Below, one piece after another: positions 1 to 64,000 of a stretch of 64,000 nucleotides of DNA (position 1 is the first letter of the stretch; every line of letters begins with the position of its first letter). The notes beneath the pieces are model-generated. The model worked only from the letters and a program-made list of their open reading frames with translations. It had not been told where the DNA came from and made no database searches. Origin of the DNA: Rhodobium gokarnense (GTDB lineage: Bacteria; Pseudomonadota; Alphaproteobacteria; Rhizobiales; Rhodobiaceae); NCBI RefSeq assembly GCF_025961475.1, contig NZ_JAOQNS010000002.1, positions 124,001 through 188,000 on the forward strand. Reading direction: 5' to 3'. The position numbers were made by a program, and so were the translations under genes.

Positions 1-521
1 TCGCCATGGCCGTCGAAGAGGAGGCTTGAGAGCCGCCGGTTGAGGAACTCCACGCCCGAGCCGATCGAGCGCGATTCCCGCATCTTGAAGAATTCGCGAG
101 TGAACGGCTCGAAATCGATTTCCAGCGTCCACTCGTCCTCGCGCGGACCGGTGCCGAGGGCCAGCTTCTCCATGCATTGCAGGTAGGTGTCGGCCGACAC
201 CTCTTCGACGTCGAGCGTGTTGAGATGGATGCGCACATAGGCCCAGCGCGCGATCCGCATCCGGAGCGACAGGTAGAACCAGTCGCCGTCGCGGGCCGCC
301 TCCTGGGCCTTTTCCAGCGTCTTGACGAGCAGCGTGTCCTGGATCGACGTGCCGTCCTGCGTTTCCTCGTCCGGCATCGACCGCAAGGCGTCGAGCAGGT
401 CGGAGCGCAGCATGAAGCGGCGATCGAGAGAGTTGATGTGGTGTAGGACCATGTGCGTTGCCGGCCGGTGTTCATCGACAAAGGCCTTGAGGTCTTCGAC
501 CACGCCGTTTTGGATGCTCAT
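1..521 (-). CDS. sus: Sucrose synthase, N-terminal part (runs off left edge)
   Basis: Sucrose synthase reversibly makes sucrose from NDP-glucose and fructose. Only the first 173 residues are in the window; the glycosyltransferase part lies beyond base 1. The visible part begins MSIQNGVVEDLKAF and matches the N-terminal regulatory region of bacterial and plant sucrose synthases, most clearly in the block LEIDFEPF followed by ESRSIGSGVEFLNRRLSS, which is diagnostic of the family. The ATG at 521 has GGGAG a few bases upstream. It lies downstream of the sucrose-phosphate synthase gene on the same strand with a 292-bp gap, so the two form a sucrose-metabolism pair. The identity is solid although most of the protein is not visible. 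Confidence 0.9.
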   Translation of the reverse strand, partial: MSIQNGVVEDLKAFVDEHRPATHMVLHHINSLDRRFMLRSDLLDALRSMPDEETQDGTSIQDTLLVKTLEKAQEAARDGDWFYLSLRMRIARWAYVRIHLNTLDVEEVSADTYLQCMEKLALGTGPREDEWTLEIDFEPFTREFFKMRESRSIGSGVEFLNRRLSSLLFDGHG

Positions 522-813
522 ATCCGCTCCCGTTCTATGGACCAGAGATTGGTTGGAAGGACCGCGACCGCGGTGCCGTATGCGGCATGGCCGGGAAGGC
601 CGACGCCGGCATATGGCGGAATGTCTCATCCCTTACATAGGCAAGGGCGGTGCGGTTGTCGAATGCCGCCCCGAAGGGACGACGGTGCCCGTCTGGGTTG
701 TTCGGTTTTGCTTGGCCGGAGCCGGACGGTTCAGGAAGATGTCATGCCGCCTTGGGGCCAGAACCCGATTCGTGGAGGGACGGCACCGGTGCATGCCAGG
801 AGGCGCCCGGCGC

Positions 814-3009
814 TCATGTCTCCGCGCTTTCCGTTTCCTTTTCCTCCGGCTCCGGTGCCCGGCATTCACCAAAGAAGTCGTAATGGTCGATGGCTTCCAG
901 GATGCCGCGGGCGAAGGGCTGGGTGGCGAAATAGATGCGCTCCAGGTCGACGAGCTGCGACAGCTCCTCGTCGTGGCGGTTGGCGACCACGGCGGCCAGG
1001 GTGTTGCCGCGCATCATGTCCTCGTCGGCGCCGGAGCCGCCGGCGACCAGCGTCTGGTCGATCGGAATGCCCCAGCGGTCGGTGACGTAGCGCACGGCAA
1101 GGCCCTTGGTCGCCCGGATCGGCAGGATGTCGAGGAACTGGCCGAAGGACAGCATGATGTTCACCGCCATTTCCTCGCGGTGCATCAGGCTGTTGAGCTC
1201 GTCCATGGAGGGCGCGACGCTGGGATCGTAATAGTAGCTGATCTTGAACCAGCTCTGTTCGGCCGGCGGCTGCAGGGCGAGGCCCGGCGTGTCGGCAAGG
1301 AGTTTACGCACCTTGCGCGGCATCCAGTGGTGGTCGATATGGCGCGCCCAGGCAATGTCGGCGGTCAGGTCCGGCGCATAGTGGATCTGGGTGCCGCCGG
1401 AGGTGATCAGCACGTCCGGCTCGGGGATCTTGTTGCGGCGCAGCGCCCGGAGCGCGCTGTCCAGCCGGCGCCCGGTGGCGATCCCGAAGCTCGCCGTCGA
1501 CCGGTTGCGGCGCATCTGTTCCACGAACTCCGGCAGCGAATCCGGGTCGCCGAGGAGGTTCTGGTCGAGATCGGTGAAGATCGCCCGGTCGCGGTAGAAC
1601 GAACCCTTGCGCCGCAATTCGGGCCGGAACAACAGGCCCGAGCGGTCGATGACCGGCACCGCCTCGTCGAGATAGGTCCGCGAATGGGCCTCCCAGGAAT
1701 AGTGCGTCCTGACGCCCTTGACGCCGTTGCTGGCGTAGGTCTCCCAGACGTCGTCGTCTTCCAGCACCTTGCGGATCGCCTCGGTGATGGCGTCGGTGTC
1801 GAGGACGTCGACGAGGAGCCCGTTGTCGCAATTGCCGATGATGTCGCGCGGACCGCCATCCTCTGTGGCGACGATGGGAATGCCGCTCGCAGCCGCCTCG
1901 ATCAGGGTCAGGCCGAAGGGTTCGGTCAGCGCCGGGTTGACGAAGACGCCCTTGCGCGCCGAGGCGAGCCGGTAGATCACCGGGACGTCGTCGGACTTGT
2001 GCCGTTTCGGATATGCGACCTTGCCGTAGAGGTCGTAGCGGTCGAAGAGGAGCAGCAGGTCGGTCAGCACCTCCTGCGCGCCGTCATCCATGTCGGCGAT
2101 GTCCTCGCGGTTGCCGGCGACGATGACGAGGTTGGCAAGCTCCTGCAGCTCCGGGCTTTCGCCATAGGCGGTGACGAGGCCGGAAATGTTCTTGCGCGCA
2201 TCGGGCCGCGAAAGGGCGAGGATGAAGGGCTTGTCCGGCTCGTTCAGGAACCGGTCGATTTCCGCGGTGATCGGGGCCTTTCGCGGGTCGCCGTCGGCCT
2301 CGGACGGCGGATAGAAACGGTTGAGGTCGGCGCCCGGCGGGATCACTCGCATCTGTTCGGGCTGGTAGTGGTCGTAGAGCGCGTACTGCTCCTCGATCTC
2401 CTGGTGGGTGCTGGTGATCACGCGTTCCGCCGTCGCCAGCGTGTTCTCCTCCGCCTCGATCCGCCGGCTCATATTGTAGCGGGCTTCGATCTGCTCGCGC
2501 GACAGGCCGGTCGCCAGCAGCCGGCGCCGCTTGACCCGGCCGAGCGAATGGCCGGTGTGGATAAGCGGCACGCCGAGAATGTGCGCCAGCCGCGTGCCGA
2601 CATAGCCGCCGTCCGCGTAGTGGCTGTGCAGGAGATCGGGCGTGCGCCCCTCGGCGCGGAAATGGGCGAGCGCGTTGTCGACGAAATTGTCGAGGTGGTC
2701 CCAGAGGTGCTCCTTGTAGAGATATTCCTCGGACGGGCCGGCATCGATGCGGACGATGCGCACATTGTCGCCGATCTCCTCGATCGGCTCGCCATAGTCG
2801 GCATCGACGGCGGGGTCGGCGACGAGCCGGGTGAAGAGGTCGACCTTGCCGACCTCCTTCATGCGGCTGAGGGCCTCGACGAGTTCGACGACGTATTTCG
2901 TCTGCCCGCCGGTGTCGGCGTCTCGTCCGAGTTCAAGATTCTGGCCGCGGATCAGTCCGTGAACGCTCAAATGAACGAGGTACAAGTCCCCTTCCTTGAT
3001 GTTTACCAC
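814..3009 (-). CDS. spsA: Sucrose-phosphate synthase with C-terminal sucrose-phosphatase-like HAD domain
   Basis: Makes sucrose-6-phosphate from UDP-glucose and fructose-6-phosphate, and possibly dephosphorylates it. The 731-residue protein has a GT-B glycosyltransferase domain at about residues 1-455. It carries the sucrose-synthase-type start (LYLVHLSVHGLIRGQNLELG), the HTGHSLGRVKR segment near 151-161 and the EPFGLTLIEAAASG acceptor/donor motif near 363-376. A HAD-IIB domain follows (about 473-710) with the nucleophile motif FTDLDQN (D480, D482), SGGTQ near 537, K635 and the acidic loop GGSGADEDM near 657-665. All HAD catalytic residues appear intact, so this may be a true bidomain SPS-SPP like some cyanobacterial and halophile enzymes (inference). 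Sucrose is often a compatible solute in such bacteria. It is the first gene of a pair with sus. Confidence 0.93.
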   Translation of the reverse strand: MVNIKEGDLYLVHLSVHGLIRGQNLELGRDADTGGQTKYVVELVEALSRMKEVGKVDLFTRLVADPAVDADYGEPIEEIGDNVRIVRIDAGPSEEYLYKEHLWDHLDNFVDNALAHFRAEGRTPDLLHSHYADGGYVGTRLAHILGVPLIHTGHSLGRVKRRRLLATGLSREQIEARYNMSRRIEAEENTLATAERVITSTHQEIEEQYALYDHYQPEQMRVIPPGADLNRFYPPSEADGDPRKAPITAEIDRFLNEPDKPFILALSRPDARKNISGLVTAYGESPELQELANLVIVAGNREDIADMDDGAQEVLTDLLLLFDRYDLYGKVAYPKRHKSDDVPVIYRLASARKGVFVNPALTEPFGLTLIEAAASGIPIVATEDGGPRDIIGNCDNGLLVDVLDTDAITEAIRKVLEDDDVWETYASNGVKGVRTHYSWEAHSRTYLDEAVPVIDRSGLLFRPELRRKGSFYRDRAIFTDLDQNLLGDPDSLPEFVEQMRRNRSTASFGIATGRRLDSALRALRRNKIPEPDVLITSGGTQIHYAPDLTADIAWARHIDHHWMPRKVRKLLADTPGLALQPPAEQSWFKISYYYDPSVAPSMDELNSLMHREEMAVNIMLSFGQFLDILPIRATKGLAVRYVTDRWGIPIDQTLVAGGSGADEDMMRGNTLAAVVANRHDEELSQLVDLERIYFATQPFARGILEAIDHYDFFGECRAPEPEEKETESAET

Positions 3010-3491
3010 GACTGATCAAGCTCCTTCTTGTCTTTGGCCCATCTTCTTGGGCCTGAGGGCAACGCGTTGGCGCCTTTTCCGGCAAGCCGGCGACCGGATC
3101 GTCCCTCTATGATACAGGATTCCTCGCCCCCGGTATAAAGCCTCGCCCGGCGTTTTGTCACGGCGTGCCGGAGAATCGGAGGCAAATCGCGGCTCGCAAG
3201 GAGCACTTCCGCCCGCAGGACGAAATGCTGCAGCGCCCGTTCGGTTCCGTCCCGGGCGGCAAAAATTTTTGCAGTGCAGCGAGGGGGCTGCGGGCGGCAA
3301 AAATCGTGTTGACTGGGGCCGCGGTTGGTTTAGTGAGCATGTCGGATCTTGGTCGCCGAGGCCAGGAGGACGGCTCGCGGAAAAGAGGGCACCGGACCCG
3401 CAAATTTTGGCGGCGACGGCAAGCGGCGGCCACCCTCGCAACCTCCATCAAGACATCCGTGATCAGGGTGTTTTCTGGAGCCGCTTATCCC
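3010..3491. other. Intergenic region between divergent spsA and the methyltransferase/ATP-grasp gene
   Basis: 482 bp holding both promoters. An ATG-initiated extension of the downstream gene reaches back to 3165, but its sequence is low-complexity and basic and does not look like a protein domain. The region contains a repeat/palindrome cluster at 3253-3304, listed separately. No RNA gene was recognised. Confidence 0.5.
3253..3304. promoter_or_regulatory. 14-bp direct repeat pair plus perfect palindrome (candidate operator)
   Basis: CGGGCGGCAAAAAT occurs at 3253-3266 and again, perfectly, at 3291-3304, with starts 38 bp apart. The first copy overlaps the perfect 14-bp palindrome GCAAAAATTTTTGC (3259-3272). 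TTGACT follows at 3308. Position upstream of the methyltransferase/ATP-grasp gene suggests a control region; the binding protein is unknown. Confidence 0.4.
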
Positions 3492-5441
3492 ATGTCGAAC
3501 CCGAATTCCCGCCTGCCGCGGGCGCCGTTGCCCCTGCCGCAGCGCACGCTCGGACCCGTCGCCGATCTGGAAGCCCATCTGCCGGAGGAATGGTGGCGGC
3601 GCCTGTTCAACGCGCTCTACATCAAGACCGATGGCGACGTGGTGGAGAACACGGAGAACACCCGCCGCGAGGTGGACTTTCTCCTGAAGGCCGCCGACGT
3701 CACGCCGGACAGCCGCATCCTCGACCTCTGCTGCGGCCAGGGGCGCCATTCGCTGGAGCTGGTGCGCCGCGGCTTTCGCCACGTCACCGGCCTCGACCGC
3801 TCGCGCTACCTCGTCCGGCTGGCAAGGAAGCGCGCCGCCGCCGAGGGGCTTTCCGCCACCTTCCGGGAAGGCGATGCCCGCAACCCGCGGCTCACCGCCG
3901 ACAGCTTCGACTGCATCACCATCCTCGGCAATTCCTTCGGCTATTTCTCCAGCCAGGACGACGACGCCAAGGTGCTGAGGAGCGCCGGCAAGCTCCTGAA
4001 GCCGTCCGGCACGCTCTATCTCGACCTGTCCGACGGCGACTGGATCAAGATCCACTACGAGCCGCGCTCCTGGGAGTGGATCGATGGCCATCACTTCGTC
4101 TGCCGCGAGCGCTCGCTGTCGTCGGACGGCAACCGGCTGATCTCGCGCGAGGTCATCGTCCATGACGAACTCGGCGTCCTGGCCGACCAGTTCTATGCCG
4201 AACGGCTCTACACCCGCGAAACCCTGACGGAGTTGCTGGAAGCCTGCGGCTACCGCGACATCCGCTATCACGGCCAGATGGAATCGCTCTCCGACCGCGA
4301 CCAGGACCTCGGCATGATGGCCCGGCGCATGGTGCTGACGGCGCTGGCGCCGGTGAAGGCGAAAAAGACCCGCAAGCCGCGTACGACGCTCAACGTCACG
4401 GTTCTCCTCGGCGACCCGCGCCTTCCGGATACCGTCAAGCGCGACGGCCGCTTCAACGAGGAGGACATGGAGACGATCCGGCTCCTCAAGGAGGCGCTCA
4501 CCGACATCGGCCGTCTCGATGTCACCTATCTCGACAACCACGCGACCCTGGAGCGGGACCTCTCGGACCTTTCCACCGACCTCGTCCTCAATCTCTGCGA
4601 CGAGGGCTTCAACAACGATCCCTTCAAGGAGCTGCACGTCCCGGCGCTGCTGGAAATGGTCGGCCTGCCCTATACCGGCGCGCCGCCGCGCTGCCTTGCC
4701 AACTGCTACGACAAGGGGCTGGTGCGCGCCGTCGCCGCCCAGCTCGACGTGCCGGTACCGCTGGAAACCTATATCCGCCCCGGCGACCAGGGCGCGACGA
4801 TGCCCTCCGTCTTCCCGGCGCTCCTGAAACCGAATTTCGGCGACAGCAGCGAGGGCATCACGCGAGACGCGGTGGTCTCCAACCAGCAGGAACTGCTTGC
4901 CTATCTCGATGGCCTCCGGGCGCTCTTTCCCGACAATCCGGTGCTGGTGCAGGAGTTTTTGTCCGGCGGCGAATACAGCGTCGGCCTGATCGGCAATCCG
5001 GACCGGGGCCTGCGCGCCCTGCCGCTGCTGGAGGTCGACTATTCCGGCCTCGACCCGGCGCTGCCGCAGATCCTCTGCTACGAATCCAAATGGCACCCGG
5101 AGAGCCCCTACTGGACGCGCATCAGATACCGCGAGGCAACGCTTGCCGACCAGGATCAGGCGATGCTGATCGACCACTCCATGCGCCTGTTCGAGCGCCT
5201 CGGCTGCCGCGACTACGCCCGCTTCGACTTCCGCGCTGACGCGGCCGGCACCATCAAGCTGCTTGAGGTCAATCCGAACCCCGGCTGGTGCTGGGACGGC
5301 AAGCAGAACCTGATGGCCGGCTTCGCCGGCATGTCCTATGCGGAGCTTCTGGAAGCCATCATCGGCGCCGCGGAGGAGCGTCTCGGCCTCAATGGCCGGC
5401 GCCGGCCCGAGAAGGTGGGCGCGGCGCGGGCAAAAAACTAG
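3492..5441 (+). CDS. SAM-dependent methyltransferase fused to D-Ala-D-Ala-ligase-like ATP-grasp enzyme
   Basis: 649-residue two-domain protein of unknown substrate. Residues about 30-285 are a class I methyltransferase: the SAM motif LDLCCGQGRH lies at 78-86, followed by an acidic GLDRS strand end near 100-104 and EGDARN near 126. Residues about 298-635 are an ATP-grasp ligase like D-alanine-D-alanine ligase: LNLCDEG near 367, PYTG at 393-396, K408, KPNFGDSSEGI near 446-456 and the metal-binding EVNPNPG near 592-598. ATP-grasp ligases join a carboxylate to an amine or similar nucleophile, so the fusion probably makes and methylates a small peptide-like or amino-acid product (inference). The start at 3492 was preferred because the upstream extension is basic and low-complexity; another ATG is at 3342. 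It overlaps the tail of the L,D-transpeptidase gene by 4 bp. Confidence 0.85.
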   Translation: MSNPNSRLPRAPLPLPQRTLGPVADLEAHLPEEWWRRLFNALYIKTDGDVVENTENTRREVDFLLKAADVTPDSRILDLCCGQGRHSLELVRRGFRHVTGLDRSRYLVRLARKRAAAEGLSATFREGDARNPRLTADSFDCITILGNSFGYFSSQDDDAKVLRSAGKLLKPSGTLYLDLSDGDWIKIHYEPRSWEWIDGHHFVCRERSLSSDGNRLISREVIVHDELGVLADQFYAERLYTRETLTELLEACGYRDIRYHGQMESLSDRDQDLGMMARRMVLTALAPVKAKKTRKPRTTLNVTVLLGDPRLPDTVKRDGRFNEEDMETIRLLKEALTDIGRLDVTYLDNHATLERDLSDLSTDLVLNLCDEGFNNDPFKELHVPALLEMVGLPYTGAPPRCLANCYDKGLVRAVAAQLDVPVPLETYIRPGDQGATMPSVFPALLKPNFGDSSEGITRDAVVSNQQELLAYLDGLRALFPDNPVLVQEFLSGGEYSVGLIGNPDRGLRALPLLEVDYSGLDPALPQILCYESKWHPESPYWTRIRYREATLADQDQAMLIDHSMRLFERLGCRDYARFDFRADAAGTIKLLEVNPNPGWCWDGKQNLMAGFAGMSYAELLEAIIGAAEERLGLNGRRRPEKVGAARAKN

Positions 5442-6661
5442 TTCTGCGCCAGCGTCGGTAGCTTCGGCTGGACGATGAAGTCGGTGCCGCGGCCGGTCTC
5501 GCGGCCGATGCCGTCATCGGTGATGACGAGCGAGGAGCCGGGCATCAGCGCCTCGGAGATGCGGGCACGAAGATCGTCCGGGATGTCGATCCGGTCGAGC
5601 GCCTCGCGCGGGCTGGAGATGTGGCTCCCCGCGACCGTCAGCGCCATCCAGGAGACGTTGGTCTCGCCGGGCTGGAAATCCGCGATCGAGAAGACGTGGG
5701 TGCCGAGCGGCGCCTCGACGTCGCGGATCTGCACCGGCGCATCGAACAGCGGCTTGCGGTTCTGGCGCACATAGAGGTGACCCTTGATGTCCGGCCGGCC
5801 GACCGCCTTGTGCAGCGCGGCGACGAGTTCGTCCGTGACCATGCCGGTCGGGGCAACGCCCGTGGCGCGCTGGAACGACTGGATCGCGCCGCCCGTATTG
5901 CCGCCGAGATAGCCGTCGATCTCGCCCGGGTCGTGGCCGAGTTCCTTCAGCATCGACTGGATGTCCATCATCCGCTGGCGCCCGGTGCGCCGCGTGACAA
6001 GAATCCTGAGCGGCTTGGTCGAGCGGTTCTGGTAGCGCGCCATGCGGTCGACGAGATATTCGAAATCGGCAAGCGCGACATGCGGCGGCACGGCCTCCGC
6101 ATCGCCCGGCTCCTCGTGCGAGGAGACGACCGCGTCCGGCGCTACGGGCTGGAACAGGTTTGCGTCGTGGATCGGCGTCAGCCGCGCCGGCTCGGCGGTG
6201 AGGATGACGTCGGCGCCGACCTCGGTCATGCCGAACAGCTTCTGCGCAAACGGCTTCGGCAGCCGGATGCAGCCATGGGAGGCCGGATAGTTCGGCACGT
6301 GGCCGGCATGCAGCGCGATGCCCGACCAGGTGATGCGCTGCATGAACGGCATCGGCGCGCCGCTATAGATGTTGGAGCGGTGCCATTTGCGCTTTTCCAG
6401 GATGCTGTAGACGCCGACGGGGGTCGCATGGCCGGGCTTTCCCGACGAGATCCGCGAAGAGGTGACCAGCTTCAGCCCACGATAGACGTCGACCCGCTGT
6501 TCGGACCGCGAGATGACGAGGCGCAGACGCCCGGCTTCGGCGATGTCGCCGGCATCCTTGGCCGTTTCCGCCGCAAGGGTGGGGCCGGACGCCATCAGCG
6601 CCGTCGCCGCAAGGCAAAAGGCGGGAAGGAAAGGGGTATACCGGTGGTGCCGTCGGGTCAT
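5438..6661 (-). CDS. L,D-transpeptidase (YkuD/ErfK family) with peptidoglycan-binding domain
   Basis: Secreted peptidoglycan cross-linking enzyme, or one that attaches proteins to the wall. The 407-residue protein starts with a signal peptide (RHHR then a hydrophobic run to about 30, ending TLAAE). The YkuD catalytic domain covers about 44-157, with H118 and the active-site block SHGCIRLP (H129, C131). A peptidoglycan-binding motif follows at about 228-285 (DIQSMLKELGHDPGEIDGYLG). The C-terminal part (about 290-400) contains a SSLVITDDGIGRETGRGTDF block typical of a rhizobial subgroup of these enzymes. It is transcribed divergently from the allantoicase gene and ends tail-to-tail with the methyltransferase/ATP-grasp gene. 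Confidence 0.92.
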   Translation of the reverse strand: MTRRHHRYTPFLPAFCLAATALMASGPTLAAETAKDAGDIAEAGRLRLVISRSEQRVDVYRGLKLVTSSRISSGKPGHATPVGVYSILEKRKWHRSNIYSGAPMPFMQRITWSGIALHAGHVPNYPASHGCIRLPKPFAQKLFGMTEVGADVILTAEPARLTPIHDANLFQPVAPDAVVSSHEEPGDAEAVPPHVALADFEYLVDRMARYQNRSTKPLRILVTRRTGRQRMMDIQSMLKELGHDPGEIDGYLGGNTGGAIQSFQRATGVAPTGMVTDELVAALHKAVGRPDIKGHLYVRQNRKPLFDAPVQIRDVEAPLGTHVFSIADFQPGETNVSWMALTVAGSHISSPREALDRIDIPDDLRARISEALMPGSSLVITDDGIGRETGRGTDFIVQPKLPTLAQN

Positions 6662-7015
6662 GATCGAATCCGCTCGTGTTGCGCTCAGGTCGTTGCCATC
6701 GGGCTTGTTGGTGTTTCGTCGCTAGGGATAGCCATACAACTGAATTACCACGGTATTCAGTGCTGCATATCACACAAAAGATTTATTTGCGCCGCATTTG
6801 CGCAATGATATGGCCCTGAAACCTAACGGAAAAGGACGCCCTTGCAGCTTTCCGGATACACTGTTGCAGAAAAACCTTAAGGAACCGCGACAGCAGGTGT
6901 CGTGTCCGAATTCGGACATGCGGGGCGGCGAGGCGGGTTTGCCCCTTGTCTCCCTGGCCGTTCCTGCTATTCCCGACCCCGTCGGCCGATGCCGCAACCA
7001 ACCGCAGGACGTCCC
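6662..7015. other. Intergenic region between divergent L,D-transpeptidase and allantoicase genes
   Basis: 354 bp, AT-richer around 6730-6810, with promoters expected for both directions. It contains the inverted repeat at 6740-6760 listed separately, and two TTTGCGC copies near 6785-6805. No small gene is convincing. Confidence 0.5.
6740..6760. promoter_or_regulatory. Imperfect 21-bp palindrome, candidate operator for purine genes or ldt
   Basis: CTGAAT-tACC-ac-GGT-ATTCAG has perfect 6-bp outer arms and 3-bp inner arms, offset by one base. It lies between divergent genes 79 bp from the L,D-transpeptidase start and about 255 bp from the allantoicase start. The regulator is unknown. Confidence 0.35.
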
Positions 7016-8020
7016 ATGGCAGAGATCATCGCCGCCGCCGCAACGCTTCCGGACTGGGCCGAAGGCACCGTCAACCTTGCCTCGCCGCGCCTCGGCAGTG
7101 CGACCGTTGCCTGCTCCGACGATTCCTTTGCCGTCATGGGCCGGATGCTCACTGAGGCCGCCCCCGTCTTCAAGCCGGACGTCTACGACGACTTCGGCAA
7201 ATGGATGGACGGCTGGGAGACCAAGCGCCGGCGCGACACCGGACACGACTGGTGCATCGTGAAGCTCGGCGCGCGGGGACAAATCCGCGGCGTCGACATC
7301 GACACCTCCCACTTCACCGGCAATTTTCCTCCGGCTGCTTCTCTCTGGGCGTCGGACGCCGAGACGCTGCCGGAGGGCGACGCCGGCTGGACGGAAATTC
7401 TCTCTTCCACGCCGCTCGGCCCCTCGGCGCACCATTTCGCCGAGGTCCAGAATGCCGGCCCCTGGCGCTGGCTCCGGCTCAACATCTTTCCCGACGGCGG
7501 CATCGCCCGGCTCCGGGTCTACGGAACCGTCGTCGCCGACTGGTCCGGCGACGCAACGGCCGAGCTTTCGGCGTTGAAGAACGGCGGCCGCATCGTCGCC
7601 TACAACGATGCCCATTTCGGCAACGTCCAGGCGATCCTGACGGAAGGCCGCGGCGCCAACATGGGCGACGGCTGGGAGACGCGGCGTCGCCGCGAGCCCG
7701 GCAACGACTGGATCATCGTGCAACTCGGCGCTGCCGGCATTGTCGAGAAGATCGAGGTCGACACGGCCCATTTCCGCGGCAACTACCCGGACCGCTGCTC
7801 GCTGCAGGCGATGCTGGCCGGCGCCCATGACGATGCCGCGATCACCGTCCAGTCCGTCAACTGGCCGCTCCTGATGGGCGAGAAAAAGCTTCAGGCCGAC
7901 ACGGTGCACACCTTCGAGGCCGCGGACCTTGCCGACCTCGGCCCTGTCAGCCACGTCAAGCTCAACATCTTTCCCGACGGCGGCATCAGCCGGCTGCGCA
8001 TCTTCGGCAAAAAGGCATGA
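7016..8020 (+). CDS. alc: Allantoicase
   Basis: Hydrolyses allantoate to ureidoglycolate and urea. The 334-residue protein is of normal size and contains the two internal allantoicase repeats. The first has GWETKRRRDTGHDWCIVKLG and LNIFPDGGIARLRVYG; the second has GWETRRRREPGNDWIIVQLG and LNIFPDGGISRLRIFG. The ATG at 7016 was chosen (MAEIIAAAATLPDWAEG, a family-like N-terminus) because an AGGA lies about 8 bases upstream; an in-frame ATG also exists at 6989. The stop overlaps the start of the ureidoglycolate lyase gene by 4 bp (ATGA), so the two are translationally coupled and run consecutive pathway steps. Confidence 0.95.
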   Translation: MAEIIAAAATLPDWAEGTVNLASPRLGSATVACSDDSFAVMGRMLTEAAPVFKPDVYDDFGKWMDGWETKRRRDTGHDWCIVKLGARGQIRGVDIDTSHFTGNFPPAASLWASDAETLPEGDAGWTEILSSTPLGPSAHHFAEVQNAGPWRWLRLNIFPDGGIARLRVYGTVVADWSGDATAELSALKNGGRIVAYNDAHFGNVQAILTEGRGANMGDGWETRRRREPGNDWIIVQLGAAGIVEKIEVDTAHFRGNYPDRCSLQAMLAGAHDDAAITVQSVNWPLLMGEKKLQADTVHTFEAADLADLGPVSHVKLNIFPDGGISRLRIFGKKA

Positions 8021-8496
8021 GGGACCTCGTTCCCGAACCGCTGACGCGCGACGCCTTCGCGCCCTTCGGCACGGTGATCGAGACGGCGGGTGCCAAGTCG
8101 TTCCAGATCAACGAGGGCTTCGCCACCCGCTACCACGCCCTCGCCAGCGCCGACCCCGGCGACGGGGGCACGGCGATCCTCTCCATTTTCCGCGGCCGAC
8201 GCCGCCCCGATCCGATCCGCATCGCCATGCTGGAACGCCACCCGCTGGCCAGCCAGGCGTTCGTGCCGCTCTCGGCCCATGACTGGCTCGTCGTCGTCGC
8301 CGAGGAACCGCGCGCGGAGTCCCTGCGCTGCTTCCATGCCCGCGGCGATCAGGGCGTCCAGTACGCCCGCGGTGTCTGGCACCACCCGCTCCTGGTGCTC
8401 GCCCCAGAGCAGGATTTTCTCGTCGTCGACCGAGATGGGCCGGGCGGGAACCTTGAGGAGCGCACCCTCGACGCGGAGGCATATGTGCGGATTTAG
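8017..8496 (+). CDS. allA: Ureidoglycolate lyase
   Basis: Splits ureidoglycolate into glyoxylate and urea, the last step of the purine island. The 159-residue protein matches the family in length and in its cupin-like pattern: an N-terminal EPLTRDAFAPFGTVIE segment, LERHPLASQAFVPL, GVQYARGVWHHPLL (the typical histidine-containing block) and a C-terminal DFLVVDRDG. It starts with an ATG that shares four bases with the allantoicase stop. Confidence 0.94.
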   Translation: MRDLVPEPLTRDAFAPFGTVIETAGAKSFQINEGFATRYHALASADPGDGGTAILSIFRGRRRPDPIRIAMLERHPLASQAFVPLSAHDWLVVVAEEPRAESLRCFHARGDQGVQYARGVWHHPLLVLAPEQDFLVVDRDGPGGNLEERTLDAEAYVRI

Positions 8497-8562
8497 TTTG
8501 CTCGGAAGCCGCTTCGCAGACAACGCCGCCGCCGTCTCGGCGTAAGGCCCGTCACGGGCATA

Positions 8563-8832
8563 ACACTCAGCCGTCGCCCCGGGTGAGCGTAGCGAGGCCC
8601 GGGGTCCAATGCCCCTGTCCACACGGTATGCCTTCGGCGAGCGCAAAGTCCGCGTCTGGATTGCTTCGCTTGCGCTCGCAATGACGGGAATTGGCTATTT
8701 TCTCAGGAATTTCAACGTCATCGCGAGGAGCCGAAGGCGACGCGGCGATCCAGCAAACGGTTGCCACGGGCTACGGCGTCGATAGGGACATTGGATACCG
8801 GGTCTCCGCTGCGCTCCGCCCGGCATGACGGG
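8563..8832. repeat. Composite intergenic palindromic repeats (types A and B)
   Basis: The 361-bp gap after allA is mostly repeat DNA. A GC-rich type B element begins with the CCCCGGG/CCCGGGG stem (8577-8604), continues with the GCCCCTGTCCACACGGTATGCC core and closes with a CGGCATGACGG end near 8820. A type A element lies inside it: CTCGCAATGACG (8675-8686) pairs with CGTCATCGCGAG (8716-8727) across a 29-bp loop, one mismatch. The same elements recur at 15083-15170, 29683-29805 and 29888-30686. It lies downstream of both flanking convergent genes, so it may act as a terminator. Confidence 0.75.
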
Positions 8833-8857
8833 AGAGGGGGACGCCCGCCCCCCGAAT

Positions 8858-10201
8858 TCACCCCATCAACCGCGCGACCCGCCCCTTCGCCGCTTCCAGA
8901 ACCGCTCCCAGATCGACCCCCGTCAGCACGCCACCGGAAACCACCCGCCGTCCCTCCACCAAGAGGTCACGAACGCCAAACGGCCCACACAACACCAGCG
9001 CGGCGACCGGATCCCACGACCCGGCGGCCGCAAGCCCGGAAATATCCCAGATCGCGATGTCCGCGCGCTTGCCGACGTCGATCGACCCGCAATCGTGCCG
9101 GCCCAGAACCCTTGCGCCGCCGAGCGTCGCGATCTCCAGCGCCTCGCGGGCGGACATCGCATCGGCGCCGTTCTTCACCCGCTGCAAGAGCAGCGCCTGG
9201 CGCGCCTCGGAGAGCATGTGACCACTGTCGTTGCTGGCCGAGCCGTCGACGCCGAGGCCGACCTTGACGCCCGCATCGCGCATCTGGCGGACAGGGGCGA
9301 TGCCCGAGCCGAGCCGGCAGTTGGAGCAGGGGCAGTGGGCGACGCCCGTGCCGGAGCGGGAAAAGAGGTCGATCTCGGACCCGTCGAGCTTGACGCAGTG
9401 GGCATGCCAGACGTCATCGCCGGTCCAGCCGAGGCTTTCCGCATAGTCCCCCGGCCGGCAGCCGAATGTCTCCAGCGAATAGTCGATGTCCTCGTCGTTC
9501 TCGGCGAGATGGGTGTGGAGCATCACGCCCTTTTGCCGGGCAAGCTCCGCCGTCTCCTTCATGAGGCCGGTGGAGACGGAAAAGGGCGAGCAAGGGGCGA
9601 GTGCCACCCGCACCATCGCGCCGTCGGCCGGATCGTGGAGGGCGTCGACCACCCGCTCGCAGTCCTTCAGGATATCGGGCTCGGCCTCGGTCAGCCGGTC
9701 CGGCGGCAGGCCGCCCGCACTCTCGCCGACGCTCATGGAACCGCGCGTCGCATGGAACCGGACGCCGATGCTTGTCGCCGCCGCGACCGTATCCTCCAGC
9801 TTCGCCCCGTTCGGAAAAATGTACTGGTGGTCGGAACTCATGGTGCAGCCGGAAAGCGCCAGCTCGGCGAGCCCGACCTGGGCCGAGACAAAGAAATCCT
9901 CCGGCGTCATTTTCAGGAAGATCGGATAGAGCGTCTTCAGCCAGCCGAAGAGGAGCGCGTCCTGGCCGCCCGGAACGGCGCGCACCAGCGTCTGGAACAG
10001 GTGATGGTGGGTGTTGACGAGCCCCGGCGTGACGACGCAGCCGGAGGCATCGATGGTCTCGTCGACGGCCTCGGCCGCAATCCCTTCGCCGACGGCGACG
10101 ATCACCCCGTCCTCGACGAGCACCCTGCCGCCGGAAATTTCGCGGCGTGCCGCGTCCATGGTGACGACGACGTCGGCATTTTTGATGAGGGTTCGCGTCA
10201 C
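8858..10201 (-). CDS. 8-oxoguanine deaminase (guanine/triazine-deaminase-type amidohydrolase)
   Basis: Cytoplasmic metal-dependent amidohydrolase of the ATZ/TRZ/guanine deaminase group that would deaminate 8-oxoguanine (to urate) or guanine (to xanthine), feeding the purine island. With a GTG start at 10201 (MTRTLIKNADVVVTMDAARR) the protein has 447 residues. Metal ligands are visible: the HxH in NTHHHLFQ (H65, H67), H229 and H231 in HTHLAEND, H266/H268 in WHAHC, and D319 in GVDGSASND. The NTHHHLFQTLVRA block and the length are those of the 8-oxoguanine deaminase subgroup. An in-frame extension to 10399 is possible but has no domain character. It is divergent from xdhA. Exact substrate is inferred from subgroup and context. 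Confidence 0.85.
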   Translation of the reverse strand: MTRTLIKNADVVVTMDAARREISGGRVLVEDGVIVAVGEGIAAEAVDETIDASGCVVTPGLVNTHHHLFQTLVRAVPGGQDALLFGWLKTLYPIFLKMTPEDFFVSAQVGLAELALSGCTMSSDHQYIFPNGAKLEDTVAAATSIGVRFHATRGSMSVGESAGGLPPDRLTEAEPDILKDCERVVDALHDPADGAMVRVALAPCSPFSVSTGLMKETAELARQKGVMLHTHLAENDEDIDYSLETFGCRPGDYAESLGWTGDDVWHAHCVKLDGSEIDLFSRSGTGVAHCPCSNCRLGSGIAPVRQMRDAGVKVGLGVDGSASNDSGHMLSEARQALLLQRVKNGADAMSAREALEIATLGGARVLGRHDCGSIDVGKRADIAIWDISGLAAAGSWDPVAALVLCGPFGVRDLLVEGRRVVSGGVLTGVDLGAVLEAAKGRVARLMG

Positions 10202-10437
10202 CGGCGGCTCCGGAAAATCGTTGGAAAAACGGCCGCGGGCGCGGCCGGCACAAACACCAAGTGTGCGTTGCGCTTCGCGGACGCGCAAGCGGCCTTTGCC
10301 GCTTTCGTTCGCCTGCTCAAAATATGGACTTGCAAGGAACAAAGCCGTTGGACGACAGTGGGTTGCATGCGGAGAAACGAAAGGGTGCACATGGCGCACG
10401 GAGGAGGCAGCCTGAACGGCGCGGGAGCCGCCCGCCG

Positions 10438-11922
10438 ATGACCGCCATCCGCCGCGAGATCCGCTTCCTTCTCAACGACGACGAGATCCGCCTCACAGAA
10501 GTCGGACCGAACGACACGCTGCTCGACCACATTCGCCTTGCCCGCCGCCTTACCGGCACCAAGGAGGGCTGCGCGGAGGGCGACTGCGGCGCCTGCACGG
10601 TGCTGGTCGGCCGGCTGACGGCAAAGGGGCTCCGGTACGAGCCGGTCAATGCTTGCATCCGCCTGCTCGCCTCCGTCGACCGCTGCCATGTGGTGACGGT
10701 GGAGCATCTGGCGGGCCCCGATGGCCTCCACCCGGTGCAGCAGGCGATGGTTTCCGAGCACGCCAGCCAGTGTGGCTTCTGTACCCCCGGCATCGTCATG
10801 TCGCTCTATGCCCTCTGGCTGTCGGTGCCCGAGCCCGGCGAGGCGGAGATCGAGACGGCGCTGCAGGGCAATCTCTGCCGCTGCACCGGCTACCAGCCCA
10901 TCGTCGACGCCGCAAAGGCCGCCTGCGCCCTCGGCAACCCGGCCGAGGATGCGTTGGTCACGAACCGCGAAGCGATCGCCGCAAAGCTCAAATCCTTCGA
11001 CGGCGCGCGCGTCGAGGTCGAGAAAGACGGCGCCCGCGCCTTCCTGCCCGCCGACCTTGAGGATTTTGCCGAACTCCGCGCGGACATGCCCGAAGCAACC
11101 ATCGTCGCCGGCGCCACCGATGTCGGCCTCTGGGTCACCAAGGAAATGCGCGACATCTCGCCGGCGGTCTTTGTCGGTCATCTGGCAGAGTTGAAGGAGA
11201 TCACGGAAGACGACGCGGGCCTTACCCTCGGCGCCGCCGTCACCTACTCCGAGGCCGCGGCTTCGGTCCGGCGCATGTTCCCGCACCTTGCCGAATTCTG
11301 GCCGCGCATCGGCGGCTGGCAGATCCGCAATATGGGGACGGTCGGCGGCAACATCGCCAACGGCTCGCCGATCGGCGACACCCCGCCGGTGCTGATCGCC
11401 CTTGGTGCCCGTGTGATCCTCCGCCACCGCGAGGAGCGCCGGATTCTTGAGCTCGAAGACTTCTTCCTCGACTACGGCAAGCAGGACAGAAAACCCGGCG
11501 ATTTCCTGGAAGCCATCCACATCCCCCGGCCGGCCCCCGACACCCTCAACGCCGCCTACAAGATTTCCAAGCGCCGCGACGAGGATATTTCCGCGGTCTG
11601 CGGCGCGTTCTCGCTGCGGCTCGACGGCGGCACGGTCGGGTCTATTCGCATCGCCTTCGGCGGCATGGCGGCAACGCCGAAGCGGGCAAGCAGGGTCGAA
11701 GCGGCGCTTGAGGGCAAGCCCTGGACGGAAGAAACCGTCGCCAAGGCCGCCAACGCCTTCGCCGAGGATTTCTCGCCGATCAGCGACTGGCGGGCATCGA
11801 GCGACTACCGCGCCCTCATCGCCCGCAACCTCCTCCTTCGCTTCTTATATGAAACCTCGGAGGTCGGCGAGCCCGTCCAACTGTCCGCCATGCCTGTCCC
11901 GGAGGCCGCCGGATGGATGTAA
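10438..11922 (+). CDS. xdhA: Xanthine dehydrogenase small subunit (2Fe-2S/FAD)
   Basis: Electron-transfer subunit of the cytoplasmic enzyme that oxidises hypoxanthine and xanthine to urate. The 494-residue protein carries the plant-type [2Fe-2S] cluster (C45, C50, C53, C73; GCAEGDCGACTV), a second cluster in the helical domain (C112, C115 in QCGFCTPG; C147, C149 in CRCTGYQP) and an FAD-binding domain from about 195 (TIVAGATDVGLWVTKEMR; GNIANGSPIGDTPP). The ATG at 10438 fits the family N-terminus (TAIRREIRFLLND). It overlaps the start of xdhB by 10 bp, which couples translation. The bacterial two-subunit (XdhA/XdhB) arrangement is seen here rather than a single polypeptide. Confidence 0.96.
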   Translation: MTAIRREIRFLLNDDEIRLTEVGPNDTLLDHIRLARRLTGTKEGCAEGDCGACTVLVGRLTAKGLRYEPVNACIRLLASVDRCHVVTVEHLAGPDGLHPVQQAMVSEHASQCGFCTPGIVMSLYALWLSVPEPGEAEIETALQGNLCRCTGYQPIVDAAKAACALGNPAEDALVTNREAIAAKLKSFDGARVEVEKDGARAFLPADLEDFAELRADMPEATIVAGATDVGLWVTKEMRDISPAVFVGHLAELKEITEDDAGLTLGAAVTYSEAAASVRRMFPHLAEFWPRIGGWQIRNMGTVGGNIANGSPIGDTPPVLIALGARVILRHREERRILELEDFFLDYGKQDRKPGDFLEAIHIPRPAPDTLNAAYKISKRRDEDISAVCGAFSLRLDGGTVGSIRIAFGGMAATPKRASRVEAALEGKPWTEETVAKAANAFAEDFSPISDWRASSDYRALIARNLLLRFLYETSEVGEPVQLSAMPVPEAAGWM

Positions 11923-14228
11923 AAATCCGCGGCGGCGTCCATGCGCCGGAAAAACATGACTCCGCCGAAAAGCATGTCACCGGCCGGGCCGACTACGCCG
12001 ACGACATCGCCGCGCCGGAGGGCACGCTGCACGCGGCGCTCGGCCTGTCGACCGTCGCCCGCGGCCGGATCAAAGGCCTCGACCTGTCCGACGCAAAAAC
12101 CTTTCCCGGCGTCGTCGGCGTTCTCACGGCGCGCGACATTCCCGGCGTCAACGACGTCTCCTCCACCGGCCGTCATGACGATCCGGTGTTCGCCGAGGAC
12201 GAAATTTCGTTCCACGGCCAGCCGGTCTTTGCTGTCATCGCGGAAACCCGCGAGGCAGCGCGGCGGGCGGCGAAGATGGCGCGCATGGATGTCGAGGAAC
12301 TGCCCCACGTCATCGATGTCGCCGATGCCAGGGACGCCGGATACCCCAACGTCACCGAGCCGCTGACGCTGCAGCGCGGCGAGGTCGGCCCGGCGCTGGA
12401 TGCGGCCCCGCATCGCCTCAAAGGGACCATGCGGGTCGGCGGCCAGGATCACTTTTATCTGGAAAGCCACATCGCGCTCGCCATTCCCGGCGAGGACGAC
12501 GAGGTGACGGTCGTCTCCTCCACCCAGCATCCGAGCGAGGTCCAGCACATGGTCGCCCATGTGCTCGGCGTGCCGTCGAACGCGGTGACCGTCACCGTGC
12601 GCCGCATGGGCGGCGGCTTCGGCGGCAAGGAGACCCAGTCCTCGCTGTTCGCCGCCGTCGCCGCGGTGGCGGCGAAGAAATACGGGCGCGCGGTCAAGCT
12701 CCGCCCCGACCGCGACGAGGACATGGTGGCCACCGGCAAGCGCCACGATTTTTTGATCGACTACGATGTCGGCTTCGACGACGACGGCCGCGTGCTGGCC
12801 GTTTCCGGCGACTTCGCCGCCCGCTGCGGGTTTTCCGCCGACCTCTCCGGCCCGGTGACCGACCGCGCGCTCTTCCACGCCGACAATGCCTATTACTATC
12901 CGACTGTGCGCCTGACCTCCCGGCCGCTGAAGACCGATACCGTCTCCAACACCGCGTTCCGCGGCTTCGGCGGGCCGCAGGGCGTGATCGCGGCCGAGCG
13001 CATCATGGAGGAGATTTCATACGCGCTGGGCAAGGACCCGCTGGAGGTCCGCAAGGCCAATTTCTACGGGGTGGGGGAGCGCGACGTCACGCCCTACCAC
13101 CAGACCGTCGCCGACAGCATTCTGGAGCGGATCGTCGGCGAACTGGAGGACGACGCCGACTACGCGGCGCGCCGCGAGGCGGTCCTCGCCCACAACGCAG
13201 GCCACCGGATCCTCAAGAAGGGCATTGCGCTCACGCCCGTGAAATTCGGCATTTCCTTCACGGCCACCTGGTTCAACCAGGCCGGCGCGCTGGTCCATGT
13301 CTATAACGATGGCTCGATCCACCTGAACCATGGCGGCACGGAGATGGGTCAGGGCCTCTTCGTCAAGGTCGCCCAGGTCGTCGCAGACTGCTTCCAGGTC
13401 GATCTCGACCGGGTGAAGATCACCGGCACGACGACGGCCAAGGTCCCCAACACCTCGGCGACGGCGGCCTCCTCCGGCACCGACCTCAACGCCATGGCGG
13501 CAAAGGCGGCGGCGGAAGAAATCAAGGAGCGGCTCGTCGCCTTCGCCGTGGAGAGCTTCGACGTGCCGGCCGACCAGGTGGCGTTCGAGCCGAACACGGT
13601 CCGCGTCGGCAACACGCGGTTTCCGTTCCCCGAGTTCATCAAGAAGGCCTATCTCGGCCGGGTGCATCTCTCCGCCGCGGGCTTCTACAAGACGCCGGAC
13701 ATCCATTGGGACCGGGCGGCCGGAAAAGGCCGGCCGTTCTACTATTTCGCCTATGGCGCGGCGGTCTCCGAGGTCAGCGTCGACACGCTGACCGGCGAAT
13801 ACCGGGTCGACCGGGTCGATATCCTCCACGACGTCGGCCGCTCCCTCAATCCGGCCATCGACCGGGGGCAGGTCGAGGGCGCGTTCATCCAGGGCATGGG
13901 CTGGCTGACGACGGAGGAGCTGTGGTGGGACGACAAGGGGCGGCTGCGGACCCACGCCCCGTCCACCTACAAGATCCCGCTCGCCTCCGACCGGCCGCGC
14001 GTCTTCAACGTGCGGCTTGCGGAGTGGTCGGAAAACCGCGAGCCGACCATCCGCCGCTCCAAGGCCGTCGGCGAGCCGCCCTTCATGCTGGCGATCTCGG
14101 TGCTTGAGGCCCTGTCGATGGCAGTAGCCTCGACGGCCGGCTATCGCGTCTGCCCACGGCTCGATGCGCCGGCAACACCGGAACGGGTGCTGATGGCGAT
14201 CGAGCGGCTAAGGGGGGCAAAAAAATGA
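11913..14228 (+). CDS. xdhB: Xanthine dehydrogenase molybdopterin-binding subunit
   Basis: Catalytic molybdenum subunit of xanthine dehydrogenase, 771 residues, normal length. Family motifs are present: GGGFGGKE in the molybdopterin-binding part, FRGFGGPQG (substrate-positioning arginine region), HLNHGGTEMGQG, SATAASSGTDLN and the catalytic-glutamate block AVGEPPFML near the C-terminus. The ATG lies inside the last codons of xdhA, and its stop overlaps the start of xdhC by 4 bp, so xdhABC form one coupled operon. Confidence 0.97.
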   Translation: MDVKIRGGVHAPEKHDSAEKHVTGRADYADDIAAPEGTLHAALGLSTVARGRIKGLDLSDAKTFPGVVGVLTARDIPGVNDVSSTGRHDDPVFAEDEISFHGQPVFAVIAETREAARRAAKMARMDVEELPHVIDVADARDAGYPNVTEPLTLQRGEVGPALDAAPHRLKGTMRVGGQDHFYLESHIALAIPGEDDEVTVVSSTQHPSEVQHMVAHVLGVPSNAVTVTVRRMGGGFGGKETQSSLFAAVAAVAAKKYGRAVKLRPDRDEDMVATGKRHDFLIDYDVGFDDDGRVLAVSGDFAARCGFSADLSGPVTDRALFHADNAYYYPTVRLTSRPLKTDTVSNTAFRGFGGPQGVIAAERIMEEISYALGKDPLEVRKANFYGVGERDVTPYHQTVADSILERIVGELEDDADYAARREAVLAHNAGHRILKKGIALTPVKFGISFTATWFNQAGALVHVYNDGSIHLNHGGTEMGQGLFVKVAQVVADCFQVDLDRVKITGTTTAKVPNTSATAASSGTDLNAMAAKAAAEEIKERLVAFAVESFDVPADQVAFEPNTVRVGNTRFPFPEFIKKAYLGRVHLSAAGFYKTPDIHWDRAAGKGRPFYYFAYGAAVSEVSVDTLTGEYRVDRVDILHDVGRSLNPAIDRGQVEGAFIQGMGWLTTEELWWDDKGRLRTHAPSTYKIPLASDRPRVFNVRLAEWSENREPTIRRSKAVGEPPFMLAISVLEALSMAVASTAGYRVCPRLDAPATPERVLMAIERLRGAKK

Positions 14229-15064
14229 TCGTCTCGCCCTCGGCCCTCGATGCCTTCCTCGGCGCCTCGGACAAGATCGCGCTGGTCCGGCTCGCCGTCG
14301 CCAAGGGCTCCACGCCCCGCGCCGCCGGGACCTGGATGCTGGTGTCGGAAGAGGCCATGCTCGGCACCATCGGCGGCGGCCAGATGGAATTTCTGGCCAT
14401 CGATACGGCGCGAAAGCTGCTGGGCGAGGCAGGTTCGCAAAGCCCGGTCCTCGACCTCGCCCTCGGCCCGGAGATCGGCCAGTGCTGCGGCGGCCGTGTG
14501 ACGCTGAAGGTAGTGCTTCTCGGCGCCGACGAGGAGGCCGCGATCCGCGCGGAGGTCGCGGCGAATGCCGACGCCCTGCCGTCGGTCTACGTTTTCGGCG
14601 CCGGCCATGTGGGCCGCGCGCTGGTAAAGGCGCTGGCGCTGCTGCCCGTCCGCGCTGTCCTCGTCGACAGCCGCGAGGAAGAACTGGACCGCGCCGGTCC
14701 CGAGGCGGAAAAGCAGCTAACGGCCTTGCCGGAAGAGGTCGTGCGCGCGGCCAAGCCCGGCAGCGCCTTCGTCGGCATGACCCACGAACATTCCCTCGAT
14801 TTCCTCATCGTCCGCGAGGCGCTCCTGCGCGGCGATGCCGCCTATGTCGGCATGATCGGCTCCAAGACCAAGCGGGCGAGTTTTGAGCGCTATTCCGCGC
14901 GGCAGGAGCCGACAGTCGATGCCGCGCGCCTCGTCTGCCCGATCGGCGCGCAAGGGAGTCGCGACAAGCGCCCGGAGGTGATAGCGGCCTTCGTCGCCGC
15001 GGAGGTGATTGCGGTGCTGACGGCGGAGACGGCAGCGACACCGGCGGAGACCGCCGGCGCCTGA
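14225..15064 (+). CDS. xdhC: Xanthine dehydrogenase accessory protein XdhC
   Basis: Binds the molybdenum cofactor, protects and delivers it to XdhB, and takes part in its sulfuration. The 279-residue protein has the XdhC/CoxI N-terminal block (VAKGSTPRAAGTWMLV, GTIGGGQMEF, GQCCGGRVTL) and the Rossmann-like C-terminal domain (VYVFGAGHVGRALVKAL, SAFVGMTHEHSLDF, YVGMIGSKTKRASF). It is translationally coupled to xdhB (ATGA overlap). The alanine- and threonine-rich C-terminal tail is unremarkable. Confidence 0.96.
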   Translation: MIVSPSALDAFLGASDKIALVRLAVAKGSTPRAAGTWMLVSEEAMLGTIGGGQMEFLAIDTARKLLGEAGSQSPVLDLALGPEIGQCCGGRVTLKVVLLGADEEAAIRAEVAANADALPSVYVFGAGHVGRALVKALALLPVRAVLVDSREEELDRAGPEAEKQLTALPEEVVRAAKPGSAFVGMTHEHSLDFLIVREALLRGDAAYVGMIGSKTKRASFERYSARQEPTVDAARLVCPIGAQGSRDKRPEVIAAFVAAEVIAVLTAETAATPAETAGA

Positions 15065-15082
15065 CCGTGCCGCGCCGCCCGA

Positions 15083-15170
15083 TGGATTGCCGCGTCGGCC
15101 TATCGGCCTCCTCGCAATGACGTTGATACTAAATAACAAATCGTCATTGCGAGCGGAGCGAAGCAATCCA
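15083..15170. repeat. Type A palindromic intergenic repeat, possible bidirectional terminator
   Basis: A nested inverted repeat: outer arms TGGATTGC (15083-15090) and GCAATCCA (15163-15170), inner perfect 12-bp arms CTCGCAATGACG (15111-15122) and CGTCATTGCGAG (15142-15153) with a 19-bp AT-rich loop. It sits between the convergent xdhC and permease genes. The same arms and loop length recur at 29742-29784. Confidence 0.8.
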
Positions 15171-15216
15171 GAAAGCGGCGGGTGCCGGCGCGCCCGACAC
15201 CTGCCCTCTTAACTCC

Positions 15217-16629
15217 TCATTCCGGATCATTCCGGTGCCCGGCCATGCCGCCGGAAATCTCCTCCGTTGCCTCGCCGGAGAGCGGCTGCGGCAGGACGAG
15301 GTTGAGGATGATGGCGAGGAACGCGGCCGGCAGGAGGCCGGAGGTCAGCAGCACCTTGGCCGTTCCCGGCAGGTGCTGCAGCGCACCGGGTTCGAGCTGC
15401 AGGCCGAGGCCGATGGAGATGGAGATCGCGAAGATCACCATGCTGCGCCGGTCCCAGTCGACGTCGGCGAGCATGGAGATGCCGGCGGCGACGACCATGC
15501 CGAACATGACGATGACGCCGCCGCCGAGGACCTCGATCGGGATGGTAGAGACGATCGCTCCGATTTTCGGGATGAGGCCGGCGACGATGAGAAAGACCGC
15601 GCCGATGGTGACGACGTGCCGGCTCATCACGCCGGTCATGGCGATGAGGCCGACATTCTGGGAGAACGAGGTGTTGGGCAGCGCGCCGAAGACGCCGGCG
15701 ACGGCCGAGCCGAGGCCGTCGGCGAAGGTGGCGCCGCGGATTTCCTCCGTCGTCGCCTCGCGGCCCGCCCCGCCCTTGGTGATGCCGGAGACGTCGCCGA
15801 CGGTCTCGATGGCGGAGATGACGGCCATCAGGCAGAAGCCGATCACGGCGGCGAGGCTGAACTCGAAGCCGAAATGGAACGGATCGGGCAGGGCGAAAAC
15901 GGCGGCATTTGCGACATTGTTGAAGCTCACCATGCCCAGGAAATAGGCAACGATGTAGCCGGCGATGAGCCCGACGAGGACGGCGGCGACGGAGAGGATG
16001 CCGCGGGTGAAGAATTTCACGGCCAGCGTCACGACGATGACGATCAGCGCCACGGACCAGTTCTGCAGGCTGCCATATTCCGGCTTGCCGATGGCCGGCA
16101 CCCCGCCGGCGGCGTACTGGATGCCGACCTTGACCAGCGCCAGCCCGATCATGGTGACGACGAGGCCGGTGACGAGCGGCGGCAGGGCGAAACGGATCTT
16201 GCCGATGAAGGGGGCAAGGCAGGCGTGGAACATGCCGCCGATGAGGACGCCGCCCATCAGCGGCGCCATCGCCTCCACCCCCTTGCCGGCAACGATCGGG
16301 ATCATGATCGGAATGAAGGCGAAGCTGGTGCCCTGGACGATGGGAAGCCTTGCGCCAACGGGACCGAAGCCGATGGTCTGGAACAGGGTGGCGACGCCGG
16401 CAAAGAGCATCGACATCTGGATCATGTAGATGAGGTTGGGGAAGGCCGGCGAGTTGGAGCCGAAGCCGAAGCCGGCGGCGCCGGCAACGATGATCGCCGG
16501 CGTCACGTTGCTGACGAACATCGCCAGCACGTGCTGGATGCCGAGCGGCACGGCGGTCGCCAGCGGCGGCGTGTAGTCCGGATCGCGCAATTGCTCCGGG
16601 GTCCCGATGGACTCTGCGTATTCGGCCAT
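15217..16629 (-). CDS. NCS2-family purine permease (xanthine/urate type)
   Basis: Inner-membrane proton-coupled purine transporter. The 470-residue protein has the multi-segment hydrophobic pattern expected for NCS2 carriers and the family signatures: FQTIGFGPVGARLPIVQG near the N-terminal half, AVISAIETVGDVSG, and the PNTSFSQNVGLIAMTGVMSR block. Substrate is most likely xanthine or urate given neighbours xdhABC and puuE-uraD, but uracil cannot be excluded from motifs alone. Good AAGGAGACGGG-type ribosome site before the ATG. It is upstream of nothing on its own strand for over 100 bp and lies in the same orientation as puuE-uraD, 116 bp away. Confidence 0.92.
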   Translation of the reverse strand: MAEYAESIGTPEQLRDPDYTPPLATAVPLGIQHVLAMFVSNVTPAIIVAGAAGFGFGSNSPAFPNLIYMIQMSMLFAGVATLFQTIGFGPVGARLPIVQGTSFAFIPIMIPIVAGKGVEAMAPLMGGVLIGGMFHACLAPFIGKIRFALPPLVTGLVVTMIGLALVKVGIQYAAGGVPAIGKPEYGSLQNWSVALIVIVVTLAVKFFTRGILSVAAVLVGLIAGYIVAYFLGMVSFNNVANAAVFALPDPFHFGFEFSLAAVIGFCLMAVISAIETVGDVSGITKGGAGREATTEEIRGATFADGLGSAVAGVFGALPNTSFSQNVGLIAMTGVMSRHVVTIGAVFLIVAGLIPKIGAIVSTIPIEVLGGGVIVMFGMVVAAGISMLADVDWDRRSMVIFAISISIGLGLQLEPGALQHLPGTAKVLLTSGLLPAAFLAIILNLVLPQPLSGEATEEISGGMAGHRNDPE

Positions 16630-16745
16630 TCCCGTCTCCTTTTCGGCGTCGGCAAAGCCCGCGAGGGGGCGTTGCCGCGTTTTTTGTCGGAGAACTGCCT
16701 AGCAAGAACCGCGCCGGTTGCAGCGCGATGCAAGCCGCAGCCGGG

Positions 16746-18167
16746 TCAGGACAGGAGTGCGTCGAGCCTGAGCTTCGCGATCCGCTCCACCTGGCCGCAG
16801 GCGGCGGCAAATTCCGTCTCCCGGTCGTTGCCGATGCGGGCCTCGAAGGCGGCAAGGATGTCGGCCTTCGTCAGCCCCTTGACGGCGATGATGAAGGGAA
16901 AGCCGAATTTTTCCTTGTAGGCTTCGTTGAGCTTGGTGAAGCGGGCGCGCTCGCCATCCGTCAGGGCGTCGAGCCCGGCGCCCGCCTGCTCGGCGGCGGA
17001 GTCCGCCGTCAGGCGCCTGGCCGTCGCCAGCTTGCCGGCAAGGTCTGGATGGGCGTTGAGGACGCCGAGCCGCTCCTCCGGCGTCGCCCTGCGGAACTGG
17101 TAGGTGAGGGCGGCGTGGAGGCCAGAAGCCGTGTCGTTGACGGGGCCCAGCTCGTCTTCGAAGGCGCGCTCGGCGATGAAGGGCGAATGCTCGAAGATGC
17201 CGCCGAAGTGCTCCAGGAATGCGTCCCGGTCCATCTGCGAGGGAACGAGCACCGGGCGCACGGGCGGATGGCGCTCCGTCCAGTGCCGGGCGATGTCGAT
17301 CCGCCGCGCGAACCAGACCTTGTCGTGGCTCCGGGCGTAATCGATGAAGCGGCGCAGGGCGCGTGCCCGTCCCGGTCGGCCGGCGAGCCGGCAGTGGAGG
17401 CCGATATTCATCATCTTCGGTCGGCCCTCGCGGCCTTCCAGGTAGAGTTCGTCGAAGGAGTCCTTCAGGTAGGTGAAGAACTGGTCGCCGCTGTTGAAGC
17501 CCTGGGGCGTCGCGAACCGCATGTCGTTGGCATCGAGCGTATAGGGGATGACGAGCTGGTCGCGGCCGGCATGGCGGTACCAGTAGGGCAGGTCGTCGCA
17601 ATAGGTATCGGAGACATAGTCGAAGCCGCCGATTTCCGTGACGAGGTCGACCGTGTTGACCGAGCAGCGCCCGGTGTACCAGCCGCGGGGTCTTTCACCG
17701 GTGACAGCCTCGTGCATCGCGATCGCCTGCAGGATGTCTGCCGTCTCGGCCTCTGGAGAAAAATCCTTGTATTCGATCCATTTGAGGCCGTGCGAGGCGA
17801 TCTCCCAGTCGGATTCCTGCATCGCCGACACCTGCTCCGGCGATCGTTTCAGCGCCGTTGCGATGCCATAGACCGTGACGGGGATGCCGGCGTCTGTGAA
17901 CAGGCGATGCAGCCGCCAGAAGCCGGCCCGGGCGCCATATTCGTAGATCGACTCCATGTTCCAGTGCCGCTTGGCGGGCCAGGGGGAGGCGCCGACAACC
18001 TCGGACAGGAACGCCTCGGAGGCCGCGTCGCCATGCAGCAGGCAGTTCTCCCCGCCCTCCTCGTAATTGATGACGAACTGGACGGCGATCGCCGCACCGT
18101 CCGGCCAAGCGGCACCCGGCGGGGTGGCGCCGTAGCCGTGCATGTCGCGGGGATATCGAAACGCCAA
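16746..18167 (-). CDS. puuE: PuuE allantoinase fused to OHCU decarboxylase (UraD)
   Basis: A single 473-residue polypeptide carrying two steps of urate breakdown. Residues 1 to about 305 are the cofactor-independent, polysaccharide-deacetylase-fold allantoinase PuuE (FRYPRDMHGYGATPP; VQFVINYEEGGENCLLHGD; WEIASHGLKWIEYKD; GWYTGRCSVNT). Residues about 310-473 are 2-oxo-4-hydroxy-4-carboxy-5-ureidoimidazoline decarboxylase, with AHPDLAGKL (H373), S390/Q394, NEAYKEKFGFPFI and the C-terminal RIGNDRETEFAAACGQVERIA. Together they convert OHCU to S-allantoin and then to allantoate. The fusion is known in some Proteobacteria. It is transcribed divergently from uraH across 151 bp, which supplies the preceding step. 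Confidence 0.95.
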   Translation of the reverse strand: MAFRYPRDMHGYGATPPGAAWPDGAAIAVQFVINYEEGGENCLLHGDAASEAFLSEVVGASPWPAKRHWNMESIYEYGARAGFWRLHRLFTDAGIPVTVYGIATALKRSPEQVSAMQESDWEIASHGLKWIEYKDFSPEAETADILQAIAMHEAVTGERPRGWYTGRCSVNTVDLVTEIGGFDYVSDTYCDDLPYWYRHAGRDQLVIPYTLDANDMRFATPQGFNSGDQFFTYLKDSFDELYLEGREGRPKMMNIGLHCRLAGRPGRARALRRFIDYARSHDKVWFARRIDIARHWTERHPPVRPVLVPSQMDRDAFLEHFGGIFEHSPFIAERAFEDELGPVNDTASGLHAALTYQFRRATPEERLGVLNAHPDLAGKLATARRLTADSAAEQAGAGLDALTDGERARFTKLNEAYKEKFGFPFIIAVKGLTKADILAAFEARIGNDRETEFAAACGQVERIAKLRLDALLS

Positions 18168-18318
18168 GGCGGGCCTCCTTTTTCTTGCCTTCGATATAAG
18201 ATCAAGGAACGATCGAAGTCACGCCGGTACTGCGCAGCGTTCCGGTTCGGCTTTGATCGGGCTATGCATTATGGAAAAGCTTATCTGAGCGGGTCGGACA
18301 GGGCAGGGGGAGCAAAAA

Positions 18319-18675
18319 ATGGCGGACGGCTATCTCACCACACACATTCTCGACACGGCCAATGGTGTTCCTGCGGCCGGCGTCGGCATCGTGCTCTATC
18401 GCCTTGAGGGGGAGACGCGCACGGAACTGGCGCGCACGACGACGAACGACGACGGCCGCACGGATGCCGCGCTGATCCCACCGGGCGCCCTGCAATGCGG
18501 AACCTATGAACTGGAATTCGCCATCGGTGCCTATTTCGCCGGCAAAGGCGTCGACCTCAAGCAGCCCTTCCTCGACGTGGTGCCGATCCGTTTCGGCATT
18601 GAAGATGAGGCCGCGCACTACCACGTGCCGCTGCTGGCCTCGCCCTTCGGCTACTCGACCTATCGCGGCAGCTAA
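18319..18675 (+). CDS. uraH: 5-hydroxyisourate hydrolase
   Basis: Transthyretin-related enzyme that hydrolyses 5-hydroxyisourate to OHCU, the step between PuuD and UraD. The 118-residue protein has every family hallmark: LTTHILDTANGVPA at the start with the catalytic histidine, TNDDGRTD in the middle with the conserved arginine, YHVPLLASPFGYSTY and the C-terminal YRGS. A GGGGGAGC ribosome site precedes the ATG. There is no signal peptide, so the enzyme is cytoplasmic. puuD follows 89 bp downstream on the same strand. Confidence 0.97.
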   Translation: MADGYLTTHILDTANGVPAAGVGIVLYRLEGETRTELARTTTNDDGRTDAALIPPGALQCGTYELEFAIGAYFAGKGVDLKQPFLDVVPIRFGIEDEAAHYHVPLLASPFGYSTYRGS

Positions 18676-18764
18676 AATCCCAAATGGCCGGCGCGTTTCT
18701 TGCTAGGTTTTTCGACGGATAGCGCCGGCAATCTGAGCGCCGACGGCAGAAGGGGTGACGGGCT

Positions 18765-19997
18765 TTGTACGAATTCGCACTTTACTGGGACTGGATGTCC
18801 TTCGCCGTCCGCTGGCTGCACGTGATTGCCGGCATCGCCTGGATCGGCTCGTCCTTCTATTTCATCGCCCTCGATCTGGGCCTGCGCCAGCGGCCGGGCC
18901 TGCCCCACGGTGTCCACGGCGAGGAGTGGCAGGTCCATGGCGGCGGCTTCTATCACATCCAGAAATACATGGTCGCGCCGGACCACATGCCGGACCACCT
19001 GATCTGGTTCAAATGGGAGAGCTACACGACCTGGCTCTCCGGCTTCGCGCTCCTGTGCGTCGTCTACTACGCCGGCGCCGATCTCTATCTGGTCGACCCG
19101 GCCGTCCTCGACGTGCCGGCCTGGGGCGGCATCCTCATTTCGCTCGCCACCATCGGCGTCGGCTGGGTGATCTACGACCTCGCCTGCAAGTCGCCGCTCG
19201 GCAAGAACGACACCTTGCTGATGGTCGTCCTCTATGTCGCCCTCGTGGTGCTTGCCTACCTCTTCACGCACCTGTTCACCGGCCGCGCCGCGCTCTTGCA
19301 TCTCGGCCTCATCACCGGCACGGCGATGTCGGCGAACGTCTTCTTCGTCATCATCCCGAACCAGGCAAAGGTCGTCGCCGCCCTCAAGGCCGGGGCGACG
19401 CCGGACCCGATGCTCGGCAAGAACGCCAAGCAGCGCTCCACCCACAACAACTACCTGACGCTGCCGGTCCTCTTCCTGATGCTCTCCAATCACTACCCGC
19501 TCGCCTTCGCGACCGAGTACAACTGGGTCATCGCCTCGCTGGTGTTCCTGATGGGCGTCACCATCCGCCATTTCTTCAACACCCACCACGCCGGCAAGGG
19601 AAATCCCTGGTGGACCTGGGCGGTGACGGCAGCCCTCTTTGCCGCGATCGCGTGGCTGTCGACGGCGGGACCCGGCGCGCCGGGTGACGGCGAGGAGGCG
19701 GCCCTGACGCCCCACGAAGAACGCTTCGTCCGGGTCGCCGGCTTCGAAGACGTCGCCAATGTCGTTGCCGGCCGCTGCACCATGTGCCACTCGGCCGAGC
19801 CCTACTGGGAGGGCATCGTCGCCGCGCCCAAGGGGGTGCGGCTGGAGACGGAAGCAGAGATCGCACGGCATGCCCGCGAGATCTACCTCCAGGCCGGACG
19901 CAGTCACGCCATGCCGCCCGCCAACGTCACCTTCGTGGAACCGGCCGAACGGGCGCTGATCCGGACCTGGTACGAGGCGGCGATCGCCGGCTCCTGA
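18765..19997 (+). CDS. puuD: Membrane urate hydroxylase with C-terminal cytochrome c domain
   Basis: Oxidises urate to 5-hydroxyisourate in the inner membrane, passing electrons to its own cytochrome c domain and the respiratory chain, instead of using a soluble uricase. The 410-residue protein has about eight membrane segments between residues 12 and 300 (WLHVIAGIAWIGSSFYF at the start, VFLMGVTIRHFFNTHH late) and a periplasmic cytochrome c domain with the heme motif CTMCH at 338-342 and a likely distal methionine M383 in HAMPPAN. The reading frame opens with TTG at 18765, preceded by AGGGG; the first ATG (18795) would cut into the first membrane segment, so the TTG start is preferred. Confidence 0.95.
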   Translation: MYEFALYWDWMSFAVRWLHVIAGIAWIGSSFYFIALDLGLRQRPGLPHGVHGEEWQVHGGGFYHIQKYMVAPDHMPDHLIWFKWESYTTWLSGFALLCVVYYAGADLYLVDPAVLDVPAWGGILISLATIGVGWVIYDLACKSPLGKNDTLLMVVLYVALVVLAYLFTHLFTGRAALLHLGLITGTAMSANVFFVIIPNQAKVVAALKAGATPDPMLGKNAKQRSTHNNYLTLPVLFLMLSNHYPLAFATEYNWVIASLVFLMGVTIRHFFNTHHAGKGNPWWTWAVTAALFAAIAWLSTAGPGAPGDGEEAALTPHEERFVRVAGFEDVANVVAGRCTMCHSAEPYWEGIVAAPKGVRLETEAEIARHAREIYLQAGRSHAMPPANVTFVEPAERALIRTWYEAAIAGS

Positions 19998-20657
19998 GCC
20001 CGGCACGGCGCCCGGCAAGGGCATTGCGCATCGCATTGGCGACGGAAGCACGTTGCGGAAATGCGACAGAACTTCACAAGGGGTCTCGCGCAGGTATTGA
20101 GATCAGCGCCAAATCTCGTGTAGAAATTGTATGCAGTTATTCAGCTAAACCCCGAAAACAAATATAGAAAACACTGAGAGGCATCTTTTCAGTGACCCCG
20201 CGGGACGTCCACATAGTGGCCCTGCAACCCATGAGACGCCTGCAGTTTTGCAGGGACAAGCCTCAGATATTCCACATATATTAGCGCACCAGGGAGGGCC
20301 CGCTTTCGGGGGAGGCGGGTACGTCGCCGGGCTTTACGACGGCGGCGAAAACGACAACGGAAGTTGTCCGGAGTGTGAAAGGTCTGTTTCCCGCCTTCGG
20401 GGAGTTGTCGGCATCGCCGGCAGCGGGAACGGATGACCGGTGTGGCGCTCCGGCAACGAAAAAGAGGGAGACGGTCTGCGCCGCAAGCGGGGCGCAGGGC
20501 GCGATCGACACCATGCAGGGGCGTCCGCATCGTCGGAACCGCCGACCTTTCCGTCAGGCATCCATCTGGCCGCTATCACGAGCCCGGCAGCGGAGGAGGG
20601 CATAGAATCGCGGGCGGCCCTGCGTCAGTTGACCGACTAAGAAAAAGAACGAGAACC
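19998..20657. other. 660-bp intergenic leader upstream of the LuxR-type gene
   Basis: No convincing gene. Around 20050-20200 the base composition turns AT-rich, unlike the neighbours, and is probably the promoter zone. The palindrome at 20239-20254 is listed separately. Reading frames through the second half are open but have no domain character. Confidence 0.45.
20239..20254. promoter_or_regulatory. Perfect palindrome resembling a lux-box-like operator
   Basis: CCTGCA-GTTT-TGCAGG has perfect 6-bp arms and a 4-bp centre, about 400 bp upstream of a LuxR-family gene. LuxR-type sites have CTG...CAG dyads but usually a wider centre, so this is only suggestive. No T-run follows, which argues against a terminator. 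Confidence 0.35.
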
Positions 20658-21788
20658 ATGACCGGCACCTCCGAATGCAGCGACCTCATCGATCTGATCT
20701 ATCTTTGTGCGACCGACCGGGCCCGTTGGCCCGAGACGCTGGATGCCATCAGGGGGCACCTGAATTTCGACTGGATCGCCATTGTCGGCTGCGGGACCGA
20801 GCCATCGGCTTTCCGGAAATATTACGAGACCCTCGGAAACGATGACCACTGGCGCGAATACGACCAGTACTACAAGTATATCAACCCCGTCAGCCGGTAC
20901 CTGAAGCAGAATCCCGATCAGCAGATATTCTACGACCGCATGGTGATGGAACGCCACGAGCTGGCGAGCAGCGAGTTCGATGCCTGGGCCGCCCGCTACA
21001 ACAGCCGCCATATCCTCGGCACCTCGATCATGCCGCTTTCGAACGGCACCCAGATCTATCTCGGCTTTCATCGGGCCGCCGAAAAGGGCCACGCCACCGC
21101 CGCCGAAATCGCGGCTTTGGAGGTCCTTGCGCCGCATCTCGGCCGGGCGTTCCGGACCTCCCATGCCGCCGCTTGCGGGCGGCCGGCGGTCCCGGTCCTC
21201 GACGCGGTCGTGGAAAGCTACGTCGCGGGCATCGCCTTCCTCTCCCTGGAGGGCGAGATCGCCCGGACCAACAAGGCCTTCGACGAAATCCTGAAGAGCC
21301 ACCAGTGCATCAGCGTCGAGAACCGTCGGCTCCGCATCGCCGATGTCGCCGTCCAGCAGGAACTGGAACGCAAGCTCTACATCGCCTTCCAGAGCCGCCG
21401 GCGCGGCGAGACGCTGCAGAAGGACCAGATCCTGTTTCGCACGGCCAAGGACGACATCTTCGTCGGCGTCTACATCCACCCCCTGCCGCAGCAGCCGGCC
21501 TTCGAGTTCTGCACCGAGGACGCCGTCATCGTCTACCTGCACAGCTCCATGAACTACAGCCCGACGGCGACGGAGCGCTTCGCCGCCCATTTCCGGCTCA
21601 CGGCGACGGAAAAGAAGGTGCTGGAATCGCTGCTGAAAGGCTATTTCCTGGAGGAGCACGCCGAGCGCCACGACATTTCCATCGGCACGGTCCGCTGGCA
21701 CATGCAGAACATCCTGCAAAAGACCCGGACCCGCAACCAGACCCAGCTCGTGCGCGCCGTCTCCTCGATGCTCTTCTACCGCTACTGA
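20658..21788 (+). CDS. LuxR-family transcriptional regulator (C-terminal HTH)
   Basis: 376-residue regulator. The last 65 residues form a LuxR/GerE helix-turn-helix (RLTATEKKVLESLLKG, then ISIGTVRWHMQNILQKTRTRNQTQLV). The first 300 residues contain no recognisable acyl-homoserine-lactone-binding pattern; the middle part (VAGIAFLSLEGEIARTNKAFDEIL) looks PAS-like, so it may sense another ligand. The ATG at 20658 (MTGTSECSDLIDLIY) was chosen because the upstream frame is arginine-rich and featureless. It stands alone behind a 660-bp leader between the purine island and the globin-like gene. A role in controlling either is possible but not shown. Confidence 0.85.
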   Translation: MTGTSECSDLIDLIYLCATDRARWPETLDAIRGHLNFDWIAIVGCGTEPSAFRKYYETLGNDDHWREYDQYYKYINPVSRYLKQNPDQQIFYDRMVMERHELASSEFDAWAARYNSRHILGTSIMPLSNGTQIYLGFHRAAEKGHATAAEIAALEVLAPHLGRAFRTSHAAACGRPAVPVLDAVVESYVAGIAFLSLEGEIARTNKAFDEILKSHQCISVENRRLRIADVAVQQELERKLYIAFQSRRRGETLQKDQILFRTAKDDIFVGVYIHPLPQQPAFEFCTEDAVIVYLHSSMNYSPTATERFAAHFRLTATEKKVLESLLKGYFLEEHAERHDISIGTVRWHMQNILQKTRTRNQTQLVRAVSSMLFYRY

Positions 21789-22117
21789 TCGCTCGTTCAG
21801 TAGAGGGACGTTGTGCGCATAGTGATGACTCTATCACTGGGCGAGTTCTGCGTGATTATACTTATATGATTGCTTGGGATGAAGGGATTTTGAACAGAGG
21901 GCCCGAAATAAAAGGCGTTCTCTTTTCAATTTTTCTGGCAATGTTACCTTTTGTTCATACGTAGTATTGGAGGCTGGGACAGCAGCCGCCGTTGGAGCAT
22001 TGACGATGCCGGCAATGGCTGCATCGGACGGGCAAGGCTCGCGTCACGACATGTCGGTGGCGGCCCCATGGGGCGGGCGGCAACCGGCGGCGGCGGAGCC
22101 GAGAGGAAGGGGCCACC
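21789..22117. other. AT-rich intergenic region with an inverted repeat
   Basis: 329 bp. AGTGAT-GACTCT-ATCACT (21821-21838) is a perfect 6-bp stem with a 6-bp loop just after the LuxR-type stop codon and may act in termination or as an operator. The rest (about 21850-21970) is clearly AT-rich and probably holds the promoter of the globin-like gene. No gene seen. Confidence 0.45.
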
Positions 22118-22606
22118 ATGACGTCACATCTGCAAGAGACCGCTCACCGGGTCGTCGAGCCGAGCGCGTTCATCCGTCTGGAACGGGAGGACGCGGCCAA
22201 CGGCCGGGCGATCTGGCACCTCCTTGAGCACCGCATGGACGCCGTTCTCGATGTCTGTTTCAGCCGCATCACGCAGAACGACACGGCCGGCATGGACAAG
22301 GACCAGACCGTCGATTTCTTCCTCTGGCAGGTCGACCACTGGCGGCGCCTTTTCACCGGCACGATGGACGAGGCCTATGCCGCGGACATCCGCCGCACGG
22401 GCGTTGCCCAGAACCTCAGCGGCGTCGATCTGCGCTGGTACAGCGTCGTCTACACGACGATCGCCAACGAGATCGTCAAGGTGATCGCCATGGCCTTCGA
22501 GGGCGACGGCCGCAGGATCGCCGCCCTGGTCGCCACGCTGAACCGGCATATCGCGGTCGACTCGCAGATGACCCTGTCGGCCTACAGCGCCCACCTGCTC
22601 GACTGA
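22118..22606 (+). CDS. Stand-alone globin-coupled-sensor-like (protoglobin-type) domain protein without proximal His
   Basis: 162-residue, all-helical-looking protein with no signal peptide or membrane segment. The central part reads FFLWQVDHWRRLFTGTMDEAY, then ADIRRTGVAQNLSGVD, then LRWYSVVYTTIANEIV. This follows the pattern of sensor globins (hW..lF.G..d..Y, then iG..H...gl...WY). In haem-binding members the position after G-x-x is the proximal histidine; here it is glutamine (GVAQ), so haem binding by the usual ligand is unlikely. It may be a haem-free sensor or protein-protein module. Strong ribosome site (GAGAGGAAGGGG). No output domain is attached. The next gene is the transglutaminase cluster, 114 bp downstream. 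Family assignment is by pattern only. Confidence 0.6.
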   Translation: MTSHLQETAHRVVEPSAFIRLEREDAANGRAIWHLLEHRMDAVLDVCFSRITQNDTAGMDKDQTVDFFLWQVDHWRRLFTGTMDEAYAADIRRTGVAQNLSGVDLRWYSVVYTTIANEIVKVIAMAFEGDGRRIAALVATLNRHIAVDSQMTLSAYSAHLLD

Positions 22607-22720
22607 GCCGCCGATTGCGGCCCGGAACGACGGCCGGCCGGAAAAAGCGTTGGTGCGTCGCAGGGAATTGTGGAACCTTCCGGTGACACCGCACGCGTTC
22701 GATCCGGGAGTTTCCACGAC

Positions 22721-25700
22721 TTGTCGATCCAGGCCGCCATCCGCCACCTGACCCATTACCGCTACGACCGTCCCGTCAGCCTCAGCCCACAGGTCATCCG
22801 TCTCAGGCCCGCACCGCACAGCCGCACCAGGGTGATTTCCCATGCGCTGAAGGTCAGCCCGCCGGATCACTTCGTCAATCACCAGCAGGACCCCTACGGC
22901 AACTGGCTGTCGCGCTTCGTCTTTCCCGAGCCGGTGACGGAATTGAAGATCGAGGTCGACCTGGTCGCCGACATGACGGTCTACAATCCGTTCGACTTCT
23001 TCGTCGACGACAGCGCCGAGCACTGGCCCTTCGCCTATCCGGAGGACCTCAAGGACGACCTCGCCATCTACCGCACGCCGGAGCCGGCCGGCCCCAGGCT
23101 GCAGGCCTTCCTCGACACGGTGCCGCGGGAAAAGGTCCGCACCGTCGATTTCATCGTCGCCCTCAACGCGCGCGTCTCCGGCGAGGTCGGCTACATCATC
23201 CGCATGGAGCCAGGCGTGCAGACGCCCGAGGAAACGCTGACCCGCGCGTCCGGCTCGTGCCGCGATTCCGGCTGGCTGATGGTCCAGGCGCTGCGCCATC
23301 TGGGCTTTGCCGCCCGCTTCGTCTCCGGCTATCTGATCCAGTTGAAGCCGGACATCGTCTCCCTCGACGGCCCGCCGGGCACCGATCACGACTTCACCGA
23401 CCTCCATGCCTGGTGCGAAGTCTATATCCCCGGCGCCGGCTGGATCGGCCTCGACCCCACCTCGGGGCTGCTGACCGGCGAAAGCCACATCCCGCTCGCC
23501 GCCACGCCCCACTACCGCAATGCCGCGCCGATCTCCGGCTCCGCCAGCTATGCCGAGGTCGACTTCGACTTCCACATGGAGGTAATGCGCACGGCCGAGC
23601 ACCCGCGCATCACCAAGCCGTTCTCCGACGAGGCCTGGTCGGCGCTGAATGCTCTCGGCGACAAGGTCGACGCCGCCCTTGAGGAGGGCGACGTGCGTCT
23701 CACCATGGGCGGCGAGCCGACCTTCGTCTCCATCGACGACTTCGAATCCGACGAATGGAACACCCATGCGGTCGGCCCGATGAAGCGCGACCTCGCCGAC
23801 ACGCTGATCCGGCGCCTGCGCGACCGCTTCGCCCCCGGCGGCTTCCTGCATTACGGCCAGGGCAAGTGGTATCCGGGCGAAAGCCTGCCGCGCTGGACGT
23901 TCTCGCTCTACTGGCGCCGCGACGGCAAGCCGATCTGGGCCGATGCCGGCCTCATCGCCAAGGAGGGCGCCGACACCGGCGCTGGTCCCGACGAGGCCAA
24001 GACCCTGCTGGAAGGCATGGCCGATCGCATCGGCGTCGAGGCCGACCTCGTCGTGCCGGCCTATGAGGACCCGGCCGAGTGGGTGCTGAAGGAAGGCAGG
24101 CTGCCGGAGAACGTCACTCCGGAAAATTCCAAGCTGAAGGACGCGGAGGAGCGCAACCGCATCGCCCGCGTCTTCTCGCGCGGGCTCAACGAGCCGGCCG
24201 GCTACATCCTGCCGGTGCAGCGCTGGCAGAGCCGCGCCTCCGGCCCGCGCTGGCGGTCCGAGCGCTGGAAGCTGCGCCGCGGCCACATCTTCCTCATCCC
24301 CGGAGACAGTCCGGTCGGCTTCCGCCTGCCGCTGGAAGCTCTGCCGCACGTCTCCGAATCCCAGTACCCCTACACCTTCGTCGCCGATCCGAGCGTGCCG
24401 CGCGGCCCGCTGCCGGATTTCGCCGCGGCGATGGAAGAGGCCGCGGCGGAAGAGCCGGAAGCGAAGGGCGACCGGCCGCAGCCGGCGGCGAGCTTTACCG
24501 CGGTGGAGCCTGGCCAGGAGCGGGTCGAGCAGGTCGCCGGCGGCGACAACGAGCACCCGGTGCGGACCGCCCTCAGCGTCGAGCCGCGCGACGGCCGGCT
24601 CTGCGTGTTCATGCCGCCGGTGGAATCGGTGGAGGACTATCTGGAACTCGTCGCCGCCGCCGAGGCGACCGCCGCCGAAATGGGCTTGCCGATCCACATC
24701 GAAGGCTACGCCCCGCCGGGCGATCCGCGCATGAACGTCATCCGCGTCGCCCCCGATCCGGGCGTCATCGAGGTCAACATCCACCCGGCGACGAACTGGA
24801 AGGACTGCGTCCTTACCACCGAGACGATCTACGAGGAGGCGCGCCTCACCCGCCTCGGCGCCGACAAGTTCATGATCGACGGCCGCCACACCGGCACCGG
24901 CGGCGGCAACCATGTAGTGGTCGGCGGCGCGACGCCGATGGACAGCCCGTTCCTGCGGCGGCCGGACCTTTTGCGGAGCATCATTCTCCACTGGCAGCGC
25001 CACCCGAGCCTCTCCTACCTCTTCTCCGGCCTCTTCATCGGCCCGACCAGCCAGGCGCCGCGCATCGACGAGGCCCGCCACGACAGCCTCTACGAGCTGG
25101 AGATCGCGCTCTCCCAGATCCCCCATCCGGGCGCGGGAACGCCGCCGGCGCCCTGGCTGCTCGACCGGCTCCTTCGCAACATCCTGATCGATGTCACCGG
25201 CAACACCCACCGGGCCGAGATCTGCATCGACAAGCTCTATTCGCCGGACGGCCCCACCGGCCGCCTCGGCCTTGTCGAATTCCGCGGTTTCGAGATGCCG
25301 CCGCACCCGCGCATGAGCCTTGCCCAGCAGGTGCTCCTGCGCGCCCTCATCGCCCGCTTCTGGCAGGCCCCGGTCGGCGGCGACCTGACCCGCTGGGGCA
25401 CGGTCCTGCACGACCGCTTCATGCTGCCCCATTTCGTCTGGGACGATTTCCTCGATGTGCTGAAGGACCTCGCCGGCCACGGCTTCGAATTGAGGCCCGA
25501 ATGGTTCGAGGCCCAGGCCGAGTTCCGCTTCCCGTTCTGCGGCGCCGTCACCTATGAGGGCGTGGAGATGGAAATCCGCCAGGCCCTGGAGCCCTGGCAT
25601 GTGCTCGGCGAGACCGGCGCCATCGGCGGCACCGTGCGCTATACGGACAGCTCCGTGGAGCGCCTGCAGGTCAAGCTGACGACCACCGACCCGGATCGCT

Positions 25701-26077
25701 ACGTCGTCACCTGCAACCGCCGCCGCGTTCCATTGAACAAGACCGGCACGGGGGGCGTTGCCGTCGGCGCGGTGCGCTTCAAGGCCTGGCAGCCGGCGAT
25801 GGCGATGCACCCGGCGCTGCCGGTCGATGCGCCGCTCACCTTCGACATCTTCGACAACTGGTCCGGCCGGGCGCTCGGCGGCTGCGTCTACCACGTCGCC
25901 CATCCGGGCGGGCGCAGCTACGACACCTTCCCGGTCAACGGCTACGAGGCCGACGCCCGCCGGCTTGCCCGCTTCGAGGCCCATGGCCACACGCCGGGGC
26001 TCTACGAGCCGCCGCCGGAGACACCGCACAAGGAATTCCCGATGACGCTCGACCTGCGCCGTCCGCCGGGGCTGTGA
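22721..26077 (+). CDS. Transglutaminase-like protease domain fused to DUF2126 (amidoligase-associated)
   Basis: Large cytoplasmic protein of 1118 residues from a TTG at 22721 with GGGAG ten bases upstream; this start gives the common family N-terminus ([20 protein letters not shown]). A GTG at 22670 adds 17 residues. Residues 1 to about 100 are the bacterial transglutaminase N-terminal beta domain. The papain-like transglutaminase core follows, with the triad C180 ([10 protein letters not shown]), H229 (LHAWCEVY) and D245 (GLDPTSG). DUF2126 starts near residue 325 with [15 protein letters not shown] and runs to the C-terminus. Proteins of this kind are always found with circularly permuted ATP-grasp/Alpha-E proteins. 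Comparative genomics proposed a peptide-tagging or peptide-synthesis role; no reaction is proven. First gene of the cluster. Confidence 0.92.
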
Positions 26078-26080
26078 CGG

Positions 26081-26095
26081 CGCCCCTTCGGGGCG
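26081..26095 (+). terminator. Small GC hairpin right after the DUF2126 stop codon
   Basis: CGCCCC-TTC-GGGGCG is a perfect 6-bp stem with a 3-base loop, starting 4 bp after the stop codon. No T-run follows, so it may only pause or attenuate transcription. Confidence 0.35.
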
Positions 26096-26167
26096 GCGAT
26101 GCTATTCTGTGAACAAAATCACCCATAATGCCGCAAGCAAGGGAACCGCGGCGCGATCTTGTTGATT

Positions 26168-26184
26168 GTAGACTTAATTCGTCT
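26168..26184. promoter_or_regulatory. TAGAC-N7-GTCTA palindrome in an AT-rich promoter zone
   Basis: A 17-bp inverted repeat (TAGAC TTAATTC GTCTA) lies in the 258-bp gap between the two big genes of the peptide-modification cluster, within an AT-rich segment (26100-26220) that looks like a promoter. It suggests that the ATP-grasp/Alpha-E gene has its own controlled promoter. Confidence 0.4.
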
Positions 26185-26335
26185 AGGCTCGTTTTCCGAA
26201 AAAAGCGGTCTGCAATCTTTCCGGCACTTAACCGCGATAGAATTGGCGACGGATGCGTTCCGGCCCGTGTCCTGTTGTGACAAGGTGCCGGGATCGCCGC
26301 GATGAAACGGTATTCAACAGGTCGGACCGACGGAC

Positions 26336-28741
26336 ATGACGACCGAGACTGCAGCCGAGACGGACATGCTCGACGCGCTTCTGAAAAACTATCGCCCGCC
26401 GACCGGAAGCGCCGATGAGCTGCTCGACGCCTCGGGTAATATCCGTCCTGTCTGGAACCCCTTCGTCAACTATCTCGCCGGCCTTGCCCCGGAGGATATC
26501 ACCCGCCAGTTCGGCAATGCCGACCAGTATCTGCGTGATGCCGGCGTGTTCTTCCGCCAGTACGGCGAGGAGGGTGCGGCGGAGCGCGACTGGCCGCTCA
26601 GCCATGTCCCCGTCATCATCAACCAGGACGACTGGACGCAAATCGCTGAAGGGTTGAGCCAGCGCGCCGACCTGCTCGAGGCGCTTGTCGCCGACCTTTA
26701 CGGCCCCAACCGGCTGGTCCGCGACGGCTATCTGCCGGCCTCGCTGATCGCCCGCAGCCCGGAATGGCTGCGCCCGTTGGTCGGCGTCGCCCCGCGCTCC
26801 GGCCATTTCCTGCATTTCATCGCCTTTGAGATCGGCCGCGGCCCGGACGGCACCTGGTGGGTGCTCGGCGACCGCACCCAGGCGCCCTCCGGCGCCGGCT
26901 TCGCGCTGGAAAACCGCGTCGCCACCACCCGCGCCTTTTCCGATTTCCTCGCCAGGGCCCATGTCCACCGCCTCGCCGGCTTCTTCCGCGAGTTCCGCGA
27001 CGCGCTGACCGCGCTGCGCGGCGACGACGAGGGCCGCGCCAGCATCCTGACGCCGGGACCCCACAACGACACCTATTACGAGCACGCCTATATCGCCCGC
27101 TATCTCGGCCTCTGGCTGCTGCAGGGCGAGGACCTCACCGTCGAGAACGGCCGCGTCATGGTCCGCACCATCTCGGGGCTCAGGCCGCTCAGCGTGCTGT
27201 GGCGCCGGGTCGATGCGGAATGGGTCGACCCGCTGGAACTGAACGAGGGCTCGCGCCTCGGCACCGCCGGCCTCATCGGCGCCATCCGCTCCGGCAACCT
27301 GACGATGGTCAACGCGCTCGGCAGCGGCGTGCTGGAGACCCGCGCCCTTCTCGCCTTTCTGCCGCGCGTCTGCAAGGCGCTGCGCGGCGAATCCCTGCAG
27401 CTTCCGAACGTCGCCACCTGGTGGTGCGGCCAGGAGGCGGAGCGCGACCACGTCAAGGCCAATCTCGACGGCATGCTGGTCGACGACGCCCTGTCGACCC
27501 GGCTGCCCTTCGAGCCGTCGCGCACCCGGCGCGGCCGCCGGCCCGGTCCGGACCGCGATCCCGAGGCGCTGTTGAAATGGATCGACGGCGATCCCGGCGC
27601 CGTCGTCGGCCAGGAGGTCGTGACGCTGTCGACGACGCCGGCCTATGTCGACGGCGAGCTGCTGCCGCGGCCGATGAGCCTGCGCGTCTTCCTCGCCCGC
27701 ACGCCGAACGGCTGGACCGTCATGCCCGGCGGCTTTGCCCGCATCGGCCACAGCGATGATCCGGCGGCAATCGCCATGCAGAAGGGCGGCTCGGCCGCCG
27801 ACGTCTGGATCGCCGCCGACGGTCCCGTCGACCACTCCGTGACGCTGACGCAGCCCGAGACGCCGTTCCGCCGCCGGCGCCCGCCCATGCTGCCGAGCCG
27901 CGCCGCCGACAACCTCTACTGGCTCGGCCGCTACATCGAGCGTTCAGAGGGCCTGTTCCGGCTGACCCGCGCCTACCACGCCCGCCTTGCCGAGGCCGAG
28001 GACCCGGCCTCCGATCCGCTTCTGATCGCCCTCGGCGAGCACCTTGCCGGCTTCGGCGTGGAGCCGGAGGAATGCCTGCCGGAGGGCCTGTGCAGTGCCG
28101 TCGATGCCGCGGTGACGAGCGCCAGCCAGATCCGCGACCGCTTCTCGATCGACGGCTGGACGGCGCTTTCCGAATTGCGCCGCGAGGTCAATGGCATGCG
28201 CCGCAGGGTCCGGCCGGGCACCGACTGCGCCGCCGCCATGGGCGTCCTGTTGCGCAAGATCACCGGCTTTTCCGGCCTCGTCCACGAAAACATGTACCGG
28301 GTCTCCGGCTGGCGCTTCCTGCGCATCGGCCGCGCCCTGGAGCGGGCGCTGGCGACGACCTCGGCCCTTGCCGTCTTTGCCGATCCGGAAAGCCCGGTCG
28401 GCGGCCTCGACCTTGCCGTTGAGATCGGCGACAGCGTCATGTCCCACCGCCGCCGCTACTCCGTCGCGACCAGCCGGCCGACCGTCGTCGATCTTCTCGC
28501 CCTCGACGACAGGAACCCGCGCTCCGTGCTCTACCAGCTGTCCGACATCCATGACCATGTCGATGCCCTGCCCGGCGCCAGTGTCAACGGCCAGCCCTCC
28601 GAACTGGTCAAGGCGGTGCTGCGCGCCGAGACCGATCTCATGGTCGAGAGCCCGGAGACCTTGGACACGACGGCGCTCTATGCCACCTGGAGCGCCATCG
28701 CGGAGATCTCCGACCGGCTTTTCGAAGCGTATCTGAGATAG
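26336..28741 (+). CDS. Circularly permuted ATP-grasp protein fused to Alpha-E domain
   Basis: 801-residue fusion. Residues about 25-505 are a circularly permuted ATP-grasp (older names DUF404/DUF407): RPVWNPFVNYL at the start, HFLHFIAFEIGRGPDGTWWV, LTPGPHNDTYYEHAYIARYLG, and LPRVCKALRGESLQLPNVATWWCG, a hallmark of the family. Residues 518-801 are the helical Alpha-E domain (older name DUF403), opening with MLPSRAADNLYWLGRYIERSE. In many genomes these are separate neighbouring genes; here they are one protein. ATP-grasp enzymes activate a carboxylate as acyl-phosphate and ligate an amine, so a peptide- or amide-forming role is inferred. Followed after 9 bp by the small transglutaminase gene. 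Confidence 0.93.
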   Translation: MTTETAAETDMLDALLKNYRPPTGSADELLDASGNIRPVWNPFVNYLAGLAPEDITRQFGNADQYLRDAGVFFRQYGEEGAAERDWPLSHVPVIINQDDWTQIAEGLSQRADLLEALVADLYGPNRLVRDGYLPASLIARSPEWLRPLVGVAPRSGHFLHFIAFEIGRGPDGTWWVLGDRTQAPSGAGFALENRVATTRAFSDFLARAHVHRLAGFFREFRDALTALRGDDEGRASILTPGPHNDTYYEHAYIARYLGLWLLQGEDLTVENGRVMVRTISGLRPLSVLWRRVDAEWVDPLELNEGSRLGTAGLIGAIRSGNLTMVNALGSGVLETRALLAFLPRVCKALRGESLQLPNVATWWCGQEAERDHVKANLDGMLVDDALSTRLPFEPSRTRRGRRPGPDRDPEALLKWIDGDPGAVVGQEVVTLSTTPAYVDGELLPRPMSLRVFLARTPNGWTVMPGGFARIGHSDDPAAIAMQKGGSAADVWIAADGPVDHSVTLTQPETPFRRRRPPMLPSRAADNLYWLGRYIERSEGLFRLTRAYHARLAEAEDPASDPLLIALGEHLAGFGVEPEECLPEGLCSAVDAAVTSASQIRDRFSIDGWTALSELRREVNGMRRRVRPGTDCAAAMGVLLRKITGFSGLVHENMYRVSGWRFLRIGRALERALATTSALAVFADPESPVGGLDLAVEIGDSVMSHRRRYSVATSRPTVVDLLALDDRNPRSVLYQLSDIHDHVDALPGASVNGQPSELVKAVLRAETDLMVESPETLDTTALYATWSAIAEISDRLFEAYLR

Positions 28742-28750
28742 GCGGCGCCC

Positions 28751-29629
28751 GTGCTTTTCGATATCCGCCTTCAGATCACCTACGAATACGAGGACCCGGC
28801 GGTCGCCGCCCGGCACATCCTCCACCTGATGCCCGCCGGCCTCGACGGCGAGCAGCGCCTGATCGCCGGCTCCATCGACATCCAGCCGCCGCCGGACGAA
28901 TGGATCAGCCGCACGGATTTCTTCGGCAACCAGGTCGCCGAGATCGCCTATCGCTCGCCCCATTCGGAGGAGTCCTTCCTCGTCCAGGGGCGGGTCGAGC
29001 GTTTTGCCCGCGGCGCGGAACTGGACATCACGCCTCCGCTTGCCGGCCTTTCCCGGGAGATCGCCGGGGTCCATTCGCTGGGGCCCGACGCGCCGACCCA
29101 TTTCCTCGGCGCCTCCAAGCGGGTGCCGATCGACGACGACATCACCGCCTATGCCCGCGAGCAGATATCGGACGGCATGACGGTCTTCGACATCGTCAGG
29201 ACCTTCGGCCTGGCGCTGAACCGCGACATCCGCTTCGACCCGGAGGCAACGACGGTGGAGACGCCGCCGCGCGAGGCCTTCGACAACCGGCACGGGGTCT
29301 GCCAGGACTTCACGCACATCATGATCGCGGGGCTTCGCGGCCTCGGCATTCCGGCCGGCTATGTCAGCGGCTTTCTGCGCACCGAGCCGCCGCCGGGCCA
29401 GCCGCGGCTGGAAGGCGCGGACGCCATGCACGCCTGGGTCCGCGCCTGGTGCGGCATCGAGACCGGCTGGATCGAGTACGATCCGACCAACGCCATGATG
29501 GTCGGCCAGGACCACATCGTCATCGCCCGCGGCCGCGACTATTTCGACGTCGCCCCGGTCAAGGGCGTCTCCCGCAGCTCCGGCACCCAGACCACCAAGC
29601 AGGCGGTGGACGTGATCCCGCAGGGGTGA
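28751..29629 (+). CDS. Transglutaminase-like cysteine protease/amidase
   Basis: 292-residue cytoplasmic protein, last gene of the cluster. It opens with a GTG (MLFDIRLQITYEYEDPAVAARHILHLMP), typical of the bacterial transglutaminase N-terminal beta domain. The papain-like core has C184 (GVCQDFTHIMIAGLRGLGIP), H227 (AMHAWVRAWCG) and D244 (WIEYDPTN), so the triad is complete. Proteins with this fold usually cleave or transfer amide bonds. In this setting it is predicted to process the product of the ATP-grasp/Alpha-E enzyme, or to remove a tag. Only 9 bp separate it from the ATP-grasp gene, so they form an operon. Confidence 0.92.
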   Translation: MLFDIRLQITYEYEDPAVAARHILHLMPAGLDGEQRLIAGSIDIQPPPDEWISRTDFFGNQVAEIAYRSPHSEESFLVQGRVERFARGAELDITPPLAGLSREIAGVHSLGPDAPTHFLGASKRVPIDDDITAYAREQISDGMTVFDIVRTFGLALNRDIRFDPEATTVETPPREAFDNRHGVCQDFTHIMIAGLRGLGIPAGYVSGFLRTEPPPGQPRLEGADAMHAWVRAWCGIETGWIEYDPTNAMMVGQDHIVIARGRDYFDVAPVKGVSRSSGTQTTKQAVDVIPQG

Positions 29630-29682
29630 GGGCGGCGTGCCTAACCCGCTTCGGCCTGTCCGATCGTTCTGAAACGCTGCAT

Positions 29683-29805
29683 GGATTGCCGCGTCGGCCT
29701 TTCCAGGCTCGCGTCGCGCGCCGCTCCCCGTCCTTCGGACCCTCGCAATGACGTTGAAATTATTGAGAAAACCGTCATTGCGAGCGCAGCGAAGCAATCC
29801 AGAGC
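29683..29805. repeat. Type A palindromic intergenic repeat
   Basis: Perfect inner arms CTCGCAATGACG (29742-29753) and CGTCATTGCGAG (29773-29784) with a 19-bp AT-rich loop, flanked by GGATTGC and GCAATCC outer arms. Same arms and same loop length as the element at 15083-15170. It lies after the last transglutaminase gene and may terminate its transcript. Confidence 0.75.
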
Positions 29806-29887
29806 GGCGTGGCGGGGTTGACTGAGGTTTTTTGGAGCGCCTCCCTATCCGGCGAATGGATCGCTCCCGCCTGCCACACCCTCGACC

Positions 29888-30686
29888 GTCACCCCGGCCC
29901 CCGAGCCGGGGCCTATTGCCCCTGTCTATACGGTATGCCGTCCGTTGTGGGAACGAGGAGGTTGCCCGCGGCTGATGCCGCGACAAGAACCGCGACGGCA
30001 TACCACGTCGACACGGGCAATGGGTCCCGGCTCTCCGCTTCGCTCCGGCCGGGATGACGGGAGAGGGTGCGGCTACTCGGAGGCATGCTGCCGGCGCCGC
30101 TCTGGATCGCCGCGTCGGCCTGACGGCCTCCTCGCGATGACGCCGAGAAAAGACAATGGTCAGTCAAGACGACCCACTCCCGCCTGCCACAACCTCCGCC
30201 GTCACCCCGGCCCCCGAGCCGGGGCCTATTGTCCCTGTCCACACGGCATGCCCGGTGTTGTCGGGCTGAGGCGGTTGCTCGATGCCGACGCCGCGGCAAG
30301 ACTCGATAGGGGCTACTGCGTGGAGACGGAAAATGGGTCCCGGCTCTCCGCTGCGCTCCGGCCGGGATGACGGGAGAGGGTGCGGCTACTCGGAGGCATG
30401 CTGCCGGCGCCGCTCTGGATCGCCGCGTCGGCCTGACGGCCTCCTCGCGATGACGCCGAGAAAAGACAATGGTCAGTCAGGACGTCCCACTCCCGCCTGC
30501 CACATCCTCAGTCGTCACCCCGGCCCCCGAGCCGGGGCCTATTGCCCCTGTCCACACGGTATGCCCGGTGTTGTCGGGCTGAGGCGGTTGCTCGATGCCG
30601 ACGCCGCGACAAGACCCGATAGGGGCTACTGCGTGGAGACGGACAATGGGTCCCGGCTCTCCGCTTCGCTCCGGCCGGGATGACGG
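29888..30686. repeat. 313-bp tandem repeat, two full copies plus a partial copy, built from type B elements
   Basis: GTCACCCCGGCCCCCGAGCC starts at 29888, 30201 and 30514, and GGGATGACGG starts at 30051, 30364 and 30677. Both series have a period of exactly 313 bp. Copies 30061-30373 and 30374-30686 are nearly identical by eye; the first copy is partial and more diverged in its middle. Each unit contains a GC palindrome (CCCCGG...CCGGGG), the GCCCCTGTCCACACGGTATGCC-like core, a TCCCGGCTCTCCGCTTCGCT-type end and half of a type A element. The reading frames across it reflect the repeat and are not genes. The remaining bases up to 30876 hold no recognised feature. Confidence 0.85.
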
Positions 30687-30876
30687 GGGAGGGGACGCGA
30701 CAACCTTCGAAAGCGCCAAAGTCGCGGCTGTGGCTGGGTAGGCCGCTGGAAGGAGAACTCCCTCCGGTTCTCGTTGGTGCGAACCAACGAAAACCGGCAA
30801 GCGCAAGCGCGCGCCGGCGCCTTTGCGTCGTAAAGCCTGCGTGGCGTCTGAACGCGACCGGTTCCGGAGGGGCCGG

Positions 30877-32337
30877 TCAGAACAAAGTGAAATACTCCCG
30901 CTGCTCCCACTCGGAGACCGTGGTCAGATAACGGTCCCACTCCGCCCGCTTGATGCGCGAGAGGTAGGCGACGAACTCCGGGCCGATGGCGCCGGCAAAG
31001 AGCGTGCCCGCCTCGAAGGCCTCGACGGCCGAGATCAGGCTCTTGGGCAGTTCCGGCGCGCCGCTGTCATAGGGCGTCTCGACCGGTGCGGGGGCTTCCA
31101 GCCCGCGCGCAAGGCCGTCGAGGCCGGCAAGGATCTGCGAGGCGAAATAGTAGTAGGGGTTGGCAGCCGGTTCGGCGACCCGGTTCTCGATCCGGCTCGC
31201 CCGGTCGTGCGGGCTGAAGAGGGCGCGGATCATCGCCCCCTTGTTGTCGTGACCCCACTGGATGCGGTCCGGCGCCAACTGGTAGGGCTGGTAGCGCTTA
31301 TAGCCGTTGACCGTCGGCGTGGTCAGGAGGCAGCACTCCGCGGCGTGCTCCAGAAGCCCGGCGATCCAGGCCGAAGCGGTCGGGCTGATGGTGCCGTCGG
31401 CGGCCGGCATGAAGAGGTTGTCGCCGGTCGCGAGGTCCTGCACGGACTGGTGCAGGTGCCAGCCGCTCGCCGCCCCGTTGTCGACCTTCGGCCGGCACAT
31501 GAAGGTGCCGTGCAGGCCCCGCTGGCGGCAGTACTGCTTGGTCATCGACCGGAACAGCATCATCGCGTCGGCATGGGCCATGGGGTGATCCGGATCGAAG
31601 GTGAATTCAAGCTGGCTCGGCCCGAACTCGGCCTCCATGGACCGGATCGGCAGGCCGAGGGTCTCGCAGCCGCGCCGCAGCTCGTCCATCAGCCCTTCCA
31701 GCATGTCGTAGACGCCTTCCGTCAGGAGCTGGTAGCCGTGGGCGAGCAGGCTGGTCTCCGGCGGCAGGCCCGGCATGCCCGCATCGCCATGGGCGAGCCG
31801 TGTCTCCTCGATGCGGAAGATATGGAACTCGACCTCAAGGCCAACGGTGAGTTGCAGGCCGCGCTCCGTCAGCTTGTCGAGCGCCGTCTTCAGCACGGTG
31901 CGGGCGGAAAACGGGATCGCGCTGCCGTCCTTCTGGACGACATCGCAGAGGATCGAGGCCGAGTGCGGCGAGAACGGCAGCACCCGGTAAGTGGCCGGAT
32001 CGGGGACGAGGAGGATGTCCCCGGCACCGACCAGCGCGCCGGTGCCGAAGCCGGCGTCCGTGCCCCAGACCGGAAACACGGTTCGGTGCGAGGTGTCCTT
32101 CAGGAGCAGGGTGGAGGGCGCGGTGATGCCGTTCTTGAAGGCGGAGGCCACCGCTCCCGCGACCATCGTCTTGCCGCGCAGGACGCCGTGCTGGTCGGCG
32201 AAGGAGAACCGCACGGTCTCGATGCCATCGGCCTGGAGGCGCTCGATGACGTCGGCGGCCAGCCGCGCGTCCTCCGGCGTCATGTGGCCGTGCTCGGCGA
32301 GGAACCCGGCGGCAATGTCAGAAGCGATATCGGCCAT
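30877..32337 (-). CDS. Glutamine synthetase-like protein (probable gamma-glutamyl-amide/amine ligase)
   Basis: 486-residue member of the glutamine synthetase superfamily, of the GlnA-like group that glutamylates amines or similar compounds rather than making glutamine. Visible: RFSFADQHGVLRGKT (N-terminal beta-grasp), VGLEVEFHIFRIEE (metal-binding glutamates), EAEFGPSQLEFTFDP, GSGWHLHQSV-like GAASGWHLHQS, NGYKRYQPYQLAPDRIQWGHDNKG, and RIENRVAEPAANPYYYFAS (metal-binding glutamate/arginine). The adenylylation-site region of true GlnA was not recognised. It is the last gene of a five-gene operon, 30 bp after the Rieske oxygenase gene, which suggests catabolism of a glutamylated substrate. Good AAAGGA ribosome site. 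Confidence 0.88.
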   Translation of the reverse strand: MADIASDIAAGFLAEHGHMTPEDARLAADVIERLQADGIETVRFSFADQHGVLRGKTMVAGAVASAFKNGITAPSTLLLKDTSHRTVFPVWGTDAGFGTGALVGAGDILLVPDPATYRVLPFSPHSASILCDVVQKDGSAIPFSARTVLKTALDKLTERGLQLTVGLEVEFHIFRIEETRLAHGDAGMPGLPPETSLLAHGYQLLTEGVYDMLEGLMDELRRGCETLGLPIRSMEAEFGPSQLEFTFDPDHPMAHADAMMLFRSMTKQYCRQRGLHGTFMCRPKVDNGAASGWHLHQSVQDLATGDNLFMPAADGTISPTASAWIAGLLEHAAECCLLTTPTVNGYKRYQPYQLAPDRIQWGHDNKGAMIRALFSPHDRASRIENRVAEPAANPYYYFASQILAGLDGLARGLEAPAPVETPYDSGAPELPKSLISAVEAFEAGTLFAGAIGPEFVAYLSRIKRAEWDRYLTTVSEWEQREYFTLF

Positions 32338-32367
32338 CGTTCGGTCCTTTACGTCAGGAACGGGCGC

Positions 32368-33684
32368 TCACAGCGCTGCGTCCCAGGAGCAGGCGGTGCG
32401 GCGGGCGGCGTCGCTGTCGCGCCAGAGGCTGTCCCAGTCGTCGCTCGGGCCGATCGCATCGATGGCGACCGGGCCCTTGACCTCGGCAAGATCGCCCTCG
32501 CCCAGCATCGGCAGGCCTTCGGTGGAGCCTTCGGCCACCTTGGCGATGGCGGCGCGCATCAGCCGCCGGTAGCGCGAGATGCCGACATCCGTGCGGCCGA
32601 GATGCTCGCGGGTGCGGTCCTGGATCGGCCCCATGGATTCCACCGCCCACTGGTCGTGGACGTTGATGTCGAGGCCCATGCCCGTATAGGTGAGGTCGCG
32701 CTGTTCGTCCGGATCGTAGCCGTAATTGTTGCGCTTGTTGCGGACCGGCGCGTAGTCCGGCAACCGGTGCTCCTTGAGGCGCTGTTCGCGCATCAGGGTC
32801 TTGTTCACCGGCTTCCCGAAGCTGACGAACATGGAGTACCAGTAGCAGGTCTCGTCATCGATCGGCACGTGCCACTGGGTGATCGTCATCTCGTTCGACA
32901 TCGGGATGCAGATCGCCTCCGGGAACACCTGATTGGTGACGCGCACATGGCTGCGCCCGTCCGGCATGTGCCGGAGCGCGATCAGCCTGAGGCCGTAATC
33001 GGTCTCCTCCACCTTGATCTCCGGCCGCGGATAGTCGCGCAGGAGCTGGGTCATCGGGATATCGGTGTCGGCGGCGCGGTCGCGGAACTGCTTGCCGTAG
33101 CCCTCGTTCGGGTCCTCGTCCTGCAGGAAGCGGTGCAGGAACGAGGCGTGCGCCGGGTCGATGCCAACCTCTAACGCCTGCAGCCAGTTGCACTCCCACA
33201 GCCCCTTGAAGGCAAAGACGTGGCTGTCCGGCGCGGCAAAGCAGTCAAGGGCCGGGAAGGGCGGCGGATCGCCGGGGCCCATATAGGCAAAGACGATGCC
33301 GTTCTTCTCCTCGACCGGATAGGACGTCACCTTGATCTGGGTGTGCATCTGGCTCTTTTCCGGCTCGCCGGGCTGCTCCACACACTGGCCGGTGCGGTCG
33401 AAATGCCAGCCGTGGAAGGGGCAGCGGAGGCCGTCGTCCTCGCGCCGCCCGAAGCACAGGTCGACGCCGCGGTGCGGGCAGAACCGGTCGATGAGGCCGA
33501 GCTTGCCGGAATTGTCGCGAAACAGCACCAGATCCTCGCCGAGGAGTTTGACCGGCACGACGGGGCGCTCGGCGACCAGTTCGTCGGACAGCGCGGCCGG
33601 CTGCCAGTAGCGGCGCAGCACATCGCCGGCCGGCGCGCCGGGACCGACGCGGGTCAACTGGTCGTTCTGTTCCTGGCTCATCAT
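32368..33684 (-). CDS. Rieske [2Fe-2S] ring-hydroxylating oxygenase, alpha subunit (phthalate dioxygenase type)
   Basis: 438-residue catalytic oxygenase subunit. The Rieske motif is CPHRG...CPFHGW (residues about 69-93). The mononuclear iron site appears in DPAHASFLH, the usual D-x2-H-x4-H arrangement. The N-terminal QNDQLTRVGPGAPAGDVLRRYW pattern and length place it with the homomultimeric phthalate 4,5-dioxygenase-like group that needs no beta subunit. No reductase or ferredoxin gene lies nearby, so electrons must come from a partner elsewhere. Two adjacent ATGs (33684, 33681) are possible starts behind GAGGAG. It lies between the TRAP transporter genes and the GS-like gene on one strand. 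Substrate unknown. Confidence 0.9.
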   Translation of the reverse strand: MMSQEQNDQLTRVGPGAPAGDVLRRYWQPAALSDELVAERPVVPVKLLGEDLVLFRDNSGKLGLIDRFCPHRGVDLCFGRREDDGLRCPFHGWHFDRTGQCVEQPGEPEKSQMHTQIKVTSYPVEEKNGIVFAYMGPGDPPPFPALDCFAAPDSHVFAFKGLWECNWLQALEVGIDPAHASFLHRFLQDEDPNEGYGKQFRDRAADTDIPMTQLLRDYPRPEIKVEETDYGLRLIALRHMPDGRSHVRVTNQVFPEAICIPMSNEMTITQWHVPIDDETCYWYSMFVSFGKPVNKTLMREQRLKEHRLPDYAPVRNKRNNYGYDPDEQRDLTYTGMGLDINVHDQWAVESMGPIQDRTREHLGRTDVGISRYRRLMRAAIAKVAEGSTEGLPMLGEGDLAEVKGPVAIDAIGPSDDWDSLWRDSDAARRTACSWDAAL

Positions 33685-33742
33685 GGCATGGGTCTCCTCG
33701 GGTGCTCTGTCGTCTGCAGCGACGGTTGCTGAAAGGATGCCA

Positions 33743-35041
33743 TCACAGCCGCCCCGGAAGGAACAGCGCGATGGCGGGAAAGGCGACGAGAATGGCGAGC
33801 CGCACCAGGTCGGTGACGACGAAGGGCAGGACGCCGGCCATGATCGTCTTGATGTTGAGTTCCGGCGCCGCGCTCTTGACCATGAAGAGGTTCATGCCGA
33901 CCGGCGGCGAGATGAGGCCGAGTTCCACGGTGACGACGGCGATGATGCCGAACCAGACCGGATCGAACCCGGCCGCAACGATCACCGGAAAGAAGATCGG
34001 CACGGTCAGCAGGATCATCGCCAGGCTTTCCATGAAACAGCCGAGGACGATGTAGAAGAGGAGGATCGCGCCGAGGATCTGCCAGGGCGACAGCCCGTTT
34101 CCTTGCATGAAATCGACCATGGCGAAGGAGAGCTGCGAGGTGGAGATGACGAAGCCGAGGACCTCCGCGCCGATCAGGATGAAGAAGATCGTCGCCGTCG
34201 TGTAGACCGTCGCATAGACCGCCTCGCGGAACTGCTTCCAGGTCAGGCCGCGAAACAGCGCGTAGATGAGCGCGAACAGCGCGCCGGCGCCGCCCGCCTC
34301 CGTCGGCGTGAAGAAGCCGCCATAGAGCCCGCCCATGACGAGGCCGAAGAGGCCGAAGGCCGGCAGGAAGCGCTTTGCGGCATCGAGCACCGTATCGGCG
34401 TTGGCGGTCTCCGGTGCGCTGCGGTCCCGGGCCGGCCACAGCCGGGCGAGCAGCATGACGGTGACGACGTAGAGCGAATAAGCAAGGATGCCGGGCAGGA
34501 TGCCGGCAAGGAACATCTCGCCGACCGACTGCTCGGTGATGAGGGCGTAGAGAAGGAGCGCGATCGACGGCGGGATCATGATGCCGAGCGTGCCGCCGGC
34601 GGCGAGCGAGCCGGCAGCGAGGCGCGCGTCGTAGCCCCTCTTGACCATTTCCGGATAGGCGACGCGCGTCATCGTCGAAGCGGTGGCGAGCGAGGAGCCG
34701 GAGACGGTGGAAAACACCGCGCTAGCGGTAATGCCGGCCGCGCCGAGCCCGCCCGACCAGCCGCGGGTCAGCCGCTCGGAAGCGCGGAAGAGATCGCCGG
34801 CCATGCCCGATTGCGAGACGAGGTTGCCCATCAGGATGAACAGCGGCACCAGGGTGAAGGAATAGGAGGACGCGGTCTCGTAGGCGGCGGTCTTGAGGAC
34901 CGAGAGCGCCGGGTCGACGCCGATCATGGCGGCAAAGCCGCCGAAGCCGACGACGATCATGGCAAGCCCGACCGGGCAGCCGAGGAGGACGACGGCGAAC
35001 AGGGCGAGGATCGACAAGATGCCTGTGGTCTGCATATCCAT
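33743..35041 (-). CDS. TRAP transporter large permease (DctM family)
   Basis: Large membrane subunit of a tripartite periplasmic transporter driving uptake with an ion gradient. From the ATG at 35041 (MDMQTTGILSILALFAVVLLGCPVG) it has 432 residues and about twelve hydrophobic segments. Family blocks include PLFILMGNLVSQSGMA, ASAVFSTVSGSSLATASTM, AGGTLGIMIPPSI and GLISPPVGMNLFMVK. An upstream in-frame extension to 35143 overlaps dctQ and is arginine-rich, so it was rejected. Its start codon shares one base with the dctQ stop (TGATG), showing translational coupling. Confidence 0.95.
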   Translation of the reverse strand: MDMQTTGILSILALFAVVLLGCPVGLAMIVVGFGGFAAMIGVDPALSVLKTAAYETASSYSFTLVPLFILMGNLVSQSGMAGDLFRASERLTRGWSGGLGAAGITASAVFSTVSGSSLATASTMTRVAYPEMVKRGYDARLAAGSLAAGGTLGIMIPPSIALLLYALITEQSVGEMFLAGILPGILAYSLYVVTVMLLARLWPARDRSAPETANADTVLDAAKRFLPAFGLFGLVMGGLYGGFFTPTEAGGAGALFALIYALFRGLTWKQFREAVYATVYTTATIFFILIGAEVLGFVISTSQLSFAMVDFMQGNGLSPWQILGAILLFYIVLGCFMESLAMILLTVPIFFPVIVAAGFDPVWFGIIAVVTVELGLISPPVGMNLFMVKSAAPELNIKTIMAGVLPFVVTDLVRLAILVAFPAIALFLPGRL

Positions 35042-35571
35042 CAGGCAAGGTCCCCGTCGATATTGCTCGGGGAAACGAGTTCGGCAAGGGCGGCGAGCGC
35101 CAGCACCGCGCATTCGGCGGTGAGCACGACATAGACCGGCCACAGCGGCAGGCGCAGCACCTGGGTGATGTCGCCGCGGGCGTAGGTGGTGCCGATCTCG
35201 TCATAGAAGAGACGGACGAGCGCGATGGCCACGGCAAGCGTGGTCAGCGACCAGAACCGGTTAAGGGTGCGGCGCACGACGGGGGGAAAGCGGCCGACGA
35301 GGACGTCGACCCGCACCATGCCGTGCTTCAGGGACACCGGGAAGGCGGCAAAGACGGCGATCAGCAGCGTGTAGCTGGCAAGCTCGATGGCGCCGGGGAT
35401 CATCGGGTTGACCGCGCCGTCGGTGAGGTCGAAGACGGCCCGCCCGACGACGTTGAAGGCAACGACGAAAAAGAGCCCCAGCACCGCCGCAAAGGCGATC
35501 AGTTCGGTGATCTTCACAGCCGCGCGCGGGACGGCCGCAACGAGGCGAAGGGCGGGCGGGGAACCGGACAT
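35041..35571 (-). CDS. TRAP transporter small permease (DctQ family)
   Basis: Small four-helix membrane subunit of the TRAP transporter, 176 residues from the ATG at 35571 (MSGSPPALRLVAAVPRAAVK), which has GAAGG about ten bases upstream; an ATG at 35595 would add eight residues. Hydrophobic segments are near the start (LIAFAAVLGLFFVVAFNVVG), in the middle (IELASYTLLIAVFAAFPVSL, followed by KHGMVRVDVLVGR, a typical DctQ loop) and near the end (WPVYVVLTAECAVLALAALA). It sits between the binding protein and the large permease genes. Confidence 0.92.
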   Translation of the reverse strand: MSGSPPALRLVAAVPRAAVKITELIAFAAVLGLFFVVAFNVVGRAVFDLTDGAVNPMIPGAIELASYTLLIAVFAAFPVSLKHGMVRVDVLVGRFPPVVRRTLNRFWSLTTLAVAIALVRLFYDEIGTTYARGDITQVLRLPLWPVYVVLTAECAVLALAALAELVSPSNIDGDLA

Positions 35572-35646
35572 CGGCGACGAGCCTTCACGGGGCAAGCGGG
35601 ACGGGCCGCCCCGGCAAATGCTCGCCGGGACGGTGCGAGCGACCTC

Positions 35647-36660
35647 TTAGTTCAGCTCCGCCTTGCAGGCGGCGACGTACTCCTTGACCTTTTCATAGGT
35701 CGCGGTGCCGGGAAGGCCCTTGGAGTCCAGCTCGGTCAGGTAGATCTCGGTGGCGCGCTTGGCGGCGGCCTCCCATTCGGGACGCTCCGCCGCCGGGATG
35801 TCGTAGATTTCCGAGGTCTTCTTCAGCTCCACCAGCGCTTCCGCGTCGGCCGTGTCGTAGCCGCGCCCGGCGACCAGCGACCACTTCATGCCGCTGTTGT
35901 CGTCGATCGCCTTCTTTGCCTCCGGCGACAAGGCTTCGTATTTCGCCTTGTTCATGGTGGTGACGAAGGCCAGGGAATAGAAGCCGAAATCGGTGTGGTA
36001 CTTGGTGAGTTCGGCGAGCCGGAACGCGATGACGGATTCCCAGGTGATCATGTAGCCGTCGATGACGCCGCGTTCGACATTCTCGTAGATGCGCGGGGCC
36101 GGCAGGCCGACCGGCTCGGCGCCGAGTTCGGAAAGGAGCGTGCCGATGACGGTCGTCGGCCGGCGCAGCTTCTTGCCCTTCAGGTCGGCAAGCGTCTTCA
36201 CCGGGGTGTCGCGCATGTGGAGCTGTCCGGGCGCATGGGTGTGCACGTAAAGGACGTGGGTGTCCTTATACTCCTCGTCGAGCGCACCGGAATCATAGAG
36301 CTTCTGGAAGGCGCAGGAGCCGACCTCGGCGGTCTGGAACAGGCCCGGCAGTTCGACGATCTGGCTGAGCGGGAAGCGCCCGGCGGTGTAGCCCTGGACG
36401 GTCCAGGCGATGTCGGCGATGCCGGTCTTGGCGTTGTCGTAGCCGGCCGGCGCCTTGCCGAGGGTCTGGGCCGGGAACACGGTGGTCTTGACCGCGCCGC
36501 CGGAGGCCTCTTTGACGGCTTTGGCCCAGGCAACGAACAGGTCGTCCTGTTGCCAGCTCTGGGCCGGCATGAAATGTGCGAGACGAAGGGTGGTGTCGGC
36601 CTGGGCCGCGGAAAGGAGGGAAAGTGAGGCAATGCCGGAGAGCGCGAGACGCCGGATCAT
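35647..36660 (-). CDS. TRAP transporter substrate-binding protein (DctP family)
   Basis: 337-residue periplasmic binding protein, first gene of the operon. A signal peptide covers about residues 1-22 (MIRRLALSGIASLSLLSAAQA). DctP features follow: LRLAHFMPAQSWQ, FPAQTLGKAPAGYDNAKTGIADIAW, LKGKKLRRPTTVIGTLLSELGAEPVGLP (the ligand-binding arginine region) and GVIDGYMITWESVIAFRLAE. Ligand is unknown; TRAP systems usually bind carboxylates, which would fit an aromatic or amino-acid-derived acid destined for the Rieske oxygenase (inference). It is divergent from the IclR regulator gene, with a palindrome about 30 bp upstream of its start. Confidence 0.95.
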   Translation of the reverse strand: MIRRLALSGIASLSLLSAAQADTTLRLAHFMPAQSWQQDDLFVAWAKAVKEASGGAVKTTVFPAQTLGKAPAGYDNAKTGIADIAWTVQGYTAGRFPLSQIVELPGLFQTAEVGSCAFQKLYDSGALDEEYKDTHVLYVHTHAPGQLHMRDTPVKTLADLKGKKLRRPTTVIGTLLSELGAEPVGLPAPRIYENVERGVIDGYMITWESVIAFRLAELTKYHTDFGFYSLAFVTTMNKAKYEALSPEAKKAIDDNSGMKWSLVAGRGYDTADAEALVELKKTSEIYDIPAAERPEWEAAAKRATEIYLTELDSKGLPGTATYEKVKEYVAACKAELN

Positions 36661-36690
36661 GGTCGGGAAACCCCTCTGCTGGATCGGTTT

Positions 36691-36707
36691 CGTGCGATAA
36701 ACGCACG
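36691..36707. promoter_or_regulatory. CGTGCG-N5-CGCACG palindrome next to dctP (candidate IclR operator)
   Basis: Perfect 6-bp arms around ATAAA, 30 bp upstream of the dctP start, followed on the plus strand by seven Ts. It looks like a terminator when read on the plus strand, but no plus-strand gene ends here, so an operator for the divergent IclR regulator is more likely. Confidence 0.45.
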
Positions 36708-36745
36708 TTTTTTTGATATTCGAGCAATAGAATTATTATCGGTGG

Positions 36746-36761
36746 ATTGATTTAAGTCAAT
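36746..36761. promoter_or_regulatory. ATTGA-N6-TCAAT palindrome in the dctP-iclR intergenic region
   Basis: A 16-bp inverted repeat in an AT-rich promoter zone between the divergent TRAP operon and the IclR gene. It is a second candidate regulatory site, about 45 bp from the CGTGCG palindrome. Confidence 0.35.
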
Positions 36762-36907
36762 TCTTGTGTATGCACTTTTGCGTAGCTGAAAAAAGCCCGG
36801 CATTCGGGGGCTGAAACGTTCCTCTGCCTCAAAGCTGGGCGCCCGCTGCCGCCGTATGTGGCAGCGCATAATAAAAGAGCCGGAGGGCCAGCCATGCGAG
36901 GGAGCGA

Positions 36908-37669
36908 ATGATCGGTGACAAGGATATTTCCCTGACCTTTGCCAAGGGCATGGCGGTGCTGAAGGCGTTCGACGCCGCCCGCACCCATCTCAGCATCGCC
37001 GATATCGCCGGCGTCACCGGCTATGACCGGGCGATCGTCCGCCGCCTGGTGCTGACCCTCGTCCATCTCGGCTATGTGCGCCAGTCCGGCCGGGTGTTCT
37101 CGCTGACGCCGCGGGTGCTGGTGCTGGCCGGCGGCTTCTTGCAGGGGCGCGGCTACGGCAAGAACGTGCAGCCGACGCTGTCGGCCCATTCGCGCCACCT
37201 CGGCGAGGCGATCTCGCTGGCGATGCTCGACGGACTGGAAGCGGTCTATGTCGCCCATGGCGACGTGGAGGACCGCCCGGTCAGCATCGGCTTCACCATC
37301 GGCAGCCGCATCCCCCTGTTGCCGACCGCCATCGGCCGCGCGCTGCTCGCCTTCGCCTCCGGCGACCTGCGGGCCTCGGCGCTGTCAGAGGCGCCGGCGG
37401 AGCAAGTCACGGCCGACACTCTTACCGACCGTACCGCGATCGGCGAGGCGGTCGCGGCAGCGGGGCGCGAGGGCTACGCCCTCGTCGACAACGAGTTCGA
37501 GCCCGGCGTTGCCGCCCTTGCGATCCCCGTCGGCCGGCCGGGCAACGTCCTTGCCGCGGTCGGCATCTCCGGGCCACGCGAGGCGTTTTCCGCGCCCGCC
37601 CATGTGGAGCGCGCCCGGCGCGCGCTCGCCGACTGCGCCAATGCCCTGGAGCCTCTGCTGGCGGACTGA
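36908..37669 (+). CDS. IclR-family transcriptional regulator
   Basis: 253-residue regulator with an N-terminal winged helix (SLTFAKGMAVLKAFDAARTHLSIADIAGVTG, DRAIVRRLVLTLVHLGYVRQSGRVFSLTPRVL) and a C-terminal effector domain (AISLAMLDGLEAVYVAHG, IGSRIPLLPTAIGRALLAF, GYALVDNEFEPGVAALAIPV). It resembles the PcaR/PobR-type branch that controls aromatic-acid catabolism and often responds to a pathway intermediate. Position, divergent from the TRAP/Rieske/GS-like operon, makes it the likely regulator of that operon. GAGGGAG ribosome site before the ATG. Confidence 0.93.
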   Translation: MIGDKDISLTFAKGMAVLKAFDAARTHLSIADIAGVTGYDRAIVRRLVLTLVHLGYVRQSGRVFSLTPRVLVLAGGFLQGRGYGKNVQPTLSAHSRHLGEAISLAMLDGLEAVYVAHGDVEDRPVSIGFTIGSRIPLLPTAIGRALLAFASGDLRASALSEAPAEQVTADTLTDRTAIGEAVAAAGREGYALVDNEFEPGVAALAIPVGRPGNVLAAVGISGPREAFSAPAHVERARRALADCANALEPLLAD

Positions 37670-37690
37670 CCGGCAACCGGCGCGCAAAAG

Positions 37691-37719
37691 AAAACGGCGG
37701 CCCTTCGAGAAAGGCCGCC
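37691..37719. terminator. Terminator hairpin between convergent iclR and chemoreceptor genes
   Basis: GGCGGCCCTT-CGAG-AAAGGCCGCC forms a 10-bp stem with one mismatch and a 4-base loop (37696-37719). Read on the minus strand it is followed by GTTTTCTTTT, so it should terminate the chemoreceptor transcript; on the plus strand the T-tract is weak. Confidence 0.75.
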
Positions 37720-37749
37720 GCCGGTTTCGTCGGTGCGATGGGAGCTTGC

Positions 37750-39435
37750 TTACGCGGCGCGCACGCGCTTCAGGAACCCGTCCATCGTCGAGCGGAGCTG
37801 CTCGGAGCGGCTGTGCAGGTCGCCGATGGCGGTGCGCATGTTGGCGGAGAGGTCGCCGGTCCTGGTCGCCGATCCGCTCACCTGCTCGATCGACATGGAG
37901 ACCTGCTGGGTGCCGGTCGCCGCTTCGGAAACGTTGCGGGCGATCTCGCTGGTGGCCGCGTTCTGCTGCTCCGCCGAGGCGGCCATGTTCGAGGTGCGTT
38001 CCGCGATCGTCTTGACCATCTCGGCGATGACGCCGGTGGCGTTGATCGACAGGTCCGCGGCGGCGCGCATCTCGGTGATCTGGGTGTCGATCTCCTCGGT
38101 CGCCTTGGAGGTCTGCTCGGCCAGCGCCTTGACCTCGGAGGCGACGACGGCAAAGCCGCGTCCCGCCTCGCCGGCCCGCGCCGCCTCGATGGTGGCGTTG
38201 AGGGCGAGCAGGTTGGTCTGCTCGGCGATATCGTTGATGAGCTGCGTGACGTCGCCGATCTTGACGACCACATCCTGCAGGCTGGCGACCGCGTGATTGG
38301 TCTTTTCGACCTCGACCTCGGCCTGGGCGGCGATCTGCGAGGAGGAGTGGATCTGCTGGTTGATCTCGTTGATCGAGGCAGAGAGCTCTTCCGTCGCGCT
38401 CGCCACCGTCTGCACGTTGGCGGTCGCCTGTTCGGCCGCCGACGACACGGTCATCGACTGGCTCGATGTGTCCTCGGCGATATTGAACAGGGTCGAGGCG
38501 GTCTCGTTGAGCTGCTCGGAGGCCTGCAGGATCTCGTCGGAGATCGACATCACGCTCTCCTCGAACTCCTTGGCGACCCGCTCCATCTCAGCCCGCTTCT
38601 CCGCTTCGGCAAGGGCGGCCTGTTCGGCGGCCCTTTCCTCAAGCTCCTTGGTGCGCAACAGGTTGCCGCGGAACACGCCAAGGGCGTCGCCCATGCGGCC
38701 GATCTCGTCCTTGCGGTCCGAATGCTCGACCTCGGCGGACAGATCGCCGTCGGCAAGGCGCTGGGTGGTGTTGGCAAGGCTGGCCAGCGGGTTGGAGATG
38801 ATCCGGTAGTTGAGGTAGCCGAGCAGGACGGCAAAGCCGGCGATGACGAAGGCGCTGGCAAGCGAGATCATCTTGACGAGGCCGAGGCCGCTTTCCTGCG
38901 CCTGGGCGAGCACCTTCTGGCGCTCCGCCAGAGTGTCGTGAATGGCCTGAAGCCGGTCTTCCACGGCGCCGATGGCCTTGGTGCCGGTCTGGGTGATTTC
39001 CATCGCCTTGGCCAGGTCGACGGTCATCGGATCGCGCATCAGCTGGATCTGCTTTTGCGCATAGCCGTCGAGCCAGGCGCGCCAGCCGGTCTCGATCTCG
39101 GCGATCTGGCCGGGCTCGATGTCTTCGGTGGTCGCGGCGAGGGTTTTCAGGGCGGCGAGGCTGTCGGCGACCTTCCGGGTGCCGTCATCGACCTTCTGAA
39201 CCCATTCGCGGTTGCCCGTGAGCAGGAAGTTCTTGGCGGCGAGCACCTGGTCGGTCATCAGCACGTCGGTTTCGCTGACGTGCTCGATGAAGGTCTTCAG
39301 GCGGGCGTTTTCCTCCACGGCGTCGACCGCGGTAACGGATTGGGTGTAGGCGATGATGCTGGAGACGATACCGACCACGGCGATCAGCGCGAATGCGGCA
39401 ACGCCCTTGGCGGTGACGGAAAGATTCTTGATCAT
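37750..39435 (-). CDS. Methyl-accepting chemotaxis protein with CHASE3-like sensor
   Basis: 561-residue chemoreceptor. An N-terminal membrane segment (about 10-30) and a second one (about 190-212, [20 protein letters not shown]) bracket a helical periplasmic domain of the CHASE3 type ([25 protein letters not shown]). A HAMP domain follows ([21 protein letters not shown]), then the signalling domain with the conserved tip ([21 protein letters not shown]). No C-terminal CheR/CheB pentapeptide is seen. The gene is 21 bp downstream of a gene for a separate secreted sensor-like protein, and both run on the minus strand, suggesting the two act together. Confidence 0.94.
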
Positions 39436-39456
39436 GTCGATGCCTTCTTGCGCTTC

Positions 39457-40074
39457 TTAGCTGCCGGCGGCCTGGCGGCGGGCGGCTTCCGTCAGGTTGA
39501 CTTCCACGGTTGCGGCACCGATCGGCGTCTTCCCGTCTTCGGCAGTCAGGGTGTAGTTGAGCTGGGCGCGCCAGATCTTGAAATCGTCGTCCCATTCCGG
39601 CTCGTCGATGAACACCGCGTCCGGCCCGACCGGATAGGTCTTCTGGAACTTGGCCTCGTCGCCCTGCCAGAAGTCGCCGGTGATCGACGACTGGCCGACA
39701 TTGAGGCCGTTGTCGTCCATGACGAAGATCTCGACGTAAAGGCCGACGGAGCGGCCCTGCATGCGCGACAAGTAAACCGACAGCGGGTTGGACAGGGTCG
39801 CGGAGATCAGCGGCTTGTCCGCCGCCTCGCGCTCCTCGCGCCACTGCTTGTCGAGGGCGTCGATCTCGGCCTGCTGCAGTGCTCCGTAGCGCTCGTTCTG
39901 GGCTTCCACGGACATCCGGACGATTTCAGTATCGACCCAGGCTCTGGCGTCGGCGATGATCGCCGGTGTGATCAGCGCCTTGGCGTCGGGGGCGGGGCCT
40001 TGCTCGGCGGCATTGGCCTGAACCGCGCCGAACAGCGCAGCGCCGAAGAAAGCGATAAGAAGCCTGCTGGACAT
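39457..40074 (-). CDS. Periplasmic Cache/PDC-like sensor protein paired with a chemoreceptor
   Basis: 205-residue secreted protein from the ATG at 40074 (MSSRLLIAFFGAALFGAVQANA, a signal peptide cleaved near residue 22), with GGGA upstream. The mature part contains LSVYLSRMQGRSVGLYVEIFVMDDNG, NVGQSSITGDFWQGDEAKFQ and IGAATVEVNLTEA. This pattern resembles a PDC/Cache ligand-binding domain (a VMDDNG strand-turn, then a GDFWQGDE segment). It has no membrane anchor or signalling domain of its own. It lies 21 bp upstream of the CHASE3 chemoreceptor gene on the same strand, so it may be a soluble sensor subunit for it (inference). A longer start at 40149 would mask the signal peptide. Confidence 0.7.
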   Translation of the reverse strand: MSSRLLIAFFGAALFGAVQANAAEQGPAPDAKALITPAIIADARAWVDTEIVRMSVEAQNERYGALQQAEIDALDKQWREEREAADKPLISATLSNPLSVYLSRMQGRSVGLYVEIFVMDDNGLNVGQSSITGDFWQGDEAKFQKTYPVGPDAVFIDEPEWDDDFKIWRAQLNYTLTAEDGKTPIGAATVEVNLTEAARRQAAGS

Positions 40075-40697
40075 TTGGCATCCCCTGGGTAATGTGCCTG
40101 ACTTAATTTGAAGACGAAGCAGTTTAAAATTGCGTAAATTAGAATACAAAAAGGCTGGAAACGTAGTATATACATTGAATACACTACTGCAGCAGCAAAT
40201 ATACTTAAAATTGCAATAATTTACGGCTACAAATCAAGAATTGCTGCACCTTTTCAGGCTGGCTGCAGCGTTCGCGGGATGCCCGATCCGGTCGCGAACG
40301 GCAGGCGCTTGCGGGACGCCGACCGGAACCCCGGACGTTATCTGCGAATGATTGAAAAACCGTTGGCCTGTGTCCGTTTTTGGAAAAAGTCTTTTTTGAA
40401 GAATGCGTTAGGCAGAAATGCGCGGCGTGCGTCAGACGCCCTGTTCTTGGCGGTCCGCAACCCGCCGGCCTCGCCCCGCCGTCGTCCATCTCCGGCGCCG
40501 ATGACGGCGCTCTTGCCGGCCATGAGGCCGCCAGACCGGCTCCCGGGCACGGGCCTTTCGCGTGTGCCGTGCCGGAGCCTCTCGGAAGCGCCGGCCGGGC
40601 GCCGACGCGAGCGTCGTCGGCACGGCCCGGCCGGCCAAAAGCATTCGTCGATCGGTTTCATTCCCGCATTTCTTGGCGAATCGGCCGCCGTCCTGTC
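40075..40697. other. Gene-free 623-bp region upstream of the sensor/chemoreceptor pair
   Basis: Bases 40085-40260 are strongly AT-rich and probably hold the promoter of the minus-strand sensor/chemoreceptor operon. The GC-rich rest (40430-40690) has overlapping frames on both strands without domain character; no small gene or RNA is convincing. Confidence 0.4.
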
Positions 40698-41762
40698 CTA
40701 GCTGCGTTCCGCCAGGCACGTGCGAAGAGAAGTGCCAAGGTTCTCAAGCAGTGAGAAGTATAGTTCGGAACCATTGTCAAGTTCTGCCCCGAGCGGGTCG
40801 AGCGTCGCGCACGTGGCGCCCGTGCCCTCGGTGACGACGGCGATCAGCCTCGGCGTGAATTGCGGCTCGGCAAAGACGCAGGCAGCGCCGAGCTCCGTAA
40901 TACGCCCGCGGATTTCCGCGACGCGCTCGGCACCGGGAATGGATTCCGGATTGACGCTGATCGAGCCGGCCGAGGCGAGCCCGAAGCGGTGCTCGAAATA
41001 CTGGTAGGCGTCGTGGAAGGTGATGAAGGGCCGGCCGCGCACGGGCTTCAACTCCTCTGTCAGCTTTGCCTCGAGGCCGGCGAGCCGGTCGTCGAGCGCC
41101 TTTGCGTTGGCGGCATAGGTCTTTGCGTTCTCAGGATCGGCCTCGGACAGGACCCGGGCGATCTCGGCAACGAAGGCGCGCGCATTCTCCGGGTCGAGCC
41201 AGAGGTGCGGATCGACCGCGCCGTGGTCGTGGTCATGCCCGTCGGCGTCGGCATGTTCGTGCTCATGAGCATCTGCATGCTCATGTTCGTGCGCATCTTC
41301 CCCCTCATGCGCATGATCATGATCTTCGTCATGATCGGCTTCGTCCGAATGCTCATGGTGGTCGGCCTCGCCGTCATGGTGATGCCGCTCGAAGGCGCCG
41401 CCCGATCGCGTCGGCAACAGGGTGAGGCCCGGCGCCTCCATCAGCGCCACCTGCCGCGCGTCGCTGCCGAGGGTGGTGATCGCCTTTTCCAGGAACGGCT
41501 CCAGCTTCGGCCCGACCCAGAAGATCACGTCGGCCTCCTGCAGGTCCTGGGCCTGGGACGGTTTCAGGCTGTAGGAATGGGGCGAGCCGGCGCCGTCGAC
41601 GATGATCTCCGGCGTGCCGACACCCGCCATGACGCCGGCAACGAGCGAATGGAGCGGCTTGATGGAGACGACGACGCGCTCCGTCGCAAGGGCGGCGGGT
41701 GCGAGGCCTACGGTTGCCGAGGCAATCAGGGCCGAGAGGGAGAGGGCGGCGATAGCGCGCAT
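40698..41762 (-). CDS. znuA: Zinc ABC transporter substrate-binding protein
   Basis: Periplasmic zinc receptor of the ZnuABC importer, 354 residues from the ATG at 41762, which has GGAG seven bases upstream. A signal peptide covers the first 28 or so residues (ALSLSALIASATVGLAPAALA). The cluster A-I fold is clear: VVSIKPLHSLVAGVMAGVG (with the first zinc histidine in PLHS), DGAGSPHSYSLKPSQ, VDPHLWLDPENA, and FITFHDAYQYFEHRFGL. A long His/Asp/Glu-rich loop (about residues 125-185, many HDH/HEH repeats) marks it as zinc- rather than manganese-specific. It is divergent from znuCB-zur across a shared promoter region. Confidence 0.96.
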   Translation of the reverse strand: MRAIAALSLSALIASATVGLAPAALATERVVVSIKPLHSLVAGVMAGVGTPEIIVDGAGSPHSYSLKPSQAQDLQEADVIFWVGPKLEPFLEKAITTLGSDARQVALMEAPGLTLLPTRSGGAFERHHHDGEADHHEHSDEADHDEDHDHAHEGEDAHEHEHADAHEHEHADADGHDHDHGAVDPHLWLDPENARAFVAEIARVLSEADPENAKTYAANAKALDDRLAGLEAKLTEELKPVRGRPFITFHDAYQYFEHRFGLASAGSISVNPESIPGAERVAEIRGRITELGAACVFAEPQFTPRLIAVVTEGTGATCATLDPLGAELDNGSELYFSLLENLGTSLRTCLAERS

Positions 41763-41811
41763 GGCGGAACTCCGAGGCTGGGCGGCCCGCACGGGGCCAT
41801 GGATTGTGGAT

Positions 41812-41853
41812 GAAACGTTATTACATTACATTTGTTGCGTTACCTTATAACGC
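41812..41853. promoter_or_regulatory. Candidate Zur-binding region between znuA and znuC
   Basis: The AT-rich shared promoter contains the perfect 17-bp dyad GCGTTA-CCTTA-TAACGC (41837-41853) and, just before it, AACGTTATTACATTACATT (starting near 41814), an imperfect dyad. Both resemble the TA-rich GTTAnnnTAAC-type zinc-uptake (Zur) operators of Proteobacteria, and a zur gene lies in the operon. Confidence 0.6.
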
Positions 41854-42011
41854 GTGCCATATAGGCGATCAAGCCCGGTCCTTGGCAGAATCGCGAAACG
41901 GCCGGGCCCGGCCCGAAACGGTCGCCGGACGGTGCGCGGCAATCGCCACAATGCCGGCCCGCGGACCCGCAAGGCCGATTGCCCCTTTGATGATTGGACC
42001 CTGGTAAAGAC

Positions 42012-42857
42012 ATGTTGTCGCCAGCCCAGACCCTGTTGCGGCTCGAAGACGCCGGACGCTACGCCAGCGGCAAATGGCTGGTGCGCGGCGTCGACCTCAC
42101 CGTCGACCGCGGCGAGATCGTCACCCTGATCGGACCCAACGGCTCGGGCAAATCGACGACGGCCAAGATGGCCTGCGGCATCGCCGCGCCGGACGAGGGA
42201 CGGGTGATCCGCGATCCGGCGCTGAAGATCGGCTACGTCCCCCAGAAGCTCACCGTCGACTGGACCCTGCCGCTGACCGTGTCGCGGCTGATGCGGCTGA
42301 CGGCGCCGCTGTCGACGGCGGAGGCCGAAGCGGCCCTTGAAGAGGTCGGCATCGCCCACCTTGCCGGGGCCGACGTGCAGACCCTTTCCGGCGGCGAGTT
42401 CCAGCGCGCCATGCTGGCCCGCGCCATCGCCCGCAAGCCCGATCTGCTGATCCTCGACGAGCCGGTGCAGGGCGTCGATTTCTCCGGCGAGATCGCCCTT
42501 TACGAGCTCATTTCGGAGATCCGCGGCCGCCTCGGCTGCGGCATCCTCTTGATCTCCCACGACCTCCACGTGGTGATGGCGGCGACCGACAGCGTCGTCT
42601 GCCTCAACGGCCATGTCTGCTGCAAGGGAACGCCGAAATCGGTGCTGGAGAGCCCCGAATACCGGCGCCTTTTCGGTGGCCGCGCGGCCGCGACCCTTGC
42701 CCTTTACGAACACCACCACGACCACACCCACCTGCCGGACGGCCGCGTGGTGCATGCCGACGGGACGGTCACCACCCATTGCCATCCGGACGACGGACAC
42801 CATCATGGCCCGGACCCGGCGGCACTGTCGGAAAAAAAGGAAGGCGGCGATGCTTGA
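42012..42857 (+). CDS. znuC: Zinc ABC transporter ATP-binding protein with His-rich C-terminal tail
   Basis: ATPase of the zinc importer, 281 residues from the ATG at 42012; a TTG at 41994 could add six. Motifs: Walker A GPNGSGKST, Q-loop YVPQKLTVDW, signature LSGGEFQRAMLARA, Walker B LLILDEPVQGVD and the switch histidine ISHDLHVVMAA. After about residue 240 the protein carries a tail rich in histidines (HHHDHTHLPDGR, THCHPDDGHHH). Such a tail, known from some ZnuC proteins, may sense or bind zinc. The gene overlaps znuB by 8 bp. Confidence 0.95.
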   Translation: MLSPAQTLLRLEDAGRYASGKWLVRGVDLTVDRGEIVTLIGPNGSGKSTTAKMACGIAAPDEGRVIRDPALKIGYVPQKLTVDWTLPLTVSRLMRLTAPLSTAEAEAALEEVGIAHLAGADVQTLSGGEFQRAMLARAIARKPDLLILDEPVQGVDFSGEIALYELISEIRGRLGCGILLISHDLHVVMAATDSVVCLNGHVCCKGTPKSVLESPEYRRLFGGRAAATLALYEHHHDHTHLPDGRVVHADGTVTTHCHPDDGHHHGPDPAALSEKKEGGDA

Positions 42858-43674
42858 CGATTTCTTCGTGCGCGCCCTCGTTGCCGGCGTCGGGGTTGCC
42901 CTCGTCGCCGGCCCGCTCGGCTGCTTCATCGTCTGGCGCCGCATCGCCTATTACGGCGACACGCTGGCCCATTCCGCCCTTCTCGGCATCGCGCTCGCCC
43001 TCCTCCTGGAGGTCGACATCACGCTCGCCGTCTTTTTGATGTCGGCGGCGATCTCGCTCATCCTCGTCGTCCTGCAGCGCCGCGAGCGGCTCTCTTCCGA
43101 TGCGCTCCTCGGCCTGTTGTCCCATTCCGCCCTGGCGCTCGGCCTTGTCTGCCTTGCCTTCATGACCTGGGTGCGGGTCGACCTGATGGGCTTCCTGTTC
43201 GGCGATATCCTCGCCGTCTCCAGGACCGACATCGCGGTCATCTATGGCGGCGGCGCGCTGATCCTTGCCGTCCTTGCGATGATCTGGCGCCCGCTCTTTG
43301 CCGCCACGGTCAACCGCGACCTTGCCGCCGCCGAGGGCCTCGACCCGGACCGCGCAAACCTCTTCTTCATGCTGTTGATGGCGCTGGTGGTGGCGATCGC
43401 CATGAAGATCGTCGGCGTGCTGCTGGTCACCGCGTTGCTGATCATTCCGGCCGCGACCGCACGCTGGTTTTCCCGCGGGCCCGAGCAGATGGCGCTATTG
43501 GCCGCGGCCATCGGCGTTGCCGCCGTCATCGCCGGGCTTTATGCATCCCTGGAGTGGGACACGCCGTCCGGGCCGTCGATCGTCGTCGCGGCCTTCGCCT
43601 TTTTCCTGGTCGGCCTGTCGTCGCTCGCCAGAAACCGCTACGCTGGCGCCGTGCCTCCGGAGCCAAGGGAATGA
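42850..43674 (+). CDS. znuB: Zinc ABC transporter permease
   Basis: 274-residue membrane subunit of the zinc importer with about eight hydrophobic segments. Starts at the ATG at 42850 (MLDDFFVRALVAGVGVALVAGPLG), a typical ZnuB/ABC-3 N-terminus, and shows RRIAYYGDTLAHSALLGIALA, LSSDALLGLLSHSALALG and VGVLLVTALLIIPAATAR. It overlaps znuC by 8 bp and its stop overlaps the zur start by 4 bp (ATGA), so znuC-znuB-zur form a tightly coupled operon. Confidence 0.96.
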   Translation: MLDDFFVRALVAGVGVALVAGPLGCFIVWRRIAYYGDTLAHSALLGIALALLLEVDITLAVFLMSAAISLILVVLQRRERLSSDALLGLLSHSALALGLVCLAFMTWVRVDLMGFLFGDILAVSRTDIAVIYGGGALILAVLAMIWRPLFAATVNRDLAAAEGLDPDRANLFFMLLMALVVAIAMKIVGVLLVTALLIIPAATARWFSRGPEQMALLAAAIGVAAVIAGLYASLEWDTPSGPSIVVAAFAFFLVGLSSLARNRYAGAVPPEPRE

Positions 43675-44078
43675 CTGGGAACGAGCTCGCGCAAGACCTG
43701 ACCCGCAACCAGGCGCTGGTGCTTGATGCGCTCGCCGATGCCGGCGCGCCGCTCAGCGCCTATTCGATCCTCGACCGGCTGCGCGGCGAGGGGTTCCGCG
43801 CCCCGCTCCAGGTCTACCGCGCCCTCGACAAGCTGCAGGAATACGGCCTCGTCCATCGGCTGGAAAGCCTCAACGCCTTCATCGTCTGCAGCCACCCGGA
43901 CTGCGTGCCGCACGACTCCATCATCTTCGCCATCTGCGAGCAGTGCGGCGCGGTGACGGAGTTCGCCGATAAGGCGATGAACCGTGACGTCCGCAAATGG
44001 GCGGACGCGGAACACTTCCACCTGACGAAATCGGTGATCGAGTTGCGCGGCACCTGCCGCCGCTGCGCCGCCAACTGA
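43671..44078 (+). CDS. zur: Zinc uptake regulator, Fur family
   Basis: 135-residue zinc-responsive repressor. The N-terminal winged helix reads TRNQALVLDALADAGAPLSAYSILDRLRGEGFRAPLQVYRALDKLQEYGLVHRLES. The dimerisation and metal part follows with HPDCVPHDSIIFAICEQCGAV and a C-terminal GTCRRC, so both CxxC pairs for structural zinc are present. The identity as Zur rather than Fur is inferred from the operon with znuCB. When zinc-loaded it would repress znuA and znuCB-zur from the shared promoter, including itself. The start overlaps the znuB stop. Confidence 0.93.
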   Translation: MTGNELAQDLTRNQALVLDALADAGAPLSAYSILDRLRGEGFRAPLQVYRALDKLQEYGLVHRLESLNAFIVCSHPDCVPHDSIIFAICEQCGAVTEFADKAMNRDVRKWADAEHFHLTKSVIELRGTCRRCAAN

Positions 44079-44103
44079 GCGGTCTGCCCCGGCCAGGGTC
44101 CGG

Positions 44104-46065
44104 TCAGGCGGACCGGACGCTGTCGAGGAACTTCGTCACTTCGGTCTGCAGCCGCTCGCTGTCGCTCGACAGCCTGCGTGCGGAGGAGAGCACCTGCGAG
44201 GAGGCCGCTCCGGTTTCTTCCGCGCCGCGATTGACGTCGGAGATGTTGGAGGCGACCTCGGCCGTTCCGGTCGCGGCCTCGGTGACGTTGCGGGTGATTT
44301 CCTGGGTTGCCGCACCCTGCTCCTCGATTGCAGCCGCGATCCCGGCGGAGATGTCGGACAGGCGCCCGATGGTCGCCCCGATCTCCTTGATCGCGCCGAC
44401 GGACTCGCCCGTGGCCGTCTGGATGTTGCCGATCTGGGCGCCGATCTCTTCTGTGGCCTTGGCGGTCTGCTCGGCCAGTTGCTTGACCTCGGCGGCGACC
44501 ACGGCAAAGCCCTTGCCGGCCTCGCCGGCCCGCGCCGCCTCGATCGTGGCGTTGAGGGCGAGAAGGTTGGTCTGCTGGGCGATCTCGGTGATCAGGTTGA
44601 CGACGTCGCCGATCCGCGTGGCCGCCTCCGAAAGGGTCCCGATGCGTGCATCCGTGCGGTCCGCCTGCCCGACGGCCTCTGCGGCGATCTGGCTGGACTC
44701 CAGCACCTGCCGGCCGATTTCGTTGACCGAGGCGGCCATTTCCTCGCTGGCAGATGCCACCGACTGGACATTGGCGGAGGCCTCGTCCGACGCGGCTGCG
44801 ACGCTGGTCGACAGCTCGCGGGTGCGCTGCGCCGTCCCGGTGAGGACGTCGGCCGAACTCTCCAGTTCCCGCGACGAGGTGGAGACGGTCCGGATGATGT
44901 CGCCGACGGCGCTCTCGAAACTGTCGGCAAGGCGTTCCATGTCGGCCTTGCGGGCGGCCGCGCGCCGCGCTTCCTCGTCCTTTTCCTGGTCTTCCAGGCG
45001 CTTGCGCTCGATGGCGTTGCTCTTGAAGACTTCGACGGCGGCAGCCATCTTGCCGATCTCGTCGCTGCGCCCGGTGTCCGGGATCTCGACGGCCAGGTTG
45101 CCGTCGGCAAGGACGCCCATGGTCGCCGTCATCCGCGACAGCGGGCGCACCACCGAGCGGCCGATCAGCCAGGCAGCGAACATGACGAGGACGGCGACGG
45201 CGACGATCGACCAGGTGATGATCGACCGGGTCTGGCTGAAGACGGCATCGCGCGCTGTCCGCGCCTGTTCGGCGGTCGTGCCGATCCGGGCGACGATCTG
45301 GCCGACCGTCGGCTCCAGCGCCGCGTAGGCGGCGGACATCTCACTGGTGCGGACGCGGACGACCTCGGCGGCGTCGGACCAGGCGAGGAAATCGCGCTGG
45401 TACGCGGCGATCAGGTCGGAAATCTGCGCCTTGTCGGCCGCCGGCAGGTCCGAGGCGGCGAGCGTCGCGGAGAAGGTCTCGACGCCTTTCTTCAGCCGGT
45501 CGACATATTTCGGGTCGCCGCGCAGCATGAAGTCCTTTTCGTGCCGGCGCAGCATCAGCATGTCGGCGGCGAGCCGCGGCGCATCGAAGGCCTTCAGCCG
45601 ATCCTCGACGTCGTGGACCGAGCTGCGCAGGCTCCCCTGAAGCCCCTTGTCCGGCGCCAGTCCGCGCGCGATGCTGGCGGAAACCACCGCCTTGAAGCTC
45701 GTCACATAGGTGTCGAAGCCGGCCTTGACCTGGTCGGCCTCGCCGGTGATCTCCCGCCAGTCCGACGCAACGGCATCCTTGCGGATTTCGGCAAGGATGC
45801 TGTCGACCGTCTGGCTGATCTCGGCATGGCGGTCCGCATATTGCGTGTCGGACCGCAGCAGGAAGTCCTTTTCCGCCCGGCGCGCGTTGAGGAGGGCCGC
45901 ATCGAGAAGCAATGCCTGGCGACCGATCTCGTCGGCCTTGACCGCCCTGTCGCCGTACCGCGCCGCCTTGTTGTCGCCGGCAAGATAGACACCGCCCAAC
46001 GCGAGGACGCCGACCATGCCCAAAAGGCCGATCGAAAAAATTCGGATTCCCAAGCCGCCGACCAT
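44104..46065 (-). CDS. Methyl-accepting chemotaxis protein with helical bimodular (HBM-like) sensor
   Basis: 653-residue chemoreceptor from the ATG at 46065 ([25 protein letters not shown]), preceded by AGAGG; an ATG at 46143 would add 26 basic residues. Two membrane segments (about 8-28 and 282-302) enclose a periplasmic helical domain of about 250 residues with two similar halves, each containing an EKDFLLR/EKDFMLR motif, as in helical-bimodular sensors. A HAMP domain ([21 protein letters not shown]) and signalling domain ([23 protein letters not shown]) follow. It ends 25 bp from zur, convergent. Confidence 0.92.
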
Positions 46066-46266
46066 CTGCACTGACCTCTGAATTGCGGTAACCAATTTGA
46101 TTCGAAGTAAAGCCGAGTCGCTTCTTGGTTGCAGCCTGCTCAAAAAAGATTAAATGGTCCTTAAGACTGTAATATTCGGCTGAATGGCGGGCCAGTCACA
46201 AATTATACATTAAATACGCAATAATCGGAGAGCGCGAAGTCGAATCTGGCGTTTTTACCCCTGGTT

Positions 46267-46998
46267 TTATTTCAGTCGTCCCGAATGCAGCCCTGTAATG
46301 ACGAGGCTTGCCTGGCGCTTGCAGTCCTTGTCGATCATCCACCGGAGGATACCGCCCCAATCGTCGGCCTTGATCGCATCGGGCCGCACATGCAGCGTGT
46401 AGCGGCGCGGGTTGCCGTCGATGGACAGCACCAGCCGGTCGCCGTCATGGGAGAGCCGCGCCGGCAGCTCCATCGTCGCCTTGCCCATCGGCCAGCTCTT
46501 TTCGGAGAGTTTTTCGCGCTCGCCCCGCACCGTCACCGAGGCCGGGCGGAGAGCATCCTTGCGCCAGAGCGTCAGTGGTGCGGCTTCCACGCAGCGCTCG
46601 CCGGAACTGTCCACATTGATCATCCAGATGTCCGGCTGCGGGGCGATGCCCTCGCGGCCGTCGGCGCGCCGGGATGCGCCCAGCACGTTGGTTTCGCCGG
46701 ACGCACCGGCAACGAAGCCGGCGATCCGGGAAAGCCCCGGCGGCAAAGCGGCCTCGTCGGCGGAGGCCGCCGCGGCGCCCTCCCGTGGGCCTTCAACCCG
46801 GGTCACCGTGCCGTCCTCGGCCAACAGCGTCAGCGTCTCGCCGGCGGCAAGGCCGATCGCGTCCGCATCCTCGATGACGGTCCCTGCGGCGTAACGCCCG
46901 TCGCCGGTGGTCGCCGCGATGACGACCAGCGGCCCCTGCGCGGCGGCAGCGCCCGCCGCACCGACCAGCAGCATCAAGCCTAGCAAAAGCCGCAACAT
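46267..46998 (-). CDS. Secreted protein of unknown function (FecR-like N-terminal pattern)
   Basis: 243-residue protein with a clear signal peptide (MLRLLLGLMLLVGAAGAAAAQ). The part after it (about 24-72: a YAAGTVIEDADAIGLAAGE stretch, LTLLAEDGTVTRVEGP) resembles the beta-strand pattern of FecR-like domains often encoded beside CHASE2 cyclases and caspase-like proteins. A C-terminal region with two possible disulfide cysteines (GERCVEAAP; DKDCKRQ) is not recognised. Last gene on the minus strand of the cyclase/caspase region; the toxin-antitoxin pair lies between it and the cyclase gene. The function is unknown, and the link to the cyclase cluster is contextual. Confidence 0.65.
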   Translation of the reverse strand: MLRLLLGLMLLVGAAGAAAAQGPLVVIAATTGDGRYAAGTVIEDADAIGLAAGETLTLLAEDGTVTRVEGPREGAAAASADEAALPPGLSRIAGFVAGASGETNVLGASRRADGREGIAPQPDIWMINVDSSGERCVEAAPLTLWRKDALRPASVTVRGEREKLSEKSWPMGKATMELPARLSHDGDRLVLSIDGNPRRYTLHVRPDAIKADDWGGILRWMIDKDCKRQASLVITGLHSGRLK

Positions 46999-47082
46999 CG
47001 CCGCCTCCCTTTCGATCCATCAAAGCATGGAATTGGGGTCGCGGTCACTTGGCCGCAAGCGGGACAGGGCCGCGGACACGCG

Positions 47083-47445
47083 TCAGGGGACGAGGTCGTC
47101 GATGTCGAGGTCCAATGCCTCGGCCAGCGCTTTTACCGTCGACAGCCGGGGATCGACCTTACCGGCCTCGATGTCGCTGATGGTCGCCGAGCGCTGGCCC
47201 GACCTTTCGGCCAGTTGCGCCTGCGTCAGTCCGGCCGCCTTGCGCCAGGCGACCAGCGGGTGCAGATCGCCGGCGAGGACGCGCCGGGCAAGGTCCGCCG
47301 GCAGGGCCGGGCCACTGCGTCCCTCCGCCGCCCGCGCCGCGTCGGCGATATCCTGGGCGCGCGCCGTCAGTCGGGCATATTCGGAAGCCGTGATCGTCAC
47401 CAGGCTTTCTCCCTCCGGGGTCGCCGATACCAACGGCTTGGTCAT
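47083..47445 (-). CDS. XRE-family antitoxin
   Basis: 120-residue DNA-binding antitoxin of a type II toxin-antitoxin pair. The C-terminal half is an XRE helix-turn-helix (PLVAWRKAAGLTQAQLAERSGQRSATISDIEAGKVDPRLSTVKALAEALDLDID). The N-terminal 60 residues (GESLVTITASEYARLTARAQDIADA) probably neutralise the toxin. It lies 12 bp downstream of the toxin gene, the reverse of the usual order, as in HigBA/RelE-XRE modules. It should bind palindromes in the shared promoter. Confidence 0.88.
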   Translation of the reverse strand: MTKPLVSATPEGESLVTITASEYARLTARAQDIADAARAAEGRSGPALPADLARRVLAGDLHPLVAWRKAAGLTQAQLAERSGQRSATISDIEAGKVDPRLSTVKALAEALDLDIDDLVP

Positions 47446-47457
47446 GGCCCGTTCTCC

Positions 47458-47703
47458 TTAGCGATAGATGTCGCGACGATGGGCGACGCGGGTGACCGTC
47501 ATCGTACCCGCCGCCTCGTCGATATCGAAAACGGCCCGCCAATCGCCGACGCGCAGGCGATAGGTGGAGGTCGTTCCCTGCAGCTTCACCACATCACCAA
47601 CCGACGGGTCGGTGGCGTAGGCTTCGAGGGCAGAAAAGATGCGGTCGCGGACCGGGATCACCTTCATCTGCTTCAGCGCCTTTCGCGTGATGAAGAGCTC
47701 CAT
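47458..47703 (-). CDS. RelE/ParE-superfamily toxin
   Basis: 81-residue toxin, first gene of the pair. It begins MELFITRKALKQMKVIPVRDRI and contains VVKLQGTTSTYRLRVGDWRAVFDID and a C-terminal RVAHRRDIYR, the usual RelE-fold pattern (core LxG....RLRVGDWR.vf, then VxxRRxIY). Members of this fold cut mRNA at the ribosome or poison gyrase; which applies here cannot be told. Partner is the XRE antitoxin 12 bp downstream. Confidence 0.88.
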   Translation of the reverse strand: MELFITRKALKQMKVIPVRDRIFSALEAYATDPSVGDVVKLQGTTSTYRLRVGDWRAVFDIDEAAGTMTVTRVAHRRDIYR

Positions 47704-47722
47704 TGCCCAATCCCGTCATCTA

Positions 47723-47766
47723 ATACGGTATAACGTATGAATTGAAAGGAAAACACGCTTTAGCGT
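47723..47766 (-). promoter_or_regulatory. Toxin-antitoxin promoter/operator with two palindromes
   Basis: ATACG-GTATAA-CGTAT (47723-47738) and the perfect ACGCT-TT-AGCGT (47755-47766) lie in a short AT-rich gap between the cyclase stop and the toxin start. The minus strand carries TTATAC as a possible -10. Typical autoregulation layout for an XRE-type antitoxin. Confidence 0.5.
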
Positions 47767-47780
47767 AATTCAGCCTATCA

Positions 47781-49733
47781 TCATTTCGCTGCAAGCACGA
47801 TGGTGGTGGAAGTCTGGCCCGCGGCGATGCGGCCGAGCCAGAAGGCGGAAAGCGGATCGCCCGGGGCCTCCCGAAGCGCTTCTTCGAAGCCCGCGCGTGC
47901 GGCGTCGAGATCGCCCGCTTCCAGTGCGGCAAAGCTCTTGCGATAGGTCTCTGCCGTCGCGCCGTTCCCCGACAGCGGCTCGAAACAGGCAATGCCGATG
48001 CTCTTTCCCTTCACCACCAGCGTGCCGATCGGCCGGAAGGTCCGGTCGGGCGCCGCCTCCGCCACGGTGCCGCTGACGCAGATGCGCCCGCCGATCGTGC
48101 GGTTGGCGGCTTCGAGCCGGGAAGCCGTGTTCACCGTGTCGCCGATGGCCGTGTAGTCGAAGAACCGCTTGCCGCCGAAATTGCCGACGATCGCCTCGCC
48201 GCGATGGACGCCGATGCGGGTGACGCCGAGCGATATCCCGCGCTCTTTCAGCACGCTCCGGTAGCCTTCGGAAAACGCGTCGACGGCGAGCGCCAGCGCG
48301 ACGGCCCGCGCCGCCTGGTCGTCCTGGCTTTCCGGTGCGCCGAAGAAGCCGACGACGGCATCGCCGACGATCTTGTCGATGGTTGCCTCATGGGCGAGGA
48401 AGAGGCCGCAGACCCGGTCGAGATATTCGTTGAGGAGTTCGGCCACCTCCTGCGCCGGCAGGCCCTCGGCGAGGTGGGTAAAGCCTTCAAGGTCGGTGAA
48501 GACGGAGGTGATGATGCGCTTCTCGCCGCCGAGGGCGAGGGCCTCCTCACTCGACACCATGCGGCGAACCAGCGCCGGGCTCACATAGTGGGAAAAGGCG
48601 TGCTCGATATAGTCGCGCTGGGCCCGGTCGCGCAGCCACTGCACGGCGGCAAGGATGCCGCCGACGACGAGCGCGGCAAGGCTGGGGGCAATCAGCGGCA
48701 ATTGCAGATGGGCGTGGGTGAAGACCTGGATGCCCACGGCCCAGAGCGCAAGGAGGAGGGCGCCGAGGCCGACGATCCTGAGGAGCGGCGAGGAAAGCCC
48801 GGCAAAGACGAGGGCCGTCAGCACCGCAAGGAGCGCGGTGAAGCCGAGTTCCCCAAGCAGCTCCAGCGTCTCGTAATGGGTGCCCGCGAGCATCTGGGCC
48901 AGCATCTGGGCATGGATGAGGACGCCGTGGATGAGCCCGGCCTCCGCCCCGAGCGCCGTGGTGAACGGCGTCTGGTGCAGGTCCGCCGTCGGCAGCATCG
49001 CGCCGATCAGCACCGCCTTGCCGGCAAACCAGGCATCGGGAAGGTTGGCCGCCACATGCGCGGGGTAGACCGGGAACCGGTGCGGCCGTCCCTCGGCGTC
49101 GCTGAAATAGGTGATGCGGCCCGGATCGCCTGCCCGCGGCACCTTCGCGCCGAGCCTTGTCGCTATCGCGGCGGCGAGCCCGTCCTGCCAATCGCCGTCG
49201 ACGACGCGCCCGGCGGTCAGGTCGCGCACGGTGCCGTCGTCGCGCTCGCGCAGCAGCGTCACGAGCCCCTTGTCGAAGCCGGCAAGCGCGTCTGTCAGGA
49301 ACGCCGCCTGCTTCTCCGTCAGACCGTCCATGCGGGTCGCGAACCCCATGACGATCGGCGTCCTGGCCGTCCGCACAGCGGAGAGAAGGGCAAGGTCCTT
49401 TGCCGGCTCACTTCGCTGGTCGATCAGGATGTCGAGGCCGATGACGGCGGGTTTCGCGCGGTCGATGCGGGCGATCAGTTCGGCAAGGAAGGCCCGGTCG
49501 ATGGGCGAGCGATAGGGAAGGGTGGACAGCGTTTCCTCGTCCACGGCAACGACGACGATGTCCTTCGGCGGATCGTGCCAGACATGGAGGACAGAGGTAA
49601 GGATGTCGCCAATCCGCGGCTCCAGCCGGTGGCCGACGGCAAAGCCGACCCCGGTGGCCAGCGCGACGGCAAGGATCGCGGCCGGCCAGCCGCCGAAGCG
49701 CAGGCGCCGGCGGCGCTCGGGTCGTTCCGTCAT
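47781..49733 (-). CDS. Adenylate cyclase, class III, with CHASE2 sensor domain
   Basis: 650-residue membrane signalling enzyme making cAMP. An N-terminal membrane segment (about 15-35) precedes a periplasmic CHASE2 domain (about 45-275: VAVDEETLSTLPYRSPIDRA, GKAVLIGAMLPTADLHQTP). Three further hydrophobic segments (about 293-365) follow, then a cytoplasmic cyclase domain (about 400-595). Catalytic residues are intact: metal-binding D414 (FTDLEGFT) and D458 (GDAVVGFFG), adenine-specifying K454 and D526 (FFDYTAIGD), and transition-state N535/R539. Residue pattern predicts cAMP rather than cGMP. The C-terminus has a short TPR-like stretch. It lies 24 bp downstream of the caspase-like gene, in one operon. 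Confidence 0.94.
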   Translation of the reverse strand: MTERPERRRRLRFGGWPAAILAVALATGVGFAVGHRLEPRIGDILTSVLHVWHDPPKDIVVVAVDEETLSTLPYRSPIDRAFLAELIARIDRAKPAVIGLDILIDQRSEPAKDLALLSAVRTARTPIVMGFATRMDGLTEKQAAFLTDALAGFDKGLVTLLRERDDGTVRDLTAGRVVDGDWQDGLAAAIATRLGAKVPRAGDPGRITYFSDAEGRPHRFPVYPAHVAANLPDAWFAGKAVLIGAMLPTADLHQTPFTTALGAEAGLIHGVLIHAQMLAQMLAGTHYETLELLGELGFTALLAVLTALVFAGLSSPLLRIVGLGALLLALWAVGIQVFTHAHLQLPLIAPSLAALVVGGILAAVQWLRDRAQRDYIEHAFSHYVSPALVRRMVSSEEALALGGEKRIITSVFTDLEGFTHLAEGLPAQEVAELLNEYLDRVCGLFLAHEATIDKIVGDAVVGFFGAPESQDDQAARAVALALAVDAFSEGYRSVLKERGISLGVTRIGVHRGEAIVGNFGGKRFFDYTAIGDTVNTASRLEAANRTIGGRICVSGTVAEAAPDRTFRPIGTLVVKGKSIGIACFEPLSGNGATAETYRKSFAALEAGDLDAARAGFEEALREAPGDPLSAFWLGRIAAGQTSTTIVLAAK

Positions 49734-49757
49734 GGTCCCGGCCGGCCCCCGGATGGC

Positions 49758-51932
49758 CTATTGCGGCACCACATCGAAGCGCTTGATCTCCGATTGGGTG
49801 CCGTCCTTGTAGGTGAGCCGCAGCGAGGTGTAGCCGGTGCCGCGCGGCACGGTCGCGTAGATGTCGGTCGGATTGCCGCTCGCGGTCTCCACCACATGGG
49901 GATTGTTCGGATCGCATGCGGCGAGCCGGTATTCCCGGTCGGGCATGTCCGTGTCGAAGCCGTATTCGACGCTGTCGATGGCGCAGCGATAGCTGATCAG
50001 GTGCGTGAAATAGATCAGCATCTTGCCGTTCCAGTCGCGGTAGCTGACCCAGGAATTGGACATCTGCTCCAGAATATTCTTCTGGCCGGCGATAAGCGCC
50101 GTATCCGGATCGAAATTGATCTCATAGGGACCTTGCGTCTCGCCGCGGATGTCCCGGTAGCGCACCTGCAGCGTCGTCGGCCCGGTATGGCCGGGCAGTT
50201 CCACGGTCGGGTAGGGGATCGGCTTGCCGGTGGTCGGATGGATCGCCCCTTGCAGGAAGCCGGTGGAGCGGAAGTCGGCGCCCTCCTTGGCAACGAAGAT
50301 TTCCTCCACCTGGTCGGCGATGGAAAGGCTCAGCATCCAGCCCTGGTTGCTGCGCATGGAGGTGAGGCTCACCGGGTTGGTCAGCGCCTTCCTGCTGAGG
50401 AAGGAGAGGGCGGCGAGCCTCGTCTTGGCGTCCTCGATCTGGTCGGCGGCAAGCTGCTGGTCGATGAAATATTTGAGGAACTGGCCCTCGTCGACAAGCT
50501 CCATGAAGCGGGAGAGCAGCTCAAGCTCGCGCCGCTTGTCGGCGGTCGACTGGCGGCCGAGCCGGGCGAGCGAGAAGTCGCGGCTGAGTTCGTAATAGGC
50601 CGGCGCGAAGTCCGGATTGCGCTCGATCACGCCCTCCAGCTCCTCCACCCGCTGCTCCCGGTCGTTGAGGAGGACGGTGACGAAATTGAGGATCGGATCG
50701 CGCGTCCCGGCGGCAAGGGCGAAATAGGTCTCGCGGGCCCCGGCGCGGCCCTCCTGGGCCTTCAGAAAGTTCTGGAAGCGGTAGTGCGGATCGACGTAAG
50801 GCAGGCCGAAGGCGAAGAACTTCAGATAGTCCTGCCGGGCCTTCAGAAAATTGCCCTTGATCTCGTTGAGCCGCGCATTGGAGTAGAACTCGTAGGGCTC
50901 GGTCGGATTGTCGACGATGAGCGAGCGGCTGGCGAGCTGGGCGAAAAGCTGCTCCATCTGCGGCGTGATCTCGCCGCCGCTGCCGCCCGCCTCGGCAAGC
51001 CGCGCCTTGGCGAGCCCGGCAAAGGCGCCGTCCGGAAACTTGTCGAGATAGAGCTGCAGTTCCGGAGCCGAGCCGTTCTTGACGTCATTCCAGAGCTGCA
51101 ACTCGATCTGCATGGCGCTCTGGTCGCCGCTTTTTTTCGAAAGCGCCGCGACGGCCGCATTCTCGGCCGCCGCATCGGCGGGCACGAAGACGATATCGGC
51201 GGTCAGCGAGGAATGGTCCCAGGGCACCTGCTTGCCGCCGGTCTCCGCAACGACCGAGCGGCGCACGTTCTTGAACGCGGTCTCCACCGTCTGGCCGGGC
51301 CGCAGGATCTCGCGCGCAATCGCGGCCGTATAGGGGCTGTTGAGGCTCGCGCCGTCGGTCGCCGTGGAACCCGGCGCGGTGGCAAAGCTGATGAAGGAAC
51401 CTCGCGGCGTCGCGCGCAGGAGCGCGAGCCCCTCATTAGCGGTGTTGATGCTGCGTGAGAGTGCGGTGTTACGGCAGGCATCAAGCACGATGACATTGGC
51501 GCCCTTGTGCGCCTGTTCCAGCTTGCCGAGCACCCAGTCGACCGACAGCGCCTCGAACTCCGCGTCGACCTCGTCCTCAAGACTGGCCTTGAGAGGCGCC
51601 AGGTAGTTGAGGCCGTTCGCCTGGAAGCCGTGGCCGGAATAGTAGAACATGCCGAGTGCGTCGGGCCCGGCCTCGGTCAGCTTCTTGCCGAAGGACGCAA
51701 TCGCCCGCTTCATGGTGCGAAGATCCGCATCGAGCACGGTGTCGACCGTAAAACCGGCCTTCTTCAGCGCATCGGCGATCAGCGCCGCATCGTTGGTCGG
51801 GTTCTTCAGCGCCGTCAGCGTGCTGCTGGAATAGCCGGCATTGCCAATGACGAGCGCCAGCCGCTCCGCGGCACTGGCGGGGGCGGCGATCGCGAGTGCG
51901 ATCAGAAAAAGCGCAACGATCGAGCGCCGCAT
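49758..51932 (-). CDS. Secreted caspase-family (C14) peptidase with tetratricopeptide-like middle region
   Basis: 724-residue protein from the ATG at 51932 (MRRSIVALFLIALAIAAPASA, signal peptide), with GGAG at proper spacing. The caspase-like domain (about residues 25-245) begins RLALVIGNAGYSSSTLTALKNPTNDA and holds the catalytic dyad H101 (FYYSGHGFQ) and C153 (VLDACRN), so it looks active, a metacaspase-like cysteine peptidase acting in the periplasm. The middle is helical with short repeat-like segments (about 270-500), and the C-terminal part is beta-rich (EQMSNSWVSYRDWNGKM). The cyclase gene follows after 24 bp. Target and trigger unknown. Confidence 0.9.
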   Translation of the reverse strand: MRRSIVALFLIALAIAAPASAAERLALVIGNAGYSSSTLTALKNPTNDAALIADALKKAGFTVDTVLDADLRTMKRAIASFGKKLTEAGPDALGMFYYSGHGFQANGLNYLAPLKASLEDEVDAEFEALSVDWVLGKLEQAHKGANVIVLDACRNTALSRSINTANEGLALLRATPRGSFISFATAPGSTATDGASLNSPYTAAIAREILRPGQTVETAFKNVRRSVVAETGGKQVPWDHSSLTADIVFVPADAAAENAAVAALSKKSGDQSAMQIELQLWNDVKNGSAPELQLYLDKFPDGAFAGLAKARLAEAGGSGGEITPQMEQLFAQLASRSLIVDNPTEPYEFYSNARLNEIKGNFLKARQDYLKFFAFGLPYVDPHYRFQNFLKAQEGRAGARETYFALAAGTRDPILNFVTVLLNDREQRVEELEGVIERNPDFAPAYYELSRDFSLARLGRQSTADKRRELELLSRFMELVDEGQFLKYFIDQQLAADQIEDAKTRLAALSFLSRKALTNPVSLTSMRSNQGWMLSLSIADQVEEIFVAKEGADFRSTGFLQGAIHPTTGKPIPYPTVELPGHTGPTTLQVRYRDIRGETQGPYEINFDPDTALIAGQKNILEQMSNSWVSYRDWNGKMLIYFTHLISYRCAIDSVEYGFDTDMPDREYRLAACDPNNPHVVETASGNPTDIYATVPRGTGYTSLRLTYKDGTQSEIKRFDVVPQ

Positions 51933-52020
51933 GGGCATCTCCGTCAAGGACCAGAAGAGAGGGACGGCGATGGTACACGCTCCCGGCACAAGGGCAAGGC
52001 GGGCAGCCCGCAGCAAGGCG

Positions 52021-52464
52021 CTAGGGCCTCACATAGGTGTAGCCTTCTTCCTGCAGCTCGATGAGGCGGGCAACGCCGGAGGGAACGATCGTCGCCTCCT
52101 CGATCAACGCCACTTCCTTGCCGTCCTTGCGGCTCATCGCTTGTTGCGTGTTGGCGCAGGCGGAAAAGGTGAGGTTCTCGATCTCAAGGCTCATCGTCTC
52201 GATGCGATCCTTCACCGGGCTGGTGTCGTCCCGCAGCATCGTCAGGCCCGGCCCGTAGGCGACCACCTCGATGATCGCCGTGTCGCCCTTGGCGTCGTAG
52301 TATTTTTTGAGGTTCTGGACGTTGTTGAGCGCCATGTTGAGGACGGTCTTGTCCGACTGGTCCACATGGACGGCGATCTTGTGGGTCCTGCCGGCGGCAA
52401 ATCCGGGCTGGGCGGCGGCAACAAGGAATACGGCGGCCATCGCCGCCTTCAGGCTGATCGTCAT
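52021..52464 (-). CDS. Secreted DsrE-family protein
   Basis: 147-residue protein from the ATG at 52464 (MTISLKAAMAAVFLVAAAQPGFA, signal peptide), with GGGGAAG upstream. The mature part has the DsrE/DsrF-like alpha/beta pattern: KIAVHVDQSDKTVLNMALNN, IIEVVAYGPGLTMLRDD, then NLTFSACANTQQAM containing the single cysteine of the mature protein at the position where DsrE-type proteins bind sulfur, and a C-terminal GVARLIELQEEGYTYVRP. Periplasmic members are uncharacterised and may handle sulfane sulfur (inference). It lies 88 bp upstream of the caspase-like gene on the same strand. Confidence 0.8.
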   Translation of the reverse strand: MTISLKAAMAAVFLVAAAQPGFAAGRTHKIAVHVDQSDKTVLNMALNNVQNLKKYYDAKGDTAIIEVVAYGPGLTMLRDDTSPVKDRIETMSLEIENLTFSACANTQQAMSRKDGKEVALIEEATIVPSGVARLIELQEEGYTYVRP

Positions 52465-52819
52465 GGTGCGTTTCTTCCCCAAGTGTCTGTCAGCGCCTCT
52501 TTTTCCGGGCGCCATGGGGGGAAGCTTAGAGACATATAGAAAAAACGGAAATCGTTTTGTCGTGAGGGTGCAACGCAGAGTCTTGCCCGAGAAAAGGAGT
52601 GCACGTGCGATGTCGCCCCGGCGTTTCCACCCTCTCCCGCATCATTGCCGGGCTTGACCCGGCAATCCATAGGGCCTTTGATTTCAATCCGTTAGGTTGA
52701 AAGTTGCCGCTCCTCATCATGGACCACCGTGTCAAGCACGGCGGTGACGCGGAGTGGGTGGCAAAGTTAGCGAAAAAGCCTCAAGAGGAGGAGGCGGGCA
52801 AGAAGACGGCGCAAGGCCC
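52465..52819. other. Intergenic region with a GC palindrome, no gene seen
   Basis: 355 bp between the DsrE-like and hydrolase genes, both on the minus strand. It contains the palindromic repeat at 52645-52665 (listed separately), a related CGTGTCAAGCACGG dyad near 52730, and an AT-rich promoter zone near 52530-52560 for the DsrE-like gene. Confidence 0.5.
52645..52665. repeat. Short palindromic intergenic repeat (TTGCCGGG/CCCGGCAA)
   Basis: TTGCCGGG-CTTGA-CCCGGCAA has perfect 8-bp arms. The surrounding words resemble GC-rich repeat elements common between rhizobial genes. It may act as a terminator for the hydrolase gene. Confidence 0.65.
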
Positions 52820-53755
52820 TCAGCCGTTCACACTCAACATCCAGTTCAGCACGGCCCGCCAGTCGGTCATGCGGATCGGTGTGCCGTGGCTGCCGGTCTC
52901 GAAGAGGACGAATTTGACCGGATAGCCGGGCGCCGCGCGGCGGATCTTTTCGAAGAATTCCTTCTGGCTTTCCCAGGGAAACACGCTGTCGGCGCTGCCG
53001 TGGCCGAAATAGATCGGCACCCAGCGCGACTTGTCCGTCAGCATCGGCATCTTGAAGAAGTCGTTGTTCCACATGGAGCCGAGGAAGAGGAGGCCGCCGA
53101 GGAGCCTTGCCGCCTCCGGGTCTTCCGACAGCCGCCAGCAGATCGCCCCGCCCATGGAGCCGCAGGCAACGAAGATCGGCGCGCCGGGCGAATTGGCGGC
53201 GACCAGCTTCATGAGCTGCTTGACCTCGTCCTTGCCGCGGGTGCCGAAGTCGGAAAAGTCGGTGGAGATGAAGAGCCCGTCATTGCGGGTCATCAGGTTC
53301 TTGATGCGGTTGAAATTGCCGCCGAAGCGCCAGTCGTTCGCGCCCTGGAAGCGGTTGCCGCCCTGGCCGTGGATGTAGATGACGGCCATGCGGGCATCGC
53401 GCGTCTTGCCGGCGGCAATGAATTTTATCATCCGCCCGCCGGCCTTGAACTGCAGCGTCTGCTCGGACCAGCGCGGCTTCAGGGAGACGTAGTCGGACTT
53501 GACCCGCTGCTCCTTGATGGCGTCGCGCTCGTCGAGGTCGCGGCGCTCGTCATAGTCGACCCGCAGGAACGCTCCGCCGTCCGTCTTCTCCAGAATGCCC
53601 GGATAGGCAAAGAGCTGGTCCTTGAAAGGCTTCAACTGATACTCGGCCGAAGCCGGCCCAGCCATCGCGACGAGCACCGTAAAGGCAAGGCCGACGAGCC
53701 CGCAGATGCTCCCCGGGCCCTTTTCCCGGCCGTATGACGGTCCCCTAATTCCCAC
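52820..53755 (-). CDS. Secreted alpha/beta hydrolase
   Basis: 311-residue protein with an N-terminal signal or anchor segment (about 16-37, ICGLVGLAFTVLVAMAGPASA). The alpha/beta hydrolase fold shows YIHGQGGNRFQG (oxyanion HG), the nucleophile elbow CGSMGG, an acid in GHGSADSVFPW and the histidine in TGSHGTP, so a Ser-Asp-His triad is likely. Substrate unknown. The frame opens with GTG at 53755, only 3 bp after the lytic transglycosylase stop, so the two are co-transcribed and may both act on the envelope. Confidence 0.82.
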   Translation of the reverse strand: MGIRGPSYGREKGPGSICGLVGLAFTVLVAMAGPASAEYQLKPFKDQLFAYPGILEKTDGGAFLRVDYDERRDLDERDAIKEQRVKSDYVSLKPRWSEQTLQFKAGGRMIKFIAAGKTRDARMAVIYIHGQGGNRFQGANDWRFGGNFNRIKNLMTRNDGLFISTDFSDFGTRGKDEVKQLMKLVAANSPGAPIFVACGSMGGAICWRLSEDPEAARLLGGLLFLGSMWNNDFFKMPMLTDKSRWVPIYFGHGSADSVFPWESQKEFFEKIRRAAPGYPVKFVLFETGSHGTPIRMTDWRAVLNWMLSVNG

Positions 53756-53758
53756 CGT

Positions 53759-54961
53759 CTAGAGCCGGTTCAAAAGATCGGGCGTCGGGAAGGAATCCGC
53801 CGGCAGGCCGAGCTTCAACTGCATGTCCTTGACGGCCGCCCGCGTCTTCAGGCCGATGAAGCCGTCAACGCCGCCGACGTCGTAGCCGCGCGCCTTCAGC
53901 TTCCTCTGCAGTTGTTTGATCTGGTCGTAGCTGAGCGAGGCGACCTTGCCGCTGCCCGAATGCACCTTGGAGGCGCCGGCGAGGCGGGTCGCGAAATAGG
54001 CCGCCGTCGTGGAATAGATGTTCGACTTGTTCCACTGCCGGTAGATGTCGAAATTCGGATAGACGAGAAAGGCCGGGCCGTTGCGCCCCATCGGCAGTTG
54101 CAGCGAGGCGGCGAGCCCGTCGGAGGGCAGCTTCTTGCCGTTGGCGCGGGTGACGCCCCAGGCGGCCCATTGCGAGCGCGGATGCTTGATGGTGACGTCG
54201 GCCTGGTCCCAGGGCAGATTGTTCGGCACGCGCACCTCGGTCATCCACGGCTCGCCGCGGCGCCAGCCGTGGTGGGCAAGGAGGTTGGCGGTGGAGGCCA
54301 GCACGTCCGGCACGCTCTTGATCAGATTGACCTTGCCGTCGCCGTCATAGTCGACGCCGCGGTGGTAGTAGTCGGAGGGCAGGAACTGGGTCTGGCCGAG
54401 TTCGCCGGCCCAGGCGCCGAGCATCTGGCTCGGCTGCAGGTCGCCGCGCTCCACGATCCGCAGCGCATCAATGAGCTGCGGGCGGAACAGCTCCGGCCGC
54501 CGGCAGTCATAGGCGAGCGTTGCCAGCGCCGTCAGCACCGGGAAATCGCCGGTATTGGCGCCGAAATCGGTCTCCAGGCCCCAGAAGCCGGTGATCACCG
54601 GCGCCGGCACGCCATATTGCTGCTCGATCCTGTCGAAGGTGCCGGCATATTTCTTCATCAAGCTGCGGCCGGTCTTGAGCCGGTAGTTGTTCACCATCCG
54701 CCCGGCGAATTTCAGGAAGGTCTGCGAAAACACCACCTGCCGGCGGTCGTGCTTGACGACCTTGGCGCTGAAGCCGACGCCGCGGAGCCCCTTGTCGATG
54801 GCGCGCTTGGAGACGCCGGCCGCGGCTGCGTCGCGCTTGAAGTCCGCCATCCAGCGATCGAAGCTGCCCGTGTTCCGGCAGTTGCGATTGCCCGCTTCCG
54901 CCGTTGCCGGCGCGGCGGTCAGCACCGCCCCGATCATTATGCCTGCAAGGATCTGCCGCAT
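53759..54961 (-). CDS. Lytic murein transglycosylase (MltB/SLT_2 type) with peptidoglycan-binding domain
   Basis: Periplasmic enzyme cleaving glycan strands with formation of 1,6-anhydro-muramic acid. The 400-residue protein has a signal peptide (MRQILAGIMIGAVLTAAPATAEA), an SLT_2 domain at about 30-325 (FDRWMADFKRDAAAAGVS, FWGLETDFGANTGDFPVLTALATLAYD with catalytic E130, AWAGELGQTQFLPSDYY) and a C-terminal peptidoglycan-binding domain (about 344-398: IKQLQRKLKARGYDVGGVDGF). All family hallmarks are intact. It is followed by the hydrolase gene after 3 bp. Confidence 0.95.
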   Translation of the reverse strand: MRQILAGIMIGAVLTAAPATAEAGNRNCRNTGSFDRWMADFKRDAAAAGVSKRAIDKGLRGVGFSAKVVKHDRRQVVFSQTFLKFAGRMVNNYRLKTGRSLMKKYAGTFDRIEQQYGVPAPVITGFWGLETDFGANTGDFPVLTALATLAYDCRRPELFRPQLIDALRIVERGDLQPSQMLGAWAGELGQTQFLPSDYYHRGVDYDGDGKVNLIKSVPDVLASTANLLAHHGWRRGEPWMTEVRVPNNLPWDQADVTIKHPRSQWAAWGVTRANGKKLPSDGLAASLQLPMGRNGPAFLVYPNFDIYRQWNKSNIYSTTAAYFATRLAGASKVHSGSGKVASLSYDQIKQLQRKLKARGYDVGGVDGFIGLKTRAAVKDMQLKLGLPADSFPTPDLLNRL

Positions 54962-55032
54962 CGTGTCCCGTTCCTCCCGATCTGGATTGTCCGATCAATC
55001 GCGAAGGAGCGCCCCGACCAGCCCCGTGCCGG

Positions 55033-55512
55033 TCACCCCCATTGCTGCAATTCGCGCGCCTTTTGAATCAGCTTGTCGACGACCTTGTCAAATGTTCGCA
55101 ATTCCTCAGGCGTCAAGGTCGACAGGATGAACGATTCGCGGGCAAGCGCCAGCGGCGCAATCCGGGCGAAAAGCGTCTCGCCCTTCTTCGTCAGCCGAAG
55201 GATTTTGCGGCGCCGGTCGGCTGCATCGAGCCCGCCGACGAGGAGCTCCTCGGCAAGCATTCGATTCACCGCGCGGCTCACCTGCATCTTGTCGAGGGTG
55301 GAATAGTCGGAGATTTCGCGGGCCGTCATCGCCCCGCGCTCGCCGAGGGCCGCCAGTACCCGCCATTCGGGGCGCGAGAGGTTGAAGCGCTCGCCATAGA
55401 GCTGGGCGACGGCGCCGGAGACCTCGTGGGCGAGCACGGCGAGCCGGTAAGGCATGAAGCGTTCCAGCGACAGCGCTTCGCGGGTCTCGGGGGCATCGTC
55501 CGGCGTCAGCAT
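55033..55512 (-). CDS. MarR-family transcriptional regulator
   Basis: 159-residue regulator from the ATG at 55512 (MLTPDDAPETREALSLERFMPYRLAVLA); a second in-frame ATG at 55548 adds 12 residues. The winged helix reads LSRPEWRVLAALGERGAMTAREISDYSTLDKMQVSRAVNRMLAEELLVGGLDAADRRRKILRLTKKGETLF, with the DxRxR wing turn. It is divergent from the FAD monooxygenase gene across about 215 bp containing a promoter and palindrome, so it probably controls that gene in response to an aromatic ligand. Confidence 0.92.
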   Translation of the reverse strand: MLTPDDAPETREALSLERFMPYRLAVLAHEVSGAVAQLYGERFNLSRPEWRVLAALGERGAMTAREISDYSTLDKMQVSRAVNRMLAEELLVGGLDAADRRRKILRLTKKGETLFARIAPLALARESFILSTLTPEELRTFDKVVDKLIQKARELQQWG

Positions 55513-55629
55513 GGCGTCAGGATAGTCACAGATGCGCGAAAATGACAATGCGGGCGCGAGCAGTCGCGGAGCCGGTCAGCGAGGAGGGGATTGCTGTTTT
55601 CCGGGGAAAATGCGGCCTCCTGATCCACG

Positions 55630-55678
55630 TTGACTTGCATATTCGAATTTGTCTAATGTGAATGGTAACAATCGTTAC
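55630..55678 (+). promoter_or_regulatory. Sigma-70-like promoter and MarR-type operator before the FAD monooxygenase
   Basis: TTGACT (55630-55635) and TCTAAT (55652-55657) are 16 bp apart, matching vegetative -35/-10 boxes at 10 of 12 positions. GTAAC-AATC-GTTAC (55665-55678) is a perfect 5-bp-arm dyad over the predicted start of transcription, well placed for the divergent MarR regulator to repress. Confidence 0.55.
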
Positions 55679-55726
55679 TAATAATAAGCGGCGCCGGCAA
55701 CGCATCGGACGTCGCGGGAGGAAGCG

Positions 55727-57343
55727 ATGCTGAAGACCTACGAATTCCCGGAATTCGACTATATCTGCTCGGCCGAACAGCGCGACGGCCGCTTGCGCCG
55801 CCATCCGGTGGTGATCGTCGGCGGCGGGCCGATCGGGCTCACCGCCGCGCTGGATTGCGCAAAGCGCGGCATCCCGGCCGTGCTCCTCGACGACAACAAC
55901 ACCGTCTCGGTCGGCTCGCGCGCCGTCTGCTACGCCAAGCGGCCGCTGGAAATCTGGGACCGGCTCGGCTGCGGCGACAGGCTGGTCGAGAAAGGCGTGA
56001 GCTGGCAGGTCGGCAAGGTGTTCTTCGGCGACGACCTCGCCTACAGCTTCAATCTCCTGCCGGAGGCCGACCACCACATGCCGGCGATGATCAACCTCCA
56101 GCAATATTACCTGGAGGAGGAACTGGTGGCGCTGTGCGATGCCAGCGATCTGGTCGATCTGCGCTGGAAACACAAGGTCGTCGGGCTGGAGCAGACGGAG
56201 GACCATGCAGTCCTCACGGTGGAGACGCCCGACGGCGTCTTTGCCATGGAGGCCGACTGGGTCATCGCCTGCGACGGCGCCCGGAGCGACCTGCGCGGCA
56301 TGGTCGGCGCCGATTTCGCCGGCAAGGTGTTTGAGGACCGGTTCCTCATCGCCGACGTCGTCATGAAGGCCGACTTCCCGACCGAGCGCTGGTTCTGGTT
56401 CGACCCGCCCTTCCATCGCGGCCAGTCGGTGCTGCTGCACAAGCAGTCCGATAATGTCTGGCGCATCGACTTCCAGCTCGGCCGCGACGCCGATCCGGAG
56501 GAGGCCAAGAAGCCGGAAAACGTGCTGCCGCGCCTCAAAGCCATGCTCGGGGAGGACACGGAGTTTGAACTGGAATGGGTGTCGGTCTATCAGTTCGCCT
56601 GCCGGCGCATGGAGAAATTCCGCCACGGCCGGGTGCTCTTTGCCGGCGACGCCGCCCACCAGGTCTCGCCCTTCGGCGCCCGCGGCGCCAACACGGGCGT
56701 CCAGGACATCGACAATCTGACCTGGAAGCTGAGGCTGGTGCTCGACGGCCTGGCGCCCGAAGCCCTCATCGACAGCTATGAAGACGAGCGCATCTTTGCC
56801 GCCGACGAGAACCTTCTCGCCTCGACCCGCTCCACCGACTTCATCACCCCGAAGAACCGCATGAGCCGCGTCTTCCGCGACGCCGTGCTGGATCTTGCCA
56901 AGACCCACGATTTTGCCCGCCCGCTGGTCAACAGCGGCCGCCTGTCGACGCCGACGCCCTATTGCAACTCGCCGCTCAACACGCCGGACGAGGACGATTT
57001 TAGGGGCGCCATGGTACCGGGCACCAACTGCGCCGATGCACCGGTGAAGAAGGGCGGTAAGGACGATTGGTTCCTGCGCGCGCTCGGCGACGGCTTTGCC
57101 ATCGTCGTCTTCGGCGACCTGCCGCACGGCAAGACCATCGCCGTCGGCGAGATCGAGGCCCCGGTGATCGCGGTCGGCACGGACATCGTCGACGAAAAGG
57201 GCGTACTGACGGAGCGCTATGACGGCGCCAGTGGCGCGGTCTACCTCATCCGCCCCGACCAGTACGTCGCCGGCCGCTGGCGCACCTTCGACCCCGACCG
57301 CATCGCCGCCGCCCTCGCCCGCGCCACCGGCCAGCGGCATTGA
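55727..57343 (+). CDS. FAD-dependent aromatic monooxygenase (MhpA/3-hydroxyphenylacetate hydroxylase type)
   Basis: 538-residue class A flavoprotein hydroxylase using NAD(P)H and oxygen on a phenolic substrate. Motifs: the ADP-binding fold VVIVGGGPIGLTAALDCAKRG near 29-49, the DG motif VIACDGARSDLRG and the second FAD motif VLFAGDAAHQVSPFGARGANTGVQD near 305-327. The C-terminal thioredoxin-like region is present. Strong GGGAGGA ribosome site. The small DUF2783 gene follows after 17 bp. Such a pair is reminiscent of the two-component 3-hydroxyphenylacetate 6-hydroxylase MhaA/MhaB of Pseudomonas putida, but no homogentisate-pathway genes are in the window, so the substrate is uncertain. Confidence 0.9.
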   Translation: MLKTYEFPEFDYICSAEQRDGRLRRHPVVIVGGGPIGLTAALDCAKRGIPAVLLDDNNTVSVGSRAVCYAKRPLEIWDRLGCGDRLVEKGVSWQVGKVFFGDDLAYSFNLLPEADHHMPAMINLQQYYLEEELVALCDASDLVDLRWKHKVVGLEQTEDHAVLTVETPDGVFAMEADWVIACDGARSDLRGMVGADFAGKVFEDRFLIADVVMKADFPTERWFWFDPPFHRGQSVLLHKQSDNVWRIDFQLGRDADPEEAKKPENVLPRLKAMLGEDTEFELEWVSVYQFACRRMEKFRHGRVLFAGDAAHQVSPFGARGANTGVQDIDNLTWKLRLVLDGLAPEALIDSYEDERIFAADENLLASTRSTDFITPKNRMSRVFRDAVLDLAKTHDFARPLVNSGRLSTPTPYCNSPLNTPDEDDFRGAMVPGTNCADAPVKKGGKDDWFLRALGDGFAIVVFGDLPHGKTIAVGEIEAPVIAVGTDIVDEKGVLTERYDGASGAVYLIRPDQYVAGRWRTFDPDRIAAALARATGQRH

Positions 57344-57360
57344 CAGGAGGGGAACAAGAA

Positions 57361-57555
57361 ATGCTCAATCTCAAGCCGAACATCGCCGATCCGGACGGGT
57401 TCTACGAGACCTTGATCAACGCCCAGCGCGATCTTACCGACGACGCCGTCGACCGCATGAACGCCAGGCTGATCCTGATCCTCTCCAACCACATCGGCGA
57501 CAACGATGTGCTGGCCGAGGCGATCACATTGGCGGCGGGGGAGGCGAAGGCGTAG
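57361..57555 (+). CDS. DUF2783 small protein, likely partner of the FAD monooxygenase
   Basis: 64-residue acidic protein beginning MLNLKPNIADPDGFYETLIN and containing QRDLTDDAVDRMNARLILILSN and HIGDNDVLAEAITLA, the DUF2783 pattern. The ATG at 57361 has a very strong AGGAGGGG site; an upstream ATG at 57340 lies within that site. Always found beside this type of flavoprotein. By analogy with MhaB it may couple hydroxylation to NADH use (inference). Confidence 0.85.
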   Translation: MLNLKPNIADPDGFYETLINAQRDLTDDAVDRMNARLILILSNHIGDNDVLAEAITLAAGEAKA

Positions 57556-57567
57556 CGGGATGGCGGC

Positions 57568-58074
57568 CTACCGGATGCCGCGCGTCCGGCGTTCCCGGTC
57601 GAGGGCGCCGCGCAGCGAATCGCCGGTTTTTCGCCATATCCAGCGCGCCACTGCGGTGATCTCCCGGGCGAGCAACAGGCCGGCCGTAAATGCACAGGCG
57701 ATCGATGCGGTGGAAAAAATGACGAGGCCAATGGTGTGGTGCACCGGGCCAACAATCGTGAAAGTCGTCACCCCATAAGTCCATTTTTCGGCGAGCAGGT
57801 TCGCCATGAACCAGATGAAAACCGCCGAAAGCAATATATTCGCGAGCAAAAACCGTGAATATGCGATCAGTATCCCGAACAGAACACTGATTGCAGTCAG
57901 CAGGACATAGTAAGAAAGCGACCACCCGAGCGCCAAATGTCTTGCGTAGACCGGATCGTATTTCGCGATCAGAACGATTGCGCAACAGAGACCGACAAAA
58001 AGAATCAAGCTCGCGCAAGAAAGCCCGACGGGAACTCTGAGGACAGAAAGCGTTTGCCGAAATCGTGCCGGCAT
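57568..58074 (-). CDS. Membrane protein of unknown function
   Basis: 168-residue protein with about four hydrophobic segments (VGLSCASLILFVGLCCAIVLI; LSYYVLLTAISVLFGILIAYS; ILLSAVFIWFMANLLA; TIGLVIFSTASIACAFTAGLLLA) and a basic C-terminus (WIWRKTGDSLRGALDRERRTRG). No family recognised. Its base composition is more AT-rich than neighbouring genes, which may indicate recent acquisition. It is convergent with the DUF2783 gene and divergent from hypF. Confidence 0.6.
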   Translation of the reverse strand: MPARFRQTLSVLRVPVGLSCASLILFVGLCCAIVLIAKYDPVYARHLALGWSLSYYVLLTAISVLFGILIAYSRFLLANILLSAVFIWFMANLLAEKWTYGVTTFTIVGPVHHTIGLVIFSTASIACAFTAGLLLAREITAVARWIWRKTGDSLRGALDRERRTRGIR

Positions 58075-58161
58075 CGGACCTCCGGAAAACCGACTCTGGC
58101 CAAATCGGTGCGATCGATTAGAAGTGGGCGGGGTACCTCAGGGATTCAACAAAAGGGCGAA

Positions 58162-60459
58162 ATGGCCGCAGAAAAAATCCGGGTGCGCGGGCAGGTGCAG
58201 GGGGTCGGCTTCAGGCCCTTCGTCTGGCGGCTGGCCGCGGAGTTCGGCATTTCCGGCGACGTGCGCAATGACGGCGAGGGCGTGCTGATCCGGGCCTTTG
58301 CCGGCGATGTCGACGGCTTTGTCGCGGCGCTCGGAAAGGAGCCGCCGCCGCTCGCCCGGATCGATTCAATCGCGCGCGCGCCGCTGGGGGATAATGTCAT
58401 CCGGCCCGGCTTTTCCATCGTCGAGACCGACCGGTCGGAGGCCCGCACCGGCGCGACGCCGGATGCCGCGATGTGCCCGGCCTGCCGCGCGGAAATCCTC
58501 GACCCCGGCGAGCGCCGTCACCGCTACGCCTTTGCCAACTGCACCCATTGCGGCCCGCGCTTTTCGATCCTGAAGGAGATTCCGTACGACCGGGCGTCGA
58601 CGACGATGCGGGGATTTGAGATGTGTCCCGCCTGCCGCGCCGAATATGAGGACCCGGCTGACCGGCGCTTCCACGCCCAGCCCATCGCCTGCCCGGATTG
58701 CGGCCCGCGCCTCTGGCTGGAACGGGACGGAGCGGAGATCGACGGCGATGCGATCGTGGAGGCGGCAAGGCTGCTGCGTGCTGGAAAAATCCTTGGAATC
58801 AAGGGTATCGGCGGCTTTCACCTGGCCTGCGACGCCGCCAATGAGGACGCGGTCCGGCTCTTGCGGGAGCGCAAGCGGCGGCCGAAGAAACCCTTCGCCC
58901 TGATGGCGGATGTGGGCGCGATCCGCCGCCATGCCCGTGTCTCTCCGGCCGAGGAGGCGCTCCTCAACGATCCGGCGGCCCCCATCGTGCTCCTGGGGAA
59001 GGCCGGGGATATTCCGCTCGCCGCCGCGCTGGCACCTGGCCTGTCCGTTCTCGGCTGGATGCTGCCCTATACGCCATTGCACGCGCTGCTGATGGAGGCC
59101 GTCGGGGCGCCGCTCGTCATGACCAGCGGCAACCGTTCGGGCGAGCCCCAGGCGATCGGCAACGATGAGGCACGGGGAAAACTCGGGCCCTTCATCGATG
59201 CGTTCCTCATGCATGATCGGCCGATCGCCCGGCGGCTCGACGATTCCGTCGTGCGCATCGTCGCAGGCGACATCCGGCTGCTGCGCCGGGCGAGGGGCTA
59301 TGCGCCGGCGCCCCTCGATCTGCCGCCGGGCCTGAAATCCGCGCCGCCGGTGGCGGCCTACGGCGGCGAGCTCAAATCCGCGCTCTGCCTGACACGCGAC
59401 GGCAAGGCGATCCTGTCCCACCACCTCGGCGACCTGGAAGACGCTCTGTCCTATGAGGAATTTCAGAAGGCGGCAAAGGACTATTCCCGCCTCTTCGACC
59501 ACAGCCCGGAAATCGTCGCCGCCGACCTCCACCCCGACTACCGCTCAACGCAATTCGCGGAAGGGGAAGCCGAACGCCTCGGCGTGCCGCTCACCCGCGT
59601 CCAGCACCACCACGCCCACATCGCGTCCGCCATGGCCGAAAACGGCTGGCCGCTGGACGGCGCCCCGGTCCTCGGCGTCGCCCTAGACGGCCTCGGCTAC
59701 GGGCCGGACGGGACCGTCTGGGGCGGGGAATTCCTTGCCGCCACCTATGCCGACTACAGGCGCCTTGCCTCTCTGAAGCCGGTGCCGCTTGCCGGCGGCG
59801 ACGCCGCCAACCGGGAACCCTGGCGCAACCTCGTCGCCCAGCTAGAGGCCGCGATGGGCTGGGACGTTGCCGCGGAACGTCTCGGAAAATCCGCCCTTTC
59901 CGATCTCCTCGCGGCAAAGCCCGTCGAGAACCTTCGCACGCTCATGCAACGCCGCCTCAACAGCCCGCTGACCTCGTCGGCCGGGCGCCTGTTCGATGCC
60001 GTCGGCGCCGCCCTGGGGCTGGCGGTCGACCGGCTGACCTATGAGGGCGAGGCGGCGATGGAACTGGAGGCCCTTGCCGCAGGGATATCCCCGGATCGCG
60101 CCTATCCGTTCGCAGTCGTCGCGGCCGAGGATATCCGACGTCTCGATCCGGCGCCGATGTGGGACGCCCTGCTGACCGATCTTGCCGACAGCGTCGCCCT
60201 CGGCCAAATCTCCGCCCGGTTCCACCTCGGCCTCGCCCGCGCGACCGCCCATCTGGCCCAAAAATTAGCCGGCGAAATATCAGCCGGCGCCATCGCCTTG
60301 TCCGGCGGCGTGTTCCAGAACGCGTTGCTGCTGAGGCTGGTATTGGAGGAACTCGACGGCTGCGGCCTGCCGGTGCTCGCCCAGCGCGAGGTGCCGGCGA
60401 ATGACGGCGGCCTCGCCTTCGGCCAGGTCGCGGTTGCGGCCGCCCGTGCCCTTCGCTGA
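58162..60459 (+). CDS. hypF: [NiFe]-hydrogenase maturation carbamoyltransferase HypF
   Basis: Makes the carbamoyl group that becomes the cyanide ligands of [NiFe] hydrogenase, handing it to HypE. The 765-residue protein has the full domain set: acylphosphatase (about 4-90, VRGQVQGVGFRPFVWRL), two zinc-finger CxxC-x18-CxxC units (C105/C108/C127/C130 and C155/C158/C177/C180), a YrdC-like domain (about 190-390, LGIKGIGGFHLACDA, RKRRPKKPFALM) and a Kae1-like carbamoyl-transfer domain (VQHHHAHIASAMAENG; ALSGGVFQNALLL). The ATG at 58162 has AGGG upstream and gives the standard N-terminus. No other hyp or hydrogenase gene is in the window. Confidence 0.97.
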   Translation: MAAEKIRVRGQVQGVGFRPFVWRLAAEFGISGDVRNDGEGVLIRAFAGDVDGFVAALGKEPPPLARIDSIARAPLGDNVIRPGFSIVETDRSEARTGATPDAAMCPACRAEILDPGERRHRYAFANCTHCGPRFSILKEIPYDRASTTMRGFEMCPACRAEYEDPADRRFHAQPIACPDCGPRLWLERDGAEIDGDAIVEAARLLRAGKILGIKGIGGFHLACDAANEDAVRLLRERKRRPKKPFALMADVGAIRRHARVSPAEEALLNDPAAPIVLLGKAGDIPLAAALAPGLSVLGWMLPYTPLHALLMEAVGAPLVMTSGNRSGEPQAIGNDEARGKLGPFIDAFLMHDRPIARRLDDSVVRIVAGDIRLLRRARGYAPAPLDLPPGLKSAPPVAAYGGELKSALCLTRDGKAILSHHLGDLEDALSYEEFQKAAKDYSRLFDHSPEIVAADLHPDYRSTQFAEGEAERLGVPLTRVQHHHAHIASAMAENGWPLDGAPVLGVALDGLGYGPDGTVWGGEFLAATYADYRRLASLKPVPLAGGDAANREPWRNLVAQLEAAMGWDVAAERLGKSALSDLLAAKPVENLRTLMQRRLNSPLTSSAGRLFDAVGAALGLAVDRLTYEGEAAMELEALAAGISPDRAYPFAVVAAEDIRRLDPAPMWDALLTDLADSVALGQISARFHLGLARATAHLAQKLAGEISAGAIALSGGVFQNALLLRLVLEELDGCGLPVLAQREVPANDGGLAFGQVAVAAARALR

Positions 60460-60741
60460 GCCGTTGCAGCGCCTGCCGCGCCGGGTCCGGTGCGAGCCTC
60501 CGACGAATCGCCGCTGCCGGGCTCCGGCAACTGGCGACGCCTTCGACTTTAGTTTATAAAGATCGCATGTGTCGAGGAGGGGTGTTTGTGAGTCCTTGGC
60601 CGGGCTCCGCTGCCGATTTCTGACGGAATCCCAGTCCGTCAACCTTGCTTGTCACGACATCTTGGCGCAGGTCCGCTTTGATGCGGGTCAAGGCCCGACG
60701 CGCTCAAATTCATAAGGTGCGCCGCGAAGAAAGGGGCTCTC

Positions 60742-61323
60742 ATGTTCGAAATTCGTATTCATGGCCGCGGCGGGCAAGGCGTTGTCACTGCCGCGGAAGT
60801 GTTGTCCGTGGCCGCCTTCGACGAGGGCATGCATGCCCAGGCCTTCCCGAGTTTCGGGTCCGAGCGAATGGGCGCGCCGGTGATTTCCTACTGCCGCATC
60901 GACGACAAGGAGATCCGGCTGCGCGAGCCGATCCTGGAGCCGGACGCCCTGATCATCCAGGACCCGACGCTTCTGCATTCCGTTGACGTCTTTTCCGGCC
61001 TGAAGCGCGACGGCTACATCCTGATCAATTCCAGCCGCACATTCGAGGAACTCGGCATCGCCGACTTCGTCGCCAACCTGCCCGACCGCCAAGTCGTCGA
61101 CATCGGCGCGACGGAGATCGCCGTCAAGCATATCGGCCGGCCGGTGCCGAACGCGGCCCTCCTCGGCGGCCTCGCCGCCATCACCGGCAGGCTGCAACTG
61201 GAATCGGTGGAAAAGGCGATCGGGGAGAAGTTTCCGCCCGCCCTTGCCAAGGCCAACATCGCCGCCGCCCGCGAGGCCTATGAACTCGCCAAGGCAGCCG
61301 TAGGGGAGCCCGTCAATGCTTAA
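60742..61323 (+). CDS. 2-oxoacid:acceptor oxidoreductase, gamma subunit
   Basis: 193-residue subunit of a ferredoxin- or NAD-linked oxidoreductase that decarboxylates a 2-oxoacid to an acyl-CoA. The pattern MFEIRIHGRGGQGVVTAAEVLSVAA followed by FPSFGSERMGAPVISYCRID is the POR gamma family signature, with TEIAVKHIGRPVPNAALLGGLAA later. AAAGGGG ribosome site. First gene of a four-gene operon and overlaps the alpha gene by 8 bp. Confidence 0.93.
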   Translation: MFEIRIHGRGGQGVVTAAEVLSVAAFDEGMHAQAFPSFGSERMGAPVISYCRIDDKEIRLREPILEPDALIIQDPTLLHSVDVFSGLKRDGYILINSSRTFEELGIADFVANLPDRQVVDIGATEIAVKHIGRPVPNAALLGGLAAITGRLQLESVEKAIGEKFPPALAKANIAAAREAYELAKAAVGEPVNA

Positions 61324-62590
61324 GCAGACCGAAGGATCGCAGGCCGTCGCAGAGGCAGTCGCCCTCTCGCGGCCGGAAGTGGTATGCGCCTATCCGATCA
61401 CGCCGCAGACCCATATCGTGGAAGGCGTCGGCGCGCTGGTGAAGGCCGGCACCCTGAAGAACTGCGAATTCATCAACGTGGAATCGGAGTTCGCCGCGCT
61501 CTCCGTCGCCATCGGCTCGTCGGCCGCCGGCGCACGCACCTATACGGCGACGGCCAGCCAGGGCCTCCTGTTCATGGCGGAAGCCGTCTACAACGCCGCC
61601 GGCCTCGGCCTCCCCATCGTCATGACCGTCGGCAACCGGGCGATCGGCGCGCCGATCAACATCTGGAACGACCAGACCGACTCCATGGCGCTGAAGGATT
61701 CCGGCTGGATCCAGCTCCATGCAGAAACCAACCAGGAAGCCGCTGACCTCCACATCCAGGCCTTCCGCCTCGCCGAGATGCTGTCCTGCCCGGTCATGGT
61801 CTGCATGGACGGCTTCATCCTCACCCACGCCTATGAGCGGGTCGACATCCCGACCCAGGAAGAGGTCGACGCCTTCCTGCCGCCCTTCGAACCGGTCCAG
61901 GTGGTCGATCCGGCCGAGCCCTATTCGATCGGCGCCATGGTCGGCCCGGACGCCTTCACCGAGGTGCGCTACCTGGCCCACCACAAGCAGCTCCGCGCCC
62001 TCGACCTGATCCCGGAGATCGCCGAGGACTTCGAGGCCCGCTTCGGGCGCAAGTCCGGCGGCCTGATCCATCCCTATCGCACCGAGGATGCGGAGACGAT
62101 CGTCGTCGCCCTCGGCTCGGTCAACGGCACCATCAAGGACGTCATCGACGCCATGCGCGACGACGGCCACAAGATCGGCTGCGTCGCCGTCTGCTCGTTC
62201 CGGCCGTTCCCGCTGGAGGCCCTGCGCGACGCGCTGCACGATGCGCTGCGCATCGTCTGCGTTGAAAAGAGCCTCGCCATCGGTATCGGTGGCGTCCTCG
62301 CCTCGGCCGTGCGGATGTCGCTGCGCCGGCTCTACCGCGAGGTCTTCACCGTCGTCGCCGGTCTTGGCGGCCGGCCGATCACCCGCGCCTCCCTGCGCGA
62401 CGTGTTCGAGCGCGCCGAGGCTGAAATGCTCGACGACGTCACCTTCCTCGACCTCAACTGGGAGGTCGTCAACGCCCATCTCGCCCGCGCCCGCGAGGTC
62501 CGCAAGTCCGGTCCGATCGCGGAGAACATCCTGAAGGCCATGCACGCCGACGAAGGTGCGGACATCGAAGAAGCGGAGGCAGGCGAATGA
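61316..62590 (+). CDS. 2-oxoacid:acceptor oxidoreductase, alpha subunit
   Basis: 424-residue subunit with the pyrimidine-binding half of the thiamine diphosphate site and the CoA-side domain. Motifs include the start QTEGSQAVAEAVALSRPEVVCAYPITPQT, then NVESEFAALSVAIGSSAAGARTYTATASQGLLFMAE (the ThDP-activating glutamate) and NRAIGAPINIWNDQTDSMAL. It resembles POR/PadG-type alpha subunits. Overlaps gamma by 8 bp and beta by 4 bp, so all three are translated together. Confidence 0.95.
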   Translation: MLKQTEGSQAVAEAVALSRPEVVCAYPITPQTHIVEGVGALVKAGTLKNCEFINVESEFAALSVAIGSSAAGARTYTATASQGLLFMAEAVYNAAGLGLPIVMTVGNRAIGAPINIWNDQTDSMALKDSGWIQLHAETNQEAADLHIQAFRLAEMLSCPVMVCMDGFILTHAYERVDIPTQEEVDAFLPPFEPVQVVDPAEPYSIGAMVGPDAFTEVRYLAHHKQLRALDLIPEIAEDFEARFGRKSGGLIHPYRTEDAETIVVALGSVNGTIKDVIDAMRDDGHKIGCVAVCSFRPFPLEALRDALHDALRIVCVEKSLAIGIGGVLASAVRMSLRRLYREVFTVVAGLGGRPITRASLRDVFERAEAEMLDDVTFLDLNWEVVNAHLARAREVRKSGPIAENILKAMHADEGADIEEAEAGE

Positions 62591-63630
62591 CCACCGACCC
62601 CGTAAAGACCGAACCCGCTGTAGGCTCTGGCGCCCAGCAGAAGGTCAAGTTCTACCAGACCGGCACCCACACCGTCGGCAACCGGCTGCTCGACGAGGCC
62701 CAGCGCACCGTCCAGGCCTCCATGGACCGCTCCAACGCCATCACCTCCGGCCACCGCGCCTGCCAGGGCTGCGGCGAGGCGCTCGGCGCCCGCTATGCGC
62801 TGGACGCGGCGATGATGGCGACCGAAGGCCAGCTCATCGCGGTCAACGCCACCGGCTGCCTTGAGGTCTTCACCACGCCCTATCCGGAAACCTCCTGGCA
62901 GATCCCGTGGCTGCATTCCCTGTTCGGCAATGCGCCCGCGGTCGCCACCGGCGTTGCCGCCGCGCTCCGGGTCAAGGGCCGCGACAATGTCCGCGTCGTT
63001 GCGCAGGGCGGCGACGGCGGCACGGTCGACATCGGCTTCGGGTGCCTGTCCGGCATGTTCGAGCGCAACGACGACGTGCTCTACATCTGCTACGACAACG
63101 AGGCCTACATGAACACCGGCGTGCAGCGCTCCTCGGCGACGCCGCCGGCCGCCCGCACCGCGACGACGCCCGCCGTCGGCGACGAGCCGGGCAACGTCTT
63201 CGGCACCGGCAAGAACCTGCCGCTGATCGCCATGGCCCACAACATCCCCTATGTCGCCACCGCCAGCGTCGCCGACCTGCACGACCTGGAGGAAAAGGTG
63301 ACCAAGGCGATGAGCATCCACGGCGCCCGCTACATCCACATCATGGTGCCCTGTCCGCTCGGCTGGGGCGCCGCCTCCCACGACACCATGAAGCTCGCCC
63401 GCCTTGCCGTCCAATCGGGCATCTTCCCGCTGTTCGAGGCCGAGCACGGCGAGGTCAAGACCGTCCAGAAGATCCGCCGCAAGGTGCCGGTGGAGGAATA
63501 TCTGAAACCGCAGAAGCGCTTTGCGCATCTGTTCAAGGGCGAAGGCGACGTCGACCGCATCGCCGCCATCCAGCGCATGGCCGATGCCAACATCAAGCGC
63601 TTTGGCCTTCTCGACGGAGAGGAACGGTAA
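62587..63630 (+). CDS. 2-oxoacid:acceptor oxidoreductase, beta subunit
   Basis: 347-residue thiamine diphosphate- and [4Fe-4S]-binding subunit. Cluster cysteines are visible in CQGCGEALGARYALDA and ATGCLEVF. The ThDP motif reads GDGGTVDIGFGCLSGMFERNDDVLYICYDNEAYMNTG, with SSATPPAARTATTPAVGDE after it, a typical loop of pyruvate- and phenylglyoxylate-type beta subunits. Its stop shares one base with the start of the next gene (TAATG). Whether the substrate is pyruvate, a branched 2-oxoacid or an aryl-2-oxoacid cannot be told here. Confidence 0.95.
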   Translation: MTTDPVKTEPAVGSGAQQKVKFYQTGTHTVGNRLLDEAQRTVQASMDRSNAITSGHRACQGCGEALGARYALDAAMMATEGQLIAVNATGCLEVFTTPYPETSWQIPWLHSLFGNAPAVATGVAAALRVKGRDNVRVVAQGGDGGTVDIGFGCLSGMFERNDDVLYICYDNEAYMNTGVQRSSATPPAARTATTPAVGDEPGNVFGTGKNLPLIAMAHNIPYVATASVADLHDLEEKVTKAMSIHGARYIHIMVPCPLGWGAASHDTMKLARLAVQSGIFPLFEAEHGEVKTVQKIRRKVPVEEYLKPQKRFAHLFKGEGDVDRIAAIQRMADANIKRFGLLDGEER

Positions 63631-64000
63631 TGTCCGGCAAGCTGCCCTTTGCGATCACGCTCGACCCCGGCACCAGCCTTGCCAACCACACCGGCTCCTG
63701 GCGCACCGAACGGCCCGTCTATATCGACCGCCTGCCGCCCTGCAACAATGCCTGCCCGGCCGGCGAGGACATCCAGGGCTGGCTGTTCCACGCCGAAAGC
63801 GGCGACTATGCCGAGGCCTGGCAGAGCCTTGTCCGCAACAATCCGCTGCCGGCCGTCATGGGCCGCGTCTGCTACCACCCCTGCGAGGGCGTCTGCAATC
63901 GCGGCCACCTCGACGAGGCCGTCAGCATCCACGGCGTGGAGCGCTTCCTCGGCGACTATGCGATCAAGAACAAGCTGGTCCCGCGGATCGATGCCGAACC
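63630..64000 (+). CDS. GltD-like FAD/NAD(P) iron-sulfur oxidoreductase, N-terminal part (runs off right edge)
   Basis: The first 123 residues are in the window. They contain the N-terminal ferredoxin-like helical domain of glutamate-synthase-beta-type flavoproteins: PPCNNACPAGEDIQGWLF and GRVCYHPCEGVCNRGHLDEAVSIHGVERFLGD, whose cysteines bind [4Fe-4S] clusters. The flavin and NAD(P) domains lie beyond base 64000. Coupled by TAATG to the beta subunit gene, it probably passes electrons from the oxidoreductase to NAD(P), as PadH does in phenylglyoxylate dehydrogenase (inference). Confidence 0.88.
   Translation, partial: MSGKLPFAITLDPGTSLANHTGSWRTERPVYIDRLPPCNNACPAGEDIQGWLFHAESGDYAEAWQSLVRNNPLPAVMGRVCYHPCEGVCNRGHLDEAVSIHGVERFLGDYAIKNKLVPRIDAE

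Follow-up and report, generated by a model that had tools for sequence, protein, structure and literature searches.

Gene trio in the window

The window analysed here, a 64,000-nt stretch of the Rhodobium gokarnense genome, carries three genes that form a common, uncharacterised bacterial gene set, with each of its members intact. The coordinates, order and strand given for them in an earlier sequence-only reading of this DNA were confirmed for all three open reading frames, and the Pfam domains agree with that assignment:

22721 to 26077, + strand, transglutaminase-DUF2126 gene (protein 1); TTG start at 22721, with a longer ORF from GTG 22670
26078 to 26335, intergenic gap between genes 1 and 2, 258 nt
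26336 to 28741, + strand, fused CP-ATP-grasp/Alpha-E gene (protein 2); Pfam matches at residues 92-470 (CP-ATP-grasp) and 519-800 (Alpha-E)
28751 to 29629, + strand, gene for a second transglutaminase-like enzyme (protein 3); triad C184/H227/D244

The ORF of protein 1 opens at GTG 22670, and most aligned relatives begin where TTG 22721 stands. It matches Bact_transglu_N, Transglut_core (55.7 bits) and DUF2126 (1341.4 bits, profile positions 3-826 of 826), and its transglutaminase-like domain spans residues 23-263 when the ORF is counted from 22670. Protein 3 matches Bact_transglu_N and Transglut_core. The catalytic triads, already described as intact from the sequence, are invariant in both proteins: C180/H229/D245 of protein 1 (codons at 23258, 23405 and 23453, computed from these residue numbers) in 40 of 40 aligned rows, and the triad of protein 3 in 37 of 37.

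Of 81 sources, made up of the window and 80 named-genome loci, 72 show the order DUF2126, fusion, transglutaminase on a single strand; because order and strand are the same in so many, the arrangement is not due to chance. The other nine sources hold a partial trio, four of them being cut by contig ends, and DUF2126 stands alone in five untruncated loci. Gaps between the trio genes measure -4 to 30 nt in 52 of the 72 loci; the 258-nt gap of the window is the second largest among the 72, and the same region is found, with changes, in a congener (L026). A search for viral carriers of the cassette with six peptide patterns found none.

No acceptor peptide had been seen beside these genes, and a survey of neighbouring genes bore this out. 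Among ORFs of 18-100 aa in the 700-nt flanks of 72 sources there was no conserved small acceptor-peptide gene; the largest of 53 small-ORF clusters comprised 7 loci, from Mesorhizobium and one MAG.

Systems of transglutaminase, COOH-NH2 ligase, CP-ATP-grasp and Alpha-E were reportedly predicted by Iyer et al. in 2009. The proposed membership of the trio among such predicted amide-ligase systems with transglutaminase-like enzymes is supported, since the domains and the predicted theme are the same; the window differs in that its Alpha-E-fused ATP-grasp is degenerate and that its cassette accompanies a canonical one.

The fused ATP-grasp and DUF2126

Protein 2 matches CP_ATPgrasp_2 (431.6 bits) and Alpha-E (191.8 bits). 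A fold search with its ATP-grasp half returned 3n6x first, followed by glutathione synthetases and glutathionylspermidine (Gsp) synthetase/amidase; the matches include 2io7_B (E 1.3e-6) and 3kal_B (E 3.4e-11). The fold is thus shared with Gsp synthetase/amidase and eukaryotic-type glutathione synthetase, but identity is only about 11-12%, and the fused protein is without the conserved residues of the stand-alone form. A further resemblance is that glutathionylspermidine synthetase/amidase couples amide ligation to a papain-like amidase.

The extent of this loss was gauged in 103 reference columns, chosen for conservation of at least 97% among 31 stand-alone rows, of which 30 are distinct, and compared with 120 fused proteins. 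Among the fused proteins, retention is 90% or higher in 38 of these columns and below 10% in 33. In the numbering of the stand-alone ATP-grasp of the same genome, the fused ATP-grasp does not keep E164, N166, K325, K372, GGYG 378-381, D432 and N464, which are invariant in its stand-alone relatives. Of the E-x-N pair, E164 is retained in 2% of the fused proteins and N166 in 0% (Arg in 108); S174 is retained in 0% (Gly in 119), D432 in 0% and N464 in 1%, and most of the Gly-rich stretch is gone. The identical losses occur in an actinobacterial (Tsukamurella) fused protein, the sole one examined outside Pseudomonadota.

The residues from E164 to N464 named above we take to form the putative ATP/Mg site, judging from the fold match, from weak Pfam ATP-domain matches at residues 360-426 of the genome's own stand-alone ATP-grasp, and by analogy with glutathione synthetase; a literature search found no paper placing the lost residues in the ATP/Mg site of a CP-ATP-grasp. 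The sequence-only reading had assigned the building or attachment of a peptide to this ATP-grasp and had counted loss of ATP-binding residues on alignment as evidence against itself. Such loss is what the alignment gave, and the assignment is not supported for the fused copy, which lacks many residues invariant in its stand-alone paralogues.

The fused form is nevertheless conserved in its own way. R434 is kept in all 120 fused proteins and other invariant positions are kept too, so an altered activity is possible, and new residues have become conserved (R180 in 108 of 120, G188 in 119, E334 in 116). A quick tree (89 rows) parts fused from stand-alone ATP-grasps by a single fully supported branch. 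Divergence is faster among the fused copies: 324 pairs from 26 loci give a median ratio of 1.90. Judged by sequence, the fused ATP-grasp resembles an enzyme that is conserved but dead or repurposed. A nematode relative of glutathione synthetase has kept a catalytic Arg and lost the canonical activity, from which its authors infer an altered activity (PMC5919673).

DUF2126 is labelled by Pfam a putative amidoligase, and therefore the cassette may hold another ligase. A paper that also names an Rv2566-type transglutaminase-ligase protein assigns DUF2126 to the superfamily of ligases that includes the Pup ligase (PMC2588565). Its putative kinship with GCS2/YbdK carboxylate-amine ligases and PafA is suggested by the Pfam label and a weak YbdK fold match: Foldseek gave YbdK at E 0.074 and glutamine synthetase at E 0.22, and profile comparison with GCS2 was not significant (E 0.07 to the YbdK type, 0.58 to the GshA type), the motifs of the two families lining up within that non-significant alignment.

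A probable partner cassette with Anbu, and its regulation

A second, separate cassette on contig C8 of the same genome (L023) contains a canonical ATP-grasp, Alpha-E, a transglutaminase and Anbu:

G000:C8:62724-63467, Anbu gene, beside the canonical ATP-grasp/Alpha-E/transglutaminase set

The Anbu residues T1, D17 and K32 are present (by eye; numbering as in PMC6376114). A genome search with PF00227 returned only HslV, encoded on contig C18, and missed Anbu, which a protein query found. The earlier statement that no proteasome-like hydrolase is encoded is therefore right for the window, whose cassette has no Anbu gene, but not for the genome. Of the 18 DUF2126 genomes, 3 yielded no Anbu. In the Anbu operons of P. 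putida (PP_2685-2688) and Y. bercovieri, the ATP-grasp, Alpha-E and transglutaminase are paralogous to those of the window; the window cassette differs in having no Anbu, in having DUF2126, and in its fused, degenerate ATP-grasp. The Y. bercovieri Anbu-operon ATP-grasp frees phosphate from ATP, and published tests of Anbu detected no peptidase or amidase activity and no stable complex (PMC6376114). The earlier suggestion that the fusion fixes the stoichiometry of ATP-grasp and Alpha-E holds trivially for the two fused domains, but the working ATP-grasp is probably the unfused copy of the partner cassette.

The two cassettes occur together across genomes. DUF2126 is present in 18 of 61 genomes, the fused form in those same 18 and in none of the other 43. 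A stand-alone ATP-grasp is found in 18/18 DUF2126 genomes versus 19/43 without (p = 2e-5), and in 16/16 versus 15/24 of the genomes of at least 3.3 Mb and at least 90% completeness (p = 0.006), both values being uncorrected for phylogeny. Among 299 Pseudomonadota, at least two CP-ATP-grasps occur in 79 of 84 with DUF2126 and in 10 of 215 without; two small genomes (G094 and G120) have DUF2126 with one CP-ATP-grasp only. Alphaproteobacteria keep the two cassettes separate in 79 of 80 loci. In other Pseudomonadota both gene sets often adjoin, and in Burkholderia arboris they form a six-gene single array, G-A-T-D-GA-T. Of 38 fetched loci, 29 have the canonical ATP-grasp next to DUF2126, the first batch having given 12 of 20; these regions were not randomly drawn.

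A perfect sigma-54 promoter site (TGGCACGGGACTTGCT) lies 38 nt upstream of the ATG of the partner cassette, and the sigma-54 gene is present in the genome. Sites with at most one mismatch precede 7 of 37 stand-alone genes (this one included), versus 0.38 expected. Sigma-54 control of the window cassette itself was rejected: no site was found near it, and the 79 stretches upstream of DUF2126 gave 8 sites versus 7.9 expected, which is not above chance. The B. arboris array is likewise at chance level (9 sites with at most two mismatches versus 8.4 expected). An NtrC palindrome with at most three mismatches precedes DUF2126 in 26 of 79 stretches versus 12.8 expected; because 3 of 60 permuted half-sites matched as often, this excess was dropped as evidence.

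Published data link such genes to nitrogen limitation, and the evidence for sigma-54 is mixed. In a B. cenocepacia ntrC mutant, I35_5080-5083 are down by log2 6.0-9.4, and they are listed among targets common to NtrC and sigma-54 (PMC5491218). Nitrogen limitation raises P. putida PP_2686-2688 11-37-fold, and PP_2685 (Anbu) only 1.12-fold in the wild type; in the rpoN mutant PP_2686-2688 still rise 14-20-fold (Table 2, PMC7801951), which argues against sigma-54 dependence in P. putida. Nitrogen limitation probably activates the partner cassette.

A two-cassette reading and its alternatives

The window trio probably works together with the partner cassette elsewhere in the genome. With a probability just short of one half (about 0.47), we read the window cassette as a module of the Anbu system: the system would be cytoplasmic, would form and break amide bonds, and would be divided between two cassettes, of which the window holds one. 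The canonical ATP-grasp, with its glutathione/glutathionylspermidine-synthetase fold, would use ATP to activate a carboxylate; a second bond would perhaps be made by DUF2126, a putative ligase of the GCS2/glutamine-synthetase type; and cleavage or transfer of the product would fall to Anbu and both transglutaminase-like thiol enzymes. The fused pseudo-ATP-grasp/Alpha-E would bind substrate or partner, or regulate, with no canonical use of ATP. Sequence shows the gene anatomy, the residue losses, the co-occurrence and clustering of the cassettes and the promoter site of the partner cassette; the chemistry and direction of the bonds, a nitrogen role in this organism and the part played by the fused protein are inferred. 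The mechanism of the sequence-only reading is upheld in part only: its amide-ligase/thiol theme is retained, but it had left out DUF2126 as a putative amidoligase and the canonical cassette on C8, and the degeneracy of the ATP-grasp half had escaped it.

The trio could instead be a self-contained second amide-ligase system, in which the fused ATP-grasp works on another substrate by means of its altered residues, and the co-occurrence reflects duplication ancestry only. The fused form's conserved new residues, its universal R434 and the separation of the cassettes in alphaproteobacteria all favour such autonomy. Against it stand the joint loss of E164, N166, D432 and N464 along with the greater part of the Gly-rich stretch, the side-by-side gene sets (once as six genes) of other classes, and the stand-alone ATP-grasp that accompanies DUF2126 in 18 of 18 genomes; we consider this account rather unlikely.

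The two-cassette reading can be extended to one in which conjugation runs as a cycle in nitrogen starvation and the window supplies the half responsible for control or for the acceptor. The pseudo-ATP-grasp/Alpha-E would present DUF2126 and the canonical ATP-grasp of the Anbu cassette with a peptide or amine, and a glutathione-like gamma-glutamyl conjugate would be built and then dismantled by the two thiol enzymes and Anbu. Anbu would then be a deconjugating amidase rather than a protease. This is a speculative extension, and an unlikely one as it stands.

Deamidation for nitrogen scavenging, in which Anbu and the thiol enzymes would act on proteins or peptides in nitrogen starvation to free ammonia or amino acids and the ligases would only recharge a carrier, appears doubtful. 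Induction in nitrogen limitation (PMC7801951, PMC3325844, PMC5491218) would fit it, the idea has been raised for the transglutaminase (PMC6376114), and urate genes adjoin the window cassette. However, two kinds of ligase are retained alongside, the reported Anbu assays speak against it, and nitrogen genes are not conserved neighbours: there were none among the 45 largest neighbour clusters listed, and the urate genes were found again only in the congener L026 among the relatives and named loci searched with them.

Pupylation-like tagging, in which DUF2126 would attach a genetically encoded small peptide to proteins, is highly improbable despite the superfamily placement of DUF2126 and the kinship of Anbu to the proteasome, given the lack of a conserved small ORF in the 700-nt flanks, gaps too tight in most loci, and the finding in PMC2588565 that such genes have no Pup-like ORF near them.

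The role of Anbu and of the widespread Alpha-E/ATP-grasp/transglutaminase genes is described as open since 2008-2009 (PMC6376114). On the two-cassette reading, the stand-alone ATP-grasp is the one of the two to assay, and the fused protein alone may show no activity; the organisms of choice are genomes with both cassettes, or a family with one merged minimal set (L160), and nitrogen limitation is the first condition to try. In some loci, those of S. meliloti Ak57 and Tsukamurella, the fused gene occurs without an adjoining DUF2126.

Composition of the window cassette

The sequence-only reading had proposed a three-gene peptide-modification cluster at 22721-29629. All three genes are present in the window and intact, and two further genes lie directly upstream on the same strand:

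20433-21788, + strand: LuxR-type regulator
22118-22606, + strand: protoglobin
22721-26077, + strand: protein 1, transglutaminase-like domain and full-length DUF2126
26336-28741, + strand: protein 2, circularly permuted (CP) ATP-grasp fused to Alpha-E
28751-29629, + strand: protein 3, second transglutaminase-like enzyme

The TTG start at 22721 chosen in that reading fits most homologues better than the start of the open reading frame at 22670. The Cys-His-Asp triad is invariant both in the transglutaminase domain of protein 1 (40/40 aligned rows) and in protein 3 (37/37). A scan of named genomes for relatives of protein 1 gave at least 593 encoding stretches; among the best 80 of these plus the window, 72 of 81 sources share all three genes, with order and strand unchanged. 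Of the nine partial loci, four are ended by contig ends (L046, L073, L086, L090), and in five (L045, L057, L084, L098, L116) neither of the two further genes adjoins DUF2126. In 52 of the 72 loci the first two genes are spaced by -4 to 30 nt; the window's spacer, at 258 nt, ranks second in length. Cassettes of this kind are widespread and uncharacterised, and the one in the window is an ordinary example.

The protoglobin and LuxR-type regulator genes also stand beside the cassette in a congener (L026), but were missing from the 16 further relative loci and the 80 named loci searched. Urate catabolism genes lie further upstream (16746-19997; a polysaccharide-deacetylase/OHCU decarboxylase fusion, HIUase and urate oxidase), with a sigma-54-like site of two mismatches (18689-18704) preceding the urate oxidase gene; among the relatives searched, only the congener has urate genes at this place. 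Downstream, on the opposite strand (30877-33684), are a Rieske oxygenase and a glutamine-synthetase-like protein whose score to gamma-glutamylputrescine synthetase is 223 bits against a cut-off of 650. A zinc-ribbon/Peptidase_Mx metallopeptidase gene adjoins the DUF2126 cassette in 9/80 loci (L047, L057, L087, L090, L096, L098, L103, L104, L117), at no more than 20 nt in four of them; a search of the Rhodobium genome gave no match to it, though the control genomes gave none either. Several rhizobial loci (L063, L067, L272 and others) have glycogen genes 3' of the cassette.

The fused ATP-grasp and its canonical counterpart

In an alignment of 31 stand-alone CP-ATP-grasp rows (30 distinct, the Rhodobium copy entering twice) with 120 fused proteins, the window's included, the stand-alone form conserves 103 columns at 97% or more; the fused form keeps 38 of these at ≥90% and 33 at <10%. 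In the numbering of the Rhodobium stand-alone copy, retention among the 120 is 2% for E164, 0% for N166 (Arg in 108), 3% for R168, 0% for S174 (Gly in 119), 1% for K325, 10% for K372, 0% for D432 and 1% for N464, and the Gly-rich stretch 378-381 is mostly lost (3-20% kept). R434 is present in 120/120, and D255, G270, D287 and N315 are among the other residues kept. The stand-alone pattern is seen in crystal structure 3n6x, and the one actinobacterial fused protein looked at has the same losses. Weak matches to ATPgrasp_ST occur in 9/23 stand-alone proteins (residues 360-426 of the Rhodobium copy) and to YheCD in 8/23; for the fused proteins YheCD is the only such ATP-domain family listed (2/39). 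Judged by the fold, by these matches and by the known site of glutathione synthetase, the lost residues would be ones that bind ATP and Mg. The fused ATP-grasp of the window cassette is, as judged from its sequence, degenerate.

In a quick tree (89 rows) one branch, fully supported by SH-aLRT, parts the fused from the stand-alone form. Divergence is faster in the fused form, with a median ratio of 1.90 over 324 pairs and a fraction above 1 given as 1.00. In the same tree the branches of the fused proteins of L172, L163 and L040 are very long, at 1.6-2.3 changes per column, far beyond the rest. AlphaFold models the fusion well (pLDDT 87.5, pTM 0.82), and the structures that match this model include 3n6x, glutathione synthetases and Gsp synthetase/amidase. 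Because all 38 structure matches at E ≤0.001 are ATP-grasp ligases, the Alpha-E half is left without a structural relative among them; its ER-motif residues are kept wherever alignment trimming left them.

The Rhodobium genome encodes a second CP-ATP-grasp, which belongs to another cassette, on contig C8:

ATP-grasp, 491 aa
Alpha-E, 314 aa
transglutaminase-like gene
Anbu, 248 aa (G000:C8:62724-63467)

The sole match of a genome search with PF00227 is HslV, adjoining HslU; Anbu was missed by this Pfam proteasome-family search, yet scores 29.7 bits by hmmscan, above the cut-off of 22.4. An alpha-amylase-family gene adjoins the partner cassette (L023:10999-12936).

Across 61 related genomes, Rhodobium included, DUF2126 is present in 18, and a fused-type CP-ATP-grasp (frame of at least 800 aa) occurs in the same 18/18 and in 0/43 others; in G031 the two co-occur though they are on different contigs. 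The stand-alone type (472-604 aa) is found in 18/18 versus 19/43 (p = 2e-5) or, once genomes below 3.3 Mb or below 90% completeness are set aside, in 16/16 versus 15/24 (p = 0.006), and Anbu in 15/18 versus 17/43, all counts being uncorrected for shared ancestry. Among 299 Pseudomonadota, at least two CP-ATP-grasps occur in 79/84 genomes with DUF2126 versus 10/215 without, and at least one in 84/84 versus 77/215, again uncorrected for ancestry.

In 38 loci from this larger sample, a canonical ATP-grasp lies in the same stretch (≤20 kb) as DUF2126 in 29, a count favoured by regions partly placed to include canonical matches; in the first batch, less affected by placement, it does so in 12/20. 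Anbu was seen in 11/38. Among the 80 named loci of alphaproteobacterial type, only L044 has a canonical ATP-grasp near DUF2126. In Burkholderia arboris, canonical ATP-grasp, Alpha-E, transglutaminase, DUF2126, fused protein and transglutaminase follow on one strand. The L160 genome has a single CP-ATP-grasp, and its locus holds one each of transglutaminase, Alpha-E, canonical ATP-grasp, DUF2126 and Anbu. The motifs checked in them are in place, and the system of this genome seems to do without a fused protein. As exceptions, S. meliloti Ak57 and a Tsukamurella plasmid have the fused protein and transglutaminase with DUF2126 not adjoining.

Nitrogen and sigma-54

A perfect sigma-54 site precedes the partner cassette and ends 38 nt 5' of the start codon; its 20-kb stretch contains no second perfect one. 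None was found for the window cassette. Sites with at most one mismatch lie within 350 nt of 7/37 stand-alone ATP-grasp genes, the Rhodobium gene included, versus 0.38 expected. Upstream of DUF2126 the number of sigma-54 sites in 79 stretches is at chance level; among the 38 loci taken from the 299 Pseudomonadota, sites of up to two mismatches lie upstream of 14 DUF2126 genes (4.8 expected) and of 14/29 stand-alone ATP-grasp genes (3.2 expected).

In a B. cenocepacia study, I35_5080-5083, described as DUF404/DUF407, DUF403, transglutaminase-like and a "large protein containing transglutaminase-like domain", drop by log2 6.0-9.4 when ntrC is mutated, further than glnA (4.8), and are counted as common targets of NtrC and sigma-54 (PMC5491218). 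These are probably the first four genes of a B. arboris-type array. The P. putida table lists PP_2686-2688 under NtrB/NtrC, up 11-37-fold in nitrogen limitation and still up 14-20-fold in an rpoN mutant, with PP_2685 up 1.12-fold in the wild type (PMC7801951); another study gives 11.1-fold for PP2685 (PMC3325844). In marine metagenomes these domains show a correlation with urea metabolism (PMC3597751). The case for a nitrogen link is thus fair and that for sigma-54 control mixed: the latter is supported by sequence here and by B. cenocepacia, and contradicted by the P. putida table (PMC7801951). Three points seem to be new: the degeneracy of the fused ATP-grasp, its occurrence together with the canonical cassette, and a link to nitrogen that spans both; a partial literature search found no paper stating either of the first two.

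A proposed amide cycle

We propose that the window and partner cassettes share a cytoplasmic make-and-break amide cycle, the location being suggested since no signal peptide is evident by eye. The canonical ATP-grasp would be the ATP-using ligase; of this, what has been shown is phosphate release by a Y. bercovieri homologue (PMC6376114). The thiol enzymes and Anbu would form the bond-breaking side, and the fused protein may be a non-catalytic or altered partner.

DUF2126 would be a second, unproven ligase, which is the weakest link of the mechanism. Its model is of moderate confidence (pLDDT 74.7, pTM 0.63), the closest ligase-type fold found for it is that of YbdK (E 0.074), and profile comparison with GCS2 proteins is not significant (E 0.07). 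In that non-significant alignment GNHVVVGG falls opposite MHVHVG and VEFR opposite LEMR, and [10 protein letters not shown] resembles, as judged by eye, GIEEEYLLVD of a YbdK-like protein.
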